DNA from: Flavobacteriales bacterium
GTDB taxonomy: Bacteria; Bacteroidota; Bacteroidia; Flavobacteriales_F; PHOS-HE28
DNA: 64,000 nucleotides
Assembly: GCA_019912395.1 (NCBI GenBank)
Contig: JAIOIH010000055.1
Span: 1 to 64,000, forward strand
Direction of reading: 5' to 3'
Part shown: positions 1 through 64,000 of the stretch, in pieces
Numbering within the stretch: the first letter of the stretch is position 1
How the letters are laid out: each line of letters starts with the position of its first letter
Program-made: the position numbers and the translations under genes
Notes under the pieces: generated by a model
What the model saw: the letters and a program-made list of their open reading frames with translations, nothing else
The model's database searches: none
Told to the model about the DNA's origin: nothing

Positions 1-168
1 ATGCCCTTTGGGCGGTATCCGATGCAAGGCTGTTTCATCAACCCACCAGTACAGAGCACCGATTACGATCACCCGTACCTCCCTCCACACTCGAACTACT
101 TCGAAAACTCAACATGTCATACTAATGGCAGAAGTCGGGACATGGGCTACCACGTGGTGCTGGAATAG
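1..168 (+). CDS. 3' end of an unidentified gene (partial)
   Basis: Frame 1 is open from the left edge of the window to a TAG at 166-168, giving 55 residues. The ATG at position 1 is probably an internal Met, since the gene should begin outside the window. The C-terminus reads SRDMGYHVVLE, which resembles the end of formylglycine-generating-enzyme (SUMF1-like) domains, often ...GFRVVLE, but the usual upstream RGGSW motif is not visible. Base use looks coding. The stop codon lies inside the first copy of the tandem repeat that follows. The family assignment is a guess. What is reasonably supported is that a plus-strand reading frame enters from the left and ends here, convergent with sppA. Confidence 0.35.
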   Translation: MPFGRYPMQGCFINPPVQSTDYDHPYLPPHSNYFENSTCHTNGRSRDMGYHVVLE

Positions 169-264
169 CTCCCTCAAGGAGCTCACGAAAATAGCTCCCT
201 CAGGTCTCACGAAAATAGCTCCCTCAAGGTCTCTCGAAAATAGCTCCCTCAAGGTCTCTCGAAG
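165..264. repeat. four-copy ~25-bp tandem repeat
   Basis: The core ATAGCTCCCTCA starts at 165, 191, 215 and 240, so the period is 26, 24 and 25 bp. The second half of each unit varies around AGGTCTCTCGAAA. There are no unique spacers, so this is a direct tandem array and not CRISPR. It lies between the converging ends of the partial gene and sppA. Confidence 0.85.
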
Positions 265-276
265 AGGACCTTGAGG
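247..276 (+). terminator. hairpin at the end of the tandem array, possible terminator
   Basis: CCTCAAGGTC (247-256) and GACCTTGAGG (267-276) form a perfect 10-bp stem around a 10-nt loop. The left arm is the last repeat copy. No T-run follows on either strand, so an intrinsic terminator is possible but not typical. Its place between two convergent genes fits a termination role. Confidence 0.4.
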
Positions 277-429
277 ACCGATGGATCATAATTTCCCCCT
301 TGAACCGTAACCTTCCCGAAACCCCTGCCGTTCAACTGTCCGGGTTTGGATTTATGGGTTATGGGTGGAAGGGTCCGGCGAAAGTCGGGCCCTTCCTAAT
401 TCCAGGCCGTAGCCTGAGGCCGTGCCTCC

Positions 430-2253
430 TCAGTACACCTCGATATCGAAAGGCATGCGTGCCTGCACGCCGGTCATGGTGCGGGCCTGCCTCACCTGTT
501 CAAAGCGGTGCAGCAGTTCCACATCGGTGCCGAAGGCCTCCGTGGCGACCCATGAGCGGGCTTGCACGTTCAAGCTTTTGAGAAGTTCATGGAAGAAGTC
601 CTTCTGTTCGGGATAGCCCACCTTCCGGAATTCGCCTTTCTCCAGGCCTGCCATGCGTGCCGCTTCCGCCGTGGCGGCTTCCAGACCTCCCATCTCGTCC
701 ACCAGGCCGATCCGTTTGGCATCCGCACCGGTCCATACGCGGCCTTGGCCGATGCTGTCCACTTGTGCTACCGGGAGATTACGGCCTTGTGCCACACGTT
801 CGGTGAAGGTGGCATAGAACCGGTCGATGAAGCCCTGGATGATGCCTTTTTCCTCCGCGGTCAGCGGGCGGGTCACGGTCATCATTCCCGCGTACTTGTG
901 GGTCTGTACCCCGTCGAAGGTGAGGCCCAGCTTGTCGTTGAAGAAGCCCTTCATGTTCGGGATCATGCCGAACACACCGATGCTGCCTGTGATGGTGGTG
1001 GGTTCCGCATAGATCTTGTCCGCCGCGCAACTGATGTAGTAACCGCCGCTGGCCGCCACATCGCCCATGCTCACCACCACCGGCTTCACGGCCTTGGCCA
1101 ACGCCACTTCACGCCAGATCACATCGCTGGCCAGCCCACTGCCTCCCGGACTGTTCACACGCAGCACGATGGCCTTCACCGTGCTGTCCTTGCGCGCTTT
1201 GCGTATGGCTGCACTGAGCGTTGTGCCGCCCACTTGGCCGTCCTCCCCTTCGCCATCCACAATGTCACCTTGGGCATACACCACGGCGATCTTTGCGCGC
1301 TTCGTTGAAGTGACCTTGCCTGCGTCCTTCTCCTCCTTCACTTTCGGGACATACGCCTTGGTGTAATCGGAGAGCTCCACGAACTTGATGTCCTTGTCGG
1401 TATCCAGCCCCATGGTGCCCTTGAGGTTGGCGAGCACTTGATCGCGATAGATCAGGCTGTCCACAAGACCTTGGGTCACGGCATCCTCGGCCTTGCGTAC
1501 CAGCATTCCTTCGGCGATGGCATCCAGTTGGGCCGCATCCATGCTGCGCTGTTCGCCCACATCGGCGATGTAATTGCTCCAGATCCCGTCCAACAAGGTG
1601 CTTACTTGCAGTTTGTTCGCGGGGCTCATGTCCTTTCGGGTGAACGCCTCGCCGAAGCTCTTGAACTTGTTGTCGCTGCCGCGGATGAACTGTATGTCGA
1701 TGCCGAGCTTTTCAAAAAGCCCGGTGAAGAACATCATTTCGCTCTGCAGGCCCCGCATGTCCAGATCGCCTTGGGGGACCAGATGGACCTGATCGGCCAC
1801 GCTGGCCAGGAAGTATGTTTTCTGCGTGTAGACATCGGCGAAGGCCACCACCGGTTTGCCGCTCTCCGACTTGAAGTCCACCAGTTTGTCGCGAACCTCC
1901 TTCACGGTGGTGAACCCGGCGTCCACCACGCCCAGGTCCAGGAAGATCCCCTTGATCCGGTCATCATGCTTGGCCTTTTCAATGTTCTCCAAAATATCGT
2001 TGAGGCCCATCTTGGCGGTACCCCTGAACGGGCCGAAGTCCAAGTTCAGGCCATCCTCGCGGCCGCGGTCCACCACGGCCTGGTCCAAAGCGATGCGGAG
2101 CACGGAATTCTCGGGCACCGAAGTGGCCTTGCCCTCCAGGCTGAACGCGCTGCCGAGCGCGGCGAGAAAGCCGAAGAAGAGCATGATCAGGACCAAGCCG
2201 ATAAGCAAGGAACCCAACATGGACGCGAACATGAATTTGAGGAACTGGCGCAT
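430..2253 (-). CDS. sppA: signal peptide peptidase SppA, 67K type
   Basis: This is a 607-residue tandem-domain serine protease of the inner membrane that degrades cleaved signal peptides. The N-terminus (MRQFLKFMFASMLGSLL) is one transmembrane anchor at about residues 10-36. The first S49 domain contains the general-base lysine, K198 in DNKFKSFGEAF. The second holds the nucleophile S402 in VAASGGYYIS, preceded by RVNSPGGS. Both match the Lys/Ser dyad known from E. coli SppA. The ATG at 2253 is preferred over upstream in-frame codons because it starts the hydrophobic anchor. A perfect TAAATTTG box lies 24 nt upstream. Confidence 0.93.
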   Translation of the reverse strand: MRQFLKFMFASMLGSLLIGLVLIMLFFGFLAALGSAFSLEGKATSVPENSVLRIALDQAVVDRGREDGLNLDFGPFRGTAKMGLNDILENIEKAKHDDRIKGIFLDLGVVDAGFTTVKEVRDKLVDFKSESGKPVVAFADVYTQKTYFLASVADQVHLVPQGDLDMRGLQSEMMFFTGLFEKLGIDIQFIRGSDNKFKSFGEAFTRKDMSPANKLQVSTLLDGIWSNYIADVGEQRSMDAAQLDAIAEGMLVRKAEDAVTQGLVDSLIYRDQVLANLKGTMGLDTDKDIKFVELSDYTKAYVPKVKEEKDAGKVTSTKRAKIAVVYAQGDIVDGEGEDGQVGGTTLSAAIRKARKDSTVKAIVLRVNSPGGSGLASDVIWREVALAKAVKPVVVSMGDVAASGGYYISCAADKIYAEPTTITGSIGVFGMIPNMKGFFNDKLGLTFDGVQTHKYAGMMTVTRPLTAEEKGIIQGFIDRFYATFTERVAQGRNLPVAQVDSIGQGRVWTGADAKRIGLVDEMGGLEAATAEAARMAGLEKGEFRKVGYPEQKDFFHELLKSLNVQARSWVATEAFGTDVELLHRFEQVRQARTMTGVQARMPFDIEVY

Positions 2254-2276
2254 GGGATCAAGTTTTAGTACTGGAC

Positions 2277-2284
2277 CAAATTTA
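2277..2284 (-). promoter_or_regulatory. Bacteroidetes -7 box of sppA
   Basis: On the minus strand this reads TAAATTTG, an exact match to the Bacteroidetes TAnnTTTG consensus, 24 nt before the sppA start. No TTG was found at the ideal -33 distance, so the call rests on the -7 element alone. Confidence 0.5.
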
Positions 2285-2356
2285 GCTGTGGGTACTGCTC
2301 CGCGTTCGGCGATCACATGGGCGGTGGTGGTCGGGGGTGAGCGGAGGTTGGTTCCG

Positions 2357-2437
2357 AGTCGTTAGTCCGGAGTCCTGAGTCTGGAGTCCTGAGTCTGGGG
2401 TCGTGAGTCCGAGTTCACCAATCACCAGCCACCAATC
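2357..2437. repeat. heptanucleotide tandem repeats (AGTCNNN and ACCANNC)
   Basis: Eight consecutive 7-bp units occupy 2357-2412: AGTCGTT, AGTCCGG, AGTCCTG, AGTCTGG, AGTCCTG, AGTCTGG, GGTCGTG, AGTCCGA. A second short run follows at 2417-2437 with ACCAATC, ACCAGCC, ACCAATC. The array lies in the gap between the metallophosphoesterase stop and the sppA promoter. It resembles the short tandemly repeated repetitive (STRR) heptamers known from cyanobacteria. Confidence 0.85.
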
Positions 2438-2443
2438 ACTCTT

Positions 2444-2463
2444 CTCCACGCCTCTGCGTCCCC
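2444..2463. repeat. dispersed CTCTGTGCCTCTGTGG-like word, copy 1
   Basis: CTCCACGCCTCTGCGTCCCC is a degenerate copy of a word that recurs in other gene gaps near 7403, 7487, 25325 and 57088. This copy ends at the stop codon of the metallophosphoesterase gene. Confidence 0.45.
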
Positions 2464-3711
2464 TTACGCACACTCCAACGTCAAGACCGTGATCTCGGGA
2501 GGCATGCCCACCCGGCCCGGGAAACCGATGAATCCAAAGCCGCGGTTCACATAGAGCTGTAACCCTTCCTTCTCGTACAGCCCCGCCCATTGCTCATAGA
2601 TCCATTGCGCAGGGCTGTAGGTGTGCCCATTGACGGTGATACCGAATTGCGCACCGTGCGTGTGCCCGGCCAGCATCAGGTCGATGCCTGTGGCGCGGAC
2701 CTCGGCGTCCCAATGGGTGGGGTCATGGCTCATTAGCAGGCGGAACTGTGAAGGGTCCGTTCCGGCGATGGCCTTTGCGAGGTTTCCGTATTGCTGGAAA
2801 CGGGTCCCCCAGTTCTGCACGCCGATCAATGAGAACTGCTCGCCATCCTTTGCAATGGGCACATGTTCATCCATCAAAAGCCGAAACCCCATGGTGTTGT
2901 GGTGTGCGATCAGGCGGTCGAAGTTGTCGCGCTTCGCTTCGGCACTTTCCCATCTGGAATAGTCCCCATAATCGTGGTTGCCGAGGATGGAAAACTTGCC
3001 CAGGGTGGCCTGAAGTCCGGCGATCGCATCCAGCCACGGATCCACCTCATCCGCGAAGTTGTTCACCAGGTCACCGGTGAAGAGGATCAGGTCGGGCTTC
3101 TGCGCGTTGATCAGGTTGATGCCGTGCCGCACCATTTCGGTGCTGTTGCCGAAGCTGCCGAGGTGCATGTCGCTGATCTGCACGATGCGCAATCCATCGA
3201 AGGCCTTGGGCAGGTTACGGGCCTTCAAGGCCACCCGTGCCACATTGAAATGCCGCCAGCCACGCGTGAGGCCATAAAGCACGCCGGTGAAAGGGATGGC
3301 GGCCAAGGCCAGCCCGATCTGCGATATGAAGCGGATACGACCGTGGTCAGCACCGGACGGCGTGCCGGGAGCCAGCTTGTCCCAGCCTCGTCTCAATAGT
3401 TCCACCAGGTCCTCCAGCCCATGGAAGAGCACGATGATCACCTTGGGCAAGAGCAGGAGAAAGAAGATGCCGATGACGGTATACATGAACGCGCGGTTCT
3501 GCGAGGCATGCAGCTCGTTCATGCGGGACGCACCGAAAACGATCATCACCAGCACGGCAATGCTCGCGGTCCAATAGAGGATGCGCAGTACGCGCCGAAA
3601 GCCGATGGCCGCACCGCTCAAGGCGGTACTGATGCCACGCCACGCGTAGAAGTCGATCAGCAGCAATACGAGCAGGAAGAGGATGAGACGGAACAGGGCG
3701 GTAGAGGACAT
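2464..3711 (-). CDS. membrane-anchored metallophosphoesterase, YkuE-like
   Basis: The protein has 415 residues. The first ~155 residues hold about four hydrophobic helices (near 6-25, 44-62, 75-96 and 130-150). A calcineurin-like phosphoesterase domain follows. Its metal-binding motifs are all present: ISDMHLG (DxH), FTGDLVNN (GDxx), LGNHDYG (GNHD/E) and AGHTHGAQFG (GHxH). This architecture matches the YkuE/YaeI group of two-metal phosphodiesterases, some of which act on UDP-diacylglucosamine or other membrane substrates; the substrate here is unknown. A CACCTTTG sequence (7 of 8 to TAnnTTTG) lies just upstream at 3717-3724. The downstream gap before sppA carries heptamer repeats, so the two genes probably have separate promoters. 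Confidence 0.88.
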   Translation of the reverse strand: MSSTALFRLILFLLVLLLIDFYAWRGISTALSGAAIGFRRVLRILYWTASIAVLVMIVFGASRMNELHASQNRAFMYTVIGIFFLLLLPKVIIVLFHGLEDLVELLRRGWDKLAPGTPSGADHGRIRFISQIGLALAAIPFTGVLYGLTRGWRHFNVARVALKARNLPKAFDGLRIVQISDMHLGSFGNSTEMVRHGINLINAQKPDLILFTGDLVNNFADEVDPWLDAIAGLQATLGKFSILGNHDYGDYSRWESAEAKRDNFDRLIAHHNTMGFRLLMDEHVPIAKDGEQFSLIGVQNWGTRFQQYGNLAKAIAGTDPSQFRLLMSHDPTHWDAEVRATGIDLMLAGHTHGAQFGITVNGHTYSPAQWIYEQWAGLYEKEGLQLYVNRGFGFIGFPGRVGMPPEITVLTLECA

Positions 3712-3727
3712 GGGGGCAAAGGTGGGT

Positions 3728-5011
3728 TCAAGTGAAAGGACCGTATACGAACCTCAGGAACATTTCCCAATCCCATTCAGACCCGAACCAGCAGACCGCG
3801 CACGAGAATGTCAGTTTCAAGGTATAGATGCAGCATATCAGCACGACCGCAGCAATCACTTTTCGGCTCTTCATGGAAGCGTTCAACAAACTTGCCAAGG
3901 GGAAAGCGAAAAGCGCGCCGTATTCAGCAAAGTTCCTGGAACCAAATCCGCAACCAAAGGCCCAAGTGAACCAAGATGCACTCAGATAGCTGACAAGAAT
4001 GAAAGCGAGCCACGATGCGGCGTTCGATACACGCATGGATTTTCTATAAAATAGGCCCATCACAAGTATCACGAGAACAAGAGGGCTATATAGGAAAAGT
4101 CCATTTTCAGGAGCAAACCAAAAAGGAATAAGCCGAGGGGCCAAGAAATGATCGAATCCTTCTTGTCCGTAAGACCATTTGAGCGGTGTGCCGAATGCGT
4201 ATTGCCAATAGGCCATTTGGGGGACGCACATAATGAAGGCGGCTACCAAGAAAGGAATTAGGAAACGAGCTTCGAACAACTTCTTGTATCGTGCAAGGAC
4301 ATCGGCCGATGATGAAGCTGAAACGGCAAATGCGATCGGAAGGAAAAGGATGTTGGTAGGCCTCGTCACCACGATGAGACCGGCCAGCACGCCCAGTATC
4401 AGGCTCCTTCTAATGCTCCATCCGATCCGTACGAGTCTCTCATATGCGAAAATGAAGGCGGCGAAGAGAAAAAAGGAGTAGACATGGCTCATGCCGGGAT
4501 TCCCGATCAAGTAGAACAGCAGATTTGTCCCGGTAAGGATGGCAAGAACAGAAGCAAGGGCGATGTTGTTCGTGGTCCGTTCCTTCAATACAAGGAAGAG
4601 GAGCAATAGCCCCAGTACGCCATAGAACGATGCTGCGACACCCACCATCGCATGGTCGACCAAGGTAAAGCCGGGGCCATTCGGGTCCTCTTCGGAACGG
4701 ATCAATTTTCCAATTAGGTAGAATGGTACTCTGAGAATCGCTACACCGCAGGGGTATTTCGTAATTACCTTACCCGGTATGCTATCGAGGTGGAAGCCAT
4801 TACCTGTGCGTTCGTCAATGCCTATTGGGAATGCCTTCGCGTCAAAATGATAATCGAACGCGGCTGGCAGGTACACATGGTAACCAGCCCGGTCCGCCCA
4901 GATCTCACTGTGGTAATTGAACTTTGCAAAGTGGCTATGCCAATTGAGTGACAGGAAGATGCACAACCCGAAGAGCAGGGTCGCCCCGATAGCGTGACTT
5001 CGCTTGATCAT
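3728..5011 (-). CDS. polytopic membrane protein, possibly GT-C-type glycosyltransferase
   Basis: This 427-residue protein has roughly 9-10 predicted membrane helices. The first is residues 9-24, followed by a long loop that contains WADRAGYHVYLPA and IPGKVITKYPCG. A large first extracytoplasmic loop with acidic residues followed by many helices is the layout of GT-C enzymes, which use polyprenyl-phosphate sugars. No specific family is recognised. The codons are visibly richer in A/T than in the flanking genes. It is 17 bp from the metallophosphoesterase gene, so co-transcription is possible. Function remains unassigned. Confidence 0.6.
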   Translation of the reverse strand: MIKRSHAIGATLLFGLCIFLSLNWHSHFAKFNYHSEIWADRAGYHVYLPAAFDYHFDAKAFPIGIDERTGNGFHLDSIPGKVITKYPCGVAILRVPFYLIGKLIRSEEDPNGPGFTLVDHAMVGVAASFYGVLGLLLLFLVLKERTTNNIALASVLAILTGTNLLFYLIGNPGMSHVYSFFLFAAFIFAYERLVRIGWSIRRSLILGVLAGLIVVTRPTNILFLPIAFAVSASSSADVLARYKKLFEARFLIPFLVAAFIMCVPQMAYWQYAFGTPLKWSYGQEGFDHFLAPRLIPFWFAPENGLFLYSPLVLVILVMGLFYRKSMRVSNAASWLAFILVSYLSASWFTWAFGCGFGSRNFAEYGALFAFPLASLLNASMKSRKVIAAVVLICCIYTLKLTFSCAVCWFGSEWDWEMFLRFVYGPFT

Positions 5012-5191
5012 TTGATGGATCTGCGGTGCTCGATTCGTTGGACGGTGGGAAACGGGTTAGCAGCGTGAAATGGTTGAATTGGTATGTTCGCAAAGATGAA
5101 GCATGCGTGCGACCTGGTCCAATTCCGCTCAGTACTGTTGTGCGATCCCGGATCGCAAGGTTATATCTGTGCTTCGCGGTACATTCGTGCA

Positions 5192-6664
5192 ATGGTAGCA
5201 AAGCCGCTGATAACGCTCTGTGTTGCCTTACTGTTGAATTGTGTGGCGGCCCTTGGTCAAACGAGCTGGCAATCCACATATGGGGGATACTCCACCGACG
5301 AAGCCAATTCCGTGCTGGTCAATGCCAACGGGGAATACCTGGTCGTTGGATCTACAGGAAGCTTCGGTGCCGGAAATGGGGATATTTATGTTCTGTTGTT
5401 GGATACAACGGGAGCAAAGCTGTGGTCCACCACTTTGGGTGGCGTTGGTGTGGAGCAAGGAAGGAAGGCGTTGCAAACCGCTGATGGCGGATATGTCATT
5501 GCTGGTATCACCAACAGCTTTGGCAATGGTGGTTATGACGGATACGTTGCAAAGATCAACGACCTTGGAGAATTGGTTTGGGAGCACAGCTACGGTGGTT
5601 CGGGTTGGGATTTTTTCTATTCGATCAGTTCTAGCCCGGATGGTGGGTTTATTGCTGCCGGGCAGACGTTCAGTAGTGGAAATGGAGGAGGGGACGCATG
5701 GGTCGTGAAGTTGGATGCTTCAGGCAATTCGCAATGGGAGCGTACCTATGGAGGAGATGGGGACGATCTTGCTCGGTGCATCATTGGGACGACTGATGGA
5801 GGATACATGATAGCAGGTGGCTTTTCGGCGGCTACAAGCCAGAATGCTTGGCTGGTGAAACTTGACCATGCGGGCGAGGATGTGTGGGCTGTTCAGGTAG
5901 GCGGGGATAGTTTGGATTATGCGAATTCAGTTATTCAGACAGCTGATGGGGGATATGTGGCAGTGGGATTTACAAGGAGCTATAGTTCATCGCCTGAGGC
6001 CTTGCAGTTCAAATTGGATAGTACAGGTGATGAGCAATGGGTACAGCATTGGCTGCAAGGATCAGGTGAAGAGTATTATGATCAAATTGAATTGGCCAAT
6101 GGAAGGTTGGTGGCAGTTGGGTCCGTTGACGGTTTGGGTAGCGGAGGCAAGGATATTTATATCCTGTTCACCGAATCCAATGGAGTTTTTATTTCGGGGG
6201 TAACCAATGGAGGAGACCAAGGTGATGGGGATGAAAGTGCCTCTGCGATTGCTCGTACAATAGATGGAGGATTTGTATTGTGCGGGTACTCTGAGAGCTT
6301 TGGCTATGGTGTACGTGATGTTTATGTGGTCAAGACCGATTCTGTCGGTCTAACTGTTTCCACGGAAGTCCAGAGCTACTTCGATCCACTCGCAACACTG
6401 GAGATATCCAATGGCGATCAAGCAATGGTATGGCCAACGCTGATCTCAACAGGTGAAGTAATGAAAATCCGTCGCAGTACGCCCGGTGCTTTCTCCACCG
6501 CGCGCATCACCGACATGCGAGGGACGATCCTCGCCGTCATTCCGATCTCTTCCGGAGCGGAGGCAGCCTTCAGGGTTCCGGACCTTGCCCCGGGCCCCTA
6601 TCTGATCACGGTACTGCAGAATGGCGAAATCCCCATTACTGCAAAGTTTCTCATCGTCAATTAG
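5192..6664 (+). CDS. secreted repeat protein with T9SS C-terminal sorting domain
   Basis: The chosen ATG begins a 490-residue protein with a clear signal peptide (MVAKPLITLCVALLLNCVAALGQ). Several ~50-residue repeats follow, each with a core like ADGGYVIAG...GDGYVAKIN...G..W...YGG, which suggests a beta-propeller built from blades common in Bacteroidetes surface proteins. The last ~85 residues carry a type A T9SS sorting domain (TARITDMRGTILAVIPI ... LAPGPYLITVLQNGE ... KFLIVN). The product is expected to cross the outer membrane through the T9SS and be released or anchored there. Its ligand is unknown. Upstream in-frame ATGs at 5084 and 5096 would place unrelated sequence before the signal peptide. 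Base composition is lower in GC than its surroundings. Confidence 0.82.
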   Translation: MVAKPLITLCVALLLNCVAALGQTSWQSTYGGYSTDEANSVLVNANGEYLVVGSTGSFGAGNGDIYVLLLDTTGAKLWSTTLGGVGVEQGRKALQTADGGYVIAGITNSFGNGGYDGYVAKINDLGELVWEHSYGGSGWDFFYSISSSPDGGFIAAGQTFSSGNGGGDAWVVKLDASGNSQWERTYGGDGDDLARCIIGTTDGGYMIAGGFSAATSQNAWLVKLDHAGEDVWAVQVGGDSLDYANSVIQTADGGYVAVGFTRSYSSSPEALQFKLDSTGDEQWVQHWLQGSGEEYYDQIELANGRLVAVGSVDGLGSGGKDIYILFTESNGVFISGVTNGGDQGDGDESASAIARTIDGGFVLCGYSESFGYGVRDVYVVKTDSVGLTVSTEVQSYFDPLATLEISNGDQAMVWPTLISTGEVMKIRRSTPGAFSTARITDMRGTILAVIPISSGAEAAFRVPDLAPGPYLITVLQNGEIPITAKFLIVN

Positions 6665-6677
6665 AACCCGCCCTCCC

Positions 6678-7388
6678 ATGTCCCTTGAAGCCTCCATCGT
6701 AAAGGGACTCCTCGGGCTCCATGTGGTGGCTGGCGGGATCGCCCTGGTGGTGGCCCCCATGGCCATGGTGGCGCAGAAGGGAGGGAATTGGCATCGGCGT
6801 TGGGGCAAGATCTTCTTCTATGGCATGATCGCGGTGTGTACCACGGCGATCACCTTGGGCATTCTGCACCCGGCCAGATTCTGGCTTGCCCTGGTCGCGG
6901 TGTTCAGTTTCCACTTGGTCGCATCCGGTTACCGGAGCCTATACCTGAAGAAGATGCACCGGGGCCTGCGTCCCACGAGGATCGACCTGGCCCTGCACGG
7001 CATAGCGGGAGTGGTGAACGTGGGCTTGTTGATCTGGGGGTTGGCACACCTGATCCTCGGAAGCATCAACACGCAGGCCGTGCTGTTCACGGTATTCGGG
7101 CTCATCGGCACCATCATGGTGCTCAATGGCGTCCTCAAATTCTACCGGAGGCGGCATGATAAGCGCGAATGGCTTTATGGCCATATCGGTGGCTTTCTCG
7201 GTGGGTACATCGCCACGGTATCGGCCTTCAGTGCCGTGAACCTCACCATGATCCAACCCGTGTGGTTGCAATGGCTCTGGCCCACCATTGTCGGTGTACC
7301 GCTGATCTTTTACTGGATCTGGTGGTTGAAGGGGCGCTTCGCGAAGGGTGAGCGGCTGCGGAACTTCGCGGATGTGCGGATCAAGTGA
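6678..7388 (+). CDS. DUF2306-like multi-pass membrane protein
   Basis: The 236-residue product has about seven hydrophobic segments. The N-terminal GLHVVAGGIALVVAP followed by GGNWHRRWGKIFFYGM is typical of the DUF2306 group, with histidines in the first helix and a conserved H-R-x-x-G stretch. Related proteins are predicted haem-handling or redox membrane proteins, but no function has been shown. The start at 6678 lies 13 bp after the previous stop and begins at the first hydrophobic segment; the upstream in-frame ATG at 6621 would overlap the preceding gene. It may be read through from the T9SS protein gene. Confidence 0.65.
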   Translation: MSLEASIVKGLLGLHVVAGGIALVVAPMAMVAQKGGNWHRRWGKIFFYGMIAVCTTAITLGILHPARFWLALVAVFSFHLVASGYRSLYLKKMHRGLRPTRIDLALHGIAGVVNVGLLIWGLAHLILGSINTQAVLFTVFGLIGTIMVLNGVLKFYRRRHDKREWLYGHIGGFLGGYIATVSAFSAVNLTMIQPVWLQWLWPTIVGVPLIFYWIWWLKGRFAKGERLRNFADVRIK

Positions 7389-7402
7389 AGGTTTATTTCA
7401 CA

Positions 7403-7425
7403 ACGGAGGCACAGAGACACAGAGG
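7403..7425. repeat. dispersed word, inverted copy
   Basis: ACGGAGGCACAGAGACACAG (7403-7422), followed by AGG, is the reverse-complement form of the CTCTGTGCCTCTGTGG-like word. It faces a second, direct-orientation copy about 62 bp downstream, so the two frame most of the gap between the DUF2306-like gene and the deacetylase gene. Confidence 0.5.
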
Positions 7426-7486
7426 TATTGCCGGAGGTGGCGGCTGTGTTGACCAACACCTCAATTGCGACCCACGGACTCAAGAC

Positions 7487-7525
7487 TCCCTGCGTTTCCC
7501 GGTGTCCCTGTACCTCGGTGGTGAA
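7487..7525. repeat. dispersed word, direct copy
   Basis: The stretch contains CTCCCTGCGTTTCC followed by GGTGTCCCTGTACCTCGGTG, a degenerate direct copy of the word. Together with 7403-7425 it makes an inverted pair in the leader of the polysaccharide operon. Confidence 0.45.
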
Positions 7526-7538
7526 CCGACTTCAACAC

Positions 7539-7546
7539 TTACTTTG
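7539..7546 (+). promoter_or_regulatory. possible -7 box of the polysaccharide operon
   Basis: TTACTTTG matches TAnnTTTG at seven of eight positions and ends 8 nt before the ATG at 7555. If used, the transcript would begin almost at the start codon. No good -33 element is visible. Confidence 0.35.
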
Positions 7547-7554
7547 TAGCCTGC

Positions 7555-8412
7555 ATGCACAAGTCCGTATTCTCAGTCGATGTGGAAGAGTGGTTCCACA
7601 TTCTCGACGTGCCTTCAACACCCGCTATGGCGGAATGGCCTGCACTGCCCTCACGGGTGGAGACGAGCTTCCGTTCCATGCTGGAGGTTTTTTCCGAAAA
7701 GAAGGTGCGCACCACCTTGTTCTTTCTGGCCTGGGTGGTGGAGCGCTATCCGCATTTGGTGCGCGAAGCAGTGGAAGGCGGGCACGAGATCGCATCGCAC
7801 GGCTATGCCCACGAGCTGGTCTACCGGCAGGACCGCGCCACCTTCTCAGCGGACATCACCAAGGCGAAGGACATCATTGAACAGGCGGCAGGAGTGGCGG
7901 TGAAAGGGTATCGTGCGCCCGGCTTTTCCGTCACCAGCGAAACGCCGTGGTTCTTCGATGCCGTGGCCGAAGCAGGATACGCCTACGATAGTTCCGTGTT
8001 TCCCGGTGAACGTGGCCATGGGGGACTGCCCGGTGCCTTGGCCGTACCGCATGTGGTTCCCACAGCGTCTGGTGATCTGGTGGAATTCCCTGTTTCATTG
8101 TCTTCCATGCTCGGGCGGCCGATGTACTTTTTCGGAGGTGGTTACCTGCGTTTCTTCCCGTACAGCCTCATGCTTTCCAAGGCGAAGGATGTGTTGAAGG
8201 AAGGGCGTCCGGTGGTGTTCTATCTGCATCCACGAGAGGTGGACCCGGAACATCCGCGATTGCCGATGAGCGCGAAGCGCAATTTCATGACCTATCACAA
8301 CCTGCGGAGCACCATGCCCAAGATGCGCAGGCTCTTCGACGACCTGCCGATGACCACTTTTGGAGAGCTGATGGAAAAGGGGAGTGGTGCATTCCCGAAG
8401 GCTGGCCGATGA
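7555..8412 (+). CDS. polysaccharide deacetylase, NodB fold with DUF3473
   Basis: The 285-residue protein begins SVDVEEWFHILD, the N-terminal aspartate motif of the XrtA/PEP-CTERM-type deacetylases. The metal-binding SHGYAHE (SHxxxH) motif and RAPGFS follow, then a C-terminal DUF3473 region (FYLHPREVDPEHPR). Enzymes of this type remove N-acetyl groups from sugars of an exopolysaccharide precursor. There is no signal peptide, so a cytoplasmic role on a precursor is likely. It is the first gene of a tightly packed operon and overlaps the next start by 4 bp (ATGA), which suggests translational coupling to the glycosyltransferases. Confidence 0.9.
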   Translation: MHKSVFSVDVEEWFHILDVPSTPAMAEWPALPSRVETSFRSMLEVFSEKKVRTTLFFLAWVVERYPHLVREAVEGGHEIASHGYAHELVYRQDRATFSADITKAKDIIEQAAGVAVKGYRAPGFSVTSETPWFFDAVAEAGYAYDSSVFPGERGHGGLPGALAVPHVVPTASGDLVEFPVSLSSMLGRPMYFFGGGYLRFFPYSLMLSKAKDVLKEGRPVVFYLHPREVDPEHPRLPMSAKRNFMTYHNLRSTMPKMRRLFDDLPMTTFGELMEKGSGAFPKAGR

Positions 8413-9479
8413 AGAAGGTGCTCTTTCTCTACACGGAAACGGCGCCCTATTTCCTGGCGAGCGTAGCGCGTTTGGTGAAGGACCACGGCGTGGAAGCGCA
8501 CATCATACGCTGGCCGGTGAACAAGGAAGCACCCTTCGAGACCAAGAGCGTGGATGGGGTCACCATCCATGATCGAGAGGGATTCAACGAGACCTCATTG
8601 CGGCGTTTCGCGAACAACCTCAAGCCGGACATCATCCTCACCAGCGGTTGGGTGGACAAGGGATACTTGCAGGTCTGCCGCGATGCCCACAAGCGCGGCG
8701 TACCCACGGTGATGTGCAGTGACACGGCCTGGCGAGGCGGCCTCAAGCAATGGGCGGCCGTAGGGGCCGCTCGCTTCTGGCTTCACCGCACCTTCAGCCA
8801 TGCATGGGTCACCGGCGAGGCACAAGCGCTCTATGCCGAATACCTCGGCTTCTCGCGGGACCGCATCAGGCGTGGCTTCTATGCCGCCGACCTCGATCGT
8901 TTCGCACCCTTGGCCAAGCGGTTCGAGGAAGGGAAGGCCGCGAAATTCCCGCACCGCTTTTTGTGCATGGCGCGCTACATCCCCAGCAAGGGCCACCAAT
9001 ACATGGTGGAGGCCTTCGCCGAGCTATGCGATGCGGGCGAGGCGAAGGACTGGGAACTTTGGTGCATCGGTACGGGTGAGCTGCATCCGTTGGCGCATGA
9101 GCATTCACGGATCAAGCATCTGGGTTTTGTGCAAGCGGATGAAGTGTGGAAGTACATGGAGCAGAGCGGGGTCTTCATCCTGCCCAGCCTGTACGAGCCC
9201 TGGGGCGTAGTGGTACACGAGCACGCGGCGGCAGGTTTTCCGCTCATGCTCAGCGATGCCGTGGGCGCACGTCACCGGTTCCTGAAGGATGGCCACAATG
9301 GGCAATGCTTCATTGCCGGCGACAAGGAAAGCCTGAAGAAGGCCTTTCGCGAAGTGATCGCCACGCCGGATGCCGAACTGGTGGCCATGGGCCTGAGAAG
9401 TGCGGAACTGGCCACCGATTGGGGTCCGAAGGAATGGGCCGGCACATTGATGGAACTGATCGATGAGCGCCATGGCTAA
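8409..9479 (+). CDS. glycosyltransferase family 4
   Basis: This 356-residue cytoplasmic GT-B enzyme has the C-terminal donor-binding signature EPWGVVVHEHAAAGFP, corresponding to the E-x7-E motif of GT4, and an RYIPSKGHQYMVEAF stretch typical of the domain junction. It should transfer a nucleotide-activated sugar onto a growing exopolysaccharide unit; donor and acceptor cannot be read from sequence. The start overlaps the deacetylase stop by 4 bp, and the 3' end overlaps the next gene. Confidence 0.87.
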   Translation: MKKVLFLYTETAPYFLASVARLVKDHGVEAHIIRWPVNKEAPFETKSVDGVTIHDREGFNETSLRRFANNLKPDIILTSGWVDKGYLQVCRDAHKRGVPTVMCSDTAWRGGLKQWAAVGAARFWLHRTFSHAWVTGEAQALYAEYLGFSRDRIRRGFYAADLDRFAPLAKRFEEGKAAKFPHRFLCMARYIPSKGHQYMVEAFAELCDAGEAKDWELWCIGTGELHPLAHEHSRIKHLGFVQADEVWKYMEQSGVFILPSLYEPWGVVVHEHAAAGFPLMLSDAVGARHRFLKDGHNGQCFIAGDKESLKKAFREVIATPDAELVAMGLRSAELATDWGPKEWAGTLMELIDERHG

Positions 9480-10611
9480 GCCGCGCGTGCTGGTCTTCAT
9501 CGACTGGTACCTGCCGGGCTATAAGGCGGGTGGGCCAGTGCGGAGCTTGGCCAACCTGGTGGACCACCTCCGTGATCGCATTGACTTTAGCATCATCACG
9601 CGGAATACGGACTACACGGAAAGCACCCCATACCCGGGGATTCAGCCGGACCAATGGACGCACTTGCCCGGTGGTGAAAAAGTATGGTACGCTTCTGAGG
9701 CAGGTACTTCACGCAAGGTCTGGAAGCGCATTATGAAGGAGGAGAAGTGGGACGCGATGTACGTGAACGGGCTTTATTCCTGGTGGTACAACATCCTGCC
9801 CTTGTGGCTTTCCCGGCGGATGCCGATGCGACGTGTGGTGGCTGTTCGCGGCATGCTGGCCAGCGGCGCCCTGCAACACGGGTCGCTGAAGAAGCTGTTG
9901 TTCCTCTCGCTGGCGCGGATGGTGGACCTGTACAAGGGTGTTCGCTTCCAAGCCACCAATGAGGAAGAAGCACGCGATGTGCGGATGCACGTTCTGAAAC
10001 ATGCGGAGGTGCACGTGGTGCCGAACCTCTCGCGCAAGCTGGCGGGCGTGCATGTTCCAATAGCGAAGCACCCGGGTGCGGTGAAACTGGTGAGCGTGGC
10101 GCGGATCGCCGTGGAGAAGAACACGTTGCTCGCCCTGGAAAGCCTTCGGAACGTGAAGGGAGCAGTGCAGTTCAACCTGTACGGTCCCGTGTATGATGAA
10201 GCGTATTGGGAAAAATGCCAAGCGGCGATCGCCGCCTTACCGACCCCTGTGAAGGTTGAGTACAAGGGAACCGTTCCACCGGAGGAAGTACCGGAGATCC
10301 TGGCGGAACATCATGCGCTCTTCATGCCCAGCGCCGGGGAGAATTTCGGGCACACCATGCTCGAAGCACTTTCCGCAGGGCGGCCCTTGCTCATCAGCGA
10401 TCGCACGCCATGGCGCGAGCTGGAGCAGGACAACGCGGGCTGGGACCTGCCGCTGGACCGTCCGGCGGGATTCACCGAGGCGGTGGAGCGGCTTTCCGGA
10501 ATGGATCAGGCGGAGTTCGATCGGTGGTCAACGGGCGCATACGAAAGGGGAATGCGCTACTTGGGCGATCCTGCTCCGATGGAGGCTAGCCTGAAGATGT
10601 TCTTGGCTTGA
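9463..10611 (+). CDS. glycosyltransferase family 4
   Basis: The 382-residue product starts RVLVFIDWYLPGYKAGGP, a glycine-rich GT-B N-terminus. It carries SVARIAVEKNTLLAL and MPSAGENFGHTMLEALSAGRP, the acceptor/donor cleft signature of GT4. Two starts are possible, ATG 9463 or ATG 9472, both before the preceding stop at 9477-9479. The gene end overlaps the possible TTG codon of the following antitoxin-like frame. It is likely the second sugar transferase of the exopolysaccharide unit encoded here. Confidence 0.87.
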   Translation: MSAMAKPRVLVFIDWYLPGYKAGGPVRSLANLVDHLRDRIDFSIITRNTDYTESTPYPGIQPDQWTHLPGGEKVWYASEAGTSRKVWKRIMKEEKWDAMYVNGLYSWWYNILPLWLSRRMPMRRVVAVRGMLASGALQHGSLKKLLFLSLARMVDLYKGVRFQATNEEEARDVRMHVLKHAEVHVVPNLSRKLAGVHVPIAKHPGAVKLVSVARIAVEKNTLLALESLRNVKGAVQFNLYGPVYDEAYWEKCQAAIAALPTPVKVEYKGTVPPEEVPEILAEHHALFMPSAGENFGHTMLEALSAGRPLLISDRTPWRELEQDNAGWDLPLDRPAGFTEAVERLSGMDQAEFDRWSTGAYERGMRYLGDPAPMEASLKMFLA

Positions 10612-10616
10612 AGAGG

Positions 10617-10835
10617 GTGAATGATCTCGACATATCTTTGGAGGAACTGGAAAATGTCGCAAACATGGTCGTCAAACTAAAGCGGTCGGGCCAAAAAGGG
10701 CAGTTGGACGCTGCTCTGAAAAGCTTGGCCAAGCGAAGGCGCAGGGGGGCGAAGATCTTACGCTTCGTAGGCAAGGTCGCTTTCGAAGGCGACCCCGTCA
10801 CTGTTCAAAAGGAAATGCGCCGTGAACATCGATAA
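10617..10835 (+). CDS. putative antitoxin of a PIN-domain toxin
   Basis: A 72-residue frame begins at GTG 10617; a TTG at 10608 is the alternative. It has an acidic N-terminal part (NDLDISLEELENVANMVVKL) and a very basic middle (SLAKRRRRGAK). No known antitoxin DNA-binding fold is recognised. Its size, its 14-bp overlap with the downstream PIN-domain gene and its composition unlike the flanking glycosyltransferases make an antitoxin the best reading. In VapBC-like modules such a protein neutralises the toxin and represses the pair. Confidence 0.55.
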   Translation: MNDLDISLEELENVANMVVKLKRSGQKGQLDAALKSLAKRRRRGAKILRFVGKVAFEGDPVTVQKEMRREHR

Positions 10836-11196
10836 CCTGCTGCTCGATACTAACATTGTCGTGCATGTTCTTCAAGGGAATCTCGCCTTGGCGAAAGAGT
10901 TGGAAGGGAAACGTTTACTTATCTCTGTTGTTAGCCGAATAGAATTGTTCAGTTGGCCCGGTGAGGCGGAAGGGCGGGATGAATGGCTACTGCAATTTCT
11001 GGAGGAATGCCAATTGGTGGAACTGGATCGGGGTATTCAGAACCGGGCAATTGAATTGAGGAAGAAGTATACGCTCGCCTTGGCAGATGCTGTGATCGCA
11101 GCCACTGCCTTGCACTTGGACGTTACCCTCTTGACCGCAGACAGGGGCTTTAAAAAGTTGGAGTCCGACCTCAGGGTCGTCATCATTCAGCCTTGA
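10822..11196 (+). CDS. PIN-domain ribonuclease toxin, VapC-like
   Basis: The 124-residue protein has the complete set of PIN-domain acidic residues: LLDTNIVVHVL at the N-terminus, SRIELFSWP in the middle, LADAVIAATAL and TADRGFKKL at the end. These bind Mg2+ or Mn2+ for RNA cleavage. It starts with GTG at 10822, inside the antitoxin-like gene. Its 3' end touches the WcaF-like gene (TGA at 11194-11196, ATG at 11199). The pair interrupts an otherwise coherent sugar operon and has lower GC, consistent with horizontal insertion. Confidence 0.83.
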   Translation: MNIDNLLLDTNIVVHVLQGNLALAKELEGKRLLISVVSRIELFSWPGEAEGRDEWLLQFLEECQLVELDRGIQNRAIELRKKYTLALADAVIAATALHLDVTLLTADRGFKKLESDLRVVIIQP

Positions 11197-11198
11197 GC

Positions 11199-11834
11199 AT
11201 GCGAGAGGAAAAACCACGCGCCGACCTCAGCCGTTTCGATAACTCGGACTTCCCCTTGGGAGCCGGTTTCATCAAGCGTACGCTGTGGTATTTCACCAAT
11301 GCGCTGTTCTTCATCAATCCGCTGTTCCCGTTCCGATCGCCCAAACCCTTCTTGCTTCGCCTTTTCGGTTCCAAGGTGGGCAAGGGCGTGGTGATCCATC
11401 CGGGTGTCAACATCAAGTTCCCATGGAAGCTTTCCATCGGGGACCATGTGTGGGTCGGCCAGCGTGCCTGGTTGGACAACATCGACCAGCTCACCATCCA
11501 CAACAACGTGGTGATCAGCCAAGGAGCCATGCTGATCCTTGGCAGTCATGACTACAGAAAGCCGGACTATCCCACGCTGGCCGGACCGGTCGTATTGGAG
11601 GAAGGCAGTTGGGTAGGGGCCGGGGCGTTGGTGCTGGGCGGCGTCACTTTTCGGAGCCATGCGTTGCTTTCAGCGGGAAGTGTTACCGGAAAGGACCTCC
11701 GGGCCTACACGATCTACCGTGGTAATCCCGCTCTTCCCGTGCGCGACCGCGTGATGGACGGCGAGGCTGAACCGGGGCCGGACGTCACCGCCGAGGAGGC
11801 CCGTTTCAGCAGAAGTTCGGGAAAGGGCGCATGA
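11199..11834 (+). CDS. WcaF-like acetyltransferase of exopolysaccharide synthesis
   Basis: This 211-residue left-handed beta-helix (LbH) acetyltransferase resembles colanic acid WcaF. The N-terminal FIKRTLWYFTNALFF region precedes hexapeptide repeats (VGKGVVIHPGVNIKFP, IGDHVWVGQRAWL, GSWVGAGALVLGGVTF). The catalytic-type histidine is in GSHDY, and YRGNPA near the end is typical of sugar O-acetyltransferases using acetyl-CoA. An in-frame TTG at 11193 is less likely than the ATG at 11199. It overlaps the next gene by 4 bp and is expected to decorate the polymer made by the neighbouring transferases. Confidence 0.87.
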   Translation: MREEKPRADLSRFDNSDFPLGAGFIKRTLWYFTNALFFINPLFPFRSPKPFLLRLFGSKVGKGVVIHPGVNIKFPWKLSIGDHVWVGQRAWLDNIDQLTIHNNVVISQGAMLILGSHDYRKPDYPTLAGPVVLEEGSWVGAGALVLGGVTFRSHALLSAGSVTGKDLRAYTIYRGNPALPVRDRVMDGEAEPGPDVTAEEARFSRSSGKGA

Positions 11835-12586
11835 AGGTTTCCGTCATCACCATTTGCTATAACGCGGCCTCGGAGATCGATGAAACGATCCGGAGCGTGA
11901 TGGTGCAGGACCATGCGGACATCGAGCACATCGTGATCGACGGTGGTAGCACGGACGGCACCCAGGAAAGGATCGAGCGGTACATGGAGTGCATCGCACA
12001 CGTTGTGAGCGAAAAGGACAAGGGTGTGTATGATGCGATGAACAAGGGCCTTCGGCTCGCCACGGGTGAAGTGGTGGCTTTTGTGAACGCCGGTGACATG
12101 ATGGCCACGCGCAATACCGTGAGCTATATGGTGCGCGCTTTCGCGGAACAGGATGCCGATGCGATCTATGGCGATGCCCTGATGGTGGACCCGAACGACA
12201 TCACCAAGGTGAAGCGGTTCTGGAAAGGTGGAGAGTACGATCGGGCCAATTTCCGAAAAGGCTGGATGCCGCCGCATCTGGGCACCTACATCCGCAAAAA
12301 CGCATACGACCGTTTCGGCCTGTTCAACACGGAGCTGAAGGTGAGCGCGGACTACGAGCTGATGTTCCGATTTCTGTACAAGCACCGGTTGCGCGCACGC
12401 TACGTTCCAAAGGTATTGGTACGCTTCCGTCTCGGTGGTGTGAGCAACCGTTCGCTGGCCCATGTGTGGCGGGCGAACATGGAGGTGTACCGGGCCTGGA
12501 AGCTCAATGGTGAACCCGTTTCCCCGCTGATCATTCTTATGAAGCCGTTACGTAAAGTGCTACAGATGGTGCGGCGCGGGACATAG
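11831..12586 (+). CDS. glycosyltransferase family 2, WcaE-like
   Basis: The 251-residue GT-A enzyme begins KVSVITICYNAASEIDETI and has the nucleotide-binding DGGSTDGTQE and the metal-site region FVNAGDMM. SEKDKGVYDAMNKGL is characteristic of the group that includes colanic acid WcaE. A C-terminal YELMFRFLYKH segment fits a soluble transferase. It is the last gene of the cluster, with an ATGA overlap to wcaF. The following ~95 bp up to the M16 protease gene show no clear terminator. Confidence 0.87.
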   Translation: MKVSVITICYNAASEIDETIRSVMVQDHADIEHIVIDGGSTDGTQERIERYMECIAHVVSEKDKGVYDAMNKGLRLATGEVVAFVNAGDMMATRNTVSYMVRAFAEQDADAIYGDALMVDPNDITKVKRFWKGGEYDRANFRKGWMPPHLGTYIRKNAYDRFGLFNTELKVSADYELMFRFLYKHRLRARYVPKVLVRFRLGGVSNRSLAHVWRANMEVYRAWKLNGEPVSPLIILMKPLRKVLQMVRRGT

Positions 12587-12646
12587 CCGTTGGGGGACGG
12601 ACGTGCTACTGCGCCCGGACCACTATATTTAGGCCGATAACGCCTG

Positions 12647-12654
12647 CAAGTTTG
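12647..12654 (+). promoter_or_regulatory. near-consensus -7 box of the M16 protease gene
   Basis: CAAGTTTG differs from TAnnTTTG only at the first base and lies 26 nt before the ATG at 12681. No convincing TTG was found upstream. Confidence 0.35.
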
Positions 12655-12680
12655 GAACCATCTTCATTCACACCCCACGC

Positions 12681-15605
12681 ATGAAAATTCGATCGCTGTC
12701 CTTCGCACTGCTAGCCGCAGTGTTGACCTTCCCCGCCACGGCGCAGAAGTCCTACACGTACACGGCCGTCCCCAACGATCCGATGCAAGTGCGCATCTAC
12801 ACGCTGGACAACGGGCTGAAGGTCTACCTCTCGCAGAACAAGGACGAACCGCGCATCCAGACCAACATCGTGGTACGCGCCGGCAGCAAGTACGATCCCT
12901 CCACCGCCACCGGTCTGGCGCACTACCTGGAGCACATGCTGTTCAAGGGCACGCACCAGATCGCCACGCTGGATTGGGCCACGGAGAGCGCCTACCTGGA
13001 CCAGATCTCCGACCTCTACGAAAAGCGCCGCAACACCACCGATGAGATCGAGCGGGCCATGATCTACAACAAGATCGATAGCCTGAGCAACGTGGCGGCC
13101 AAGTACGCAGCGCCGAACGAGTATGACAAGATGATCTCCTCCATCGGCGCGAAGGGCACCAATGCATATACCAGTACCGAACAAACGGTGTACATCAACG
13201 ATATCCCCACCAATGCGCAGGAAAAATGGATGATGATCGAGAGCGTGCGCTTCCAGGACCTGGTGCTGCGCTTGTTCCACACCGAGCTGGAGACCGTTTT
13301 CGAGGAATTCAACCGCGGACAGGACAATGACTACCGCAAGGCGGGCGAGGCCATGGACAAGGAGCTCTATAAGAAGCATCCATACGGCACGCAGACGACC
13401 ATTGGCACCGGGGAAGACCTGAAGAACCCCAGCATGGTGAAGATCCATGAGTACTTCAACACCTACTACGTACCGAACAACATGGCCGTGATCATGGCCG
13501 GTGATATCGACTACGACAGCACCATCGCCATGGTGGACAAGTACTTCGGTAGCTGGAAGTCCAAGCCCGTGCCGGAGTTCACCTTCACGCCGGAGGACCC
13601 CATTACCAAGCCTGATACACTCAGCGTTCGCGGTCCCATGGCCGGTTGGGTAAGCATGGGTTGGCGCTTCGGCGGCACCAAGAGCGGCGACCCCATCATG
13701 TTGGACCTCATCTCCGGCATCATGAGCAATGGCCAGGCCGGCCTGATCGATCTGGACCTGATCCAGCAGCAGAAGGTGCTCGAAGCGTATGCCTACTCCC
13801 AGGAGCAGATGGATTATTCGCAATTCTCCATGGGCGGCAATCCCAAGCAAGGGCAGAGCTTGGAGGAAGTCCGCAAGCTGTTGCTCGGTGAACTGGAAAA
13901 GCTGAAGAAGGGCGAATTCGATGATTGGCTCATTCAAGCCGTGGTGAACGATCAGCGCCAACAGCGCATCCGCTACTGGAACGAAAGGAACAATCTTCGT
14001 GCTTACGCTCTCACGGATGCGTTCATCCTCCAGAAGGACTGGAAGGATGTGGTGAGTTATTTCGATCGCATGGCCAAGATCACCAAGGCTGAGGTGGTCG
14101 CCTTCGCGAACGCGAACTTCAAGGATAACAGCGTCACCGTATTTAAGCGGACCGGAGAGGACAGCACGGTCTTCCATGTGGAGAAGCCGACGATCACGCC
14201 GTTGGACATCAACCGGGCCGAGCAAAGCGAATGGTACAAGGAGTGGTCCGCCATTCCCGAGAGCCGACTGAAGCCCGAGTTCGTGGACTACAACACGGCC
14301 ATTACACGGCGCACCTTGGAGCACGACATTCCCTTGGCGATCATTCCGAACACGAGCAACGATCTCTTTACGCTGACCCAGATCCTGGACCTCGGCAATT
14401 TTGATGACCCGAAGCTGAAGATGGCCGTGAACTACCTGCCCTACCTGGGCACAGCCACGCTGAGCGCCGAGGACCTGCAGAAGGAATTCTTCAAGCTGGG
14501 GCTTCAGTTCAATGTGTTCGCCGGCCAGGACCGCATGTATGTTTCCCTCTCAGGGTTGGAGGAGAACATGGAGAAGGGCCTGAAGCTGTTCGAGGACATT
14601 TTGGCCGATCCGCAGCCGGATCCCGAAGCGCTGGCCGAACTGGTGAAGGATGAGCTGCAGGAGCGGAGCGACAATGTGAAGGACAAGAACAACATACTGT
14701 ACCGCGGCCTGATGAGCTATGCCCGGTACGGCACGAACTCCCCCCAGCGGAACATTCTTTCCACCGATGAATTGAAGGCCGTAACGCCGGATGAACTGAT
14801 CGACCTGATCAAGGGCATCAACACCCACCATCACCGCTTCTTCTACTACGGCAAGAAATCCCCGGACGCCATTGCCGCATTGCTGAACAAGGAACACAGG
14901 ACACCGGCCACACTGAGGAACTGGCCGCAACCAGCGCCTTATGTGGAACTGGCCACGGACAAGGATCAAGTGTACTATGTGGATTACGACATGGTTCAGA
15001 CCGAACTGATGCTGATGTCGAAAGGGGAGCAGTTCAACGTGCAGAACATGCCTTATGCCTCCTTGTTCAATGAGTACTTCGGCTCCGGACTTTCGAGCAT
15101 TGTCTTCCAGGAGATCCGCGAAGGCAAGGCGCTGGCCTATTCCGCATACGCGGCCTACACCATGCCCTCGAAGAAGGAGGAGGCCAGCTATGTGCGGGCC
15201 TATGTGGGCACGCAAGCGGATAAGCTCGCGGAAGCGGAGGCTGCGCTAAGCGCACTGATGAGCAATATGCCCACCGATGCGACCATGTTCGCCGGAAGCC
15301 GCGAAGCCGCGTTGAAGAAGATCGAATCCAGCAGAACCACCAAGGAGTCCATCTACTGGAGCTGGGAAGCCGCGCAACGACGGGGGTTGAGCGAGGACGT
15401 GAACAAGATCATCTATCCGAAGATCCAGCAGAGCACCCTGGAAGGCCTCACCACCTTCTTCAACAACAACATCAAAGGCAAGCACTTTACCTATCTCGCC
15501 ATCGGCAAGAACGGTTCCCTGGACCTGAAGGCCCTGGAAAAGCTCGGCCCTGTCAAACAGCTGACCATCAAGGACCTCTTTGGTTACGATGGAACGGAAA
15601 TGTAA
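12681..15605 (+). CDS. secreted M16 zinc metalloprotease, two-module (PqqL/insulinase-like)
   Basis: The 974-residue product has a signal peptide (MKIRSLSFALLAAVLTFPATAQ). The N-terminal M16 module carries the inverted zinc motif H81-Y-L-E84-H85 within HYLEHMLFKGT. A third acidic ligand is expected in LETVFEEFNRG; the spacing is stretched by a ~60-residue insertion. The second half repeats the fold without the zinc motif and ends with the typical R/Y-type region (FQEIREGKALAYSAYAAY). Such enzymes degrade peptides in the periplasm or after import. No T9SS tail is seen, so a periplasmic location is likely. It is preceded by ~94 bp with a near-consensus -7 box. Confidence 0.92.
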   Translation: MKIRSLSFALLAAVLTFPATAQKSYTYTAVPNDPMQVRIYTLDNGLKVYLSQNKDEPRIQTNIVVRAGSKYDPSTATGLAHYLEHMLFKGTHQIATLDWATESAYLDQISDLYEKRRNTTDEIERAMIYNKIDSLSNVAAKYAAPNEYDKMISSIGAKGTNAYTSTEQTVYINDIPTNAQEKWMMIESVRFQDLVLRLFHTELETVFEEFNRGQDNDYRKAGEAMDKELYKKHPYGTQTTIGTGEDLKNPSMVKIHEYFNTYYVPNNMAVIMAGDIDYDSTIAMVDKYFGSWKSKPVPEFTFTPEDPITKPDTLSVRGPMAGWVSMGWRFGGTKSGDPIMLDLISGIMSNGQAGLIDLDLIQQQKVLEAYAYSQEQMDYSQFSMGGNPKQGQSLEEVRKLLLGELEKLKKGEFDDWLIQAVVNDQRQQRIRYWNERNNLRAYALTDAFILQKDWKDVVSYFDRMAKITKAEVVAFANANFKDNSVTVFKRTGEDSTVFHVEKPTITPLDINRAEQSEWYKEWSAIPESRLKPEFVDYNTAITRRTLEHDIPLAIIPNTSNDLFTLTQILDLGNFDDPKLKMAVNYLPYLGTATLSAEDLQKEFFKLGLQFNVFAGQDRMYVSLSGLEENMEKGLKLFEDILADPQPDPEALAELVKDELQERSDNVKDKNNILYRGLMSYARYGTNSPQRNILSTDELKAVTPDELIDLIKGINTHHHRFFYYGKKSPDAIAALLNKEHRTPATLRNWPQPAPYVELATDKDQVYYVDYDMVQTELMLMSKGEQFNVQNMPYASLFNEYFGSGLSSIVFQEIREGKALAYSAYAAYTMPSKKEEASYVRAYVGTQADKLAEAEAALSALMSNMPTDATMFAGSREAALKKIESSRTTKESIYWSWEAAQRRGLSEDVNKIIYPKIQQSTLEGLTTFFNNNIKGKHFTYLAIGKNGSLDLKALEKLGPVKQLTIKDLFGYDGTEM

Positions 15606-15694
15606 TGGCCCTGCCGCATGAGTGCCTGCCGGTACCAATGCGGTCCCAAGGCCCGATCCCGGAGATTAACGGTGCGGATCGGTTCTGATCGAAG

Positions 15695-15797
15695 CCACTT
15701 GGTGCCCGGCGATGCATCCGCCGCATTCCGTGCAGGTGGGAAGCACCTGCTGGTGCAGGCCCACTGTGCGGCGCATCGCCGCTGAAGGTGCAAGTGG
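15695..15797. other. 103-bp nested inverted repeat between M16 and DASS genes
   Basis: Four nested pairings are visible. CCACTTG (15695-15701) pairs with CAAGTGG (15791-15797). GGCGATGC (15708-15715) pairs with GCATCGCC (15773-15780). GCCGCA (15720-15725) pairs with TGCGGC (15767-15772). An apical CAGGTG (15733-15738) pairs with CACCTG (15744-15749). No T-run follows. It could be a structured RNA, a degenerate palindromic element or a terminator of unknown type. The rest of the gap 15606-15886 shows no gene. Confidence 0.6.
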
Positions 15798-15886
15798 TGG
15801 CCGGTGGCAAATAAAACCGGACCTTGTGCTGTATCTTTCAGGGTCTGGTTCGGCCATTGTCGTAGCACTCGTACACCTAGTTGCCC

Positions 15887-17665
15887 ATGACCGTTGAGAT
15901 GTGGTTCCTCTGCTCGGTGATCGCGGTGGCCGTGGTGCTGTTCGTTACCGAGAGGGTGGGCATCGATGTCACGGCGATCTTCATTGCCTTCGTGCTCATG
16001 ATCAGCGGACTGGTCACGGTGCCTCAGGGCCTATCCGGTTTTTCGAACCAGGCCGCACTGGCGATACTCGCGTTGTTGATCCTGAATACGGGGCTGGAGA
16101 AGACCGGCGTGCTCTACTTGGTCACCAAGCGGTTGGTGGCGTTCACCGGCAATCACACCTGGAGCATTTTGCTCGTGCTGTTGCCATTCGTGGCGGTACT
16201 CTCCGCCTTCACCAACAACACGGCGGTGATCGCCCTTTTCCTGCCCATGCTGGTGTTGATGGGGAACAGCAAGGGCATCAGCCCCAGCAGGCTGCTGATG
16301 CCCATGGCGTTCATTTCCATTCTGGGTGGCCTTTGCACCATCATCGGTACCAGCACAAGCCTGTTGGTGAACAGCATTGCCCGCCAGTACGATCTGCCAC
16401 CATTCAGTTTTTTCGAGTTCGCGGATATCGGAGCGGCCATGGCAGGTGCCGGCTTTCTCTATCTCTTATTGATCGGCCATCGGCTCGTGCCTGCGCGCCG
16501 CAAGCCCGTGAGCATGGAATCGGAGGACCAGGAAGGCAAGTACCACACCCAGGTGATCGTGCTGCAAGGCTCGCCGTTCCTTGGCAGCATATTCCAGGCC
16601 CGAGCGGCCTTGAAACCGTTCAGCGCGGAACTGTTGGCCGTTCACACCTCCTCGCTGGAGCCCAAGGAGATGGAGGATCGGACACGGGTGGAGGCCGGTG
16701 ATCGGCTGTTGTTGCGGGGAACGGCTGCGGCAATTGCCCAATTGAAGTCGGGGAACAAGTATGCCATGACGGCCGAGTTGAGCATGGAGCGGGATCTATT
16801 GCACAAGCAGGAGACCCATGTGGTGGAAGCCGTGGTGGCACCGGGAAGCGAGCTGATCGGAAGGAGGCTGAACGACCTGGACCTTCTGGCCATGTATGAG
16901 TCGGTGCCCTTGGCGCTGCGTCGTTCGGAGCGCCCTTCGGAGAGCAATATTGCGGACACCGTACTGCGCTTGGGGGATGTATTGTTGATCGAGACCAACG
17001 GGCAATTGGCGTTGGACCCTGAGGTAGGGGAGGACCTGATCCTGCTGGACACCATGCCCATGGTGCGCAGCCTGCGAAAGCGCTGGACCGCCGTGCTCAT
17101 TTTCACCGGGGTGATCGCAGTGGCAGCAGCCGGCCTGGTGCCGATCGTCATCTCCGCCTTGGGAGGTGTAATGCTCATGGCCGTTACCAAGTGCATTCAG
17201 CTCAACGATGCCTATAAGCGCGTGGAGTGGAAGGTCTATTTTCTCATCGCCGGTTTGATACCGCTGGGCATCGCCATCCAGAACACGGGCCTTGATGTGA
17301 TGATCGCATCGGGGTTCATCAGTGCGACCTCCGGCCTTTCGTTCGCCTGGGTCATCGCGCTCATGTTCGCCTTCACGGTGATCATTACCAATGTACTGGC
17401 CAATAACGCCACGGCCCTGCTGATGGCACCCATCGCGGTGAGCGTGGCCCAGCAGATGGGCATCGACCCCAAGGCACTTCTGCTCACGGTGATGTTCGGC
17501 GCGAGCACATCCTTTTTTACACCCGTGGGTTACCACACCCTCACCCTGATCTATACGCCCGGCCGGTACAAGTTCAAGGATTATTTCGTCATGGGGTTAC
17601 CCCTCACCATCATCGTGGGCACCATTGCCGGTTGGATGATCTGGCAGCGGTATGCCCCGGTGTAA
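15887..17665 (+). CDS. SLC13/DASS-family permease with two RCK_C (TrkA-C) domains
   Basis: This is a 592-residue inner-membrane carrier. The N-terminal half has about six helices with AFTNNTAVIALFLP and GTSTSLLVNSIA, the SNT-like substrate/Na+ motif of the divalent-anion:Na+ symporters. A soluble middle part (about residues 200-400) contains two RCK_C-like segments (GSPFLGSIFQARAAL, VEAGDRLLLRG; GSELIGRRLNDLDL, LRLGDVLLIET). The C-terminal half repeats the transport motif as VLANNATALLMAP and FGASTSFFTPVGY. The ATG at 15887 is preferred to the TTG at 15881. The likely substrate is a di- or tricarboxylate or sulfate; the sequence does not decide. Confidence 0.87.
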   Translation: MTVEMWFLCSVIAVAVVLFVTERVGIDVTAIFIAFVLMISGLVTVPQGLSGFSNQAALAILALLILNTGLEKTGVLYLVTKRLVAFTGNHTWSILLVLLPFVAVLSAFTNNTAVIALFLPMLVLMGNSKGISPSRLLMPMAFISILGGLCTIIGTSTSLLVNSIARQYDLPPFSFFEFADIGAAMAGAGFLYLLLIGHRLVPARRKPVSMESEDQEGKYHTQVIVLQGSPFLGSIFQARAALKPFSAELLAVHTSSLEPKEMEDRTRVEAGDRLLLRGTAAAIAQLKSGNKYAMTAELSMERDLLHKQETHVVEAVVAPGSELIGRRLNDLDLLAMYESVPLALRRSERPSESNIADTVLRLGDVLLIETNGQLALDPEVGEDLILLDTMPMVRSLRKRWTAVLIFTGVIAVAAAGLVPIVISALGGVMLMAVTKCIQLNDAYKRVEWKVYFLIAGLIPLGIAIQNTGLDVMIASGFISATSGLSFAWVIALMFAFTVIITNVLANNATALLMAPIAVSVAQQMGIDPKALLLTVMFGASTSFFTPVGYHTLTLIYTPGRYKFKDYFVMGLPLTIIVGTIAGWMIWQRYAPV

Positions 17666-17723
17666 TACCATTTCGCATTCTGGATCAGTCCGGAGATGCG
17701 CCGCTATTTTTTCGTAGGACGAG

Positions 17724-17769
17724 CCGCAGTGGTTGGTGCGTAGCCGTTGCTACGGAACAACCACTGTGG
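17724..17769. other. long hairpin between convergent genes
   Basis: CCGCAGTGGTTG (17724-17735) pairs with CAACCACTGTGG (17758-17769) at 11 of 12 positions. An inner perfect stem CGTAGC (17739-17744) with GCTACG (17749-17754) closes a 4-nt loop. It sits between the ends of the DASS permease and the MmcQ gene, where a bidirectional terminator could be placed, but no T-run follows on either strand. Confidence 0.6.
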
Positions 17770-17847
17770 TGAAGTGATGCGGGAAAAGAACAAGCAGATC
17801 GGACGAAGCTGTATTGCGAGATGGTATAACGCCCTTGGGTGAGCGGC

Positions 17848-18195
17848 TCATCCCCGTGGAGGGATCGTCCGCGTGGGAAGGATCCACTTCGGTGCCACAT
17901 TGCGCCAGGCCAGGTCCGTGGCAAAGCGGAACAGCCGTTCGCTGCAATAGGGCATGAATACATTGGTCCATCCATGCTGGCCCCATTTGTTCGGCACCGG
18001 TGCAAAGGCATCGGGGTACTCCTCGCTGAATTCCGCTTGTTGCCCAGGGGTCAATTTCACTACCGCGCGCCCCTCATCCAGCCAGAGGGTCATGTAGATC
18101 TTCTTCTTCACGCTATAACTGGGCCGGCCATGGTGCTCCTTCTCAGCAGTGCCGGGCATGTCCAAGGCCATTTCACGGGCAGTCTCGAAGTCCAT
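17848..18195 (-). CDS. MmcQ/YjbR family protein
   Basis: The 115-residue protein has the family's length and pattern: a helical start (DFETAREMALDMPGTAEKEHHGRPSYSV), the beta-strands KKIYMTLWLDEGRAVVKL, and the C-terminal KWGQHGWTNVFM with HGW in the conserved turn. The fold (CyaY-like/double-wing) is often annotated as DNA-binding, but no biochemical role is established. It is a single gene, convergent with the DASS permease. The ~110 bp upstream, between it and the MlaD gene end, show nothing notable. Confidence 0.83.
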   Translation of the reverse strand: MDFETAREMALDMPGTAEKEHHGRPSYSVKKKIYMTLWLDEGRAVVKLTPGQQAEFSEEYPDAFAPVPNKWGQHGWTNVFMPYCSERLFRFATDLAWRNVAPKWILPTRTIPPRG

Positions 18196-18305
18196 GGTGG
18201 GAAGTTAGTGTCGTTCGGCATTGATCGGGGGATCGCCATGCGCACGTGCTGGCGGGTATGCCATTCACGGGGCTGTTCGGGGCCGCACTTTGTCGTGGTC
18301 CGTTC

Positions 18306-19277
18306 CTACTTCCCCTTTTTCTCCTCCTTCTCCTTCTCCTTGAAATACTTGCGGAAGAACCAGTTGCGTTGCAGCGCCCGGAGGTCCTCGTTGAGCAGCA
18401 TGGTGCCGGTGTCCAATCGGGTGAGGGCGCGGCGTAGGTCGCCGGCCATGCCGGTATCCGCCACCAGTGCGTGGGCCAATCCCCCCGGGGCGTTCAGCTG
18501 CTCGGCGTAGCGCCTCAGTTCGTTCGTGGCCGCTTGCACGGAATCGCTGATGCCGACCAAGTTCTTGATCACATGGTGTATCCGCGCCTCGGTGGCGGTA
18601 TCGGCCACCAGCAGACCCAAGGGCCCCTTGCCCGCGCGCACATCGCCCAGCAGTATATGCAGGTTAGCGGTGGTTCCACGCGCATGCTCCGCTGCAATGC
18701 GCAGCTCGGCCATGGTGGCGGCGAGGTCTTGCGCCAACGCGGTATCCGCCAGCAGGTCCACCGCGTTGCCGGGTGTGTTCAGCCTGATCGCGAGGATACG
18801 CACCTGGTCCGTGATCACTTCCAGGTTCTGGTTGGTCCGGCCCAATGTGTTCAGCATGACATCCGTGTCCAGGGACGAACGCGTGGTGAGCACAGTGCCT
18901 TCCATCAGCGGAGTCCCGGGTCCATCACCGGGTTCCAGGTTCACCAAGCGGCTGCCCATCAGGCCGTCGTTCCCCAGGGAGGCCCTGGCCGTTGTGAGAA
19001 TGTGCCGGGCATCGTCCGTGCGGATCTGCATCCGCACCAGCACGGCCGTATCGTTGACGATGGAAATGCGGTCCACGGTTCCCACGTTGATGCCCATGTA
19101 CCGCACATTGCTGCCTGTCCTGAGCCCCCCGACCTGGCGGAAGGTGACTTCCGCTGACACCGTGCTGGAGAACAGGTTCTTCTTGCTCCCGATCAGATAG
19201 AGGGCCACGAGCAGGAGCGCGGCACCGGCCAATACGAATATGCCCAGTTTTACGGGATCTTTGATCTTGTTGCCCAT
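18306..19277 (-). CDS. MlaD/MCE-domain lipid-binding protein
   Basis: This 323-residue protein has one N-terminal membrane anchor (VKLGIFVLAGAALLLVALYLIG) followed by an MCE domain with GGLRTGSNVRYMGINVGTVD. A long helical C-terminal part is predicted to assemble into a barrel or needle in the periplasm. It binds lipids delivered by the ABC module next to it. ATG 19277 was chosen; a GTG at 19283 overlaps the preceding stop. The tail ends with a charged FRKYFKEKEKEEKKGK stretch. The order MlaE-MlaF-MlaD in one operon makes the function as a phospholipid transporter subunit secure, although its direction is not known. Confidence 0.9.
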   Translation of the reverse strand: MGNKIKDPVKLGIFVLAGAALLLVALYLIGSKKNLFSSTVSAEVTFRQVGGLRTGSNVRYMGINVGTVDRISIVNDTAVLVRMQIRTDDARHILTTARASLGNDGLMGSRLVNLEPGDGPGTPLMEGTVLTTRSSLDTDVMLNTLGRTNQNLEVITDQVRILAIRLNTPGNAVDLLADTALAQDLAATMAELRIAAEHARGTTANLHILLGDVRAGKGPLGLLVADTATEARIHHVIKNLVGISDSVQAATNELRRYAEQLNAPGGLAHALVADTGMAGDLRRALTRLDTGTMLLNEDLRALQRNWFFRKYFKEKEKEEKKGK

Positions 19278-19279
19278 GG

Positions 19280-20056
19280 TCACATGAAGATGAAGAAATT
19301 TTGGATCAGCGGGTCCTGTGAGGCACGGAATTCCTCGTAGGTGCCTTCCGCGTAATTGCGCCCTTCATGGAGAAGCGCGATGCGGTTGGCGGCAAGGCGG
19401 GCCACATGCAGGTCATGCGAGATGATGATGCTGCTTGTACCGTAGGTTTTTTGAAGTTCGAGGATCAGCTCCACGATCTCCTTGCCGGTGATGGGGTCCA
19501 AACCGGTGGTGGGCTCGTCGTACAGCACGATCTCCGGCTTCAGGATCAACGTCCGGGCCAACGCGATACGACGTTTCATGCCGCCGGACAGCTCGCTGGG
19601 GTACAATGAGCGCGTATGGGCCAAGCCCACGGCCGCAAGCATTTCCGTCACCAGGGCCTCAGCTTCACCGGGCGTGGTGGCCATCCAATGGCGGCGCAAG
19701 GGGAAGCGCAGGTTCTGCTCCACGGTCATCGAATCATAGAGGGCGCTGCTCTGGAAGAGGAATCCGATCCTTACGCGAAGGTGGTCCAGTTCCTCTTGGT
19801 CCAATCCCAGCAGGTCATGGCCGAGCACTTCGATGCTCCCTCCGGTGGGCATCAGCAGGCGTACGATGCACTTGATCAGCACGCTCTTGCCGCTGCCGCT
19901 CTTGCCGAGCACCATCACGTTCTCGCCCCGGTAGAGGTCCAGATCGAAGCCGCGCAGCACCTTGTTGGACCCGAACGCGAGCTCGAGACCGCGCAAGGAC
20001 AGGACCTTCTCTTGGGATGGCCGAGCGGAAACCCGGGCTGCGTGGCTCTCCTCCAT
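19280..20056 (-). CDS. ABC transporter ATPase, MlaF-like
   Basis: The 258-residue ATPase carries Walker A GKSGSGKSVLIK, Q-loop LFQSSALYDSM, the ABC signature LSGGMKRRIALART, Walker B IVLYDEPTTGLDP and the H-loop IIISHD. The Mla/Mkl subfamily is indicated by the neighbours and by the LYDSMTVEQNL segment. It energises lipid movement by the MlaE permease. It starts directly after the MlaE stop (TGA then ATG), and its own stop overlaps the region of the MlaD start, consistent with a coupled operon. Confidence 0.93.
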   Translation of the reverse strand: MEESHAARVSARPSQEKVLSLRGLELAFGSNKVLRGFDLDLYRGENVMVLGKSGSGKSVLIKCIVRLLMPTGGSIEVLGHDLLGLDQEELDHLRVRIGFLFQSSALYDSMTVEQNLRFPLRRHWMATTPGEAEALVTEMLAAVGLAHTRSLYPSELSGGMKRRIALARTLILKPEIVLYDEPTTGLDPITGKEIVELILELQKTYGTSSIIISHDLHVARLAANRIALLHEGRNYAEGTYEEFRASQDPLIQNFFIFM

Positions 20057-20833
20057 TCAATTGAGTCCCAGAATATCGGTGATCTGCACGGCGAGCAGGT
20101 CGATGATGAAGATCAGGAGGGACGCCATCACCACGGCATTGTGCGCGCTGCGCCCCACCCCTTCCGTGCCTTTGGCTGTGGTGAATCCCTTATAGCAACC
20201 AACTGCCCCCACTACGAAGCCGAAGAAGAAACTTTTGATGAAGGCCGGGAGCACATCGCCCAGCGACAAGGCATCGAAAACCTGGCGATAGAAGAGCTGC
20301 CAGCTCAATGGGTCCTTCATGTTCACCCCGATCCAGGAGGCCCAGATGGCGATGCCGCTGGCGAGGATCACCAACAGGGGCACCATCAGGGTGGTGCTCC
20401 AAATGCGCGTAACGGCGAGATAGCGGAACGGGTTGGTGCCGCTCACCTCCATGGCATCGATCTGCTCGGTCACCTTCATGCTGCCCAGCTCGGCGCCCAT
20501 GCCGCTGCCGATCTTGCCCGCGCAGATCAGCGCCGTGATCACGGGCACGATCTCGCGCACGACGCTTACGGCCACCATCGCGGGCAACATGCTCTCCGCG
20601 CCGAAGCGGGCGAGCGTGGGGCGGCTTTGAACCGTGAGCACCAGCCCCATGATGAAGGCCGTGACCGCTACCAAGGGGAGGGATCCATTGCCGTTCAGCA
20701 CGCTTTGCCGAACAAACTCACGCCACTCGAAGCGGCGGTGGAAGGCATTCCGGAAAAAACGGGCCACGAACACGGAGAACCCCCCCGTCTCCAACAAGAA
20801 CGCATGGAGGGGACCACCCCGTTCGGTTTTCAT
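20057..20833 (-). CDS. lipid ABC transporter permease, MlaE-like
   Basis: The 258-residue inner-membrane protein contains the MlaE family core: VAVTAFIMGLVLTVQS, REIVPVITALICAGKIGSGMGAELGSMKVTEQIDAMEVSG and NPFRYLAVTRI. About five or six hydrophobic helices are present. The ATG at 20833 gives the family's usual length; upstream in-frame sequence is Pro/Gly-rich and does not resemble the family. It is the first gene of the mlaEFD-type operon. A weak TATCTTGC sequence precedes the start. Confidence 0.92.
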   Translation of the reverse strand: MKTERGGPLHAFLLETGGFSVFVARFFRNAFHRRFEWREFVRQSVLNGNGSLPLVAVTAFIMGLVLTVQSRPTLARFGAESMLPAMVAVSVVREIVPVITALICAGKIGSGMGAELGSMKVTEQIDAMEVSGTNPFRYLAVTRIWSTTLMVPLLVILASGIAIWASWIGVNMKDPLSWQLFYRQVFDALSLGDVLPAFIKSFFFGFVVGAVGCYKGFTTAKGTEGVGRSAHNAVVMASLLIFIIDLLAVQITDILGLN

Positions 20834-20956
20834 AGCGGCAAGATAGGGGGATCCAAAAGGTCTTCCGCGATCTGTACTGGAGCCACGCGATGGTGCGGAC
20901 CACGGATCAACGGAATAATCTGTGGCCAACGGAAGATGGCAGCCGGTGATCCCAGC

Positions 20957-21012
20957 GGGCATTGATCCGGTCATCGGGCACCAGCCGATCCCCACCTTTC
21001 GGGTCAATGCCC
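20957..21012. other. nested inverted repeat upstream of the mla operon
   Basis: GGGCATTGATCC (20957-20968) pairs with GGGTCAATGCCC (21001-21012) over 12 bp with one G-T pair. Inside it, ATCGG (20973-20977) pairs with CCGAT (20985-20989). It follows the lamin-tail gene on the minus strand and may end its transcript, though no T-run follows. Confidence 0.6.
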
Positions 21013-21021
21013 CGATTCGGA

Positions 21022-21873
21022 TCAGGGCAGCACGACCCGCTTGGCCTTGGTGCCCATCGCCGTGCTGACGCGCACGATCAACATGCGGCCACGCAAGTTG
21101 CCGGTGTCCCACGCCCAAGTGGCCTTGCCGTAGGCGGTGAGGCTATGCGAGGCCAGCAATGCTCCATCCACGGAGAACACATCGAAGATCACGTTTCCCC
21201 GTGCCGGGGAAATGGCCATGAGCACCTGGCTGCTTCGGGGATCGGCGAACACGGAAAATCCTTGCTCCGATGCTGTTTCCGAAATGGCCGTTGTTGCACA
21301 ATCCAGCGTATCACCGGCGTTGGTGGCGCCGGGGGTGGAGCACATTGCGATGAAATCGGCATCGTTGTCATCGGTGTCCACACCATCCGGGAAGCGGCCA
21401 ATGCTAAGGTTCTCGCTCACGTTGTCGTCAGCCGCCGTAGTTCCGGTGCCTTCCGCATAGCCGTCCAGGGTGCCTTCATAGCTCAAGCGGTCCACAAAGG
21501 AGCTGTCGCTGCGGAGGATGATGGCGATGGCATCCGTGGCACCGTTCTGAATGGCGTTGGTTGCGGTGGAAAGTTGGGCGTCACAACCGGCGTTCGGATC
21601 ACCGCACAGCGTGAAGTACGCACCCGGGGCCAACATGGGCCAGTCATCGGAAAAGTAGGATCCGTACACCACCCCGGTCCCGCTGCTTCCGTTCAGCAAC
21701 AGCACGGCGATGGAGGAGAGGTCGAACGGATCGGTGCCGGTGTTCTTCAGCTCAAGGAATTCCGCGGCATCGCTTCCGGGTTGATCGTAGTCCACCTCAT
21801 TGATCACCAATTGGCTGAAGGCTGGGAACGTGAAGCATGCGGCGAGTAGCAGGAAAAGGTAGCGTGTTGCCAT
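21022..21873 (-). CDS. secreted lamin-tail-domain protein with T9SS-like C-terminus
   Basis: The 283-residue protein has a signal peptide (MATRYLFLLLAACFTFPAFSQ). A lamin-tail domain follows, with LVINEVDYDQPGSDAAEFLEL, FDLSSIAVLLLNG and a long serine/aspartate-rich part. The C-terminal ~80 residues (FSVFADPRSSQVLMAIS ... FDVFSVDGALLASHSL ... RMLIVRVSTAMGTKAKRVVLP) match the pattern of a type A T9SS sorting domain. It is expected at the cell surface or in the medium. Lamin-tail domains in secreted bacterial proteins are thought to mediate adhesion or accompany nucleases; no nuclease domain is present here. A TACCTTTC sequence lies at 21904-21911. Confidence 0.85.
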   Translation of the reverse strand: MATRYLFLLLAACFTFPAFSQLVINEVDYDQPGSDAAEFLELKNTGTDPFDLSSIAVLLLNGSSGTGVVYGSYFSDDWPMLAPGAYFTLCGDPNAGCDAQLSTATNAIQNGATDAIAIILRSDSSFVDRLSYEGTLDGYAEGTGTTAADDNVSENLSIGRFPDGVDTDDNDADFIAMCSTPGATNAGDTLDCATTAISETASEQGFSVFADPRSSQVLMAISPARGNVIFDVFSVDGALLASHSLTAYGKATWAWDTGNLRGRMLIVRVSTAMGTKAKRVVLP

Positions 21874-21980
21874 GGTGTGAAGTTCTGGGGGTCTGATCCG
21901 AGCGAAAGGTAATCAAGGTACTGGGGGCGGGCATGGGTTCGGGCATTTGGGGATGCTCCATGCCTTCGGGTGCTCCGATC

Positions 21981-23597
21981 CTACACCAATCGGAACGCAT
22001 CCCCGTCGAACAGACCGAGGTCGCTCATCTTCAGGTGCGGGATCACGAGCAGCGCCATGAAGCTCAATGTCATGTAAGGCGCACCCAGTGTGGAGCCCAG
22101 TGCCTTTGCCTGCGCATCGATCCGGGCATATTCCCTTGCTACCTCATAGGCATCGGCATCGGTCATGATCCCGGCTACGGGGAGCGGTAGGATGTTCTTC
22201 GTATCGCCCTCCGCCAGGCTCACGCCTCCGCGCGCCTTGATCACCAGGTTGACGGCTGTGCAGAGGTCCTCATCGTTGGTACCCACTGCCACGATGTTGT
22301 GGCTGTCGTGGGCCACACTCCCTGCAATGGCCCCGCGCTTCAGTCCGAAGTTCTTGATCCAGCCGATCGCGGGCTTGGCATCCTTGTACCGGTTCACCAC
22401 GGCGATCTTCAGGACATCACGTGAAGGGTCCGCCACGAAATGCCCGTCCTCCACCTTGCCCGGAAGCACCTCCTTTCCGGTGATCAACTGGCCGTCCAGC
22501 GCGGTGATCACGAGCAGGTCATCCATGGAGGCAGGCACGGCAAAGTCCTGCGGCGACTTGGCTGTGCAATTGAACCGGTTCGGTCGTTCTTCCTTCACAC
22601 GCGGGATCAAGCTCTCGCCGTTCTCGGCCACCAGCACGCCATCGAGGTAGGTGTACCGGACGCGGAAGCTGACCAGGTCCTCCACCACGATCAGGTCGGC
22701 CGGGTCGCCCGGGCGAAGCTGGCCGATGGGCAGCTTGTAGTGCTCCACGGGATTCACACAGGCCGCCTGTAGCACGTTGTACACGTCGATGCCTTTGGCC
22801 ACGGCCCGCGCACAAAGCACATTGATGTGGTTCTCCACCAGGCTGTCCGGATGCTTGTCATCGCTGCAGAACATCACCTCGTCCGGATGGTCGCGCAGCA
22901 GGTCGATCAGCGCCTCGAAGTTCTTCGCGGCACTGCCTTCGCGGATCAGGATCTTCATGCCGTGCTTCAGCTTGTCCTGCGCCTCTTCCCCAGTGAAGCA
23001 CTCATGGTCCGTGCTGATGCCTGCGGCGATGTAGCGCCGGGCATCTTCCCCGCGCAAGCCGGGCGCATGGCCGTCCACGGGTTTGCCAAGGCGTTGTGCA
23101 TGCGCGATCTTGGCCAGCACCTCGGCATCGCCGTGCAGCACGCCGGGGAAGTTCATCATCTCACTGAGGTAGAGCACCTCCGATTTCTCCAGCAACGCAC
23201 CCACTTGTGCGGCATCAATGGCATCTCCGGCAGTCTCGAACACCGTGGCCGGTACGCAACTCGGCGCACCGAAGAAAAAGTGGAACGGTGTCTTCCTGCC
23301 GTTGGCGATCATGAACTCCACGCCTTCCACGCCCAGCACATTGCCGATCTCGTGCGGGTCGCTCACCGTGGCTACGGTACCATGTGTCACGGCCAAGCGT
23401 GCGAACTCGCTGGGGATCAGCATGCTGCTTTCCACATGTACGTGCGCGTCCACGAAGCCCGGTAAGATGAAGCCTTGTACGGGTTTGTTCAATTCCGCGA
23501 TCTTCGAAATGCGACCTTCGCTGATGGTGACTTCCGCAGCGTACATGCGACGGGCCGGGATGTCGATGAGATTGCCCTTGATGCTTGTATTGGTCAT
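21981..23597 (-). CDS. ade: adenine deaminase
   Basis: The 538-residue amidohydrolase converts adenine to hypoxanthine and ammonia in purine salvage. The metal-binding and catalytic regions are evident: [65 protein letters not shown] and [10 protein letters not shown]. The C-terminal Ade domain carries [15 protein letters not shown]. The ATG at 23597 gives the usual length. A TTACTTTG sequence ending 6 nt upstream could be its -7 box, implying a very short leader. The gene stands alone between the T9SS protein gene and a GC-rich gap. Confidence 0.93.
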
Positions 23598-23602
23598 TTC
23601 CG

Positions 23603-23610
23603 CAAAGTAA
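23603..23610 (-). promoter_or_regulatory. possible -7 box of adenine deaminase gene
   Basis: On the minus strand the sequence reads TTACTTTG, seven of eight bases of TAnnTTTG, and it ends 6 nt before the ATG. The same octamer precedes the deacetylase gene at 7539. Confidence 0.35.
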
Positions 23611-23779
23611 CGATGCTGTAGAGTTTGTGTTCGCGCGCCATTCTTCGAAGCGCTGGAAGCGCGCACCTCGCACGCCTCGCGCAGCAAGCGCGGGCGGGCC
23701 GCGGGTGGAAGCCGGTCCACGCTTGCAGCGCGGTACCCGGCGAGGTCGGTGCTTGTAGCGCCATCACCAGATCGTCACT

Positions 23780-24364
23780 TCAAACCTGGTCCAGGTCCGA
23801 GATCCACTTTTTCTCCGGAACAGGTTGATAGGCTTCCATCTTGGCCAGCAAGCCATCCACTGAACCATCGATCATGATCAACTCCCGGTTCTGCTGTTTC
23901 AGCAGCCCCTTGCTCACCATGTGATCGAGCTGGGCCACGAGCGGATCATAGAAGCCATGTACGTTCAAGATGCCGATGGGCTTTTGATGGAGCCCGAGCT
24001 GCCCCCAGGTCACCACCTCAAAGAGCTCCTCCAAAGTTCCGAAGCCTCCGGGAAGCGCAATGAACGCATCGCCCAGCTCGAACATCCTGGTCTTTCGCTC
24101 GTGCATGTTCTCCACGATGAGGAGTTCGGTCAATTGCTCATGGGCCACTTCCTTGATCGACAGGAAGCGGGGAATGATGCCGATGACCTCACTGCCTTGG
24201 GCCAGCACCTCATCGGCAATGCATCCCATGAGACCGACCTTGGCCCCGCCGTAGATCAACCGGGCTCCCCTTGATGCGATCGTGGTCCCCAATTGCATTG
24301 CGAAGTCCCGGAATTCGGGATCAAGGCCAGAGCTGGAACCGCAGAATACAACGATGCTCTTCAT
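23780..24364 (-). CDS. LOG-family Rossmann-fold protein (TIGR00730)
   Basis: The 194-residue protein has the LOG signature PGGFGTLEELFE and the nucleotide-binding IYGGAKVGLMG. The family hydrolyses nucleoside 5'-monophosphates to base and ribose 5-phosphate; some members make active cytokinins in plants and microbes. Proteins of this type in bacteria are mostly housekeeping nucleotide phosphoribohydrolases. The ATG at 24364 starts directly at the conserved KSIVVFCGSSSG. The gap after its stop (23598-23779) is very GC-rich and contains short repeats CTTGCAGCGC and CTTGTAGCGC but no gene. Confidence 0.9.
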   Translation of the reverse strand: MKSIVVFCGSSSGLDPEFRDFAMQLGTTIASRGARLIYGGAKVGLMGCIADEVLAQGSEVIGIIPRFLSIKEVAHEQLTELLIVENMHERKTRMFELGDAFIALPGGFGTLEELFEVVTWGQLGLHQKPIGILNVHGFYDPLVAQLDHMVSKGLLKQQNRELIMIDGSVDGLLAKMEAYQPVPEKKWISDLDQV

Positions 24365-24472
24365 TATTTGTGGGCGACTGGTCTGCGGGAAAAGTACGGT
24401 TGCTGGCTTGTTCATCCATATACCTACACCACTGGCACGTACGCGGATCCACGCAAGGGTGCGCGGACACCT

Positions 24473-25207
24473 TTACGACTCCACCGCTCTAAGGCGGATC
24501 ACGCCCACCACGTTCAACACCCATATAACCGGCCAAGTGGGATCGAACTCCCACCAGTGCGTGCCGAAGTTGGCGCGGGCGGCATGGGTGTGGTGATTGT
24601 TGTGCAGGCCCTCGCCCATCATGATCACGTCCAACGGCATCAGGTTCTTGCTGGTGTTGTCGGTGGGGTAGCTCACGTAGCCGTAGCGATGCGCATACCA
24701 GTTGATGATCATGCCGTGCAGTGGCCCCATCACGAACTGCAAGGGGAGGAGCAACCACTGCCACCAAGCCGTGGCGAAGGCAGCGTAGAACGCGGTATAG
24801 AGCAGGCCCCAAGCGATGCGGGAGATCCAGCTTTCCCCGATGCGCTCCATCGTCCTCCAATGCGGCAGGTCGCGGGTGAAGCGCTCCTCGGGTTGTTCAG
24901 TGCCGTACAGCAGGCCGTTGTAGTGGCCGGCGGTCTTCCACATCATCTTGAAGGGGTTCCCGTCGTACTTCGGCGAGTGCGGGTCCTTCTCGGTGTCGGC
25001 GTAGGTGTGGTGTGCCCGGTGCATCATACCGTACACGGCGGGATTGAGGTAGCTGCTGCCTTGGGCCATCCAGGTGAGCACATGGAACGCCTTCTCCCAG
25101 AAGGGACTCATGGTGAACATCCGGTGCGCCGAGTACCGGTGCAGGTAGAAGGTCTGCACGAACAGCGAGAGATACCAGTGTACAATGAAAAAGAGAACGA
25201 TGGTCAT
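24473..25207 (-). CDS. acyl-CoA/acyl-lipid delta-9-type desaturase
   Basis: The 244-residue membrane di-iron enzyme has the three histidine boxes of the family: HRYSAH (HxxxxH), HRAHHTY (HxxHH) and LHNNHHTH (HxxHH). Four hydrophobic segments flank them. It introduces a cis double bond into fatty-acyl chains, probably for membrane fluidity. No rubredoxin or cytochrome b5 domain is fused, so electrons must come from a separate ferredoxin or similar partner. A perfect TACCTTTG box lies 10 nt before the start codon. Confidence 0.92.
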   Translation of the reverse strand: MTIVLFFIVHWYLSLFVQTFYLHRYSAHRMFTMSPFWEKAFHVLTWMAQGSSYLNPAVYGMMHRAHHTYADTEKDPHSPKYDGNPFKMMWKTAGHYNGLLYGTEQPEERFTRDLPHWRTMERIGESWISRIAWGLLYTAFYAAFATAWWQWLLLPLQFVMGPLHGMIINWYAHRYGYVSYPTDNTSKNLMPLDVIMMGEGLHNNHHTHAARANFGTHWWEFDPTWPVIWVLNVVGVIRLRAVES

Positions 25208-25217
25208 GTTGAAGGTG

Positions 25218-25225
25218 CAAAGGTA
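25218..25225 (-). promoter_or_regulatory. Bacteroidetes -7 box of the desaturase gene
   Basis: The minus strand reads TACCTTTG, an exact TAnnTTTG match. It ends 10 nt upstream of the ATG, which predicts a leader of only a few bases. Confidence 0.55.
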
Positions 25226-25242
25226 CCGGGCGCAGCTTGGGC

Positions 25243-25266
25243 GATCAGGAGATCAGAAGATCAGAG
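25243..25266. repeat. three-copy octamer repeat
   Basis: GATCAGGA, GATCAGAA and GATCAGAG follow one another in the gap between the desaturase promoter and dnaJ. Confidence 0.6.
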
Positions 25267-25324
25267 AATGGAATGCCCCGTATGACGACGCACGTCCTTC
25301 GACTCGAGCAAGCTCCAGAGGGAG

Positions 25325-25344
25325 TTCCTCTGTGCTTCTGTGGT
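25325..25344. repeat. dispersed word copy
   Basis: TTCCTCTGTGCTTCTGTGGT is one of the best-preserved copies of the CTCTGTGCCTCTGTGG-like word. It lies just downstream of dnaJ. Confidence 0.5.
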
Positions 25345-25367
25345 CTTCCCTCAACTCCAACTGTTCC

Positions 25368-26492
25368 TCACGTCGCGAACATCTCGCGCACCCGCTCGAA
25401 GAATCCCTTGTCCTTGTTGGTGGGGTGGGGCTGCATGCCGGGGCTGTCGCGGAGTTTCTCCAGGGCCTTCTTCTCGTCCTTGTTCAATTCGGTGGGTGTC
25501 CACACCATCACATGAACGAAGAGGTCGCCGTGTCCGTGGCGGTTGATGCTGGGCAGGCCCTTGTTCTTCAGGCGCAGGATGTGGTTGCACTGGGTGCCGG
25601 GTTCGATCTTCATCTTGGCCTTCCCGGAAACCAGGGGGACCTCAATGCTCGTGCCCAAGGCCGCATCGATCATGGTGATGAAGGCCTCGTAGTGCAGGTT
25701 GTTACCATCGCGCTTCAGCTCCGGGTGATCCTCCTCCTCAACTACCACCAGCAGGTCGCCGGGCACGCCTCCGGCCGGGGCTTCATTGCCCATGCCGCTC
25801 AGGTTCAATTGCATGCCTTCCTCCACGCCGGCAGGGATCTTCACCGATACCACGCTTTCTTCGCGCACCAGGCCGTTCGCATCGCTGCCGGCCGCACGCT
25901 TGCTCATTGTTTGCCCCATCCCGCCACAGCTGGGGCAAGCCGTCACGGTCTGCATTTGGCCCAGGAACGTGTTCTGGACGCGGTGTACCTGCCCCTGGCC
26001 TTTGCAGGTTTGGCAGGTGGCGTACTCAGTGCCCTTTGCACGGACGAGCTTCTGCAGCTTGAGCTGCTTCTCCACGCCATTGGCGATCTCCGCCAAGGTC
26101 AGCTTCATGCGCACGCGCAGGTTGCTGCCCTTCACGGTACGGCGTTGCTGTCCGCCCCCGAAACCGCCGAAACCACCACCGGCAAAACCACCGCCGAAGA
26201 TGTCACCGAACTGGGAGAAGATGTCCTCCATGTTCATGCCGCCCCCTTGGAATCCACCGCCTCCCATACCGGCACCGGCATGTCCGAAGCGATCAAACCT
26301 CGCCTTCTTCTCCGGGTCGCTCAGGATCTCATAGGCACTGGCCGCCTCCTTGAAGCGGTCCTCGGCCGTGTGATCCCCCGGATTCTTGTCCGGATGGTGC
26401 TTGATGGCCAACTTGCGGTATGCCTTCTTGATCTCGTCGGCACTCGCGTTGCGGCCTACGCCCAGCACTTCATACGGGTCTCGTTTGCTCAT
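25368..26492 (-). CDS. dnaJ: chaperone DnaJ with a half zinc-finger
   Basis: This 374-residue Hsp70 co-chaperone has a J-domain with HPD at residues 33-35, then a Gly/Phe-rich linker (about 72-115), a cysteine-rich region, and C-terminal substrate-binding domains. Canonical DnaJ has four CxxCxGxG repeats. Here only two remain, C160/C163 (CQTCKGQG) and C186/C189 (CPSCGGMG). The positions of repeats 1 and 4 read LVRAKGTEY and [12 protein letters not shown], without cysteine. One zinc site (repeats 2+3) is therefore kept. I recall the same loss in flavobacterial DnaJ, so it is probably lineage-typical. grpE lies immediately upstream in the same operon. Confidence 0.94.
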
Positions 26493-26533
26493 TGCGGATC
26501 TACTTGGCTCGTTCGGTTGCTGCCTGGATCAGC

Positions 26534-27142
26534 CTACTCGCCGACGACCACTTTGGCGTATCGCAATACCTTGTCATTGATGGTGTAGCCGCTTTCCACC
26601 ACCTCAAGCACCTTGCCCTTCAACTTGGGGTCGGGTGCGGGCACTTGGCTGATGGCATCATGCAGTTCCGCATCGAAAGGCTCCCCCTTGGCATGCATGG
26701 GCTTCACGCCATGGGCCGACAGGATATTGACGAACTTCTGTTGGATCAGCTCAAAGCCCTGCTTCACCGCGTCGATGTCGTTCACTTCCGCATTGTGCGC
26801 GATGGCCCGCTCCATATCGTCCAGCACGGGAAGGATGCTTTGGATGGCTTCCGCCCCGGCGCTCGTCAACAGGTCCATGCGCTCCTTGGCGGTCCGCTTG
26901 CGGAAATTGTCGAACTCGGCATGAAGCCGAACGTACTTGTCATGCAGCGCATCATGTTCCACAGTGCGGGCATCCAGCTCGGCACGCAAGCGCTCCACAT
27001 CATAACTCTCCCGCGTTCCGTCATTGTCAACGGCCCGCTCGGCCGCAGCCTCCGAAGCTGCGCTCAGTGGGCTGTTTTCGTTATCGTTGGGCAAGCCGCC
27101 ACGGACTTCCTCCGCTGGGCCGGCTTCAGGTCTTTCCGACAT
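26534..27142 (-). CDS. grpE: nucleotide exchange factor GrpE
   Basis: The 202-residue protein begins with an acidic, low-complexity stretch. A long coiled coil follows (about residues 45-110, including KYVRLHAEFDNFRKRTAKER), then the beta domain that contacts DnaK (GEPFDAELHDAISQVP ... VVESGYTINDKVLRYAKVVV). It releases ADP from DnaK. The ATG at 27142 (MSERPEAG) is preferred because the 11 codons upstream are Arg-rich and unlike the family. Only 41 bp separate it from dnaJ, indicating a grpE-dnaJ operon; dnaK is not in the window. Confidence 0.93.
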   Translation of the reverse strand: MSERPEAGPAEEVRGGLPNDNENSPLSAASEAAAERAVDNDGTRESYDVERLRAELDARTVEHDALHDKYVRLHAEFDNFRKRTAKERMDLLTSAGAEAIQSILPVLDDMERAIAHNAEVNDIDAVKQGFELIQQKFVNILSAHGVKPMHAKGEPFDAELHDAISQVPAPDPKLKGKVLEVVESGYTINDKVLRYAKVVVGE

Positions 27143-27294
27143 TTTCTTTCGGGATCTGTAAAATGGATTGCGCATGGGGCAAGTTCAATGCCGGACCCCG
27201 GAGGACGGCCAATGCGGCGCGAAGATGGGACAGATCGACAGGAGAGGGGACCAGCCCGGCCATATCCGCAGGAAGGTGGGGTGGATCGGAGGAC

Positions 27295-27861
27295 TTAGAA
27301 GCTCTTCACGTACGGGTCCAGCGCTTGGTCCAACTGGCTCCCGCGGAGGTTCTTGGCCACGATGATCCCATCGGGGTCGATCAGATAATTCATCGGGATG
27401 GAGTTGACCCCATAGATGCGGGCCCCGGCGGAACTCCATGCACCCAGGTCGCTCACGTGGTTGGGCCATGAAAGTTTATCCTGTGCGATGGCGTGTTGCC
27501 AGGATGTGCGGCTTTTATCGAGACTTACGCTGTAGATGGTGAAGCCCTTCGCATCCTTGAACTTGGCCTTGCTGTACTTCTCGTATGCACGCACCACGTT
27601 TGGATTTTCCCGGCGGCAGGGGCCGCACCAGCTGGCCCAAAAGTCCAAGAGGACGTACTGCCCCCTCAGCGAGGAGAGCTTGATCACCTTGGTGCTGTCC
27701 GGGTTGTAATAGGCGAGCTCAGGGGCCTTGTCGCCGATGGCGGTGCCGTCCTTTGCGGGCCCGCCCTCATTGCTGCGCGAGGTGAAACCGAACACGGCCA
27801 ACACGGCCACGGCGGTTACAAGGGCGATACGTGTCTTTGTCATCACGGATGAAACGTTCAT
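27295..27861 (-). CDS. TlpA-like thioredoxin-fold protein (WCGPC)
   Basis: The 188-residue protein has an N-terminal hydrophobic signal/anchor (about residues 11-27) and a TlpA/ResA-type domain with the redox site W78-C79-G-P-C82 in LLDFWASWCGPCRRENP. An SIPMNYLIDPDG stretch gives the cis-Pro loop. It is predicted to act in the periplasm, reducing disulfides, for example in cytochrome c maturation or peptide/antioxidant processes. It lies 75 bp downstream of a paralogue with the same orientation, which suggests duplication. Confidence 0.88.
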   Translation of the reverse strand: MNVSSVMTKTRIALVTAVAVLAVFGFTSRSNEGGPAKDGTAIGDKAPELAYYNPDSTKVIKLSSLRGQYVLLDFWASWCGPCRRENPNVVRAYEKYSKAKFKDAKGFTIYSVSLDKSRTSWQHAIAQDKLSWPNHVSDLGAWSSAGARIYGVNSIPMNYLIDPDGIIVAKNLRGSQLDQALDPYVKSF

Positions 27862-27936
27862 GGTGCGAATTTAATGTGCTTTGCAACCGGGGGGCCATCC
27901 ATCTTCATGCCGCAATGGGAAAGCAAGCCCGATGCA

Positions 27937-28545
27937 TCAGTTCCTGGCCTTCCGCTTGCGTTTGCGCTCCGCCTTGGCCTGCTGCTTTTTCATTTCGGCG
28001 AGCTTGGCCGGATCGTGTTCCAGCAGGGCGTCCAGCGCACGGTCAAGGTCCTCTCCATGGAGGTCCATGCCGATCACCTTTCCCTGCGGATCGATCAGCA
28101 CGTTCGTGGGGATGAAGTGCACCTGGTAGGTGTTGGCGGCCGTGTTGATCCCGCTCTCCACGGCTCCCACATGCCAGGGCCAATCCAGCCGGTCCTGTTC
28201 GATCGCCTTCTTCCAGGCGGCACCTCCACCGGCCCGGTCCAGGCTGACGCTGAAGACGCGAAAGCCATCGGCCCCGCTGAACAGGCTGTCCTTGTACGCA
28301 TGGTAGGTGGCGCGCAGGTTCGGGTTCTCCATCCGGCAGGGACGGCACCAGCTCGCCCAGAAATCAAGCAGTACGATATGGCCCCGCAGCTCGGAAAGCC
28401 GTAACGTATCTCCAGCCGGATCGGGCATGGCGATCTCCGGTGCTTGCTGCCCCATAGTGATGCCCGACAGCCGCTCTTGCGCCTGTGCCGAGGCAATGAA
28501 GGTGCTGGAGAGAAGTGCAAGGCTGGCAACCAAGGATAATTTCAT
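27937..28545 (-). CDS. TlpA-like thioredoxin-fold protein (WCRPC)
   Basis: This 202-residue paralogue has a signal peptide (MKLSLVASLALLSSTFIASAQAQ) and a redox site W66-C67-R-P-C70 in DFWASWCRPCRMENP. The Gly to Arg change in the CxxC motif relative to its neighbour should alter redox potential. The cis-Pro region is HFIPTNVLIDPQG. The C-terminus is an unusual basic tail (KKQQAKAERKRKRKARN). The ATG at 28545 starts the signal peptide; upstream in-frame Mets at the edge of the heptamer repeat are unlikely. Confidence 0.87.
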   Translation of the reverse strand: MKLSLVASLALLSSTFIASAQAQERLSGITMGQQAPEIAMPDPAGDTLRLSELRGHIVLLDFWASWCRPCRMENPNLRATYHAYKDSLFSGADGFRVFSVSLDRAGGGAAWKKAIEQDRLDWPWHVGAVESGINTAANTYQVHFIPTNVLIDPQGKVIGMDLHGEDLDRALDALLEHDPAKLAEMKKQQAKAERKRKRKARN

Positions 28546-28618
28546 GGGACGAAGATCGTGAGAATGAAGCGCTTTTCGATATCGGTACAGGTGGTGGATC
28601 GTCATCATTTTCCTTCTT

Positions 28619-28674
28619 CTCCACTTTCAGCTTTCCACTTTCCACTTTCAGCCTTCCACTTTCAGCCTTCAAGA
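28619..28674. repeat. heptanucleotide tandem repeat (TTCCACT/TTCAGCY)
   Basis: Eight 7-bp units follow in register: CTCCACT, TTCAGCT, TTCCACT, TTCCACT, TTCAGCC, TTCCACT, TTCAGCC, TTCAAGA. The last unit contains the murA stop codon (28669-28671), so the array starts inside the gene's end and fills the gap towards the thioredoxin gene. Confidence 0.85.
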
Positions 28675-29976
28675 AAGCCGTTCGATCCTGGCCCCGATGG
28701 CATTGAGCCGCTCGGCGATCCGCTGGTAGCCGCGGTCCACCTGTTCGATGTTGTGGATGGTGCTGGTTCCCTCCGCGCTCAAGGCTGCGATCAGCAAGGA
28801 AACGCCTGCACGAATGTCCGGGCTGGTCATGGTGATCCCTCGCAAGGGCTGCTCAAAGTCGTGGCCGTTCACTTGAACACGGTGCGGGTCGCAGAGGGTG
28901 ATCTGCGCGCCCATCTCGATGAGTTTGTCCACGAAGAACAGGCGGCTCTCGAACATTTTCTGGTGGATGAGCACACTGCCTTTCGCCTGTGTGGCGGTGA
29001 CGATGACAATGCTGATCAGGTCGGGCGTGAAGCCGGGCCATGGCGCATCGCTGATGTTCATGATGCTGCCGTCGATGAAGCGCTGGATGGTATAGTGGTC
29101 TTGGGCTGGGATGTGGATGTCGTCACCACGGCGTTCCACCTGGATCCCCAAGCGTCGGAACACTTCCGGGATCATGCCAAGATGCTCATATCCGGTATCC
29201 TTGATGGTGATGGCGCTGCGGGTAAGGGCGGCCATGCCGATGAAGGATCCGATCTCGATCATGTCCGGCAGCATGCGGTGCTCGGTACCGCCGAGTTCCT
29301 TCACCCCGTCGATGTGGAGCAAGTTGCTTCCGATGCCCTGGATCTTGGCGCCCATGCGCACCAGCATGTTGCAGAGTTGCTGGAGGTAGGGTTCGCAAGC
29401 GGCGTTGAAAATGGTGGTGCGGCCCTCGGCGAGCACGGCGGCCATCACGATGTTGGCGGTGCCGGTAACGCTCGCTTCGTCCAGCAGCATGTATGCCCCC
29501 TTCAGTCGTTTTGCCTCGGCCTTGAAGAACCCTTCCTTCCGGTCATAGGTGAAAGTGGCCCCGAGCTTCTCGAAGCCGATGAAGTGCGTGTCCAAGCGAC
29601 GCCTGCCAATTTTGTCGCCGCCCGGGGTGGGGATGTAACCGGTGCCGAAACGGGCGAGGGAAGGCCCCACCACCATCACACTGCCGCGCAGGCCACCACC
29701 CATTTTCCTGAACTCCGGCTTCAGGAAGAATTCGATGTCAACGTTCTTCGCCTGAAAGCGCCAATCACCGTCCCCGAGCTTTTCCACCGCCACGCCCATC
29801 GCGCGCAACAGGTCGATCATCTTGTTCACGTCCACGATGTCCGGCACATTGCGGATCGTCACCGGTTCGCTGGTGAGCAGCACGGCGCACAGCACCTGCA
29901 GTGCCTCGTTCTTCGCTCCTTGCGGAATGAGTTCGCCGTTCAGGCGATGGCCTCCTTCGATCTTGAAACTTCCCAT
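28669..29976 (-). CDS. murA: UDP-N-acetylglucosamine 1-carboxyvinyltransferase
   Basis: The 435-residue enzyme catalyses the first committed step of peptidoglycan synthesis, enolpyruvyl transfer from PEP to UDP-GlcNAc. The start MGSFKIEGGHRLNGEL and QGAKNEALQVLCA match the family, and the conserved RGSVMVVGP is present. The active-site loop reads PTPGGDKIGRRRLDTHF, so the usual Cys (E. coli C115) is Asp, D121 here. An Asp at this site is known to prevent covalent fosfomycin attack and is common in Bacteroidetes. Codons upstream of 29976 stay open for 65 residues but look unlike MurA. The gene follows the DUF4290 gene after a 257-nt leader. Confidence 0.95.
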   Translation of the reverse strand: MGSFKIEGGHRLNGELIPQGAKNEALQVLCAVLLTSEPVTIRNVPDIVDVNKMIDLLRAMGVAVEKLGDGDWRFQAKNVDIEFFLKPEFRKMGGGLRGSVMVVGPSLARFGTGYIPTPGGDKIGRRRLDTHFIGFEKLGATFTYDRKEGFFKAEAKRLKGAYMLLDEASVTGTANIVMAAVLAEGRTTIFNAACEPYLQQLCNMLVRMGAKIQGIGSNLLHIDGVKELGGTEHRMLPDMIEIGSFIGMAALTRSAITIKDTGYEHLGMIPEVFRRLGIQVERRGDDIHIPAQDHYTIQRFIDGSIMNISDAPWPGFTPDLISIVIVTATQAKGSVLIHQKMFESRLFFVDKLIEMGAQITLCDPHRVQVNGHDFEQPLRGITMTSPDIRAGVSLLIAALSAEGTSTIHNIEQVDRGYQRIAERLNAIGARIERLS

Positions 29977-29982
29977 TGTATG

Positions 29983-29999
29983 CGCCGAAGCCTTCGGCG
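29983..29999 (-). promoter_or_regulatory. hairpin just before the murA start
   Basis: CGCCGAAG and CTTCGGCG are perfect inverted arms around one base, 6 nt upstream of the ATG on the minus strand. As RNA this makes at least a 6-bp stem with a 5-nt loop close to the ribosome landing site. The surrounding leader (29977-30233) contains further short stems, for example CCGC-GCAA-GCGG on the minus strand. Confidence 0.45.
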
Positions 30000-30233
30000 A
30001 AGGTGTATGTTGCGAAACAAGGAACGGAAGGGCCATTTGCAGCGATCCCAGCGTGAATGCTATCAACATGCGGATGTAGGTGACCGGAGCACCCATCCGC
30101 GAGGATCGGGTCCGTACCGCTTGCGCGGACTGCGCTCCGGCCTGCGGGAACCGCTTATGAATGTGTGGCATCGATCACCGCGCCCCTGCCGATGGTCAGG
30201 CAATTCAGACAAGTCTGCAACCAGCCGGACCCC

Positions 30234-30896
30234 TCAATACCTTTTCTTCCGGTTGCGATGCCTCTTCTTACCACTGCCGCTGTTGCGTTTCCGCGTGGGT
30301 TCGGCAGCGTTGCGGGGTCCGCTGCGTTGTGCCTGCAGGAGCGAATCCGTGCTGGCCAACTGCATCTCCGGATCAAACTTCAGCTGCCCTTTGCTCAGTT
30401 CAGCGAGGTCCTTCAATATTGCCCCATCACTCACGCTGTCCCGGTTCCAAGCGAGGAATTGCTTCTTCATCTGGTTGGCGATCAACAAGGTGAAGGCGGC
30501 CTTTTCAGGACCCTCTTCCATGGCCACGCATTCCTCCACCATCCGCTCCACCAGCTTGCCATAGTGCCCAAAGCGGATGGCCGTCTTCGGATAGGCCACC
30601 GGCTCGGGCTTGGTCTTCAGGCCCTCCTCGGTTGGCACGGGGTAGGGTGATTCCACGTCCAGCGCGAAACCGGACATGATGTGTACATGGTCCCAAAAAG
30701 TGCGGTCGCTGTTCTCGTTGTTGCGGAGCTGGGGGTTCAGCTTGCCGATGGTCTGCACAATGGCCCGGGCCATGCGCGTGCGCTTCTCTCGATCCACCTC
30801 TTCCAGGGTATGCTCCACCATGCGCTGCACAAGGCGTCCATATTCGGGAATGACCAAATGGTTGCGCTGGGTATTGTAGTCGAATTCGATGTTCAT
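30234..30896 (-). CDS. DUF4290 family protein
   Basis: The 220-residue protein begins MNIEFDYNTQRNHLVIPEYGR, the hallmark of the Bacteroidetes-restricted DUF4290 family, and continues with HLWDxxHIMSG-type motifs (DRTFWDHVHIMSGF, YGKLVERMVEEC). The C-terminus is a long basic tail (SGSGKKRHRNRKKRY), suggesting nucleic-acid or ribosome contact; this is inference. The gene is commonly found directly upstream of murA, as here. Function is unknown. A perfect TACATTTG box is found 75 nt upstream. Confidence 0.9.
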   Translation of the reverse strand: MNIEFDYNTQRNHLVIPEYGRLVQRMVEHTLEEVDREKRTRMARAIVQTIGKLNPQLRNNENSDRTFWDHVHIMSGFALDVESPYPVPTEEGLKTKPEPVAYPKTAIRFGHYGKLVERMVEECVAMEEGPEKAAFTLLIANQMKKQFLAWNRDSVSDGAILKDLAELSKGQLKFDPEMQLASTDSLLQAQRSGPRNAAEPTRKRNSGSGKKRHRNRKKRY

Positions 30897-30971
30897 GCGG
30901 GAAGTGGGCGTGTGGACCTTCTGATGTATAATGGGCCCTGTTCGCAAGCGAAGGCCAAGGTCGTGGTGCGC

Positions 30972-30979
30972 CAAATGTA
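30972..30979 (-). promoter_or_regulatory. -7 box of the DUF4290-murA transcript
   Basis: The minus strand reads TACATTTG, an exact TAnnTTTG match, with a TTG 22 bp further upstream (31002-31004), a little longer than the usual 19-21 bp spacing. Confidence 0.55.
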
Positions 30980-31092
30980 GGGTATTGGATAAAAAGTCAG
31001 CCAAGCATTCGGTCGGCGACCCCCTCGCGTATGGCGAAAGCCCTTTTCCCTATTATTGAAGCGCGCTTCCTCTTCAAGCCTGATCACGTTCA

Positions 31093-32589
31093 ATGGCCGA
31101 TCGATCCCTTTTCCAACAGATCTTGCGGGGACGTACCGGTTATTGGACACTCCTTGTGCTCATCCTGCTGGTTTCTTTTAGGTTGTACTCGTCGCGCTAT
31201 TATCCACTGCTGAACTCGGACGATGCACTGAACGTGCTTATGACCCGGGACTATTCACTTCCGCACGACCTGTACTGCTGGGGGCAGGACCGAGGAGGCA
31301 CGCTCATCCCATTGCTCGGACAGTTTTTTCATGGGGTGTTGGGCATCTCCTTGATCTGGTCCGTTTCCCTGAGCAATTATCTCGTTGTGGTGATGGGTGG
31401 TCTGTGCTTTATGCAACTCTTCGAAACGCGCTCCAGCAAGGTCATGTTCGCCATGCTGTGGCTGCTGCCGCCATGGCGTTTCGTGGATATGCTGCGCTTC
31501 CCGTACGGGGTCCAATACGGCCTCTTGGGCATCGCTGTGCTGCTGGTAGTGAGGATCCCCTTGGACCGCGAACGCCATTTTCGTGTGCAGGACCACGTGC
31601 GTATGTTGCTCCTGATGTTCGTTTCGATCATCGCGGTGTGGGTCTCTGACCTTGCCGTGCTGACGATCGGTGCGGCGGGGATGGCGTGGTTTCTTTGGCG
31701 TAGGAAGCAGCATCTGCCGCTTATGCCGCGAAATGAGATCCTGTTGTGGTGTGCCGGTGGGCTAGCCTTTGGGGCAGCGTTCATCGCCTATGCCAAGCTG
31801 ACCGCACCGGCGGTCACGCAGCATTACCAGCAAGTCAATACACCCGGGGAATTGGTCGCGGCCATGGCCACATTCGGTGGCGCATTCTTTGACTTGGTTC
31901 TGTTCCGGACGCGAGAGCCCTACATGAGCGCATACGCCGTGCTGGCGGTGGCCTCGTTCATTACCGTGGTCTGGATGTGGCGCAGGCGACCGCGTCGAGA
32001 TGCGCGCACGGGGCTGGCCCTTTTTCTGGCTTTGGATGCGGCCTTCCTTGTATTCGCCGTTCTGTCTTCCAAGTGGGCGGTGCTGAATCTGCTCAATCGG
32101 CGCTATTTCATCGGCGCCTACATCGGGCTTTCCATCCTGGTGCTGTTGCTGAACGAGCTGACCATGCGCGACCGCAAGTATGCACCATGGGTCTCAGGCC
32201 TCCTCTGGCTCACCGTGCTGGCAGGAGCGCTAAGCGGACCGATGCAGATGAAATATATCTGGCCGCGCACCTTGGAGTCGCGTGTCGATGTGGCGTCGGA
32301 ATTTCTGAGCTTGGGCCGGATCGGGCTCATTGGGGAGTATGGCAACGCTTACGTGGCATGTACGCCGGACCCCGAGCGGATCGCATCCACGCCGCATGAT
32401 CGCGGGGATGTGAAGAACGCTGACCTGGTGCCACCGGTGTTCGATGGCCGGGACATCTATGTGATCAGGGACATGTGGATGGATAGCTTCCCGGACACGT
32501 TGTCGCAGTTCGGTCATGTGCTCGTTCGTGAAGGCAGACCCTTTACCATCGCAAATTGCACTGTGAGCCAGTACGTGGAGGTGAGATGA
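31093..32589 (+). CDS. polytopic membrane protein, GT-C-like
   Basis: The 498-residue protein has about 10-11 hydrophobic helices, the first at residues 17-31 (YWTLLVLILLVSFRL). The following loop has an acidic pair in LLNSDDALNVLMTRDY and WGQDRGGTLIPLLG. This pattern, with a DD motif in the first periplasmic loop, is typical of GT-C glycosyltransferases that use lipid-linked sugars. The C-terminal ~110 residues form a soluble domain. No exact family is recognised. It is divergent from DUF4290 and convergent with the helicase gene; the 32590-32680 gap shows no clear terminator. Confidence 0.6.
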   Translation: MADRSLFQQILRGRTGYWTLLVLILLVSFRLYSSRYYPLLNSDDALNVLMTRDYSLPHDLYCWGQDRGGTLIPLLGQFFHGVLGISLIWSVSLSNYLVVVMGGLCFMQLFETRSSKVMFAMLWLLPPWRFVDMLRFPYGVQYGLLGIAVLLVVRIPLDRERHFRVQDHVRMLLLMFVSIIAVWVSDLAVLTIGAAGMAWFLWRRKQHLPLMPRNEILLWCAGGLAFGAAFIAYAKLTAPAVTQHYQQVNTPGELVAAMATFGGAFFDLVLFRTREPYMSAYAVLAVASFITVVWMWRRRPRRDARTGLALFLALDAAFLVFAVLSSKWAVLNLLNRRYFIGAYIGLSILVLLLNELTMRDRKYAPWVSGLLWLTVLAGALSGPMQMKYIWPRTLESRVDVASEFLSLGRIGLIGEYGNAYVACTPDPERIASTPHDRGDVKNADLVPPVFDGRDIYVIRDMWMDSFPDTLSQFGHVLVREGRPFTIANCTVSQYVEVR

Positions 32590-32680
32590 ACCGAGGCTCC
32601 CGAAGAAGTTCCAAGGAGCGGGGCCAAGGGATGGTTTAACCCACCCCGTAAACTTCGCGTTGCGGAATGACCTCTGCGTC

Positions 32681-35092
32681 TCAGCGCCCCCGCGGTTCAC
32701 CCACCACCCTCAGCTTCGCGAAGCGCAGCAATAATTGCTTTTGCCCGGCGGAAGGAAAGAAGATGGTGGCCTTGATGTCCGGGGCCTTGCCTTCCACCTT
32801 AACCACCTTGCCCTTGCCGAAACGAGCGTGCTCCACGGTCACGCCTTCCGTGAGTTCCTCCGGTATTGCATGGCCAATTGCGCTGGTAGCCTCCAGAGGT
32901 CTTCCGGTGGGGGAGATCTTCTTCAGGTTGCGTTTGGACGGTGCTGCCGTGAGGCTGGTAGTGGCCGCGGGCCGACCGCGTTCCTTCAGGGGTGCCCTGC
33001 GCGTGGTGGGTGAGGGAGTGGCGGTTGTGCCATAACCGTTCCGCTCCGCGAAGGAAGGCCCCCGGCCAAACGAAGGCATTTCGTGCCGGCCTGGCAGTTG
33101 CAGGTACTTCGGGTCGATCTCCTGGATAAAACGGCTCGGCTCGGCGCTCTGCAGGGTGCCCCATTTGTAGCGGCTGGTCGCGTAGCTCAGCGTGGCACGT
33201 TTCTCGGCACGGGTGATGGCCACGTAGAACAGGCGGCGTTCCTCCTCCAGGTCGGCCCGGCTTTGCACGGACATCATGTTCGGAAAAAGATTTTCTTCAA
33301 GCCCCACGACATACACGTACGGGAACTCCAATCCCTTCGCGCTGTGGACGGTCATCAGGCTCACGCGGTCGTTGTCCTTAGGATCATTGTTGTCGGCATC
33401 GGTGAGCAGTGCCACGTCGATCAGGAAATCCGGCAGTGTGCGCAGGGTCTGTTCACCGTCGGCCAAGGTTTCAGGGTCGATCCCGGACTCGGTGGTCGCG
33501 GAATCGATGGTGGGGTCGCTGAACTCCTTCATCCCGTTCAGCAGTCCCTGGATGTTCTCGTAGCGGCTCACGCCCTCCGGGGTCTTGTCGGCAAAAAGGT
33601 CCTGCAACAGGCCGGTGGTGCGCGCGATGTATTCGCCCAAGGCATAAGCGCTCTGTGTTTCCAGCATGGTCTGGAAGCTGCGGACCATCATCACGAACTG
33701 GGCGATCTTCTTCTTCAAGCCCTCATGCAGGCCCACTTCGCCGAGATGGTCATGGATGATGTCCCAGATGCTCTTGTCGTGCTGGTTCGCGGCCACCATC
33801 AGCTTGTCCATGGTGCTCTGTCCGATGCCGCGCGCGGGGTAGTTGATCACCCGCTTCAGCGCCTCCTCGTCGTTGGGGTTGCAGGTGAGGCGGAAGTAGG
33901 CGATCAGGTCCTTCACCTCCTTGCGCTGGTAAAAGCTGAGCCCGCCGTAGATGCGGTAGGGGATGTTCATTTTCCGCAAGGCTTCCTCCATGCTGCGGCT
34001 CTGCGCGTTGGTGCGGTAGAGGATCGCGAAACCCTTGTTCGGCACTTGCTCGTGCATCTTGGTGCCGAAGATGTCGTGCGCCACGAAACGGCCCTCCTCG
34101 TTGTCGCTCACACTGCGGTTCACCTGCAGCGGCACGCCCTCGTCGTTGGCCGTCCACACGGTCTTGTCCAGGCGCTCCTTGTTCTTCTCGATCAGGCTGT
34201 TGGCGGCGTTGACGATGTTCTTCGTGCTGCGGTAGTTCTGTTCCAGCTTGAAGACGTGATGCTCCGGATAGTCCTTCTTGAAGTTGAGGATGTTCTGGAT
34301 GTTCGCGCCGCGGAAGGCATAGATGCTCTGGCTGTCATCGCCCACTACGGTGAGGTTCTGGTGCCGGGCCGCGAGGGTGCGCACGATGTTGTACTGTGCC
34401 AGATTGGTGTCCTGGTACTCGTCCACGAGGATGTACTGGAAGCGCTGCTGGTACTTCAGCATCACGTCCGGATGGTCGCGGAAGAGGATGTTGGTGTTGA
34501 AGAGCAGGTCGTCAAAATCCATGGCACCGGCGCGGAAACAACGGGCGGCGTACTGCTGGTAGATGAGGCCGATCTGCGGGCGCATGTTTGCGGCATCGCT
34601 GCTCATCAATTCCACATTCTCCAGGTAGTCCCTCGGACCGATCAGATTGTTCTTTGCGATGCTGATGCGCCCATGCACTTGGTTCGCCTTGTACAGTTTG
34701 TCGTCCAGGTTGTATTCCTTCACGATGGTGCGGATCAGCGAGCGGCTGTCGTCGGTATCGTAGATGGTGAAATCCTTCGGGTAGCCGAGCTTGTCGGCCT
34801 CTGCGCGAAGGATGCGGGCGAACACACTGTGGAAAGTGCCCATCCATACGTTCTGGGCCTCGCCGCCGGGCACCAGCGCGGCAATGCGCTCCTTCATGCT
34901 CTTGGCCGCCTTGTTGGTGAAGGTGAGCGCGAGGATGCGGAAGGCATCGACGTCCTTGGTGAGCAGGTGAGCGATCCGTACTGTGAGCACGCGGGTCTTG
35001 CCGCTGCCGGCCCCGGCGATCACCATGGTGGGGCCTTCGGTGGCCTTTACGGCGGCGAGCTGGGCGGGGTTCAGCCCGTTCAAATGATCCAT
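32681..35092 (-). CDS. ATP-dependent DNA helicase UvrD/PcrA
   Basis: The 803-residue SF1A 3'-5' helicase has all family motifs: LNPAQLAAV (Q motif), AGAGSGKT at 26-33 (Walker A), LALTFTNKAA (Ia), VDEYQDTN (Walker B), VVGDDSQSIYAFRGA (III), QNYRST (IV), VSLMTVHSAKGLEF (V) and YVAITRAEK (VI). The last ~60 residues (GVTVEHARFGKGKVVKVEG) form the Tudor-like domain that in PcrA/UvrD contacts RNA polymerase. It acts in nucleotide-excision and mismatch repair and in removing obstacles to replication. It is a single gene reading leftwards. Confidence 0.95.
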   Translation of the reverse strand: MDHLNGLNPAQLAAVKATEGPTMVIAGAGSGKTRVLTVRIAHLLTKDVDAFRILALTFTNKAAKSMKERIAALVPGGEAQNVWMGTFHSVFARILRAEADKLGYPKDFTIYDTDDSRSLIRTIVKEYNLDDKLYKANQVHGRISIAKNNLIGPRDYLENVELMSSDAANMRPQIGLIYQQYAARCFRAGAMDFDDLLFNTNILFRDHPDVMLKYQQRFQYILVDEYQDTNLAQYNIVRTLAARHQNLTVVGDDSQSIYAFRGANIQNILNFKKDYPEHHVFKLEQNYRSTKNIVNAANSLIEKNKERLDKTVWTANDEGVPLQVNRSVSDNEEGRFVAHDIFGTKMHEQVPNKGFAILYRTNAQSRSMEEALRKMNIPYRIYGGLSFYQRKEVKDLIAYFRLTCNPNDEEALKRVINYPARGIGQSTMDKLMVAANQHDKSIWDIIHDHLGEVGLHEGLKKKIAQFVMMVRSFQTMLETQSAYALGEYIARTTGLLQDLFADKTPEGVSRYENIQGLLNGMKEFSDPTIDSATTESGIDPETLADGEQTLRTLPDFLIDVALLTDADNNDPKDNDRVSLMTVHSAKGLEFPYVYVVGLEENLFPNMMSVQSRADLEEERRLFYVAITRAEKRATLSYATSRYKWGTLQSAEPSRFIQEIDPKYLQLPGRHEMPSFGRGPSFAERNGYGTTATPSPTTRRAPLKERGRPAATTSLTAAPSKRNLKKISPTGRPLEATSAIGHAIPEELTEGVTVEHARFGKGKVVKVEGKAPDIKATIFFPSAGQKQLLLRFAKLRVVGEPRGR

Positions 35093-35328
35093 GGGTGGCC
35101 AAAGTTAGTTGCGCTGGCCGGGTGCTCCATTGTGTGTTGAAAAGGTTGGGCCGGCATCAGCACAGGGCTCATCATCCGGTCCCTGCGGGCAGGTTCGCGC
35201 TCCTATTGGGAGATGTTCTGCTCATGTCGGAAGATCCCCGCCGGAGCCGACGACAGGGGAGCACAAGGTGCCGAAGTGGCCGGATAGGTACGGCGATAAA
35301 AGTCACACTCGGGTTGTTCCGGCCTGCA

Positions 35329-35336
35329 TAACTTTG
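35329..35336 (+). promoter_or_regulatory. -7 box of the DUF3365 gene
   Basis: TAACTTTG is an exact TAnnTTTG match and ends 5 nt before the ATG at 35342. A start site ~7 nt downstream would fall at the start codon, giving a leaderless mRNA. Confidence 0.5.
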
Positions 35337-35341
35337 ATGGC

Positions 35342-35920
35342 ATGAATTTGCATTCCGGATCTCTGGTCGTCGTTTTACTCACCCTGTCGGCTTGTGGTGG
35401 ATCACTTTCCTCCGCGGATGAAGCCGCCGCTCTTGAAAAGGGAGCTGCGATCACCGATGCTTCGTTCCAAGCCTTGAGCGAGAAGTTGCAGCAGGCCATG
35501 AAGCAGGGTGGCCCTGCGCATGCCGTGGATTTCTGTTCGCTCAATGCACAGGCCATGGTGGACTCGCTTTCCTCCGCACACGGTGCGAGCATTCGCCGCA
35601 CCAGCGATCGCATTCGGAACCCGCACGATGCACCCGTCAAGGGCGAAGCCGCCGTGCTACGGCAGATGCTCACGGAATGGGAAAAGGAGAACAGGATGAC
35701 CGATGTGCCTGCTCGGGTGGAACTGGAGGGCGACAGCCTGGCCTATTACCGACCGATCTTCATTAACTCGCCTGCTTGCCTGAAGTGCCATGGCATGCCG
35801 GGCTCTACGCTCGACAGCTCGGCACTTGCCGTGATCAGCGAACGCTACAAGGAGGATCGGGCGACCGGGTATGCCCTTAATGAGCTCCGGGGCATGTGGA
35901 GCGTCCGGTGGCAACGTTGA
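35342..35920 (+). CDS. DUF3365 (Tll0287-like) c-type haem lipoprotein
   Basis: The 192-residue protein has a lipobox (LVVVLLTLSACGG, Cys18), so it is exported and lipidated. A DUF3365 domain follows. The haem-attachment motif CLKCH is close to the C-terminus within NSPACLKCHGMPG. YYRPIFINSPACLKCH and RATGYALNELRGMWSV match the Tll0287-type fold, a haem-binding PAS-like domain suggested to sense redox or gas ligands. Genome context gives no partner. A consensus -7 box abuts the start codon. Confidence 0.88.
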   Translation: MNLHSGSLVVVLLTLSACGGSLSSADEAAALEKGAAITDASFQALSEKLQQAMKQGGPAHAVDFCSLNAQAMVDSLSSAHGASIRRTSDRIRNPHDAPVKGEAAVLRQMLTEWEKENRMTDVPARVELEGDSLAYYRPIFINSPACLKCHGMPGSTLDSSALAVISERYKEDRATGYALNELRGMWSVRWQR

Positions 35921-36222
35921 GGGACACCAGCATCAGGGCGGTTGTGCCTTGGACGGATCACGTGCAGGAATGAATATTGGCGTAGCGATCGCGCTGATCG
36001 GGGCGGGAACCCGGCCGAAACGGTTACCAGCAAAGGCGACCCTTGGCGTATCGATGAACAATCCCTTCTCCCCCGGGGGGATGGTCATCCACCCTCCCTG
36101 GTCCTGGCTGGGCTTATGGGTGGCCCTGGTGCCCATGGGGCGGCAGTACGATCGGCGGTGAGGGGTCGCGGTCTTTTCGGATCATCAATACCCCACTCCC
36201 GGTGAGTTTGGCCTACTGCGGG
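35921..36222. other. 302-bp gap without a supported gene
   Basis: The gap lies between the DUF3365 gene and the end of the Fic gene. A 63-codon plus-strand frame (35970-36161, MNIGVAIALIGAG...) is open, but it has no recognisable domain, no promoter and a composition that may be chance. No terminator hairpin with a T-run was seen for either flanking gene. Confidence 0.5.
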
Positions 36223-37188
36223 TCACTCACGGAGCGGTTTGTACCATGCGGTGCGTCCCGTGCCAATGCGCTCGAGCGATCCGGCGGCCACGGCTTCGGC
36301 CAGGTCCCTGCTCGCGGTGGCGGGCGAAAGCTCGGGGAAGTCGCGCCGATAGTCCTTCCGGGTAAAGCGCCCGTGGACCTTGGCCAGGAGGAAGGTTGAA
36401 ATGCGGTCCGCTCCCGAGAGCACGCTGCGCTCGCGGACCAGCAGCTCATGGAGGGCCTCGTCCATCCGTTCCATCATGTAGTTGATGAAACTTCCGCAGT
36501 CCTCCTGCCGATCGGCGAATTCCATGGCGGCGTAGTATCCGCTGCGACCGCGCTCGATGAAGCCCTCGAGCGGCAGAAAGGAGAACACGGGCCATTGGCG
36601 CATCAGCATCAGCTTTTGCCAGAGGCGGGCGATCCTGCCATTGCCTGCTGTGAACGGGCGGAGGTTCACCAGGCCGTAGTGCAATACGCAGCTGGTGATC
36701 AGCAGCGGGGCCTCGTCGTTCTCGGCAAAGTGCAGGAGCTGCTCCACTTGGCTGGAGATGTTGCCGCCCGCGGCCTTGCGCCGGCCGGGCCGGTTCCCGT
36801 ACACCACCTCCAGGGTCCCGGTGCGGTATTGGCCGGGGTCCAGCGCCAGCCCGTGCATCAGTTCGCCATGGGCAAGCCGGAGGTCCTGCCCCAGATATGG
36901 TTCAAGGGAGGGGAGCAGGTCATAGAGCCGGATCGTGTTCATCACTTCCAGTTCGGCGGAGTTGGACGTGTCGGGGGCGCGTCCATCGAGCAGTTCGGCG
37001 ATGGTCCTGCGGTCCAGGGGATTATCCTCCAAGGCCAGGGTGGCGTGGATGGTGCTGACCCGGTGGGCGCGCCGGAGCAGGGGAGAAGGATGGTGCAGAT
37101 GGGCGGCGTTCACTTCGCCCAAGCGTTCGGAGATGGAGGCCAGTAGGGTAAGCGTGCGAGGGGTGAGTGAATAGAGCGTGGGATTCAT
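36223..37188 (-). CDS. Fic-domain protein with degenerate active site and C-terminal wHTH
   Basis: The 321-residue protein has an N-terminal helical region with an inhibitory-helix-like motif TLALEDN (residues 50-56, pattern S/TxxxE). A Fic core and a C-terminal winged-helix domain (KDYRRDFPELSPATASRDL) follow. The Fic loop reads NLRPFTAGNGRIAR. The catalytic His of HPFx(D/E)GNGR is Arg177 and the metal-binding acid is Ala181, while GNGR is intact. The Arg codon is CGC at 36658-36660, one transition from CAC. AMPylation through the usual mechanism is therefore doubtful; a binding or regulatory role is possible. ATG 37188 is preferred to the TTG at 37212. A TACCTTTG box lies 21 nt upstream. 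Confidence 0.87.
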   Translation of the reverse strand: MNPTLYSLTPRTLTLLASISERLGEVNAAHLHHPSPLLRRAHRVSTIHATLALEDNPLDRRTIAELLDGRAPDTSNSAELEVMNTIRLYDLLPSLEPYLGQDLRLAHGELMHGLALDPGQYRTGTLEVVYGNRPGRRKAAGGNISSQVEQLLHFAENDEAPLLITSCVLHYGLVNLRPFTAGNGRIARLWQKLMLMRQWPVFSFLPLEGFIERGRSGYYAAMEFADRQEDCGSFINYMMERMDEALHELLVRERSVLSGADRISTFLLAKVHGRFTRKDYRRDFPELSPATASRDLAEAVAAGSLERIGTGRTAWYKPLRE

Positions 37189-37209
37189 AATGGTATCAAA
37201 TGAGGCTAT

Positions 37210-37217
37210 CAAAGGTA
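37210..37217 (-). promoter_or_regulatory. -7 box of the fic gene
   Basis: The minus strand reads TACCTTTG, an exact TAnnTTTG match, 21 nt upstream of ATG 37188. The -33 element is not obvious. Confidence 0.5.
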
Positions 37218-37389
37218 GTGTTCAAGTGGTCCGGGATGATTTCACCCAGATGATATCGAGCGGCGCGGGGGACGGCTGTTCAGCGGGAAATGCTTATGTA
37301 TCAACGGCTTTCTGCTGTTGGGAGGGTTGGTTCAGGGTCTGCGAGGGTCCACATCCAGAGGTATGGTAAAAGATTTTACCACACGGGTC

Positions 37390-37419
37390 TTGGATGAGAA
37401 GGGAAAAAACCTACATTTG
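37390..37419 (+). promoter_or_regulatory. promoter of the ribosomal protein supercluster
   Basis: TTG at 37390-37392 and TACATTTG at 37412-37419 are separated by exactly 19 bp, the best match in the window to the Bacteroidetes sigma-A promoter (TTG-N19-TAnnTTTG). A C follows the box, as often preferred. An A-rich stretch lies between the elements. The start site should be near 37425, giving a ~58-nt leader for rpsL. Confidence 0.85.
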
Positions 37420-37420
37420 C

Positions 37421-37457
37421 AGCCCGATTTTCGCCCGCATTAGCGGGTGTATCGGCT
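37421..37457 (+). promoter_or_regulatory. structured rpsL leader
   Basis: CGCCCGC (37432-37438) pairs with GCGGGTG (37443-37449) around the loop ATTA. Flanking AGCC-C-GAT (37421-37428) can pair with ATCGGCT (37451-37457) with one bulged C, although part of that left arm may lie upstream of the transcript start. It could stabilise the 5' end or be a target for S7/S12 feedback; the sequence does not show which. Confidence 0.5.
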
Positions 37458-37482
37458 GATAAACAGGACGAAACGGAGCTTC

Positions 37483-37869
37483 ATGCCAACCATTCAACAG
37501 CTGATCCGCAAAGGACGCAAGGCACCCACCTTCAAGAGCAAATCGGTGGCCTTGGCCGAGTGCCCCCAACGCCGTGGTGTATGCACCAAGGTGTACACCA
37601 CCACCCCGAAGAAGCCGAACTCGGCGCTTCGCAAGGTGGCCAAGGTGCGCTTGTCCAATAAAATGGAGGTGATCGCCTACATCGGTGGTGAAGGCCACAA
37701 CCTTCAGGAACACAGCATCGTGCTGGTGCGCGGCGGAAGGGTGAAGGACCTGCCCGGCGTGAAGTACCACATTGTGCGCGGTGTTCTGGACACTTCGGGC
37801 GTGGAAGGCAGGAACCAGCGCCGGAGCAAGTACGGTACCAAGCGCAAGAAGGAAGGTGCCAAAAAGTAA
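37483..37869 (+). CDS. rpsL: 30S ribosomal protein S12
   Basis: The 128-residue protein is the first gene of the str part of the cluster and forms part of the decoding site. [16 protein letters not shown] includes K43, and RVKDLPGV includes K88 and D89. These are the residues whose change gives streptomycin resistance, so the sequence is of the sensitive type. The ATG at 37483 starts the conserved MPTIQQLI; the in-frame ATG at 37447 would lie in the structured leader. rpsG follows after 18 bp. Confidence 0.98.
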
Positions 37870-37887
37870 CCATCGACAGAGAGAACG

Positions 37888-38352
37888 ATGCGTAAGAAAG
37901 CAGCCAAGCACACCACATTGCCCGACCCCAAGTACGGTCAGGTCCAGGTGACCAAGTTCGTGAACAACCTGATGTACGACGGCAAGAAGAGCCTGTCGTT
38001 CGATATCTTCTACAGCGCCATTGACATGGTGGCCGAGAAGACCGGCGAGGACGGCATGGAGATGTTCCGGAAGGCCATCGTCAACGTGACCCCCCAAGTG
38101 GAGGTGCGCAGCCGCCGCGTTGGTGGAGCGAACTTCCAGATCCCCCAACCGGTTCGCGAGAGCCGCAAGGAGAGCTTGGCGATGAAGTGGTTGATCGGGT
38201 ACAGCCGCAAGCGCAACGAGCGCAGCATGGAGCAGCGCCTCGCCAATGAGATCATGGCCGCCGCCAAGGAGGAGGGGGCCGCATTCAAGAAGAAGGAGGA
38301 AGTACACAAGATGGCCGAGGCCAACAAGGCCTTCAGCCACTTCCGCTTCTAA
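37888..38352 (+). CDS. rpsG: 30S ribosomal protein S7
   Basis: The 154-residue protein nucleates assembly of the 16S 3' domain and lines the E site. It matches the family over its full length, with [17 protein letters not shown] near the start and [19 protein letters not shown] in the beta-hairpin. It ends NKAFSHFRF, as usual for the short bacterial form. It sits between rpsL and fusA with gaps of 18 and 20 bp. In E. coli S7 represses this operon; no similar binding site could be identified here by eye. Confidence 0.98.
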
Positions 38353-38372
38353 TTAAACAGCACAGGACCCAC

Positions 38373-40478
38373 ATGGCCCGCGACCTCAAATACACGCGCA
38401 ACATCGGCATCATGGCCCACATTGATGCCGGGAAGACGACCACGTCCGAGCGCATCCTTTATTACACGGGCCTCACGCACAAGATCGGTGAGGTGCATGA
38501 TGGCGCGGCCACCATGGACTGGATGGAGCAGGAGCAGGAGCGTGGCATCACGATCACCTCCGCAGCTACCACCACGGCATGGAAGTACCGCGGGAACGAG
38601 TACAAGATCAACCTGATCGACACCCCGGGCCACGTGGACTTCACCGTGGAGGTGGAGCGCAGCCTTCGCGTGCTGGACGGTGCAGTCGCTTTGTTCTGCG
38701 CCGTTGGTGGCGTGGAGCCCCAGAGCGAGACCGTATGGCGCCAAGCCAACAAGTACAAGGTGCCCCGCATCGGTTTCGTGAACAAGATGGACCGCAACGG
38801 TGCCGACTTCTTCAGTGTGGTGGGCCAGATCCGCAATCGCCTCGGGGCCAACCCGGTGCCCTTGCAGGTGCCCATCGGGGCGGAGGCCGGTTTCCAAGGG
38901 GTGGTGGACCTGGTGAACAACCATGGCATGGTATGGAACGAGGCCGACCAAGGCATGACCTGGACGGAGGTTCCCATCCCGGACGACCTGAAGGACACGG
39001 TGAAGGAATGGCGGGAGAAGTTGATCGAAGCGGTTGCCGAGAGCGACGACACGCTGATGGAGAAGTACTTCAATGATCCCGACAGTCTCTCCGAGGCGGA
39101 GATCATGAATGCCATTCGTGTGAGCACCATCAACATGAGCATTACACCGATCCTCTGCGGGTCGGCGTTCAAGAACAAGGGCGTGCAGACGATGTTGGAC
39201 GCGGTGATGGCCTACCTGCCCAGCCCGATGGACATCGAGGCGGTCACCGGTACCGATCCGGACACCGGCGAGGAGATCCTTCGCAAGCCCAGCGTGACCG
39301 AGCCGATGGCATCCTTGGCGTTCAAGATCGCCACGGACCCCTTCGTGGGCCGCTTGGCCTTCTTCCGCTGCTACAGCGGAAAAGTGGATGCCGGCAGCTA
39401 CGTGCAGAACATGCGCACGGGCCGCAAGGAGCGGATCAGCCGCATCTTCCAGATGCACTCCAACAAGCAGAATTCCGTGGACGTGATCGAAGCGGGCGAC
39501 ATCGGAGCGGCCGTTGGTTTCAAGGACATCCGCACGGGCGATACCCTCTGTGACGAGAACAAGCAGATCATCCTGGAGAGCATGAGCTTCCCCGAGCCGG
39601 TGATCGGCATCGCCGTGGAACCCAAGACCCAGGCCGACCTGGACAAGATGGGCCAAGCCCTTGCCAAACTGGCCGAGGAAGACCCCACGTTCAAGGTGCA
39701 TACCGACGACGAGACCGGCCAGACCGTGATCAGCGGCATGGGCGAACTGCACTTGGAGATCCTGGTGGACCGCCTGAAGCGCGAGTTCAAGGTGGAGTGC
39801 AACCAGGGAGCGCCCCAGGTGAAGTACAAGGAGGCCATCACCGGAACGGTGGAACATCGCGAGCTGTACAAGAAGCAGACGGGTGGTCGCGGCAAGTTCG
39901 CCGACATCCACGTGAAGATCGAGCCGCAGACGGACCCCGCGAAGACCGGCCTCGAGTTCATCGACAACATCAAGGGCGGCGTGATCCCGAAGGAATTCAT
40001 TCCGTCCGTGCAAAAGGGCTTCGCGGCCTCGTTGCAGAACGGCGTGCTGGCCGGCTATCCGATGGAAAGCCTGAAGGTGACGCTGTACGACGGCAGCTTC
40101 CACAATGTGGACTCCGACGCGTTGAGCTTCGAGATCGCGGCGAAGAGCGCCTTCCGCTCCGCAGTGCCGAAGGCGAAGCCCATTCTCCTGGAGCCGATCA
40201 TGAAGATCGAAGTGATCACTCCGGAGGAGAACATGGGCGACATCGTGGGCGACCTCAACCGGCGCCGCGGACAGATCCAAGGCATGGAGGACCGCAGTGG
40301 TGCGAAGGCCATCAAAGGCACTGTTCCCTTGAGCGAGATGTTCGGCTACGTCACCTCCCTGCGCACATTAAGTTCCGGCCGTGCCAGCAGCACCATGGAA
40401 TTCAGCCACTATGAGCAAGCTCCCAATAACGTCACCGAGGCCGTTCTGGCCAAGGTTCGCGGTAAAGTTTCAGCATAA
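38373..40478 (+). CDS. fusA: elongation factor G
   Basis: The 701-residue translational GTPase drives ribosome translocation. The G1 motif [15 protein letters not shown], the G2/switch [12 protein letters not shown], the G3 DTPGHVDFT and the G4 NKMDR are all present. Domains II-V follow, ending [19 protein letters not shown]. The length is normal. tuf, which usually follows fusA in proteobacteria, is missing; rpsJ comes next after 15 bp. In Bacteroidetes tuf normally lies elsewhere near secE-nusG. Confidence 0.98.
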
Positions 40479-40493
40479 GTCGACCCATTAGTG

Positions 40494-40799
40494 ATGAACC
40501 AAAAGATCAGGATCAAGCTGCGGTCATACGATCACAACCTCGTCGACAAGAGCGCCGAGAAGATCGTAAAGACGGTGAAGAGCACGGGTGCCGTCGTCAG
40601 CGGCCCCATCCCACTGCCCACGCACAAGCGCATCTTCACCGTGCTGCGTTCCCCGCACGTGAACAAGACGGCACGGGAGCAGTTCCAGCTGTGCAGCTAC
40701 AAGCGGTTGATGGACATTTACAGTTCCAGCAGCAAGACCATCGACGCGCTGATGAAGTTGGAGCTCCCCAGTGGTGTTGATGTGGAGATCAAGGTCTGA
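40494..40799 (+). CDS. rpsJ: 30S ribosomal protein S10
   Basis: The 101-residue protein of the 30S head (also NusE in antitermination) begins [25 protein letters not shown] and contains the loop residues [26 protein letters not shown] at 40491 directly precedes the chosen ATG 40494. It opens the S10 part of the cluster, but no separate promoter is visible in the 15 bp after fusA, so it is probably read from the rpsL promoter. Confidence 0.98.
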
Positions 40800-40848
40800 T
40801 GGACAAGGAAGGAAGACAGAAAGAGCATAGCCTCAACAACAAGAAGCG

Positions 40849-41466
40849 ATGAGCGGATTGATCGGAAAAAAGATCGGCATGACCAGCCTCTACGACGGGG
40901 ATGGCAACCTCTTGGGTTGCACTGTGCTGGAAGCCGGACCTTGCGTGGTGACCCATGTAAAGACGGTTGACAAGGATGGCTACAACGCCGTCCAGCTTGC
41001 CTATGGTGAGCGTGGCGAAAAGAACGCCACCTCCGCTGCCATCGGTCACTTTAAAAAAGCCGGCACCACCCCGAAGGTGAAGAGCCATGAGTTCAAGGAG
41101 TTCGTTGAGGAGCTGAAATTGGGCGACAAGGTGGACACCGACATCTTCCTGGAAGGAGGCTTCGTCACGGTGACCTCGGCCAGCAAGGGCAAGGGATTCC
41201 AAGGTGTGGTGAAGCGGCACGGATTCAGCGGTGTGGGTGAAGCCACCCACGGCCAGCACGACCGTTCCCGCGCCCCCGGCTCCTTGGGTGGTTCGTCCTA
41301 CCCTTCCCGCGTGTTCAAGGGGATGCGCATGGCCGGCAGGACCGGTGGCAACAAGATCACCACCGAGAATTTGCGCGTGGTGAAGATCGACAAGGAAAAG
41401 AACCTCATGGTCGTCCATGGCTCCATTCCCGGACCCAAGGGCGGTTACGTGATCATCTGGAAGTAA
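40849..41466 (+). CDS. rplC: 50S ribosomal protein L3
   Basis: The 205-residue protein binds near the 3' end of 23S rRNA and reaches the peptidyl transferase centre by a loop. It starts [20 protein letters not shown], and the signature [16 protein letters not shown] lies near residue 160. The 49-bp gap upstream is purine-rich and unstructured. rplD starts 2 bp after its stop. Confidence 0.97.
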
Positions 41467-41467
41467 G

Positions 41468-42097
41468 ATGGAACTCGAGATCCACAGTGCGGACGGAAAG
41501 TCCACCGGCAAGAAAGCCAAGCTGAACGATGCGGTGTTCGGTGTTGAGCCGAACGACCACGCCATCTGGCTGGACGTGAAGCAGCACCTGGCCAATCGCC
41601 GGCAGGGCACCTCCAAGACCCTGGAGAAAAGTGAACTGAGCGGTTCCACCCGGAAACTGCATCGCCAAAAGGGCACTGGTGGTGCACGGAGGGGGTCCAT
41701 CAAGAGCCCCTTGCTGAAAGGTGGTGCACGCGTGTTCGGTCCCAAGCCGCGCGACTACCATTTCAAGCTGAACAAGAAGGTGAAGGACCTCGCTCGTCGC
41801 AGTGCGCTCACGCACAAGGCCAGGAACGGTGCCATCTCCGTACTTGACGGTACGGGCATGGACAGCAACAAGACCAAGGCCTACGCCGGCATGTTGCAGG
41901 CGTTCGACCTCGCCGGCCGCAAGGCATTGGTGGTGCTGGCCTCCAAGAACGACAACGTGTTGTTGGGCACGCGCAACATCCAAGGTGCCCGCGTGGTGGT
42001 CGCCAGCGAACTGAACACCTACGACATCATGAACGCCAATCGGCTGTTGATCGTCGCCGATGCGATCGCACCGTTGGAATCCACCCTCAGCAAGTAA
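41468..42097 (+). CDS. rplD: 50S ribosomal protein L4
   Basis: The 209-residue protein lines the exit tunnel. The N-terminal part (MELEIHSADGKSTGKK) is the Bacteroidetes type, and the extended loop KLHRQKGTGGARRGSIKSPL carries the conserved RQKGTGxAR motif. In enterobacteria L4 represses the S10 operon, but no equivalent leader was recognised here. It is closely packed between rplC and rplW. Confidence 0.97.
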   Translation: MELEIHSADGKSTGKKAKLNDAVFGVEPNDHAIWLDVKQHLANRRQGTSKTLEKSELSGSTRKLHRQKGTGGARRGSIKSPLLKGGARVFGPKPRDYHFKLNKKVKDLARRSALTHKARNGAISVLDGTGMDSNKTKAYAGMLQAFDLAGRKALVVLASKNDNVLLGTRNIQGARVVVASELNTYDIMNANRLLIVADAIAPLESTLSK

Positions 42098-42103
42098 CCC
42101 CCA

Positions 42104-42397
42104 ATGAGCAGCATCATTATCCGCCCCCTCATCACGGAAAAGATGACGGCCCAGAGCGAAAAGGAAGGCCGTTACGGATTCGTGGTGGACCGCCGGAGCA
42201 ACAAGGTCGAGATCCGCGACGCGGTGGAAAAGGAGTTCAACGTGAAGGTGACCGGCGTGCGTACGATGATCGTACGCGGCAAGGAGCGCACGCGCTACAC
42301 CAAGACCAACATCCTCCGCGGCAGCACCAGCACCTGGAAGAAAGCGATCGTCACCTTGGAGAAGGGTGAAAGCATTGATCTGTACAGCAATCTCTGA
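42104..42397 (+). CDS. rplW: 50S ribosomal protein L23
   Basis: The 97-residue protein sits at the tunnel exit and is the docking site for trigger factor and [23 protein letters not shown] and [22 protein letters not shown] match the family core. It lies 6 bp after rplD and 20 bp before rplB, in the standard order. Confidence 0.97.
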
Positions 42398-42417
42398 GCC
42401 TCGAACAAGCGAAGATC

Positions 42418-43254
42418 ATGGGAATCCGTAAAATAAACCCCGTTACCGCAGGCACCCGTCACAAGGTGGCCGTGGATTTCGAGGAGGTCACAACCAACAT
42501 CCCCGAGGCAAGCCTGCTTCGCGGACGTGTAAGGAAGAGCGGCGGTCGCAATCACAGCGGCAAGATGACCATGCGCTATATCGGTGGTGGCCATAAGCAG
42601 CGCTACCGCTTGATCGACACGAAGCGCGACAAGGTGGGCATTGCCGGTGTTGTGAAGACGATCGAGTACGATCCGAACCGCAGCTCCCGGATCGCGTTGA
42701 TCCATTACCCGGATGGGGAGAAGCGCTACATTCTGGCCCCGAGCGGGCTGAAGGTGGGGCAGGTGATCGTGAGCGGAAAAGGCGCTCCTCCCGAAGTGGG
42801 GAACGCGCTGCCGCTGAGCGATATCCCTCTGGGCACCTTGGTACATAACGTGGAACTTCAGCCCGGCAAGGGAGGTTCCTTCGCGCGCAGCGCAGGCACC
42901 TTCGCACAGCTGAACGCCCGTGAGGGGCGCTATGCCACGTTGAAGATGCCGAGCGGCGAAGTGCGCATGGTGCTGGTGAGCTGCATGGCCACCGTGGGTG
43001 CCGTGGGCAACGCCGAGCACATGCTCCAGCGCAGCGGCAAGGCCGGTCGCACCCGTTGGCAGGGCCGTCGCCCACGGACCCGTCCGGTGGTGATGAACCC
43101 GGTGGACCACCCGATGGGTGGTGGAGAGGGCCGCGCCTCCGGTGGCCATCCACGCAGCCGCAAGGGCCTTCTTTCCAAGGGCAAGAAGACGCGTGCGCCG
43201 AAGCGTCTTTCCAGCAAGTTCATTATTCAACGGGCCAACCACAAGAAGTCCTGA
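42418..43254 (+). CDS. rplB: 50S ribosomal protein L2
   Basis: The 278-residue protein is essential for subunit association and peptidyl transfer. It has [22 protein letters not shown] in the N-terminal part (only the core is quoted) and [14 protein letters not shown] near the C-terminus, which includes the conserved histidine linked to catalytic activity. Length is a few residues above the E. coli protein because of a longer basic end ([15 protein letters not shown]). Confidence 0.97.
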
Positions 43255-43268
43255 TCACCAGATAGCAG

Positions 43269-43538
43269 ATGAGCCGTTCACTCAAGAAACCCCCTTTCGT
43301 CCACTACAAGTTGGCGAAGCGTGTGACCGACATGCAGCAGGCCGGCAAGAAAACCGTCCTGAAGACCTGGTCGCGGTCCAGCACGATCACCCCCGAATTC
43401 GTGGGATTGACCTTCGCTGTACACAACGGGAACAAGTTCATTCCGGTGTATGTCACCGAGAACATGGTAGGCCACAAACTGGGGGAATTCGCCCCCACGC
43501 GGACCTTCCGCGGCCACGCCGGCAACAACAGGAAGTAA
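43269..43538 (+). CDS. rpsS: 30S ribosomal protein S19
   Basis: The 89-residue head protein contacts S13 and the B1a bridge. [27 protein letters not shown] and [13 protein letters not shown] are the family motifs. It is 14 bp after rplB and 1 bp before rplV. Confidence 0.97.
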
Positions 43539-43539
43539 C

Positions 43540-43959
43540 ATGGGATCTCGCAAGAAAATAGCCGCGGAGAAGCGGAAGGAAGCCAAGAAGACCGTGGCGG
43601 TTGCAAGCCTGCGAAAGGAGCCCACCAGCCCACGCAAGATGCGCCAAGTGGCGGACAGCATCCGCGGGGTGGAAGTGGAGCATGCCCTGGGCCTGCTGCG
43701 CTACAGCACCCGCCATGCGAGCAAGCCGCTGGAGAAGCTTCTGATGAGCGCCATCGCGAACTGGGAAGCCAAGAACGAAGGTCGCAAGGCCGGTGACACC
43801 AAGCTGGTCGTGAAGACGGTGATGGTGGACGAGAGCACGGGCCTGAAGCGCATGCTTCCCGCACCGCAAGGCCGCGCCTACCGCATGGTGAAGCGCAGCA
43901 ACCACGTCACCCTGATCGTGGACACCGCACCCGAGGAAACCGCCGATAACAACGCATAA
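43540..43959 (+). CDS. rplV: 50S ribosomal protein L22
   Basis: The 139-residue protein has a ~20-residue basic N-terminal extension ([20 protein letters not shown]) before the conserved [20 protein letters not shown], a feature of flavobacterial L22. The tunnel-lining hairpin [12 protein letters not shown] is intact, the region where changes give macrolide resistance. The C-terminus is short and acidic. Its stop overlaps the rpsC start by one base. Confidence 0.97.
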
Positions 43960-44795
43960 TGGGACAGAAAGCACACCCGATCGGCCAACGCCTGGGCCTC
44001 ATCAAGGGCTGGGACAGCAACTGGTACGGCGGCGACAACTACGCCGACAAGCTGGTGGAGGATGAAAGGATCCGCCAGTACCTGATGGCCCGCCTGAAGA
44101 AGGCGAGCGTATCACGCATCATCATCGAACGCACCTTGAAACTGGTGACGGTGACGATCAATACCGCACGCCCCGGTGTCATCATCGGCCGCGGAGGCTC
44201 GGAAGTGGACAAGCTGCGCGAGGAGCTGAAGAAGTTCACCGGCAAGGACGTGCAGATCAACATCTTCGAGATCAAGCGCCCTGAACTGGATGCGCGCCTG
44301 GTGGCGGACAGCATTGCCCGCCAACTGGAGGGACGCATCAGCTTCCGCCGGGCGATGAAGATGAGCGTGGCCAGTTCCATGCGCATGGGTGCCGAAGGCA
44401 TCAAGGTGCAGGTGAGCGGTCGCTTGAACGGTGCCGAGATCGCCCGCACGGAGAAGTACCGCGAGGGTCGCGTGCCCTTGCACACCCTGCGCGCCGACAT
44501 CGACTTTGCCATCACCGAGGCCCACACCAAGATGGGACGCATCGGGGTGAAGTGCTGGATCATGCGCGGCGAGGTGTACGGCAAGCGCGACCTGAGCCCG
44601 AACCAGGGACAGGTGAAGGGACCCGGCGGCATGCGCATGGGCCCTGGTGACCGCCGCGGCGGTGAACGTCGTGGACCGGGTGCCGGTGGCGAGCGTCGCG
44701 GAGGCGGCGAGCGTCGCGGAGGCGGTGAGCGCCGTGGCCCCGGTGGCGAGCACCGTGGAGGAAGAGATCGTGGAGCTAACCGACCTAACAACTAA
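43959..44795 (+). CDS. rpsC: 30S ribosomal protein S3 with RG-rich tail
   Basis: The 278-residue protein forms the mRNA entry channel. The KH domain ([22 protein letters not shown]) and the C-terminal S3 domain ([25 protein letters not shown], core GAEIAR) are normal. From about residue 228 to the end there is a low-complexity tail built from [10 protein letters not shown]-type repeats (DNA 44641-44792), rich in Arg, Gly and Glu. E. coli S3 has 233 residues, so the tail is an addition. It may contact mRNA or rRNA at the entry site; this is inference. Confidence 0.97.
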
Positions 44796-44800
44796 GAACC

Positions 44801-45223
44801 ATGTTGCAACCCAAGCGCAGTCGGCGCCGCAATATGCACAAGGGCCGCATGAAGGGAGAGTCCCAGCGCGGTCACCGCGTGGCCCTCGGGTCCTTCGGCC
44901 TCAAGGCGATGGAGAGCGTATGGCTCACCGGCCGCCAGATCGAAGCAGCCCGTGTGGCACTTACGCGCTACATGAAGCGTGAGGGCCAAGTGTGGATCAA
45001 GGTATTCCCGGACAAGCCGGTAACGAGCAAGCCCGCCGAGGTGCGGATGGGCAAGGGCAAGGGCGCGCTGGACCACTGGGTGGCCGTGACGCGTGCCGGC
45101 AGGATCATCTTCGAGGTGGACGGTGTTCCCGTTGAGACCGCGAAGGAGGCGTTGCGCCTAGCGGCCCAGAAGCTTCCCATCCGCACGAAGTTCGTGACAC
45201 GTGAAGACTATGACGGTCAATAA
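44801..45223 (+). CDS. rplP: 50S ribosomal protein L16
   Basis: The 140-residue protein organises the A-site side of the peptidyl transferase centre. It starts [19 protein letters not shown], close to the family norm, with [18 protein letters not shown] in the conserved loop. It follows rpsC after 5 bp and precedes rpmC by 9 bp. Confidence 0.97.
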
Positions 45224-45232
45224 GCAACCGTG

Positions 45233-45445
45233 ATGAAGAAGAAACAGAACACCTTGAAGGACCTCACCCCGCTGGAGCTGGAGGACAAGCTGCAAAGCGA
45301 GCGGGATACCTTGGGAAAGCTGCGGTTCAACCACGCGGTGAGCCCAGTGGAGAGTCCTGCACAATTGCGAAGCGCGCGCAAGAACGTGGCGCGGATCCTT
45401 ACCGAGATGCGTCGTCGCGAGATCGCCAATACAGCCCAAGCATGA
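45233..45445 (+). CDS. rpmC: 50S ribosomal protein L29
   Basis: The 70-residue two-helix protein lies at the tunnel exit. [18 protein letters not shown] and [19 protein letters not shown] match the family. A GTG at 45230 lies directly before the chosen ATG 45233. The stop overlaps the rpsQ start (ATGA). Confidence 0.95.
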
Positions 45446-45747
45446 GCCCCGAAAGCACAGAGATACAAGAGAGCGCTCCGACCCCGGAGACCAGCGCACG
45501 GAAACTCCGGAAGGAGCGCGTAGGCATTGTCACCAGTGACAAGATGAACAAGAGCATCACCGTCACCGTGGAGCGTCGCGTCATGCACCCCAAGTACGGG
45601 AAGTTCGTGAAGCTCTCCAGCAAGTTCATGGCGCACGACGAGAAGGGTGATGCGCATGTGGGAGATACCGTCCGCATCGCCGAGACGCGCCCGATGAGCA
45701 AGCTGAAGCGCTGGCGTTTGGTGGAAGTGATGGAACGAGCCAAGTAA
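45442..45747 (+). CDS. rpsQ: 30S ribosomal protein S17
   Basis: The 101-residue OB-fold protein binds the 16S 5' domain. It carries an acidic ~22-residue N-terminal extension ([17 protein letters not shown]) before the conserved [19 protein letters not shown]. The core [19 protein letters not shown] is normal. The ATG at 45442 overlaps the rpmC stop, supporting this start. Confidence 0.96.
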
Positions 45748-45761
45748 GACCGAGCAGAACC

Positions 45762-46130
45762 ATGATCCAACAGGAATCCCGGCTCATCGTGGCCGACAAC
45801 AGCGGAGCCCGCGAGGTACTCGTGATCCGCGTGCTGGGTGGCACGGCGCGGCGCTATGCCCGCATCGGTGACACCGTGGTGGTCACCATCAAGAACGCCC
45901 TGCCCAACAGCGGAGCCAAGAAGGGGACCGTGAGCAAGGCCGTGGTGGTGCGCACCCGCAAGGAGACGCGCCGCAAGGACGGAAGCTACATCCGCTTTGA
46001 TGACAATGCCGTGGTGCTGCTGGACGCGGGCGGTGAAATGCGCGGTACCCGCATCTTCGGCCCGGTGGCCCGCGAGCTGCGCGAGAAGAAGTTCATGAAG
46101 ATCATCTCCCTGGCACCGGAAGTACTCTAG
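45762..46130 (+). CDS. rplN: 50S ribosomal protein L14
   Basis: The 122-residue protein at the intersubunit face (bridge B8) begins [22 protein letters not shown], nearly the family consensus. [13 protein letters not shown] and [20 protein letters not shown] follow. The 38-bp gap after it carries a hairpin before rplX. Confidence 0.97.
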
Positions 46131-46141
46131 GACAAAAGACC

Positions 46142-46162
46142 GGGCGGTGCGATGCACGGCCC
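46142..46162 (+). promoter_or_regulatory. intercistronic hairpin before rplX
   Basis: GGGC-G-GTGC (46142-46150) pairs with GCAC-G-GCCC (46154-46162) around GAT, with one internal G-G mismatch. CCAC follows and the rplX ATG is 6 nt away. It starts with GGGCG and ends with CCCC-(C)AC like the four near-identical elements further downstream, so it is a probable divergent member. Confidence 0.5.
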
Positions 46163-46168
46163 CCACAG

Positions 46169-46498
46169 ATGCAGAAGAAGACACACATCAAGAAAGGCGA
46201 CATGGTGAAGGTGCTCGCCGGCGAGGACCGCTCCAAGCAGGGGCGTGTGCTCGACGTGGACCGCCAGCGCAGTACCGCCCTGGTCGAGGGCCTGCGCATC
46301 AACAAGAAGCACAGCAAACCCACCACGGCCACTCCACAGGGGGGGATCGTGGAGAAGGAGGGACCCATCCACCTGAGCAACCTGATGCTCATCGACGCGA
46401 AGACCGGAGAGCCCGGGCGCGTGGGCCGCAAGGCGGGCAAGGACGGCAAGCTGGAGCGCTTCGTGAAGGTTACGAACAAGAAAACCGCGAAAAAGTGA
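46169..46498 (+). CDS. rplX: 50S ribosomal protein L24
   Basis: The 109-residue assembly initiator has the KOW motif [20 protein letters not shown] and the conserved [13 protein letters not shown]. The tail is basic ([12 protein letters not shown]). Its TGA overlaps the rplE ATG (ATGA at 46495-46498 region), so the two are coupled. Confidence 0.97.
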
Positions 46499-47049
46499 TG
46501 AGCACTTACGCACCCCGCCTTCAGGCAAAATACAAGAACGAGGTCGTTCCCGGCCTGCAGAAGGAGTTCAACTACAAGAGCACCATGCAGGTGCCACGCA
46601 TCGTGAAGATCGCGATCAACCAAGGTCTCGGTGCCGCCGTGGGCGACAAGAAGATCGTGGACAATGCCGTGGAGGAGATGACCCTGATCACGGGACAGCG
46701 GGCCCAAGCCACGATATCCCGCAAGGACATCAGCAACTTCAAGCTGCGCAAGGGCATGCCCATCGGCGCACGCGTCACCTTGCGCGGAGCGAAGATGTAC
46801 GACTTCCTGGACCGCCTGATCGCCGTGGCCCTGCCCCGTACCCGTGACTTCCATGGCGTGAAAGCCTCGGGCTTCGACGGTCGCGGGAACTTCACCTTCG
46901 GGGTGAAGGAGCAGATCATCTTCCCGGAGATCGATATCGACAAGATCTCCCGTATCCAAGGCATGGACATCACGCTGGTGACCACCGCGAAGACCGATGC
47001 CGAGGCCAAGGCCCTTCTAACCGCATTCGGATTTCCCTTCACCAAGTAG
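46498..47049 (+). CDS. rplE: 50S ribosomal protein L5
   Basis: The 183-residue protein binds 5S rRNA. The start [20 protein letters not shown] matches the family. [16 protein letters not shown] and [17 protein letters not shown] are conserved. An open frame continues upstream through rplX in another frame, but the ATG at 46498 is the only sensible start. A hairpin of the repeated family follows before rpsN. Confidence 0.97.
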
Positions 47050-47057
47050 AACCGTAA

Positions 47058-47081
47058 GGGCGCATGATCCCGCGCTCCAAC
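47058..47081 (+). promoter_or_regulatory. repeated intercistronic hairpin before rpsN
   Basis: GGGCGC (47058-47063) pairs with GCGCTC (47072-47077) with one G-T pair; the loop contains GATC. CCAAC ends at 47081 and the ATG follows after 9 nt (TGAAAGACA). It is preceded by TAA, as before rpsH and rpsK. Confidence 0.7.
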
Positions 47082-47090
47082 TGAAAGACA

Positions 47091-47360
47091 ATGGCAAAAG
47101 AATCAATGAAGGCACGCGAGCGCAAGCGGGCCAAAATGGTGGAGAAGTACGCCGCCAAGCGCGCCGCACTGAAAGCAGCCGGCGACTGGGATGGGTTGCA
47201 GAAGCTTCCGGCCAATAGCAGCAGAGTGCGCATGCACAACCGCTGCCAGTTGACCGGGCGCCCCAAGGGCTACATCCGGCTCTTCGGCATCAGTCGCAAC
47301 ATGTTCCGTGACATGGCCCTGGACGGCAAGATCCCGGGCGTAACCAAGAGCAGCTGGTAG
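47091..47360 (+). CDS. rpsN: 30S ribosomal protein S14 (zinc-free type)
   Basis: The 89-residue protein of the 30S head is the long form without the CxxC zinc motifs of the short paralogue. It carries [19 protein letters not shown] and [19 protein letters not shown]. The gene lies between two hairpins of the repeated intercistronic family. Confidence 0.97.
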
Positions 47361-47396
47361 GATAGACCCATCGTGAGAGATAGCGCCGGACAATAA

Positions 47397-47420
47397 GGGC
47401 GCGAGATCTCACGCCCCAAC
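47397..47420 (+). promoter_or_regulatory. repeated intercistronic hairpin before rpsH
   Basis: GGGCG-C-GA (47397-47404) pairs with TC-A-CGCCC (47409-47416) around GATC, with a single C-A mismatch. CCAAC ends at 47420 and the ATG follows after 9 nt (GAAAAGAAA). The upstream part of the 69-bp gap shows no other structure. Confidence 0.75.
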
Positions 47421-47429
47421 GAAAAGAAA

Positions 47430-47825
47430 ATGACAACAGATCCCATAGCCGATTACCTCACCCGCCTGCGCAACGCCATCATGGCGCGCAAGAAGGTAGT
47501 GGAGGTGCCCGCCAGCGGCATCAAGAAGGACATCACCCGCATCCTGTACGACAAAGGGTACATCCTCAGTTACAAGATGGAGGAGGACGGAAAGCAGGGC
47601 CTGATCAAGATCGCCTTGAAGTACGGCCCGGACCGTCGCAGCGCCATTCACGAGCTCAAGCGCGTGAGCAGTCCCGGCCTGCGGCAGTATGCCAATGCCA
47701 GCGACCTCCCCCGAGTGCTCAACGGACTGGGCGTGGCCATCATCAGCACCAGCCGGGGCGTGGTCACCGACAAGGAAGCGCGCACCCTGGGGGTGGGCGG
47801 AGAAGTGATCTGCTACGTCAGCTAA
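47430..47825 (+). CDS. rpsH: 30S ribosomal protein S8
   Basis: The 131-residue protein binds helix 21 of 16S r[18 protein letters not shown] is the typical start and [20 protein letters not shown] the conserved C-terminal part. In E. coli S8 represses the spc operon at rplE; the hairpins found here are not recognisably S8 sites. Confidence 0.97.
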
Positions 47826-47839
47826 GCAAGTAGAAGACC

Positions 47840-48394
47840 ATGAGCCGCATAGGAAAAGAACCGATCCAGATCCCCGCAGGGGTGGAAGTGGGCATCAGCG
47901 ATAAGAACGTGGTGACCGTGAAGGGACCCAAGGGTTCCCTCAAGCAGACCCTCGATCCGGCGATCAAAGTGACGCAGGAAGCAGGTGTGCTCACCTTCAG
48001 CCGCCCCACCGACCTAAAGCACCACCGTGCCATGCATGGCCTGTACCGGGCCTTGGTGGCCAACATGGTGGAAGGCGTGACCAAGGGCTTCAAAACGCAA
48101 CAGGAACTGGTGGGCGTGGGCTACCGCGCCGTTGCCAAGGGCCAGCAGTTGCAGTTGTCCTTGGGCTTCTCCCACAACGTGGTGTTCGAGCTCCCTTCGG
48201 AGATCACCGTAACGGCCACCCAGGAAAAGGGGAAGCCACCCGTCGTTACGATGGAAAGCATCGACAAACAGGTATTGGGCGCCGTAGCGGCCAAGATCAG
48301 AAGCCTGCGCAAGCCGGAGCCCTACAAAGGCAAGGGTGTCCGCTTCGTGGGTGAGAACGTACGCCGCAAGGCAGGTAAGGCCGCAGGCAAATAA
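47840..48394 (+). CDS. rplF: 50S ribosomal protein L6
   Basis: The 184-residue two-domain protein near the sarcin-ricin loop has [18 protein letters not shown] at the start, the repeat-domain core [20 protein letters not shown] and the C-terminal [20 protein letters not shown]. It is 14 bp after rpsH. Confidence 0.97.
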
Positions 48395-48402
48395 CATCGA
48401 CC

Positions 48403-48756
48403 ATGGCATTCGACAAGATCGCGCGCCGCGCACGCATCAAGACCAGTATCCGCAACACGGTCCGCGGCACTTCCAACCGTCCGCGGCTAACGGTGTTCCG
48501 CAGCAACTCCGAGATCTACGCACAGTTGATCGACGACGAACAGGGCATCACGCTGGTGAGCGCTGGAAGCCTCAAGGACAAGGCCGCACATGCCGCACCC
48601 GGCACCGAGCAGGCCAAGATCGTGGGCCGGACCATCGCCGAGAAGGCCAAGGCGGCCGGTATCGAACGCATCGTCTTCGACCGCAATGGCTATCTCTACC
48701 ACGGACGTGTGAAGGCCCTGGCCGACGCAGCACGTGAAGCAGGCCTCAATTTCTGA
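48403..48756 (+). CDS. rplR: 50S ribosomal protein L18
   Basis: The 117-residue 5S rRNA-binding protein shows [20 protein letters not shown] and the C-terminal [22 protein letters not shown]. It follows rplF after 8 bp and is followed by rpsE after 16 bp. Confidence 0.97.
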
Positions 48757-48772
48757 ACCCCATACACGCAGC

Positions 48773-49291
48773 ATGACGGACAATAGAACCAAAACGGTCA
48801 AGAGCAGCGACCTCGAGCTGAAGGACACGGTGGTGAACCTCAACCGGGTGACCAAAGTGACCAAGGGCGGGCGCACGTTCACCTTTGCGGCCACCGTGGT
48901 GGTGGGCGATGGGAATGGAGTTGTGGGCCATGGGCTGGGAAAATCCAAGGAGGTACAGGAAGCGATCGCCAAGGGCATCGACGATGCGAAGAAGAACCTC
49001 GTGCGGATCCCGCTTCGCCACGGAACCATTCCCCATGTGCAGGAGGGCCGTTTTTCCGGGGCCCAAGTACTTTTGAAGCCCGCTGCACATGGTACGGGCG
49101 TTATCGCAGGCGGTTCCATGCGGGCGGTGCTCGAGGCCGTCGGCATAACGGACGTGTTGGCCAAGAGCAAGGGTTCAAGCAATCCGCAGAACGTGGTGAA
49201 AGCCACCATTCTGGCCCTGGCCAGCCTGCGCGATGCCGCAGCCGTGGCACGCCAGCGCGGTGTGGAATTGGACAAGGTATTCAATGGATAA
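48773..49291 (+). CDS. rpsE: 30S ribosomal protein S5
   Basis: The 172-residue protein of the mRNA entry site begins [40 protein letters not shown] covers the loop where spectinomycin-resistance changes occur. [19 protein letters not shown] is in the C-terminal domain. ATG 48773 is preferred to the in-frame ATG at 48734, which lies within rplR. Confidence 0.97.
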
Positions 49292-49295
49292 GGCC

Positions 49296-49475
49296 ATGAG
49301 CAAGATCACAATTACCCAGACCGGCAGCCAGATCAAGTGCCCGAAGCGCCAAAAGGACACTCTTTTGGCATTGGGACTGGGCCGTATCGGCAAGAAGAAC
49401 GTAGTGGACGCAAGCCCCCAGGTACGCGGCATGGTAGCCAAAGTGCAGCACCTGGTGACCGTTACCGAGGCTTGA
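49296..49475 (+). CDS. rpmD: 50S ribosomal protein L30
   Basis: The 59-residue protein has the usual size and the core KITITQTGSQIKCPKRQKDT, LALGLGRIGKKNVV. An earlier ATG at 49284 overlaps the rpsE stop and would add four residues; ATG 49296 is preferred by length. Confidence 0.94.
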   Translation: MSKITITQTGSQIKCPKRQKDTLLALGLGRIGKKNVVDASPQVRGMVAKVQHLVTVTEA

Positions 49476-49496
49476 GCCACATAACAAGAACGAGCG

Positions 49497-49958
49497 ATGG
49501 AGGACCTGAGCAAATTGAAGCCCGCTAATGGTGCGGTGAAGAAGAACAAGCGCATCGGCCGCGGCCAAGGCAGCGGTTACGGAGGTACCAGCGGCAAGGG
49601 CCACAAGGGCCAGAAGGCGGACACCGGATACAATCGGCGTCGCGGTTTCGAAGGAGGTCAGACCCCATTGGTGCGTCGCCTGCCCAAGTTCGGCTTTACC
49701 AACCCGACACGGGTTGAGTACAAGGGGATCAACTTGGATGCCATCCAGGCCATGGCCGATAAGACCGGCCTGAAGGTGGTTGATCTTGAAGCCTTGCGCA
49801 AGAACGGTCTCGTATCCCGCAACGACCTGGTGAAGATCTTGGGCCGCGGTGCACTCAAGGGTGCCATCGAAGTGAAGGCACATGCCTTCAGTGCTACGGC
49901 CAAGGCAGCGATTGAGGCCCAAGGCGGCAAAACCGAAATAGTCGATACGCGCGGATGA
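49497..49958 (+). CDS. rplO: 50S ribosomal protein L15
   Basis: The 153-residue protein has a glycine-rich N-terminal arm (KKNKRIGRGQGSGYGGTSGK, core GRGQGSGYGGTSGKGHKGQ) that threads 23S rRNA and the conserved RRGFEGGQTPLVRRLPKFGF. Its TGA overlaps the secY ATG (ATGA), coupling the two genes. Confidence 0.97.
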   Translation: MEDLSKLKPANGAVKKNKRIGRGQGSGYGGTSGKGHKGQKADTGYNRRRGFEGGQTPLVRRLPKFGFTNPTRVEYKGINLDAIQAMADKTGLKVVDLEALRKNGLVSRNDLVKILGRGALKGAIEVKAHAFSATAKAAIEAQGGKTEIVDTRG

Positions 49959-51283
49959 AGAACTTCATCGAAACGGTCAAGAATATTTGGCGGATCGAGG
50001 AACTGCGGAACCGCATCCTCATCACGCTAGGACTCTTGCTGGTCTACCGTATCGGAAGCTTCATCGCATTGCCCGGGGTGGACAGTTCCCGCTTGGGCAG
50101 TGGCTCCGGTGCGGGTTCCGGCCTGGTGGACCTGCTGAGCATCTTCACCGGTGGTGCCTTCACGCGTGCCAGCATCTTCGCCCTTGGGGTGATGCCGTAC
50201 ATCAGCGCGAGCATCATCATGCAGCTGGCCGGCATTGCCGTGCCCATGGTGCAGAAGATGCAGAAGGAGGAGAGCGGTCGCCGGAAGATCAACCAGTGGA
50301 CCCGCTACATCACCATCATCATTTGCGTGTTCCAAGCACCCGGCTACCTGCTCACGTACGTGGATGCGGGCGCCCGACCGGAAGGGCAGTTCTGGATGAT
50401 GACGAGCGTGATCATTCTTACAGTGGGTACCCTGTTCGTGATGTGGCTCGGTGAGCGCATTACGGAGCGAGGGTTGGGCAATGGTGTATCCCTGATCATT
50501 ATGATCGGCATCCTCGCCGGTCTACCACAGGCATTCCTTCAGGAGTTCATCGGCCGGGCCACCGGTGGTGGTGGCATGGTGGTGATCCTGGTGGAAGTGG
50601 TCATCTGGTTGGCCATCATCGCGTTGAACGTAATGTTGGTGCAAGGCACGAGGCGAATACCCGTGCAATTCGCCAAGCGCGTGCAGGGCAACAAGCAGTA
50701 CGGAGGGGTGCGCAACTACATCCCCTTGAAAGTGAACGCGGCGGGTGTTATGCCCATCATCTTCGCCCAAGCGATCGTGCTGGTGCCCATGTACATCTCG
50801 CAATTGCCCATCTTCAACGGCAACCCGCCGATGTGGCTGCAGCAGTTCACCAACTACGAGAGCTTCTCGTACAACCTCACGCTGTTCCTCATGGTGGTGG
50901 CCTTCACCTATTTCTACACGGCCATCACAGTGAACCCGAACCAATTGTCCGATGACCTGAAGCGCAATGGCGGCTTCATCCCCGGCATCAAGCCGGGCAA
51001 GCAGACGGCCGGCTACATCGATGACCTGTTGAGCCGGATCACCTTGCCGGGTTCCATCTTCCTGGGCTTGGTGGCGATCCTGCCGGCATTCGTAATGATG
51101 GCCGGGGTGAAGCAGGGCTTCGCGCAGTTCTTCGGAGGAACATCCTTGTTGATCATGGTGGGCGTATTGCTGGATACGCTGCAACAGGTCGAGAGCCACT
51201 TGTTGATGAGACATTACGACGGCCTGATGAAATCAGGGCGCATTAAAGGAAGGACGAGTTCAGCCTTCGGCATGGCAGGATAG
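49955..51283 (+). CDS. secY: preprotein translocase subunit SecY
   Basis: The 442-residue channel protein has ten hydrophobic helices; the first is at about residues 19-35 (ILITLGLLLVYRIGSFIA). GVMPYISASIIMQL (helix 2), ERITERGLGNGVSLIIM (helix 4) and NGGFIPGIKPGKQTAGYID (C4-C5 loops) are family signatures. It forms the Sec translocon with SecE and SecG, which are not in the window. adk, often found next, is absent; map follows after 1 bp. Confidence 0.97.
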   Translation: MKNFIETVKNIWRIEELRNRILITLGLLLVYRIGSFIALPGVDSSRLGSGSGAGSGLVDLLSIFTGGAFTRASIFALGVMPYISASIIMQLAGIAVPMVQKMQKEESGRRKINQWTRYITIIICVFQAPGYLLTYVDAGARPEGQFWMMTSVIILTVGTLFVMWLGERITERGLGNGVSLIIMIGILAGLPQAFLQEFIGRATGGGGMVVILVEVVIWLAIIALNVMLVQGTRRIPVQFAKRVQGNKQYGGVRNYIPLKVNAAGVMPIIFAQAIVLVPMYISQLPIFNGNPPMWLQQFTNYESFSYNLTLFLMVVAFTYFYTAITVNPNQLSDDLKRNGGFIPGIKPGKQTAGYIDDLLSRITLPGSIFLGLVAILPAFVMMAGVKQGFAQFFGGTSLLIMVGVLLDTLQQVESHLLMRHYDGLMKSGRIKGRTSSAFGMAG

Positions 51284-51284
51284 G

Positions 51285-52085
51285 ATGGCGAAGGGAGTGA
51301 ACAGATTGAGCGAGGAGGAGGTGGAGTTGGTGAGAAGTAGTTCTTTGCTTGTTGGTAAGACCTTGGCCGAAGTGGCCAAAATGATCGCGCCCGGCATAAC
51401 CACCGGAGCGCTCGACCGGATGGCGGAAGAGTTCATCCGTGACCATGGCGGCGTGCCGGGCTTCAAGGGCCTATATGGCTGCCCGTCCACCTTGCTGATC
51501 AGTGTGAACGAGCAGGTGGTACACGGATTGCCCGGCGACCGGGTCCTCCAGGATGGCGATGTGGCCAGCGTGGACTGTGGCGTGCTGATGAACGAATTCT
51601 ACGGCGACAGCGCGTATACCTTCCAAGTGGGCGATGTGGCCCCGGAAGTGAGGGCAGTGCTCCGCACCACGCAGGAGTGCCTCGCACTGGGGATCGAGCA
51701 AGCGATCGCGAACCAGCGCACGGGTGACATCGGATACGCGATCCAGCACCATGCGGAGGCGCACGGTTATGGGATCGTTCGGGAGCTTGTTGGGCACGGC
51801 GTGGGCCGGAAGCTCCATGAAGCCCCGGAAGTTCCCAACTATGGCCGTCGCGGGCACGGTGCCCGCTTGAACGACGGCATGGTGATCGCGATCGAGCCGA
51901 TGGTGAACATGGGCGGAAAGGACGTGGTCCAGTTGGGCGACGGCTGGACCGTGGTGACCCGCGACGGGAAACCGAGCGCCCATTTCGAGCACACCATCGT
52001 TGTCCGTCCGGGCAAGGCGGAGGTCTTATCAACGTTCAGCTACATCGAGGATGTGCTGATGGAAAGGGGAATGGCAACGGCGTAA
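51285..52085 (+). CDS. map: type I methionine aminopeptidase
   Basis: The 266-residue metalloenzyme removes N-terminal Met from nascent proteins. The metal ligands can be placed in [18 protein letters not shown] (two Asp), [11 protein letters not shown] (His), IAIEPMVNM (Glu) and [10 protein letters not shown] (Glu). [11 protein letters not shown] is the usual substrate-side region. It is tightly linked to secY. The 52-bp gap to infA holds a perfect hairpin. Confidence 0.96.
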
Positions 52086-52094
52086 ATTGGTAAC

Positions 52095-52113
52095 GTCGAC
52101 CCAGGGGGTCGAC
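52095..52113 (+). promoter_or_regulatory. perfect hairpin in the infA leader
   Basis: GTCGACCC and GGGTCGAC form an 8-bp perfect stem around AGG. It ends directly at an in-frame ATG (52114) and 24 nt before the preferred infA ATG (52138). The sequence is unrelated to the GGGCG hairpins elsewhere in the operon. There is no T-run, so it is not an intrinsic terminator. Confidence 0.6.
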
Positions 52114-52137
52114 ATGAACGGAAAGGAAGGAAAACGA

Positions 52138-52359
52138 ATGAGCAGATCAGGGAACATAGAGCAGGACGGCGTCATCAAGGAGGCGTTGAGCAATGCCATG
52201 TTCCGTGTGGAACTCGAAAATGGCCACGTGATCGTGGCGCATATTTCGGGCAAGATGCGGATGCACTACATCCGGATCCTCCCCGGTGACAAGGTGAAGG
52301 TGGAAATGAGCCCGTACGATCTGAGCAAGGGGCGCATCACCTTCCGGTACAAAACGTGA
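52138..52359 (+). CDS. infA: translation initiation factor IF-1
   Basis: The 73-residue OB-fold factor occupies the A site during initiation. [38 protein letters not shown] and [16 protein letters not shown] are nearly invariant in the family. The ATG at 52138 aligns with the usual start; the ATG at 52114 would add eight residues (MNGKEGKR) and directly follows a hairpin, so a longer product cannot be excluded. Confidence 0.95.
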
Positions 52360-52384
52360 AGAACAGTAGAACACACCGACCCAA

Positions 52385-52501
52385 ATGAAGATCAGGGCCT
52401 CGATCAAGAAACGTTCCGTGGATTGCAAATTGGTGCGCCGCAAGGGACGTCTGTACATCATCAACAAGAAGAACCCCAAGTTCAAGCAGCGTCAGGGCTG
52501 A
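52385..52501 (+). CDS. rpmJ: 50S ribosomal protein L36, zinc-free form
   Basis: The 38-residue protein reads [20 protein letters not shown], then [18 protein letters not shown]. Length and both ends are typical. Only one of the three zinc cysteines of the classical C3H form remains and the ligand histidine is Lys, so this is the zinc-independent form, as in other Bacteroidetes. It lies 25 bp after infA and 13 bp before rpsM. Confidence 0.95.
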
Positions 52502-52514
52502 TAACATCCAGAGC

Positions 52515-52892
52515 ATGGCACGTATCGCAGGCATCGACCTCCCCAAAACAAAACGTGGCGCCATCGGGCTCACGTACATCTACGGCATCGGCCGCAGCAC
52601 GGCACTTTCCATCCTGGAACAGGCCGAGGTTGACCCGGACATCAAGGTGGACGACTGGACCGACGAGGACCAGGCGAAGATCCGTACGGTGATCAACGAG
52701 AACATCAAGGTGGAAGGTGCCTTGCGGAGCGAGGTCCAGTTGAGCATCAAGCGCTTGGTGGACATCAACTGCTACCGTGGCACGCGTCACCGCCAAGGGT
52801 TGCCATTGCGTGGCCAGCGTACCCGCACCAATGCGCGTACCCGCAAGGGAAAGCGCAAGACAGTCGCTAACAAGAAGAAGGTCACCAAGTAA
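52515..52892 (+). CDS. rpsM: 30S ribosomal protein S13
   Basis: The 125-residue head protein contacts the P-site tRNA and forms bridge B1. [33 protein letters not shown] and the C-terminal [18 protein letters not shown] are family features. It ends with a Lys-rich tail. It opens the alpha part of the cluster; a hairpin of the repeated family follows. Confidence 0.97.
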
Positions 52893-52901
52893 GGGGGGTA
52901 A

Positions 52902-52925
52902 GGGCGCGAGATCACGCGCCCCAAC
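52902..52925 (+). promoter_or_regulatory. repeated intercistronic hairpin before rpsK
   Basis: GGGCGCG (52902-52908) pairs perfectly with CGCGCCC (52915-52921) around AGATCA. CCAAC ends at 52925 and the ATG follows after 11 nt (ACTAGACACAC). It is preceded by TAA, as before rpsN and rpsH. Confidence 0.75.
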
Positions 52926-52936
52926 ACTAGACACAC

Positions 52937-53344
52937 ATGGCAAAGCAAGAAAAAGGCGGCGGTGCCGCAGGCAAGAAGAAGAAGAAGAACGTGGTGGTGG
53001 AGGCCTTCGGGCAGGCGCACATCCGTGCTACCTTCAACAACTTGATCATCAGCCTGACGAACAACAAGGGCGAAGTGATCAGTTGGTCCAGCGCCGGGAA
53101 GATGGGCTTCCGCGGCAGCAAGAAGAACACGCCATACGCGGGCCAAGTGAGCGCCGAGGAAGCCGCCCGCGAAGCCTTTGACCTGGGCTTGCGCAAGGTG
53201 AAGGTGTTCGTGAAGGGACCCGGAGGTGGACGCGAAAGCGCCATCCGTGCCCTGCACAACAGCGGTGTGGAGGTTACCGAGATCCTCGATCTGACCCCCA
53301 TGCCCCACAACGGCTGCCGTCCACCCAAGAAGCGCCGCGTATAA
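52937..53344 (+). CDS. rpsK: 30S ribosomal protein S11
   Basis: The 135-residue platform protein has a Lys/Gly-rich N-terminal extension ([18 protein letters not shown]) and the conserved [38 protein letters not shown] and the C-terminal [15 protein letters not shown]. It lies between the rpsK and rpsD leader hairpins. Confidence 0.97.
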
Positions 53345-53386
53345 GAAGGAAAAAACCGTAGGGGACAGGATTTGTACCCCGTTGTT

Positions 53387-53403
53387 GGTGCGGAGCACGC
53401 ACC
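53387..53403 (+). promoter_or_regulatory. intercistronic hairpin before rpsD
   Basis: GGTGCG (53387-53392) pairs with CGCACC (53398-53403) around GAGCA, 15 nt before the ATG; the spacer is very A-rich. A further stem just upstream (GGGG-ACA with TGT-A-CCCC, about 53361-53380) makes this leader double-hairpinned. It resembles the GGGCG family in shape and place but not closely in sequence. Confidence 0.45.
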
Positions 53404-53418
53404 CGAAAAGAAGAAAAA

Positions 53419-54027
53419 ATGGCACGATACACAGGACCCAAGACCAGGATCGCCCGAAAGTTCAAGGAGCCGATCTTCGGACCCGATAAATGGATGGAGC
53501 GCAAGCCCCATGCCCCGGGCCAGCACGGCCTCACCGCACGCCGCCGCAAGAAGGAGAGCGAGTACAAGTTGCAGCTCACCGAGAAGCAGAAGGCCAAATA
53601 CACCTACGGCATCCTGGAGCGCCAGTTCCGCAAGATGTTCGTGACGGCCGCCAGTAAAAAAGGAATTACCGGTGCCATCCTGCTAAGCCTTTGCGAGGCG
53701 CGGCTGGACAATACGGTGTACCGCCTGGGCATCGCTCCCACGCGCCGCGCTGCCCGTCAGTTGGTGGGCCATGGCCACATTACCGTGAACAAGAACGTGG
53801 TGAACATCGCCAGTTACACCCTTCGCCCCGGCGATGAAGTGGCCGTGCGTGAGCGCAGCCGCAGCCTGGAGGCCATCACCAACAGCCTCTCCACCAATAC
53901 CAACCGGTTCGATTGGTTGGACTTCAACCCGGCAACCATGTCCGGCAAGATGATCGCCATGCCCGAGCGCGCCCAGATCCCGGAGAACATCCGTGAGCAG
54001 CTCATCGTCGAATTGTACTCCAAGTAA
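53419..54027 (+). CDS. rpsD: 30S ribosomal protein S4
   Basis: The 202-residue primary-binding protein has [20 protein letters not shown] at the start, the linker [20 protein letters not shown] and an S4 domain with [19 protein letters not shown]. The N-terminal zinc cysteines of some S4 proteins are absent. In E. coli S4 represses the alpha operon; the leader hairpins here may be worth testing for that. Confidence 0.97.
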
Positions 54028-54053
54028 GAACCCTCAAACAGACCGAGCACCCC

Positions 54054-55079
54054 ATGCCAATCCTAGATTTTCAAAGACCGGACAAGGTCTCCATGATCGA
54101 AGCCGATGACAAGCACGGTATCTTTGAGTTCCGCCCCTTGGAGCCCGGCTACGGCATCACCATCGGCAACTCCCTGCGTCGCATCCTGCTCAGCAGCCTC
54201 GAAGGTTTCGCCATCACCAGTGTACGCATCGATGGCGTGGAGCACGAGTTCAGCACCATCAAGGGCGTGATCGAGGACGTTACCGAGATCGTACTGAACC
54301 TGAAGCAGGTGCGCTTCCGCCGCCAGTTGGAGGATGTGGACACCGAGAAAGTGAACTTCACCGTAGGTGGCAAGGACGGTTTCACCGCAGCCGACATCGG
54401 AAAGCACACCACCGGCTTCCAGGTCCTGAACCCCGAACAGGTGATCTGCCGGATGGAGAACAACGTGAAGTTGCACGTGGAACTCACCATCGGAAAGGGC
54501 CGTGGCTACGTGCCTGCGGACGAGAATAAAGTGGATACTGCCCCCATCGGAACGATCTTCATCGACTCCATCTTCACGCCCATCAAGAACGTGAGGTACA
54601 GCGTGGACAACACCCGTGTGGAGCAGAAGACCGACTACGAAAAGCTCACGATCGAACTGACCACGGACGGCAGCATCGACCCAAAGAACGCCCTGCAGGA
54701 AGCGGCAAAGATCCTCATCCATCACTTCATGCTGTTCAGCGATGAGCGCATCACGCTGGAGATGGATGACCGTGCGGGCATCGTGGGTGAAATGAGCGCC
54801 TCGGCCAACGATGTGGAGGACTTGGACGAATCGGGGATGCACATGCGCCAGTTGCTGAAGAGCAAGCTGGTGGACATGGACCTGAGCGTGCGTGCCTTGA
54901 ACTGCTTGAAGGCTGCCGACATCGAAAGCCTCGGTGATCTGGTGAGCTACAACAAGAACGACCTCTTGAAATTCCGCAACTTCGGAAAGAAGAGCCTCAC
55001 CGAACTGGAGGACCTCGTGGAGAACAAGGGCCTTTCCTTCGGAATGAGCGTGACGAAGTATAAACTCGACAGGGACTAG
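54054..55079 (+). CDS. rpoA: DNA-directed RNA polymerase alpha subunit
   Basis: The 341-residue protein has the dimerising N-terminal domain ([40 protein letters not shown]) and, after a linker around residues 240-265, the C-terminal domain with [19 protein letters not shown] and [20 protein letters not shown]. The alpha-CTD residues for UP-element contact look normal. rplQ follows after 38 bp with a hairpin. Confidence 0.98.
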
Positions 55080-55082
55080 TAC

Positions 55083-55106
55083 GGGCGTGAGATCTCACAC
55101 CCCAAC
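55083..55106 (+). promoter_or_regulatory. repeated intercistronic hairpin before rplQ
   Basis: GGGCGTGA (55083-55090) pairs with TCACACCC (55095-55102) around GATC with one C-A mismatch. Relative to the rpsH copy, C-A has become a T-A pair within the stem, a covariation that keeps the structure. CCAAC ends at 55106 and the ATG follows after 11 nt. Confidence 0.75.
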
Positions 55107-55117
55107 AATAGGAGACC

Positions 55118-55639
55118 ATGAGACACGGAAACAAGAACAACGCACTTGGGCGCAAGAAGGCCCATCGCGACAGCATGCTCAGCAACATGGCATGCTCGCT
55201 GATCGAGCACAAGCGCATCGAGACCACATTGGCCAAGGCAAAAGCGTTGCGGATCTATGTTGAACCCTTGATCACCAAGAGCAAGGAGGACAGTACCCAC
55301 AGCCGTCGCACGGTGTTCAGCTACCTGCGCAGCAAGGAAGCCACTGCGGTCCTGTTCCGCGACGTGGCACCCAAGGTGGCCGACCGTCCGGGGGGATACA
55401 CCCGCATCATCAAGCTGGGAAACCGCTTGGGCGATGCGGCCGAGCTCGCCATGATCGAGATGGTGGATTTCAACACCCTCTATTCGGCGAAGGAAAAAGC
55501 CGGAGCAGAAGTGAAGCGCACCCGCCGCAGCCGCAGCGGCAAGTCGGCAACGACGGCCAAGCCGGAAGCGAAGACGGCCGAAAAAAAGGAATCCGAGGGC
55601 GAAGCTCCGGCAGCGACCGAAGAGCCGAAAGGTGAATGA
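55118..55639 (+). CDS. rplQ: 50S ribosomal protein L17 with charged tail
   Basis: The 173-residue protein starts [20 protein letters not shown], with the family core [20 protein letters not shown] and [13 protein letters not shown] in slightly changed form ([10 protein letters not shown]). E. coli L17 has 127 residues; the extra C-terminal ~45 residues are charged and Ala/Glu/Lys-rich ([20 protein letters not shown]). It is the last ribosomal gene and is followed by the cluster terminator. Confidence 0.97.
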
Positions 55640-55662
55640 GCCCAACGTGTAAAACTATCGGG

Positions 55663-55696
55663 AACAGGGCGCTGAAAAGCGCCCTGTTCTTTTTTT
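55663..55696 (+). terminator. intrinsic terminator of the ribosomal supercluster
   Basis: AACAGGGCGC (55663-55672) pairs perfectly with GCGCCCTGTT (55679-55688) around TGAAAA. A C and seven T residues follow (55690-55696). This is the clearest rho-independent terminator in the window, 24 bp after rplQ. Confidence 0.95.
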
Positions 55697-55703
55697 CGAC
55701 CGG

Positions 55704-55711
55704 TAGATTTG
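55704..55711 (+). promoter_or_regulatory. -7 box of carA
   Basis: TAGATTTG is an exact TAnnTTTG match followed by C, placed immediately after the terminator and 31 nt before the carA ATG. No TTG was found at the ideal distance, where the terminator stem lies. Confidence 0.6.
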
Positions 55712-55742
55712 CGCCCGGAACCAGGTTCAACACACACAACAC

Positions 55743-56900
55743 ATGCTAGTAAGCCAACGCCCCAAGGCCATCCTCCTCCTGGATGACGGCACCCGTTTCG
55801 AGGGCCGCGCCATCGGGACCATCGGGACCACTGTGGGGGAGATCTGCTTCAATACCGGGATGACGGGTTACCAAGAGATCTTCACCGACCCCAGCTACAC
55901 CGGTCAGATCATGGTGCTGGCCTCGCCGCAGATCGGCAATTACGGCGTGAAGGAGGGGGAGACCGATGCCATGGACGGCGAGGCCGAGGGCAGGAAAGTG
56001 AGCATATCCGGGCTGGTGGTGAAGAAGTTCAGCGAGGTGTGGAGCAGGCCCGCTGGCACCGGTTCCTTGGAGGACTACCTCGTGAAGGCGGGGATCAGCG
56101 GGATCAGCGACATCGACACCCGGAAACTCGTGCGCCACATCCGTGACCACGGCGCACAGAACGCTGTGATCGACAGCACCGGCCTGGATGACGCGGCATT
56201 GAACGAAAGGCTGAAGGCAGCCCCGGACATGTCCGGCCTTGAATTGGCCAGCACCGTCACCTCGAAGGAACCGTACGATCTAGGTCCCGAGGATGGCACG
56301 TATCGCGTGGCGGTGGTGGACTTCGGCATCAAGTTGAATTCGTTACGCTGTCTGTTGGAACGGGGTTGCCACGTCCGTGTTTTTCCCATGGCCACCCCTG
56401 TAGAGAACATCATGGCCTGGAAACCGGACGGCATCCTGTTGGGCAACGGCCCGGGCGACCCCGGTGCCATGCCTGCGGAAGTGACGCACGTTAAGGAAGT
56501 GTTGGAAACCGGGCTGCCCGTGTTCGGCATCTGCCTTGGCCACCAGCTATTGGCGAAGGCCATGGGCATCGGCACGGAAAAGATGCACCATGGCCATCGG
56601 GGCATCAACCATCCTGTACGCAACGTGATCACCGGAAAGGATGAAGTGACCTCCCAGAACCACGGCTTCGTCGTGGACCGCGAACAAGCGGAGAAGCACC
56701 CGGACCTGAAGATCACGCACATCCACTTGAATGATGGCAGTGTGGCCGGTATCCGGCTCACGGGCCGCCCCGTGTTCAGCGTACAGCACCACCCCGAGGC
56801 GGGCCCCGGCCCCTTGGACTCACAATACCTGTTTGATGATTTCGTCCAACACATGGCGTCCCAACGGAAACGAACGAATTCCAAGCCGCAACACGCTTGA
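55743..56900 (+). CDS. carA: carbamoyl-phosphate synthase small subunit
   Basis: The 385-residue glutaminase subunit supplies ammonia to CarB for arginine and pyrimidine synthesis. The N-terminal domain has GEICFNTGMTGYQEIFTDPS. The class I amidotransferase domain has the nucleophile C264 in FGICLGHQLL and the H350/E352 pair in VQHHPEAGPGPLDS. carB is not nearby. Expression is separated from the ribosomal genes by a terminator and its own -7 box. Confidence 0.96.
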   Translation: MLVSQRPKAILLLDDGTRFEGRAIGTIGTTVGEICFNTGMTGYQEIFTDPSYTGQIMVLASPQIGNYGVKEGETDAMDGEAEGRKVSISGLVVKKFSEVWSRPAGTGSLEDYLVKAGISGISDIDTRKLVRHIRDHGAQNAVIDSTGLDDAALNERLKAAPDMSGLELASTVTSKEPYDLGPEDGTYRVAVVDFGIKLNSLRCLLERGCHVRVFPMATPVENIMAWKPDGILLGNGPGDPGAMPAEVTHVKEVLETGLPVFGICLGHQLLAKAMGIGTEKMHHGHRGINHPVRNVITGKDEVTSQNHGFVVDREQAEKHPDLKITHIHLNDGSVAGIRLTGRPVFSVQHHPEAGPGPLDSQYLFDDFVQHMASQRKRTNSKPQHA

Positions 56901-56923
56901 TGATCCCGACGTATCGGTGGAGC

Positions 56924-56958
56924 GTTGTCAGTTACCGGTTGTTCGTAGTCAGGTTGCC
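56924..56958. repeat. heptanucleotide repeat in the carA-eno gap
   Basis: GTTGTCA, GTTACCG, GTTGTTC, GTAGTCA and GGTTGCC follow in 7-bp register. The units are degenerate but the period matches the arrays at 2357 and 28619. Confidence 0.6.
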
Positions 56959-57087
56959 GACGTGATCTCCGATGACCGATCTGCAAGCAGTCCTTTCTTT
57001 TATTCAGTTCGGCGCCCATCAACCGGATCAGCGTCCCTGGCTCCCGAAGGGATGCGTCAGCCTTCCAGTCACAAACCAGCGATCGCA

Positions 57088-57110
57088 TTTCTCCGTGCCT
57101 CTGTCGTGAA
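57088..57110. repeat. dispersed word copy before eno
   Basis: CTCCGTGCCTCTGTCGTGAA lies 18 nt before the eno ATG and is the closest copy to the consensus of the dispersed CTCTGTGCCTCTGTGG-like word. Confidence 0.5.
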
Positions 57111-57118
57111 AAACCTAA

Positions 57119-58414
<1,296 letters not shown>

Positions 58415-58441
58415 AACGCGGTGTGGAGCTTGTACTTCGCT

Positions 58442-60868
58442 CTACCACGCCATTCGCAAGGCCAGCATGAAATTTCTTCCCGGTGCGGACACGCCCGAGG
58501 AAAACGTCCTGTAATTCACATCGCCGATGTTCTCCACGGCCGTCTGGATGCTGAAATTGGCGGAGACGGCCAAGGTGGCCCGCACGTTCAAGGTCCACCA
58601 AGCAGGTGTGCCTTCCGCGGTTGCCGAAGAAAGGTTGTCCTCACCGCTGTCACTGTAGTCCTTCAGCCGCTTCCAGCCATTGTACAGCGCGTAGCATTCG
58701 GCTTGGAGCCTCTTCACGCGAAGTGATAAACCGGTTCGGCCAAACACGGGCGGAACGTGGTCCAATGGCACGTCCACACTGTCCGTATGCAAGCGGCCGC
58801 GCGTATAGGTAAGGCTGGATGCCAACGTGAACAAGGGGTTGAAATGGGCGGTGAAGGAGGCGCTTCCGCCGTCCAGCACCGCGCTTCCCGCGTTTGTGAG
58901 CGCCGTGACCTTGCTGAACACGCCGTCGTAGTCGATGCTGTCCTGCCCGTTGAAGGTGAAGTCGCCCAGGACCAAGGCATCGGTGTACCAGATGTGGAAT
59001 GCGCGAAGGTCGAACTCGTAATCTTTTTGGATGGTCTTGTTGATGCCGAATTCCACGTTCAGCGTGCGCTCGGGGCCGAGATCGGGGTTCGGCACCACCA
59101 CCTGGCCGGGCGAGCTGTCGAACACCTTGCCCATGTCGTCCACGTTCGGGGCCCGGAAACCGGTGCTGGCCAAGGCGGTGAATGCCCATTCCTTGCCGGG
59201 CAACCAAACGGCACCGGCCTTCCAGTTCAGGGAACCATTGTCCTGTCTCACTTCATCAGACAAGAAATCCGGGTCCTCGTTACCGGCGAAGGTGCTGCGC
59301 AGGGCCACACGCGTGTAGCGGACCCCGGCGCTCAGCACCCAATGGTCGTTCCATTCGTAGCTATCGGTGAGATAGGCGGCCAAATTCGTCATGGTGCTGC
59401 CCCCGGCCGGATAGCGCGTGCTCAAAGGCTGCCTTTCACCCGTGGTGATGTTCTCCCGATGCGCGGTTGAGCCAACGTTGTCGAAATATCCTTCGGCACC
59501 GTAGCGCAGCTCATGCCTGGCCATCCGTTTTTCCAGGTCCGCATTCAGGCCCAGCACATGGACCGTCTCCATGCGGTCCTTCCGCCAGGAGCTGTTGAAG
59601 TCCCGGTTGTGGCGGCTTTGATCCACGGACTGCCAGCTCGGTGTGATGCGCGCCTGATCGAACCAGCGGTGCTTGGCAAGCTCCAGGGTATAGGCCGCCA
59701 ACAGCCGCTGCTGCGGGCCATAGTACCACTCCGCGGAAGTTGGTTGAACAGCACCGAGGCTGTCCACCGAATACTGGGACAGGCGGTCGTAGCGGGGCAC
59801 ATCACCCGTGGTGCTCAACTGCAGGTTCAATTGGTGTACGGTTCTCGGTCCGGAGCGGAAACGGAGCTTCTCCACGATGTCCAATTGTGCGTAGCCGGTG
59901 CTGGTTTGCACGTTCGGGTCCGGGTTCACGGTGGCGTCATCCTCGCCGTTGATCCGTTCCACGGTAAAGGGCTTCTTGCCAAAGTCCGGATAGAACGGGT
60001 TGCGCACGCTGCCTTGCCGCAGGTCACCGAACTCGCTCGCGGTGATGCTCGTAAAGGAGGACCAATTGCGTCCCGAGACCCTGAGGTCCACGTGTGCTGT
60101 TTTCTCCTCGTTCACCGTGCCGAACCGAAATAGGCCGCCACCATGGGCCACCGTGCCGCTGTCGGAAAATGCCGCGCTCCGGGTCATCATGTTGACCACG
60201 CCACCCAGCGCGTCACTGCCATAGACCACCGAGGCCGGGCCGCTCACCACCTCCATACGGTCCAAACTGTTCGCGTCCACGGTCATGATGTCCTGCAAAT
60301 GCCCGGAGCGGTAGATGGCATTGTTCAGGCGCACCCCGTCCACCACCAGCAACACGCGGCTGGCCTCGAAACCGCGGATCACCGGGCTACCACCGCCCAT
60401 CTGGCTTTGCTGCACGAACAGCGCCCCGCTGTTCTGCAACAGCTCGCCGGTGCGCTGGGGTGCCAGGAAGGCAATCTCCCTTCGATCCAGCACCTCCACT
60501 TTTTCGGGCACATCGCGTTGCAGTTCCTTGAAGCGGCTTGCGGAAAAGACGAATGCGCCGAGGCGGGTGTTGCGCGGTTCCAACAAGAGCTTCCCGTTGA
60601 GCCGTCCCCATTCTTCGGGCGGGAGATGCAAAGACACATAGCCGATGAAATCCACGCGAAGGGTGTCATGGGCGCCCATTCCATCCAGCTCAATCCTTCC
60701 CTTTGGGTCCGTGAAGGCCTTTTTCGGGGGATCACCCCAGGAAACCAAGGCACCCTCCACCGGTTCCAGGGACAGCTTGTCCAGCACTTGGTACTGCTGG
60801 GCCTGTACCAGGCCAGCAAGGGAAATGAGGGCGAAGGCGAACAGAAGGGAGCGATGACGCATCCGCAA
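58442..60868 (-). CDS. TonB-dependent outer-membrane receptor
   Basis: The 808-residue protein has a signal peptide (SLLFAFALISLAGLVQAQ), then a carboxypeptidase-like/CNA-B-type domain (about residues 24-95). A plug domain follows with SPVIRGFEASRVLLVVDGVR, NAIYRSGHLQDIMTVD and VVYGSDALGGVVNMMT. A ~600-residue beta-barrel ends in a C-terminal aromatic (RMAW). The plug resembles haem/haemoglobin and vitamin B12 receptors, but no diagnostic haem motif was confirmed. No SusD partner is adjacent, so it is not a typical Sus system. A TATACTTG sequence (7 of 8) lies just before the start. Confidence 0.9.
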   Translation of the reverse strand: MRMRHRSLLFAFALISLAGLVQAQQYQVLDKLSLEPVEGALVSWGDPPKKAFTDPKGRIELDGMGAHDTLRVDFIGYVSLHLPPEEWGRLNGKLLLEPRNTRLGAFVFSASRFKELQRDVPEKVEVLDRREIAFLAPQRTGELLQNSGALFVQQSQMGGGSPVIRGFEASRVLLVVDGVRLNNAIYRSGHLQDIMTVDANSLDRMEVVSGPASVVYGSDALGGVVNMMTRSAAFSDSGTVAHGGGLFRFGTVNEEKTAHVDLRVSGRNWSSFTSITASEFGDLRQGSVRNPFYPDFGKKPFTVERINGEDDATVNPDPNVQTSTGYAQLDIVEKLRFRSGPRTVHQLNLQLSTTGDVPRYDRLSQYSVDSLGAVQPTSAEWYYGPQQRLLAAYTLELAKHRWFDQARITPSWQSVDQSRHNRDFNSSWRKDRMETVHVLGLNADLEKRMARHELRYGAEGYFDNVGSTAHRENITTGERQPLSTRYPAGGSTMTNLAAYLTDSYEWNDHWVLSAGVRYTRVALRSTFAGNEDPDFLSDEVRQDNGSLNWKAGAVWLPGKEWAFTALASTGFRAPNVDDMGKVFDSSPGQVVVPNPDLGPERTLNVEFGINKTIQKDYEFDLRAFHIWYTDALVLGDFTFNGQDSIDYDGVFSKVTALTNAGSAVLDGGSASFTAHFNPLFTLASSLTYTRGRLHTDSVDVPLDHVPPVFGRTGLSLRVKRLQAECYALYNGWKRLKDYSDSGEDNLSSATAEGTPAWWTLNVRATLAVSANFSIQTAVENIGDVNYRTFSSGVSAPGRNFMLALRMAW

Positions 60869-60917
60869 GTATAAAGCTATGTGGATCAGGACTCGTGCCG
60901 GATGGGGAAGAGGAGCT

Positions 60918-61094
60918 TCATTCCACGATCAGCTTGCCTGTTTCCACGGTTTTGCCCGCATTCACAAGCTCAATACTGTATGCGCCTTTGGCCACAGGGC
61001 GAGAATCATGGGCCGAGAAGTGTTGTGTTGTCGCTTTCAAGCGTGTGTGGGCATTGTGATGCGGCTGACCTTGCTCTCCCGAAAGTAGGAATTA
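60918..61094 (-). pseudogene. relic of a T9SS C-terminal sorting domain
   Basis: The minus strand is open from 61094 to a TGA at 60918-60920 without any ATG. The last 23 residues read KGAYSIELVNAGKTVETGKL followed by IVE, an almost perfect end of a type A T9SS sorting domain. Upstream of about residue -35 the similarity is lost and a stop (TAA at 61092-61094) follows. This fits the surviving 3' tip of a deleted secreted-protein gene. It lies in the 259-bp gap between the TonB receptor and LTA-synthase-like genes. Confidence 0.65.
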
Positions 61095-61127
61095 TCCAAG
61101 GATGGTTTTGGTACACATTCCCGTCCC

Positions 61128-62981
61128 TTACTGATCGAACTCGATATACCGGTCCAACAGCACTTGCAGCTGCGCCTTCCCGGCGTGCAGCAAGCGTTCG
61201 GCATCCGCCGTGTTGCTGCTGTCACCCAGTTCGATCACACGCTTGCTGTTGTCGTCGAACACCAACTTCTGTGTGCTGTCGGCGATGCCGAAGCCGTTGT
61301 TAAAGGTCCAGAAGGCGGTGTGTGGAGTGCCCTCGCTGAAGAGGTCGCGGCCCCACGGAAATCGCGAATGCGGCAGGCCGAGCTGTGCGAGAAGGGTAAC
61401 GGGGAAGTCCACGTGGCAGCCGAAGGTGGCATTGCGGGTTCCGCGCAGGGAATCATTCAATGCGCCACCCGTGATCAGGAACGGGATGCGATGGCGCGCG
61501 GCACTGAACTGCGTGGTGTGGTGGGGCAGGTAGTGTCCATGATCGGCAGCGATGAAGATCAACGTGTTGGCGTACCAAGGTTGGTATTTCGCGGAATCCA
61601 GAAAGGCTCCGAGGGCGCGGTCCGTGTAGTGTACCGTGTTGCGGTAGAGCTGTGGATCGCTACCGGAGAATCCCTCGTCCACGGGCGCATCGAAGGGTTC
61701 GTGGCTGGTTGAGGACATGATGATCTGGAAGAATGGCGAGGTCGCGGTCTTCGCATCGCGCAGGTGGAAGTCAAAGAGCTCTTCATCGAACGCGCCCCAG
61801 CGTGTGCGGCGCTGGATGGGAAAGGCGTTCTCGTCATAGACCTGATCGAAGCCCATGGCTTCCAGATAAGCCCGCGTATTCGCAAAGGAGATGTCGCCCG
61901 CATAGTAGTAGCGGGAGGAATACCCGGTGCTGTCCAAGGTGCGCACGAGGCTGGGCAGCCGGTCGAACTTGCCGAACTTGCGGATGATGGTGGTGGTGGG
62001 CTGCGAGGGAAAGCCACTGATCAGCGCGCACAGGCCCTGCTCGGTGCGGAAGCCGGTGGAATAGAAGTTGGTGAAGAGCATGCCGTCCTTGCACAAGCGC
62101 GTGAACTGCGGGGCCACTCCGCTATCTCCGCCAAGGGGTTCGATGATGTCGGCCGTCCAACTTTCCAGCAGGATCAGCAGCACATTCGGGCGCTCGGTCT
62201 TGAGGATGTGCATGTCCGGTGCTCCTGTACGGGGATGGAGCTTCGCGAATTCACGGTCCGCCACTTCCGTGGACATATAGGGATATGGGTTGGCGGTGAA
62301 CTCCGCGGGTTCCACGGCGATCTCCATCAGATTCCATATACTGTTCATCGCAGCGAGGTTGAGCACCGGCTTGGTGGAGAACCAGCTCCAGCTCTTGTTG
62401 ATCGGGTCGTCCTGGGGGCCGCCGCGCAAGGCGATCACACAGAGCAGCGGCAATACCACCGCTGCCGTGATCCGACTTCCCTTCTTTCCGTTGCGGTAGT
62501 TGCGCGCATGGTCGATCCTGTTCAACAGGAAGATGAAGAACATGCTCTGCACCGATGCCACGAGGAGGAGCATGGCCATGCGCCCCGGCGAAGTGGAACC
62601 GACCACGTCCTGCGGATAGCGCAGGTAGCTCAACGCCTTGCGGTCGATCTTCACGCCCCAGGCATCGAAGAGGCCGATGTCCACCACGTTCACCAGCGCG
62701 CTGACAATGATGAAGGCCACCAGAAAAATGTACACGGTCCGCCGCAGCCATCGGACCTCGACGAAGAGCAAGGGAACGCTGAGCAGTGCCGTCACCAGCA
62801 GTACATACCCGATGGTGGATAGATCCATGGCCAATGCATGCCAGTGGCATTCCAGGATCTCCCCTACGCCGATACCGTGAAGCACTTGATGATTGAAAGC
62901 GAGGAAAAGGAACCGCTGGGCGAAGAATATCCCGAAGAAGAGGATGGCGAGCAGAACGAAGTAGCGAAAGAGAGCCTTCAC
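61128..62981 (-). CDS. LTA-synthase-like membrane phosphoglycerol transferase (sulfatase fold)
   Basis: The 617-residue protein has five N-terminal membrane helices (about residues 5-25, 45-65, 70-95, 120-140, 150-170). An extracytoplasmic sulfatase/alkaline-phosphatase domain follows. RPNVLLILLESWTADII holds a metal-binding Glu, FYSTGFRTEQGLCALISGFP the Thr nucleophile, and IFIAADHGHYLP further metal ligands. Relatives transfer phosphoglycerol or phosphoethanolamine from phospholipid to a glycan. In Gram-negatives the acceptor is often a periplasmic glucan or glycolipid. GTG at 62981 (VKALFRYFVLL) was chosen; it lies 13 bp after the preceding stop and starts the first helix. Confidence 0.87.
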   Translation of the reverse strand: MKALFRYFVLLAILFFGIFFAQRFLFLAFNHQVLHGIGVGEILECHWHALAMDLSTIGYVLLVTALLSVPLLFVEVRWLRRTVYIFLVAFIIVSALVNVVDIGLFDAWGVKIDRKALSYLRYPQDVVGSTSPGRMAMLLLVASVQSMFFIFLLNRIDHARNYRNGKKGSRITAAVVLPLLCVIALRGGPQDDPINKSWSWFSTKPVLNLAAMNSIWNLMEIAVEPAEFTANPYPYMSTEVADREFAKLHPRTGAPDMHILKTERPNVLLILLESWTADIIEPLGGDSGVAPQFTRLCKDGMLFTNFYSTGFRTEQGLCALISGFPSQPTTTIIRKFGKFDRLPSLVRTLDSTGYSSRYYYAGDISFANTRAYLEAMGFDQVYDENAFPIQRRTRWGAFDEELFDFHLRDAKTATSPFFQIIMSSTSHEPFDAPVDEGFSGSDPQLYRNTVHYTDRALGAFLDSAKYQPWYANTLIFIAADHGHYLPHHTTQFSAARHRIPFLITGGALNDSLRGTRNATFGCHVDFPVTLLAQLGLPHSRFPWGRDLFSEGTPHTAFWTFNNGFGIADSTQKLVFDDNSKRVIELGDSSNTADAERLLHAGKAQLQVLLDRYIEFDQ

Positions 62982-62994
62982 GATCAGTTCGGAT

Positions 62995-64000
62995 TCAATG
63001 CGTGATGCGCAGTTGCCCCAAGTCGAGCCGGGTGCCGTTCGCCAAGCGCACCGTGAGCAACACCGTTTGCGGGACGAATTGGGAAACATCCATCCGGGTA
63101 GTGGTGGAATGCAGTCGGGTGCTGGTCAGCGTGCGGCCAGTCATATCGTGCACCAGCAGCAGGGCACCTTCAACGGCGCTGCCATCAGGGGCTGTCACCG
63201 TTACCTGCTCGGAGGCAGGGTCGGGAAAGTAGCGCCAGCCGTGTCCCTTTGTTGCGATAGCAGGGACCTTCGTTGACAGCATTCGCCAAGCAATCGTGTA
63301 ATCGCCGGCCTCGAAACCGGGCATGTCCAGCCGGGCATTCTTGTCGGTGGGGGAGCCGAGAGTGCTCACCGTAGCTGGTTTTTCCATCCATGGAAGCTGC
63401 GGCCCCGGGCGGTACAGGACCACCAAGCTGTCCTCGTGGAAGGAGATCCCGTTCACGTCCTGCGTCAACCCTTGGTCGAAGGAGCTGGGGAATCCGGGGC
63501 GGCCATCCACGGTGAACCGCAGCGCCATTTCCGTTCCGGCCTGCAGGTGCGCTTCGATGCGCCACCAACGGTCCGGCGAAACGAAATAGGCATCACTGCC
63601 CTGCGCCTCATCCGCAGGCACCCAATACTCCTCCATGCGCACCATGGTGGTGCCGGGCAGACTGGAAGTGATCAATCGAATGTCGGCATTGGAGAAATAC
63701 TTTTGACCCGTGGTGGTGATGGTGGCGGTATCCAGCGTGGTGGAGAGGGCCAATCGTTCATCATCGTTCAAGCGCACGGTCACCGGAGGAAACGGACAAG
63801 TAATCGAGGCGGTGGAGTATTCCCCACCGAGGTGGACCACTTCCCGGTGCATTTCACCCGCTGCACCGAGACAGGTGATCGTAACGGGTGCATTCTGGAA
63901 AAAGTCGGCACCGCCGCGCGTTTTCTGCCGAATGTGGACCTGCGTGTCGAACACCGCGCCGTTCTGTGCGACGGAGAATGAGTCCACCATGAAAGCCGCA
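62995..64000 (-). CDS. 3' end of a secreted protein with T9SS tail, probably M1 peptidase (partial)
   Basis: The frame is open to the right edge of the window (beyond the ATG at 63990), so the start is missing. About 335 residues are visible. The segments RWWRIEAHLQAGTEMALRF, DSLVVLYRPGPQLPW and FEAGDYTIAWRML resemble the C-terminal domain of Bacteroidetes M1-family aminopeptidases, although the HExxH domain would lie outside. The last ~85 residues form a type A T9SS sorting domain (WRYFPDPASEQVTV, LLVHDMTGRTL, VRLANGTRLDLGQLRI). It is just upstream of the LTA-synthase-like gene in the same direction. Confidence 0.6.
   Translation of the reverse strand, partial: AAFMVDSFSVAQNGAVFDTQVHIRQKTRGGADFFQNAPVTITCLGAAGEMHREVVHLGGEYSTASITCPFPPVTVRLNDDERLALSTTLDTATITTTGQKYFSNADIRLITSSLPGTTMVRMEEYWVPADEAQGSDAYFVSPDRWWRIEAHLQAGTEMALRFTVDGRPGFPSSFDQGLTQDVNGISFHEDSLVVLYRPGPQLPWMEKPATVSTLGSPTDKNARLDMPGFEAGDYTIAWRMLSTKVPAIATKGHGWRYFPDPASEQVTVTAPDGSAVEGALLLVHDMTGRTLTSTRLHSTTTRMDVSQFVPQTVLLTVRLANGTRLDLGQLRITH

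What the first reader, a model, noticed from the sequence alone, without database searches (positions are those of the whole stretch)
36640..36670. Fic protein whose catalytic His and acidic residue are both replaced
The loop reads RPFTAGNGR where HPFx(D/E)GNGR is expected: Arg177 for the catalytic His and Ala181 for the Mg2+-binding acid. The CGC codon differs from a His codon by one transition. The frame is intact, an inhibitory-helix-like TLALEDN and a C-terminal wHTH are kept, and a consensus -7 box is present. The gene may encode a regulator that binds nucleotide or DNA without AMPylating, or a Fic enzyme of changed chemistry.
Basis: partly seen in the sequence, partly recalled or inferred. 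Interest (0 to 1): 0.55.

Follow-up and report, generated by a model that had tools for sequence, protein, structure and literature searches.

The report
Genus-wide dead Fic turned self-regulator

Summary
The gene at 36223-37188 (-) encodes a 321-aa Fic fold plus a C-terminal winged helix, with RPFTAGNGR in place of HPFxDGNGR. Full-length homologues occur in 40 of 45 genomes of the genus. The His position is Arg in 39 of 40 (one Cys) and the Asp position Ala in 40 of 40, written with varied codons. These 40 form one clade (100/100) on a long stem, against HPFxDGNGR relatives. The active-site stretch has the lowest dN/dS of the protein. New finding: between the promoter box it saw and the start codon lies a palindrome (core TCAWWTGA), present at all 40 loci and, near-perfect, before HPF relatives in Bacteroidota. 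In the own genome it occurs only there. Operator bases vary with residue 293 of the recognition helix. The gene is divergent from rpsL wherever both can be seen. Best reading: a pseudo-Fic that no longer AMPylates, represses its own promoter through its winged helix, and probably still binds a nucleotide-like ligand in the altered pocket. DNA binding, ligand and cellular output are inferred, not shown.

The parts
36223..37188 (-). Gene of the pseudo-Fic protein, 321 aa, start ATG at 37188 (a TTG 24 nt upstream lies inside the operator)
   Evidence: PF02661 39.7 bits, cut-off 24; model, mean pLDDT 87.2, pTM 0.81; best match 4rgl, Z 34.8, rmsd 2.0, 251 residues
36634..36660 (-). Altered Fic loop RPFTAGNGR (residues 177-185): His to Arg 177, Asp to Ala 181; anion-nest GNGR kept
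37021..37041 (-). Inhibitory-helix motif TLALEDN (residues 50-56); Glu54 kept in 39 of 40
36772..36819 (-). Remodelled flap (residues 124-139): acidic residue at 127 (40 of 40; Gly in 15 of 15 HPF) and Arg137 (40 of 40)
36235..36414 (-). C-terminal winged helix (residues 259-318); recognition helix 289-301 with SPATASRDL
37210..37217 (-). -7 box TACCTTTG of the fic promoter
37189..37210 (-). Operator GATAGCCTCATTTGATACCATT: imperfect palindrome between the -7 box and the start codon; the perfect form in HPF relatives is GATAGTATCAAATGATACTATC
37483..37869 (+). rpsL (S12), first gene of rpsL-rpsG-fusA..., divergent from fic wherever both are seen
37412..37419 (+). -7 box TACATTTG of the rpsL promoter, about 195 bp from the fic -7 box; TTG at 37390-37392 with a 19-nt spacer

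Best explanation
A standalone class II Fic protein with a winged helix lost AMPylation once, in the ancestor of this genus, and was kept as an autoregulated pseudo-enzyme. SHOWN BY SEQUENCE: catalytic His and metal-binding Asp replaced and fixed as Arg and Ala; fold, GNGR anion nest, Arg188, Glu54, Tyr218 and Asp226 kept; a palindromic operator adjoins the -7 box of its own promoter and was found almost nowhere else. INFERRED: a dimer binds this operator through its winged helices and represses its own transcription; the pocket, more cationic and without a metal ligand, binds a nucleotide or other phosphorylated ligand (or a partner peptide on the remodelled flap) without transferring AMP; occupancy moves the winged helix and so sets the protein's own level. 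Because the only recurrent DNA target found is its own gene, the useful output is probably binding a ligand or partner, with autorepression as its dosage control.
For: Clade and constraint: 40 of 45 genus genomes full length; RPF rows monophyletic, 100/100, stem 1.24 changes per column; dN/dS 0.05-0.21 in five close pairs and lowest, 0.109, at residues 166-195; synonymous codon diversity at 177 and 181. Loss of catalysis: His and Asp replaced; a CccR His variant (H192A) gave no AMPylated FtsZ peptide in PMC9755527. DNA side: operator at 40 of 40 RPF loci and before 17 HPF genes (16 of 26 different genes after three repeats are removed from 29 loci; 1 of 5 loci); best dyad score 7.08 (n = 36) against 5.41 in other parts of the same intergenic regions and 5.27 shuffled; 28 promoter-operator matches in 45 genomes, 26 at RPF fic, 2 at HPF fic, none elsewhere, 0 in the reversed control; own genome one site. 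Residue 293 ranks first of 217 variable columns for operator bases +6 and +8; A at +6 in 24 of 31 Ser293 rows and 0 of 8 Thr293 rows. Precedents: CccR, a Fic-HTH, represses its own promoter through its HTH and must dimerise (PMC9755527); ATP binding moves the C-terminal domain of Sofic (PMC12249575).
Against: No binding data. A gene that only represses itself is not selected for that alone, so the real output is missing. The winged helix evolves faster (dN/dS 0.411) than the pocket. Over all 573 pairs the median dN/dS is 0.30, and single distant pairs reach 0.84, which I put down to saturated and codon-biased dS. The link of residue 293 to the operator is confounded by relatedness: only L025 and L040 depart from the main clade split. 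Flap residues 138-139, Ala-Pro in HPF, are lost, which may spoil adenine binding. Two RPF genomes have the operator 120 and 170 nt upstream of the homologous start.
Confidence: 0.6

Rival explanations
1. Regulator of the divergent rpsL-rpsG-fusA operon: the protein, bound between the two promoters, adjusts translation-factor expression to a nucleotide signal.
For: rpsL is the divergent neighbour in 38 of 40 distinct RPF loci, the other 2 ending at contig ends, while the downstream neighbour changes between genomes. The intergenic length stays 288-327 nt in 36 of the 38.
Against: No copy of the operator at the rpsL promoter, whose -7 box lies about 195 bp away. G013 lost fic and keeps the rpsL leader and its inverted repeat. 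Vertical inheritance next to a ribosomal operon also gives fixed linkage. HPF relatives examined lie in other contexts.
Confidence: 0.12
2. A Fic enzyme of changed chemistry: Arg177 and a metal-free pocket support another transfer or hydrolysis.
For: The pocket region is the most constrained part, several neighbouring positions changed together and are fixed (E172G, G187A, T232G, flap 127 and 137), and a His-less Doc clade (Gln) was proposed not to be dead (PMC4454073 section 6).
Against: The general base and the Mg2+ ligand are both gone; no new conserved residue is an obvious replacement base.
Confidence: 0.1
3. Silencer of active relatives: the pseudo-Fic represses or hetero-dimerises with incoming HPF Fic proteins that carry the same operator.
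For: HPF genes carry the ancestral form of the same operator; 2 of 45 genus genomes hold both. PADLOC's SoFic model, of an anti-phage toxin, hits the protein at 8.3e-24.
Against: Only 2 of 45 genomes hold a close HPF relative, and their RPF operators have drifted from the HPF form (AGATCA against CTATCA arms).
Confidence: 0.08
4. Decaying pseudogene or sequencing error.
For: Both catalytic residues are lost; one genome (G013) lost the gene altogether.
Against: 40 intact frames, one clade, low dN/dS, fixed replacement residues with synonymous variation.
Confidence: 0.02

Closest known systems
Dde_2494, Fic family protein of Desulfovibrio (PDB 4rgl)
   Same: Closest solved sequence (E 2.6e-38) and fold (Z 34.8, rmsd 2.0, 251 residues, 31% identity)
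   Different: Has HPFADGNGR; no function given in the records seen
CccR, Fic-HTH protein of Yersinia pseudotuberculosis (PMC9755527; abstract passages, section 9 and part 1 of section 10 read)
   Same: Fic domain plus C-terminal HTH, class II, dimer, represses its own promoter through inverted repeats; half-site AGATAATCAT resembles GATAGTATCAT
   Different: Keeps its catalytic His and AMPylates FtsZ; its half-sites are 26 bp apart, here they are contiguous; it is a secreted effector
SoFic / Sofic (PDB 3zcn, 3eqx; PMC12249575, passages only)
   Same: Class II Fic with a C-terminal domain; PADLOC model hit 8.3e-24
   Different: An active AMPylase with the catalytic His; our protein is far under the NCBIfam SoFic equivalog cut-off (35.8 of 550 bits)
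Degenerate Fic domains: Doc clade D2 (Gln for His), Bartonella BepC/Bep8, AvrB (PMC4454073 section 6; PMC8401265 section 12 and passages; PMC2686095 passages)
   Same: Fic fold kept with catalytic motif altered
   Different: Other replacements; no autoregulatory operator described in the parts read; the RPFxAGNGR type is not among the five motif groups of PMC4454073

Membership tests
Fic/Doc (Fido) fold family, PF02661 | Profile match above the curated cut-off | tested here: met
   39.7 bits, cut-off 24
Fic/Doc (Fido) fold family, PF02661 | Fic fold with flap and active-site loop | tested here: met
   Model pLDDT 87.2; 4rgl Z 34.8, FICD Z about 26
Fic AMP transferase (HPFx(D/E)GNGRxxR) | Catalytic His | tested here: not met
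   Arg in 39 of 40, Cys in 1 of 40
Fic AMP transferase (HPFx(D/E)GNGRxxR) | Acidic metal ligand | tested here: not met
   Ala in 40 of 40
Fic AMP transferase (HPFx(D/E)GNGRxxR) | GNGR anion nest and second Arg | tested here: met
   G182, N183, R185, R188 in 40 of 40; G184 in 39 of 40
Class II Fic | N-terminal (S/T)xxxE(G/N) | tested here: met
   Glu54 in 39 of 40; the next residue is Gly in 30 and Asp in 8 of 40 (Asp in the window), so the last position is relaxed
Autoregulatory Fic-HTH (CccR-like) | C-terminal HTH | tested here: met
   full-length alignment to SoFic 3zcn only with a domain shift (rmsd 9.5)
Autoregulatory Fic-HTH (CccR-like) | Inverted repeat at its own promoter | tested here: met
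   40 of 40 RPF loci
Autoregulatory Fic-HTH (CccR-like) | Binding and repression | not testable with these tools
   Needs gel shift and reporter
Autoregulatory Fic-HTH (CccR-like) | Half-sites 26 bp apart | tested here: not met
   Half-sites contiguous; so it may work like CccR but its operator is of another type
FicTA toxin-antitoxin | Adjacent antitoxin gene | tested here: inconclusive
   Downstream neighbours vary, but only ORFs of 70 aa or more were called
SoFic equivalog (NF046030) | Score over the curated cut-off | tested here: not met
   35.8 of 550 bits

The most novel reading that the evidence does not exclude
A Fic enzyme was rebuilt, once and for a whole genus, into a metal-independent nucleotide sensor: Arg177 takes the place of catalytic His and Mg2+ charge and is clamped by the new acidic flap residue 127, and ligand occupancy switches the winged helix on the gene's own operator beside the str operon, linking nucleotide state to the protein's level and possibly to rpsL-fusA expression.
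Probability: 0.25. Interest if true: 0.75.

Novelty: new variant of a known kind. Interest (0 to 1): 0.55.

Why it matters
Degenerate Fic domains are known mostly as scattered or effector-borne oddities. Here one is fixed across a genus of environmental bacteria, with a single origin, strong constraint on the dead site, active relatives that share its operator, and a named DNA target. That makes the question 'what does a Fic fold do without AMPylation' testable with one protein, one 22-bp DNA and a set of natural before/after homologues.

Tried and rejected
Pseudogene or error: rejected. A wider regulon: the consensus within 3 mismatches gave only the fic site in the own genome (its reversed control gave 3 sites on each strand); across 45 genomes, 18 of 20 sites within 2 mismatches are at fic, the two others at G032:C250 and G022:C23 were not followed, save that the G032 stretch encodes no relative of this Fic. 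Structured RNA in 36200-37900: no Rfam match up to E 1. Mobile carriers: no plasmid or phage record with 60% identity or more; 96 and 6 records with weaker matches. Conserved partner downstream: none seen among ORFs of 70 aa or more. Rows left out: L052 (a different Fic) from trees and counts; L109, L113, L114, L115, L095 and L097 (cut, partial or repeat) from the tree; L062 and L065 from the dyad counts because their operator lies farther upstream (found, used); duplicate loci of one genome dropped (still counts the identical G044/G010 pair as two of 38; one search drops one for its ranking). Absent genomes: G013 true loss; G003, G040, G035 (73-79% complete) show no rpsL, so uninformative; G036 cut by a contig end. 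Pairwise dN/dS by Nei-Gojobori is saturated and codon-biased for distant pairs, hence only close pairs and region contrasts are used. One search used an rpsL translation that was one base out of frame; one search replaces it. One search ended in a script error after printing its main results; sites were recomputed. Name of the genus: PHOS-HE28 is recalled and was only searched as a word, not tested. The roles of the FICD residues that face the nucleoside are recalled. Papers seen only as listings: those, 77 other than the five named in Closest known systems.

Full report
WHAT IS THERE. The gene runs 37188-36223 on the minus strand and encodes 321 aa. Pfam Fic 39.7 bits, cut-off 24. The loop is RPFTAGNGR; codon 177 CGC at 36658-36660, codon 181 GCA at 36646-36648. 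AlphaFold2 from 38 genus sequences: mean pLDDT 87.2, pTM 0.81; best PDB match 4rgl, Z 34.8, rmsd 2.0 over 251 residues, 31% identity; FICD and SoFic follow at Z about 26.

NOT A LOCAL MUTATION. In a search of 147 genomes, the own one included, a full-length homologue (49-87% identity) lies in 40 of 45 genomes of the genus, counting the own. Of the other five, G013 has rpsL but no fic; G036 is cut by a contig end; G003, G035 and G040 show no rpsL at all and are 73-79% complete. Position 177 is Arg in 39 of 40 and Cys in 1; position 181 is Ala in 40 of 40. Codons at 177: CGG 15, CGC 14, CGT 8, AGG 1, CGA 1, TGC 1 (the Cys); at 181: GCC 19, GCG 8, GCT 8, GCA 5, so the amino acids, not the bases, are held. 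A scan of the genome collection (84,980 species by its description) with two peptide patterns returned 40 loci; 37 are this gene in Bacteroidota MAGs (one labelled Chryseobacterium gleum), and three are weak hits elsewhere (one pattern contains AGNGR, so other forms could be missed). In 395 genomes across the phylum, 22 had a match; apart from the own genome and the partial L113, every one reads HPFxDGNGR.

ONE ORIGIN, STRONG CONSTRAINT. A tree of 63 rows puts the 40 RPF rows on one side of a branch, 100/100, length 1.24; the 23 HPF rows, including two from the same genus, are on the other. In five close pairs (L032/L033, L036/L038, L026/L032, L020/L027, L017/L018) dN/dS is 0.05-0.21. Summed over 573 pairs it is 0.109 for residues 166-195 against 0.39 (1-100), 0.25 (101-165), 0.16 (196-250) and 0.41 (251-321); the median per pair is 0.30 and single distant pairs reach 0.84, where dS is unreliable. 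Mean pairwise identity tells the same: 0.83 at 166-195, 0.63 overall. The dead site is the best-kept part.

WHAT CHANGED WITH IT. Against 15 HPF rows, fixed differences sit around the pocket: E172 to G (Ala in 5), I176L, H177R, D181A, G187A, T232G, K45S. The flap gained an acidic residue at 127 (Asp 24, Glu 16 of 40; Gly in 15 of 15 HPF) and Arg137 (40 of 40), and lost the HPF Ala-Pro at 138-139. Kept: Glu54 (39), His170, R185, R188, Y218 (40 each), D226 (39) of 40. For SoFic, E73, R206, H198 and Y241 are named as ATP-coordinating (PMC12249575); by motif offset R206 is R185 here and H198 is Arg177, while E73 as Glu54 and Y241 as Tyr218 are my mapping. So three of four stay.

THE OPERATOR. Aligned on the start, nearly every RPF locus reads TA(C/T)CTTTG-(A/T)T-AGCATCA-WW-TGATACTA before fic. 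A core TCAWWTGA (one base off in L063 and L078) is found at 38 of the 40 loci given, and in the remaining two, L062 and L065, at -120 and -170: 40 of 40, with the identical G044/G010 gene counted twice. Pairing at arm positions 6 and 8 exceeds all 2000 re-pairings of arms between genomes; positions 7 and 9 do not, and the centre pair is less often complementary than expected. Best dyad score 7.08 of 9 (n = 36), 5.41 in 134 other 60-nt stretches of the same intergenic regions, 5.27 shuffled. HPF genes in Bacteroidota carry it as a near-perfect 22-bp palindrome, such as GATAGTATCAAATGATACTATC: of 29 loci, 19 have the core within 30 nt of the homologous start (16 different genes once the repeats L095, L097 and L115 are removed) and 10 do not. 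Of five further loci the plasmid gene of Bergeyella has it and four do not, making 17 genes. Of the ten without, five (L104-L108) follow what looks like an HsdS C terminus, and three plasmid relatives are annotated inside type I restriction operons, as expected of genes without a promoter of their own.

IS IT THE PROTEIN'S OWN SITE? Own genome: one match to the promoter-operator pattern and one site within 3 mismatches of the palindrome. Genus: 28 matches in 27 of 45 genomes, 26 at RPF fic (one on the cut gene of G036) and 2 at HPF fic, none elsewhere; with up to 2 mismatches, 18 of 20 sites are at fic. Residue 293 in the recognition helix is the top-ranked of 217 variable columns for operator bases +6 and +8, fourth for -8, 25th for -6, and not informative for +7 (rank 196), -7 (163), -5 (152) or +5 (171). 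A at +6: 24 of 31 Ser rows, 0 of 8 Thr rows (Fisher p 0.0001, which ignores relatedness). L040, Ser inside an otherwise Thr clade, has the Ser-type operator. This points to recognition by this winged helix, but rests on few independent events.

NEIGHBOURHOOD. rpsL (then rpsG, fusA and more) is divergent from fic in 38 of 40 distinct loci, the other two ending before it; genes downstream of fic vary. The rpsL -7 box is about 195 bp from that of fic. G013 keeps rpsL and its leader without fic. I read the linkage as suggestive only.

MECHANISM. The His is the general base and the Asp/Glu takes part in metal binding in Fic enzymes (PMC8401265 section 12); a His variant of CccR no longer AMPylates FtsZ (PMC9755527). 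Loss of AMPylation is therefore likely. CccR shows that a Fic-HTH dimer can repress its own promoter and that toxicity and regulation are independent, and its half-site AGATAATCAT resembles GATAGTATCAT here. In Sofic, ATP binding moves the C-terminal domain (abstract passage). Combined, the likely working is a ligand-responsive self-repressor whose output lies in the ligand or partner it holds.

KNOWN OR NEW. A survey of Fic/Doc sequences lists five motif groups, one with Gln for His, none with Arg (PMC4454073 section 6). A search with 'pseudo-Fic', 'Fic pseudoenzyme', 'RPFTAGNGR', 'lacks the catalytic histidine' and 'Fic motif' found no paper holding two of them; three further searches listed no such clade by title or abstract. 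That covers open-licence PMC papers only. Hence: new variant of a known kind.

Noticed in passing
37364-37381: Perfect 8-bp-arm palindrome TGGTAAAAGATTTTACCA upstream of the rpsL promoter, seen in this genome only among the intergenic regions compared.
   Followed up: partly
rpsL promoter region, 37380-37440 and equivalents in the genus: Conserved rpsL leader (CTACATTTGCAGCCCG) and, in many genomes, an inverted repeat TTCAAC...GTTGAA near -33; much of it also kept in G013, which lost fic (L147).
   Followed up: partly
L045 and L046 (G015, G029): An HPFSDGNGR Fic paralogue lies in the same place in both genomes, after what looks like ruvB and before a conserved ORF.
   Followed up: no
L168, L169, L171 (Azotobacter and Shewanella plasmids): HPF relatives of this Fic sit between hsdS and a restriction or nuclease gene of type I systems.
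   Followed up: partly
L172 (Bergeyella porcorum plasmid): HPF relative split over several annotated ORFs, so probably broken, with the operator intact.
   Followed up: no
L089, CAMCAZ010000001.1: MAG labelled Chryseobacterium gleum carries this genus's rpsL-fic locus; the label may be wrong.
   Followed up: no
35342-35917: Tll0287-like protein with a CLKCH haem motif, downstream of and convergent to fic.
   Followed up: no
L060/L014 and L062/L016: Two motif variants inside the RPF clade: Cys177 in G002 and GNAR in G027.
   Followed up: no
L148 (G036:C79): A second, 72% identical rpsL in G036, whose contamination is given as 9%.
   Followed up: no
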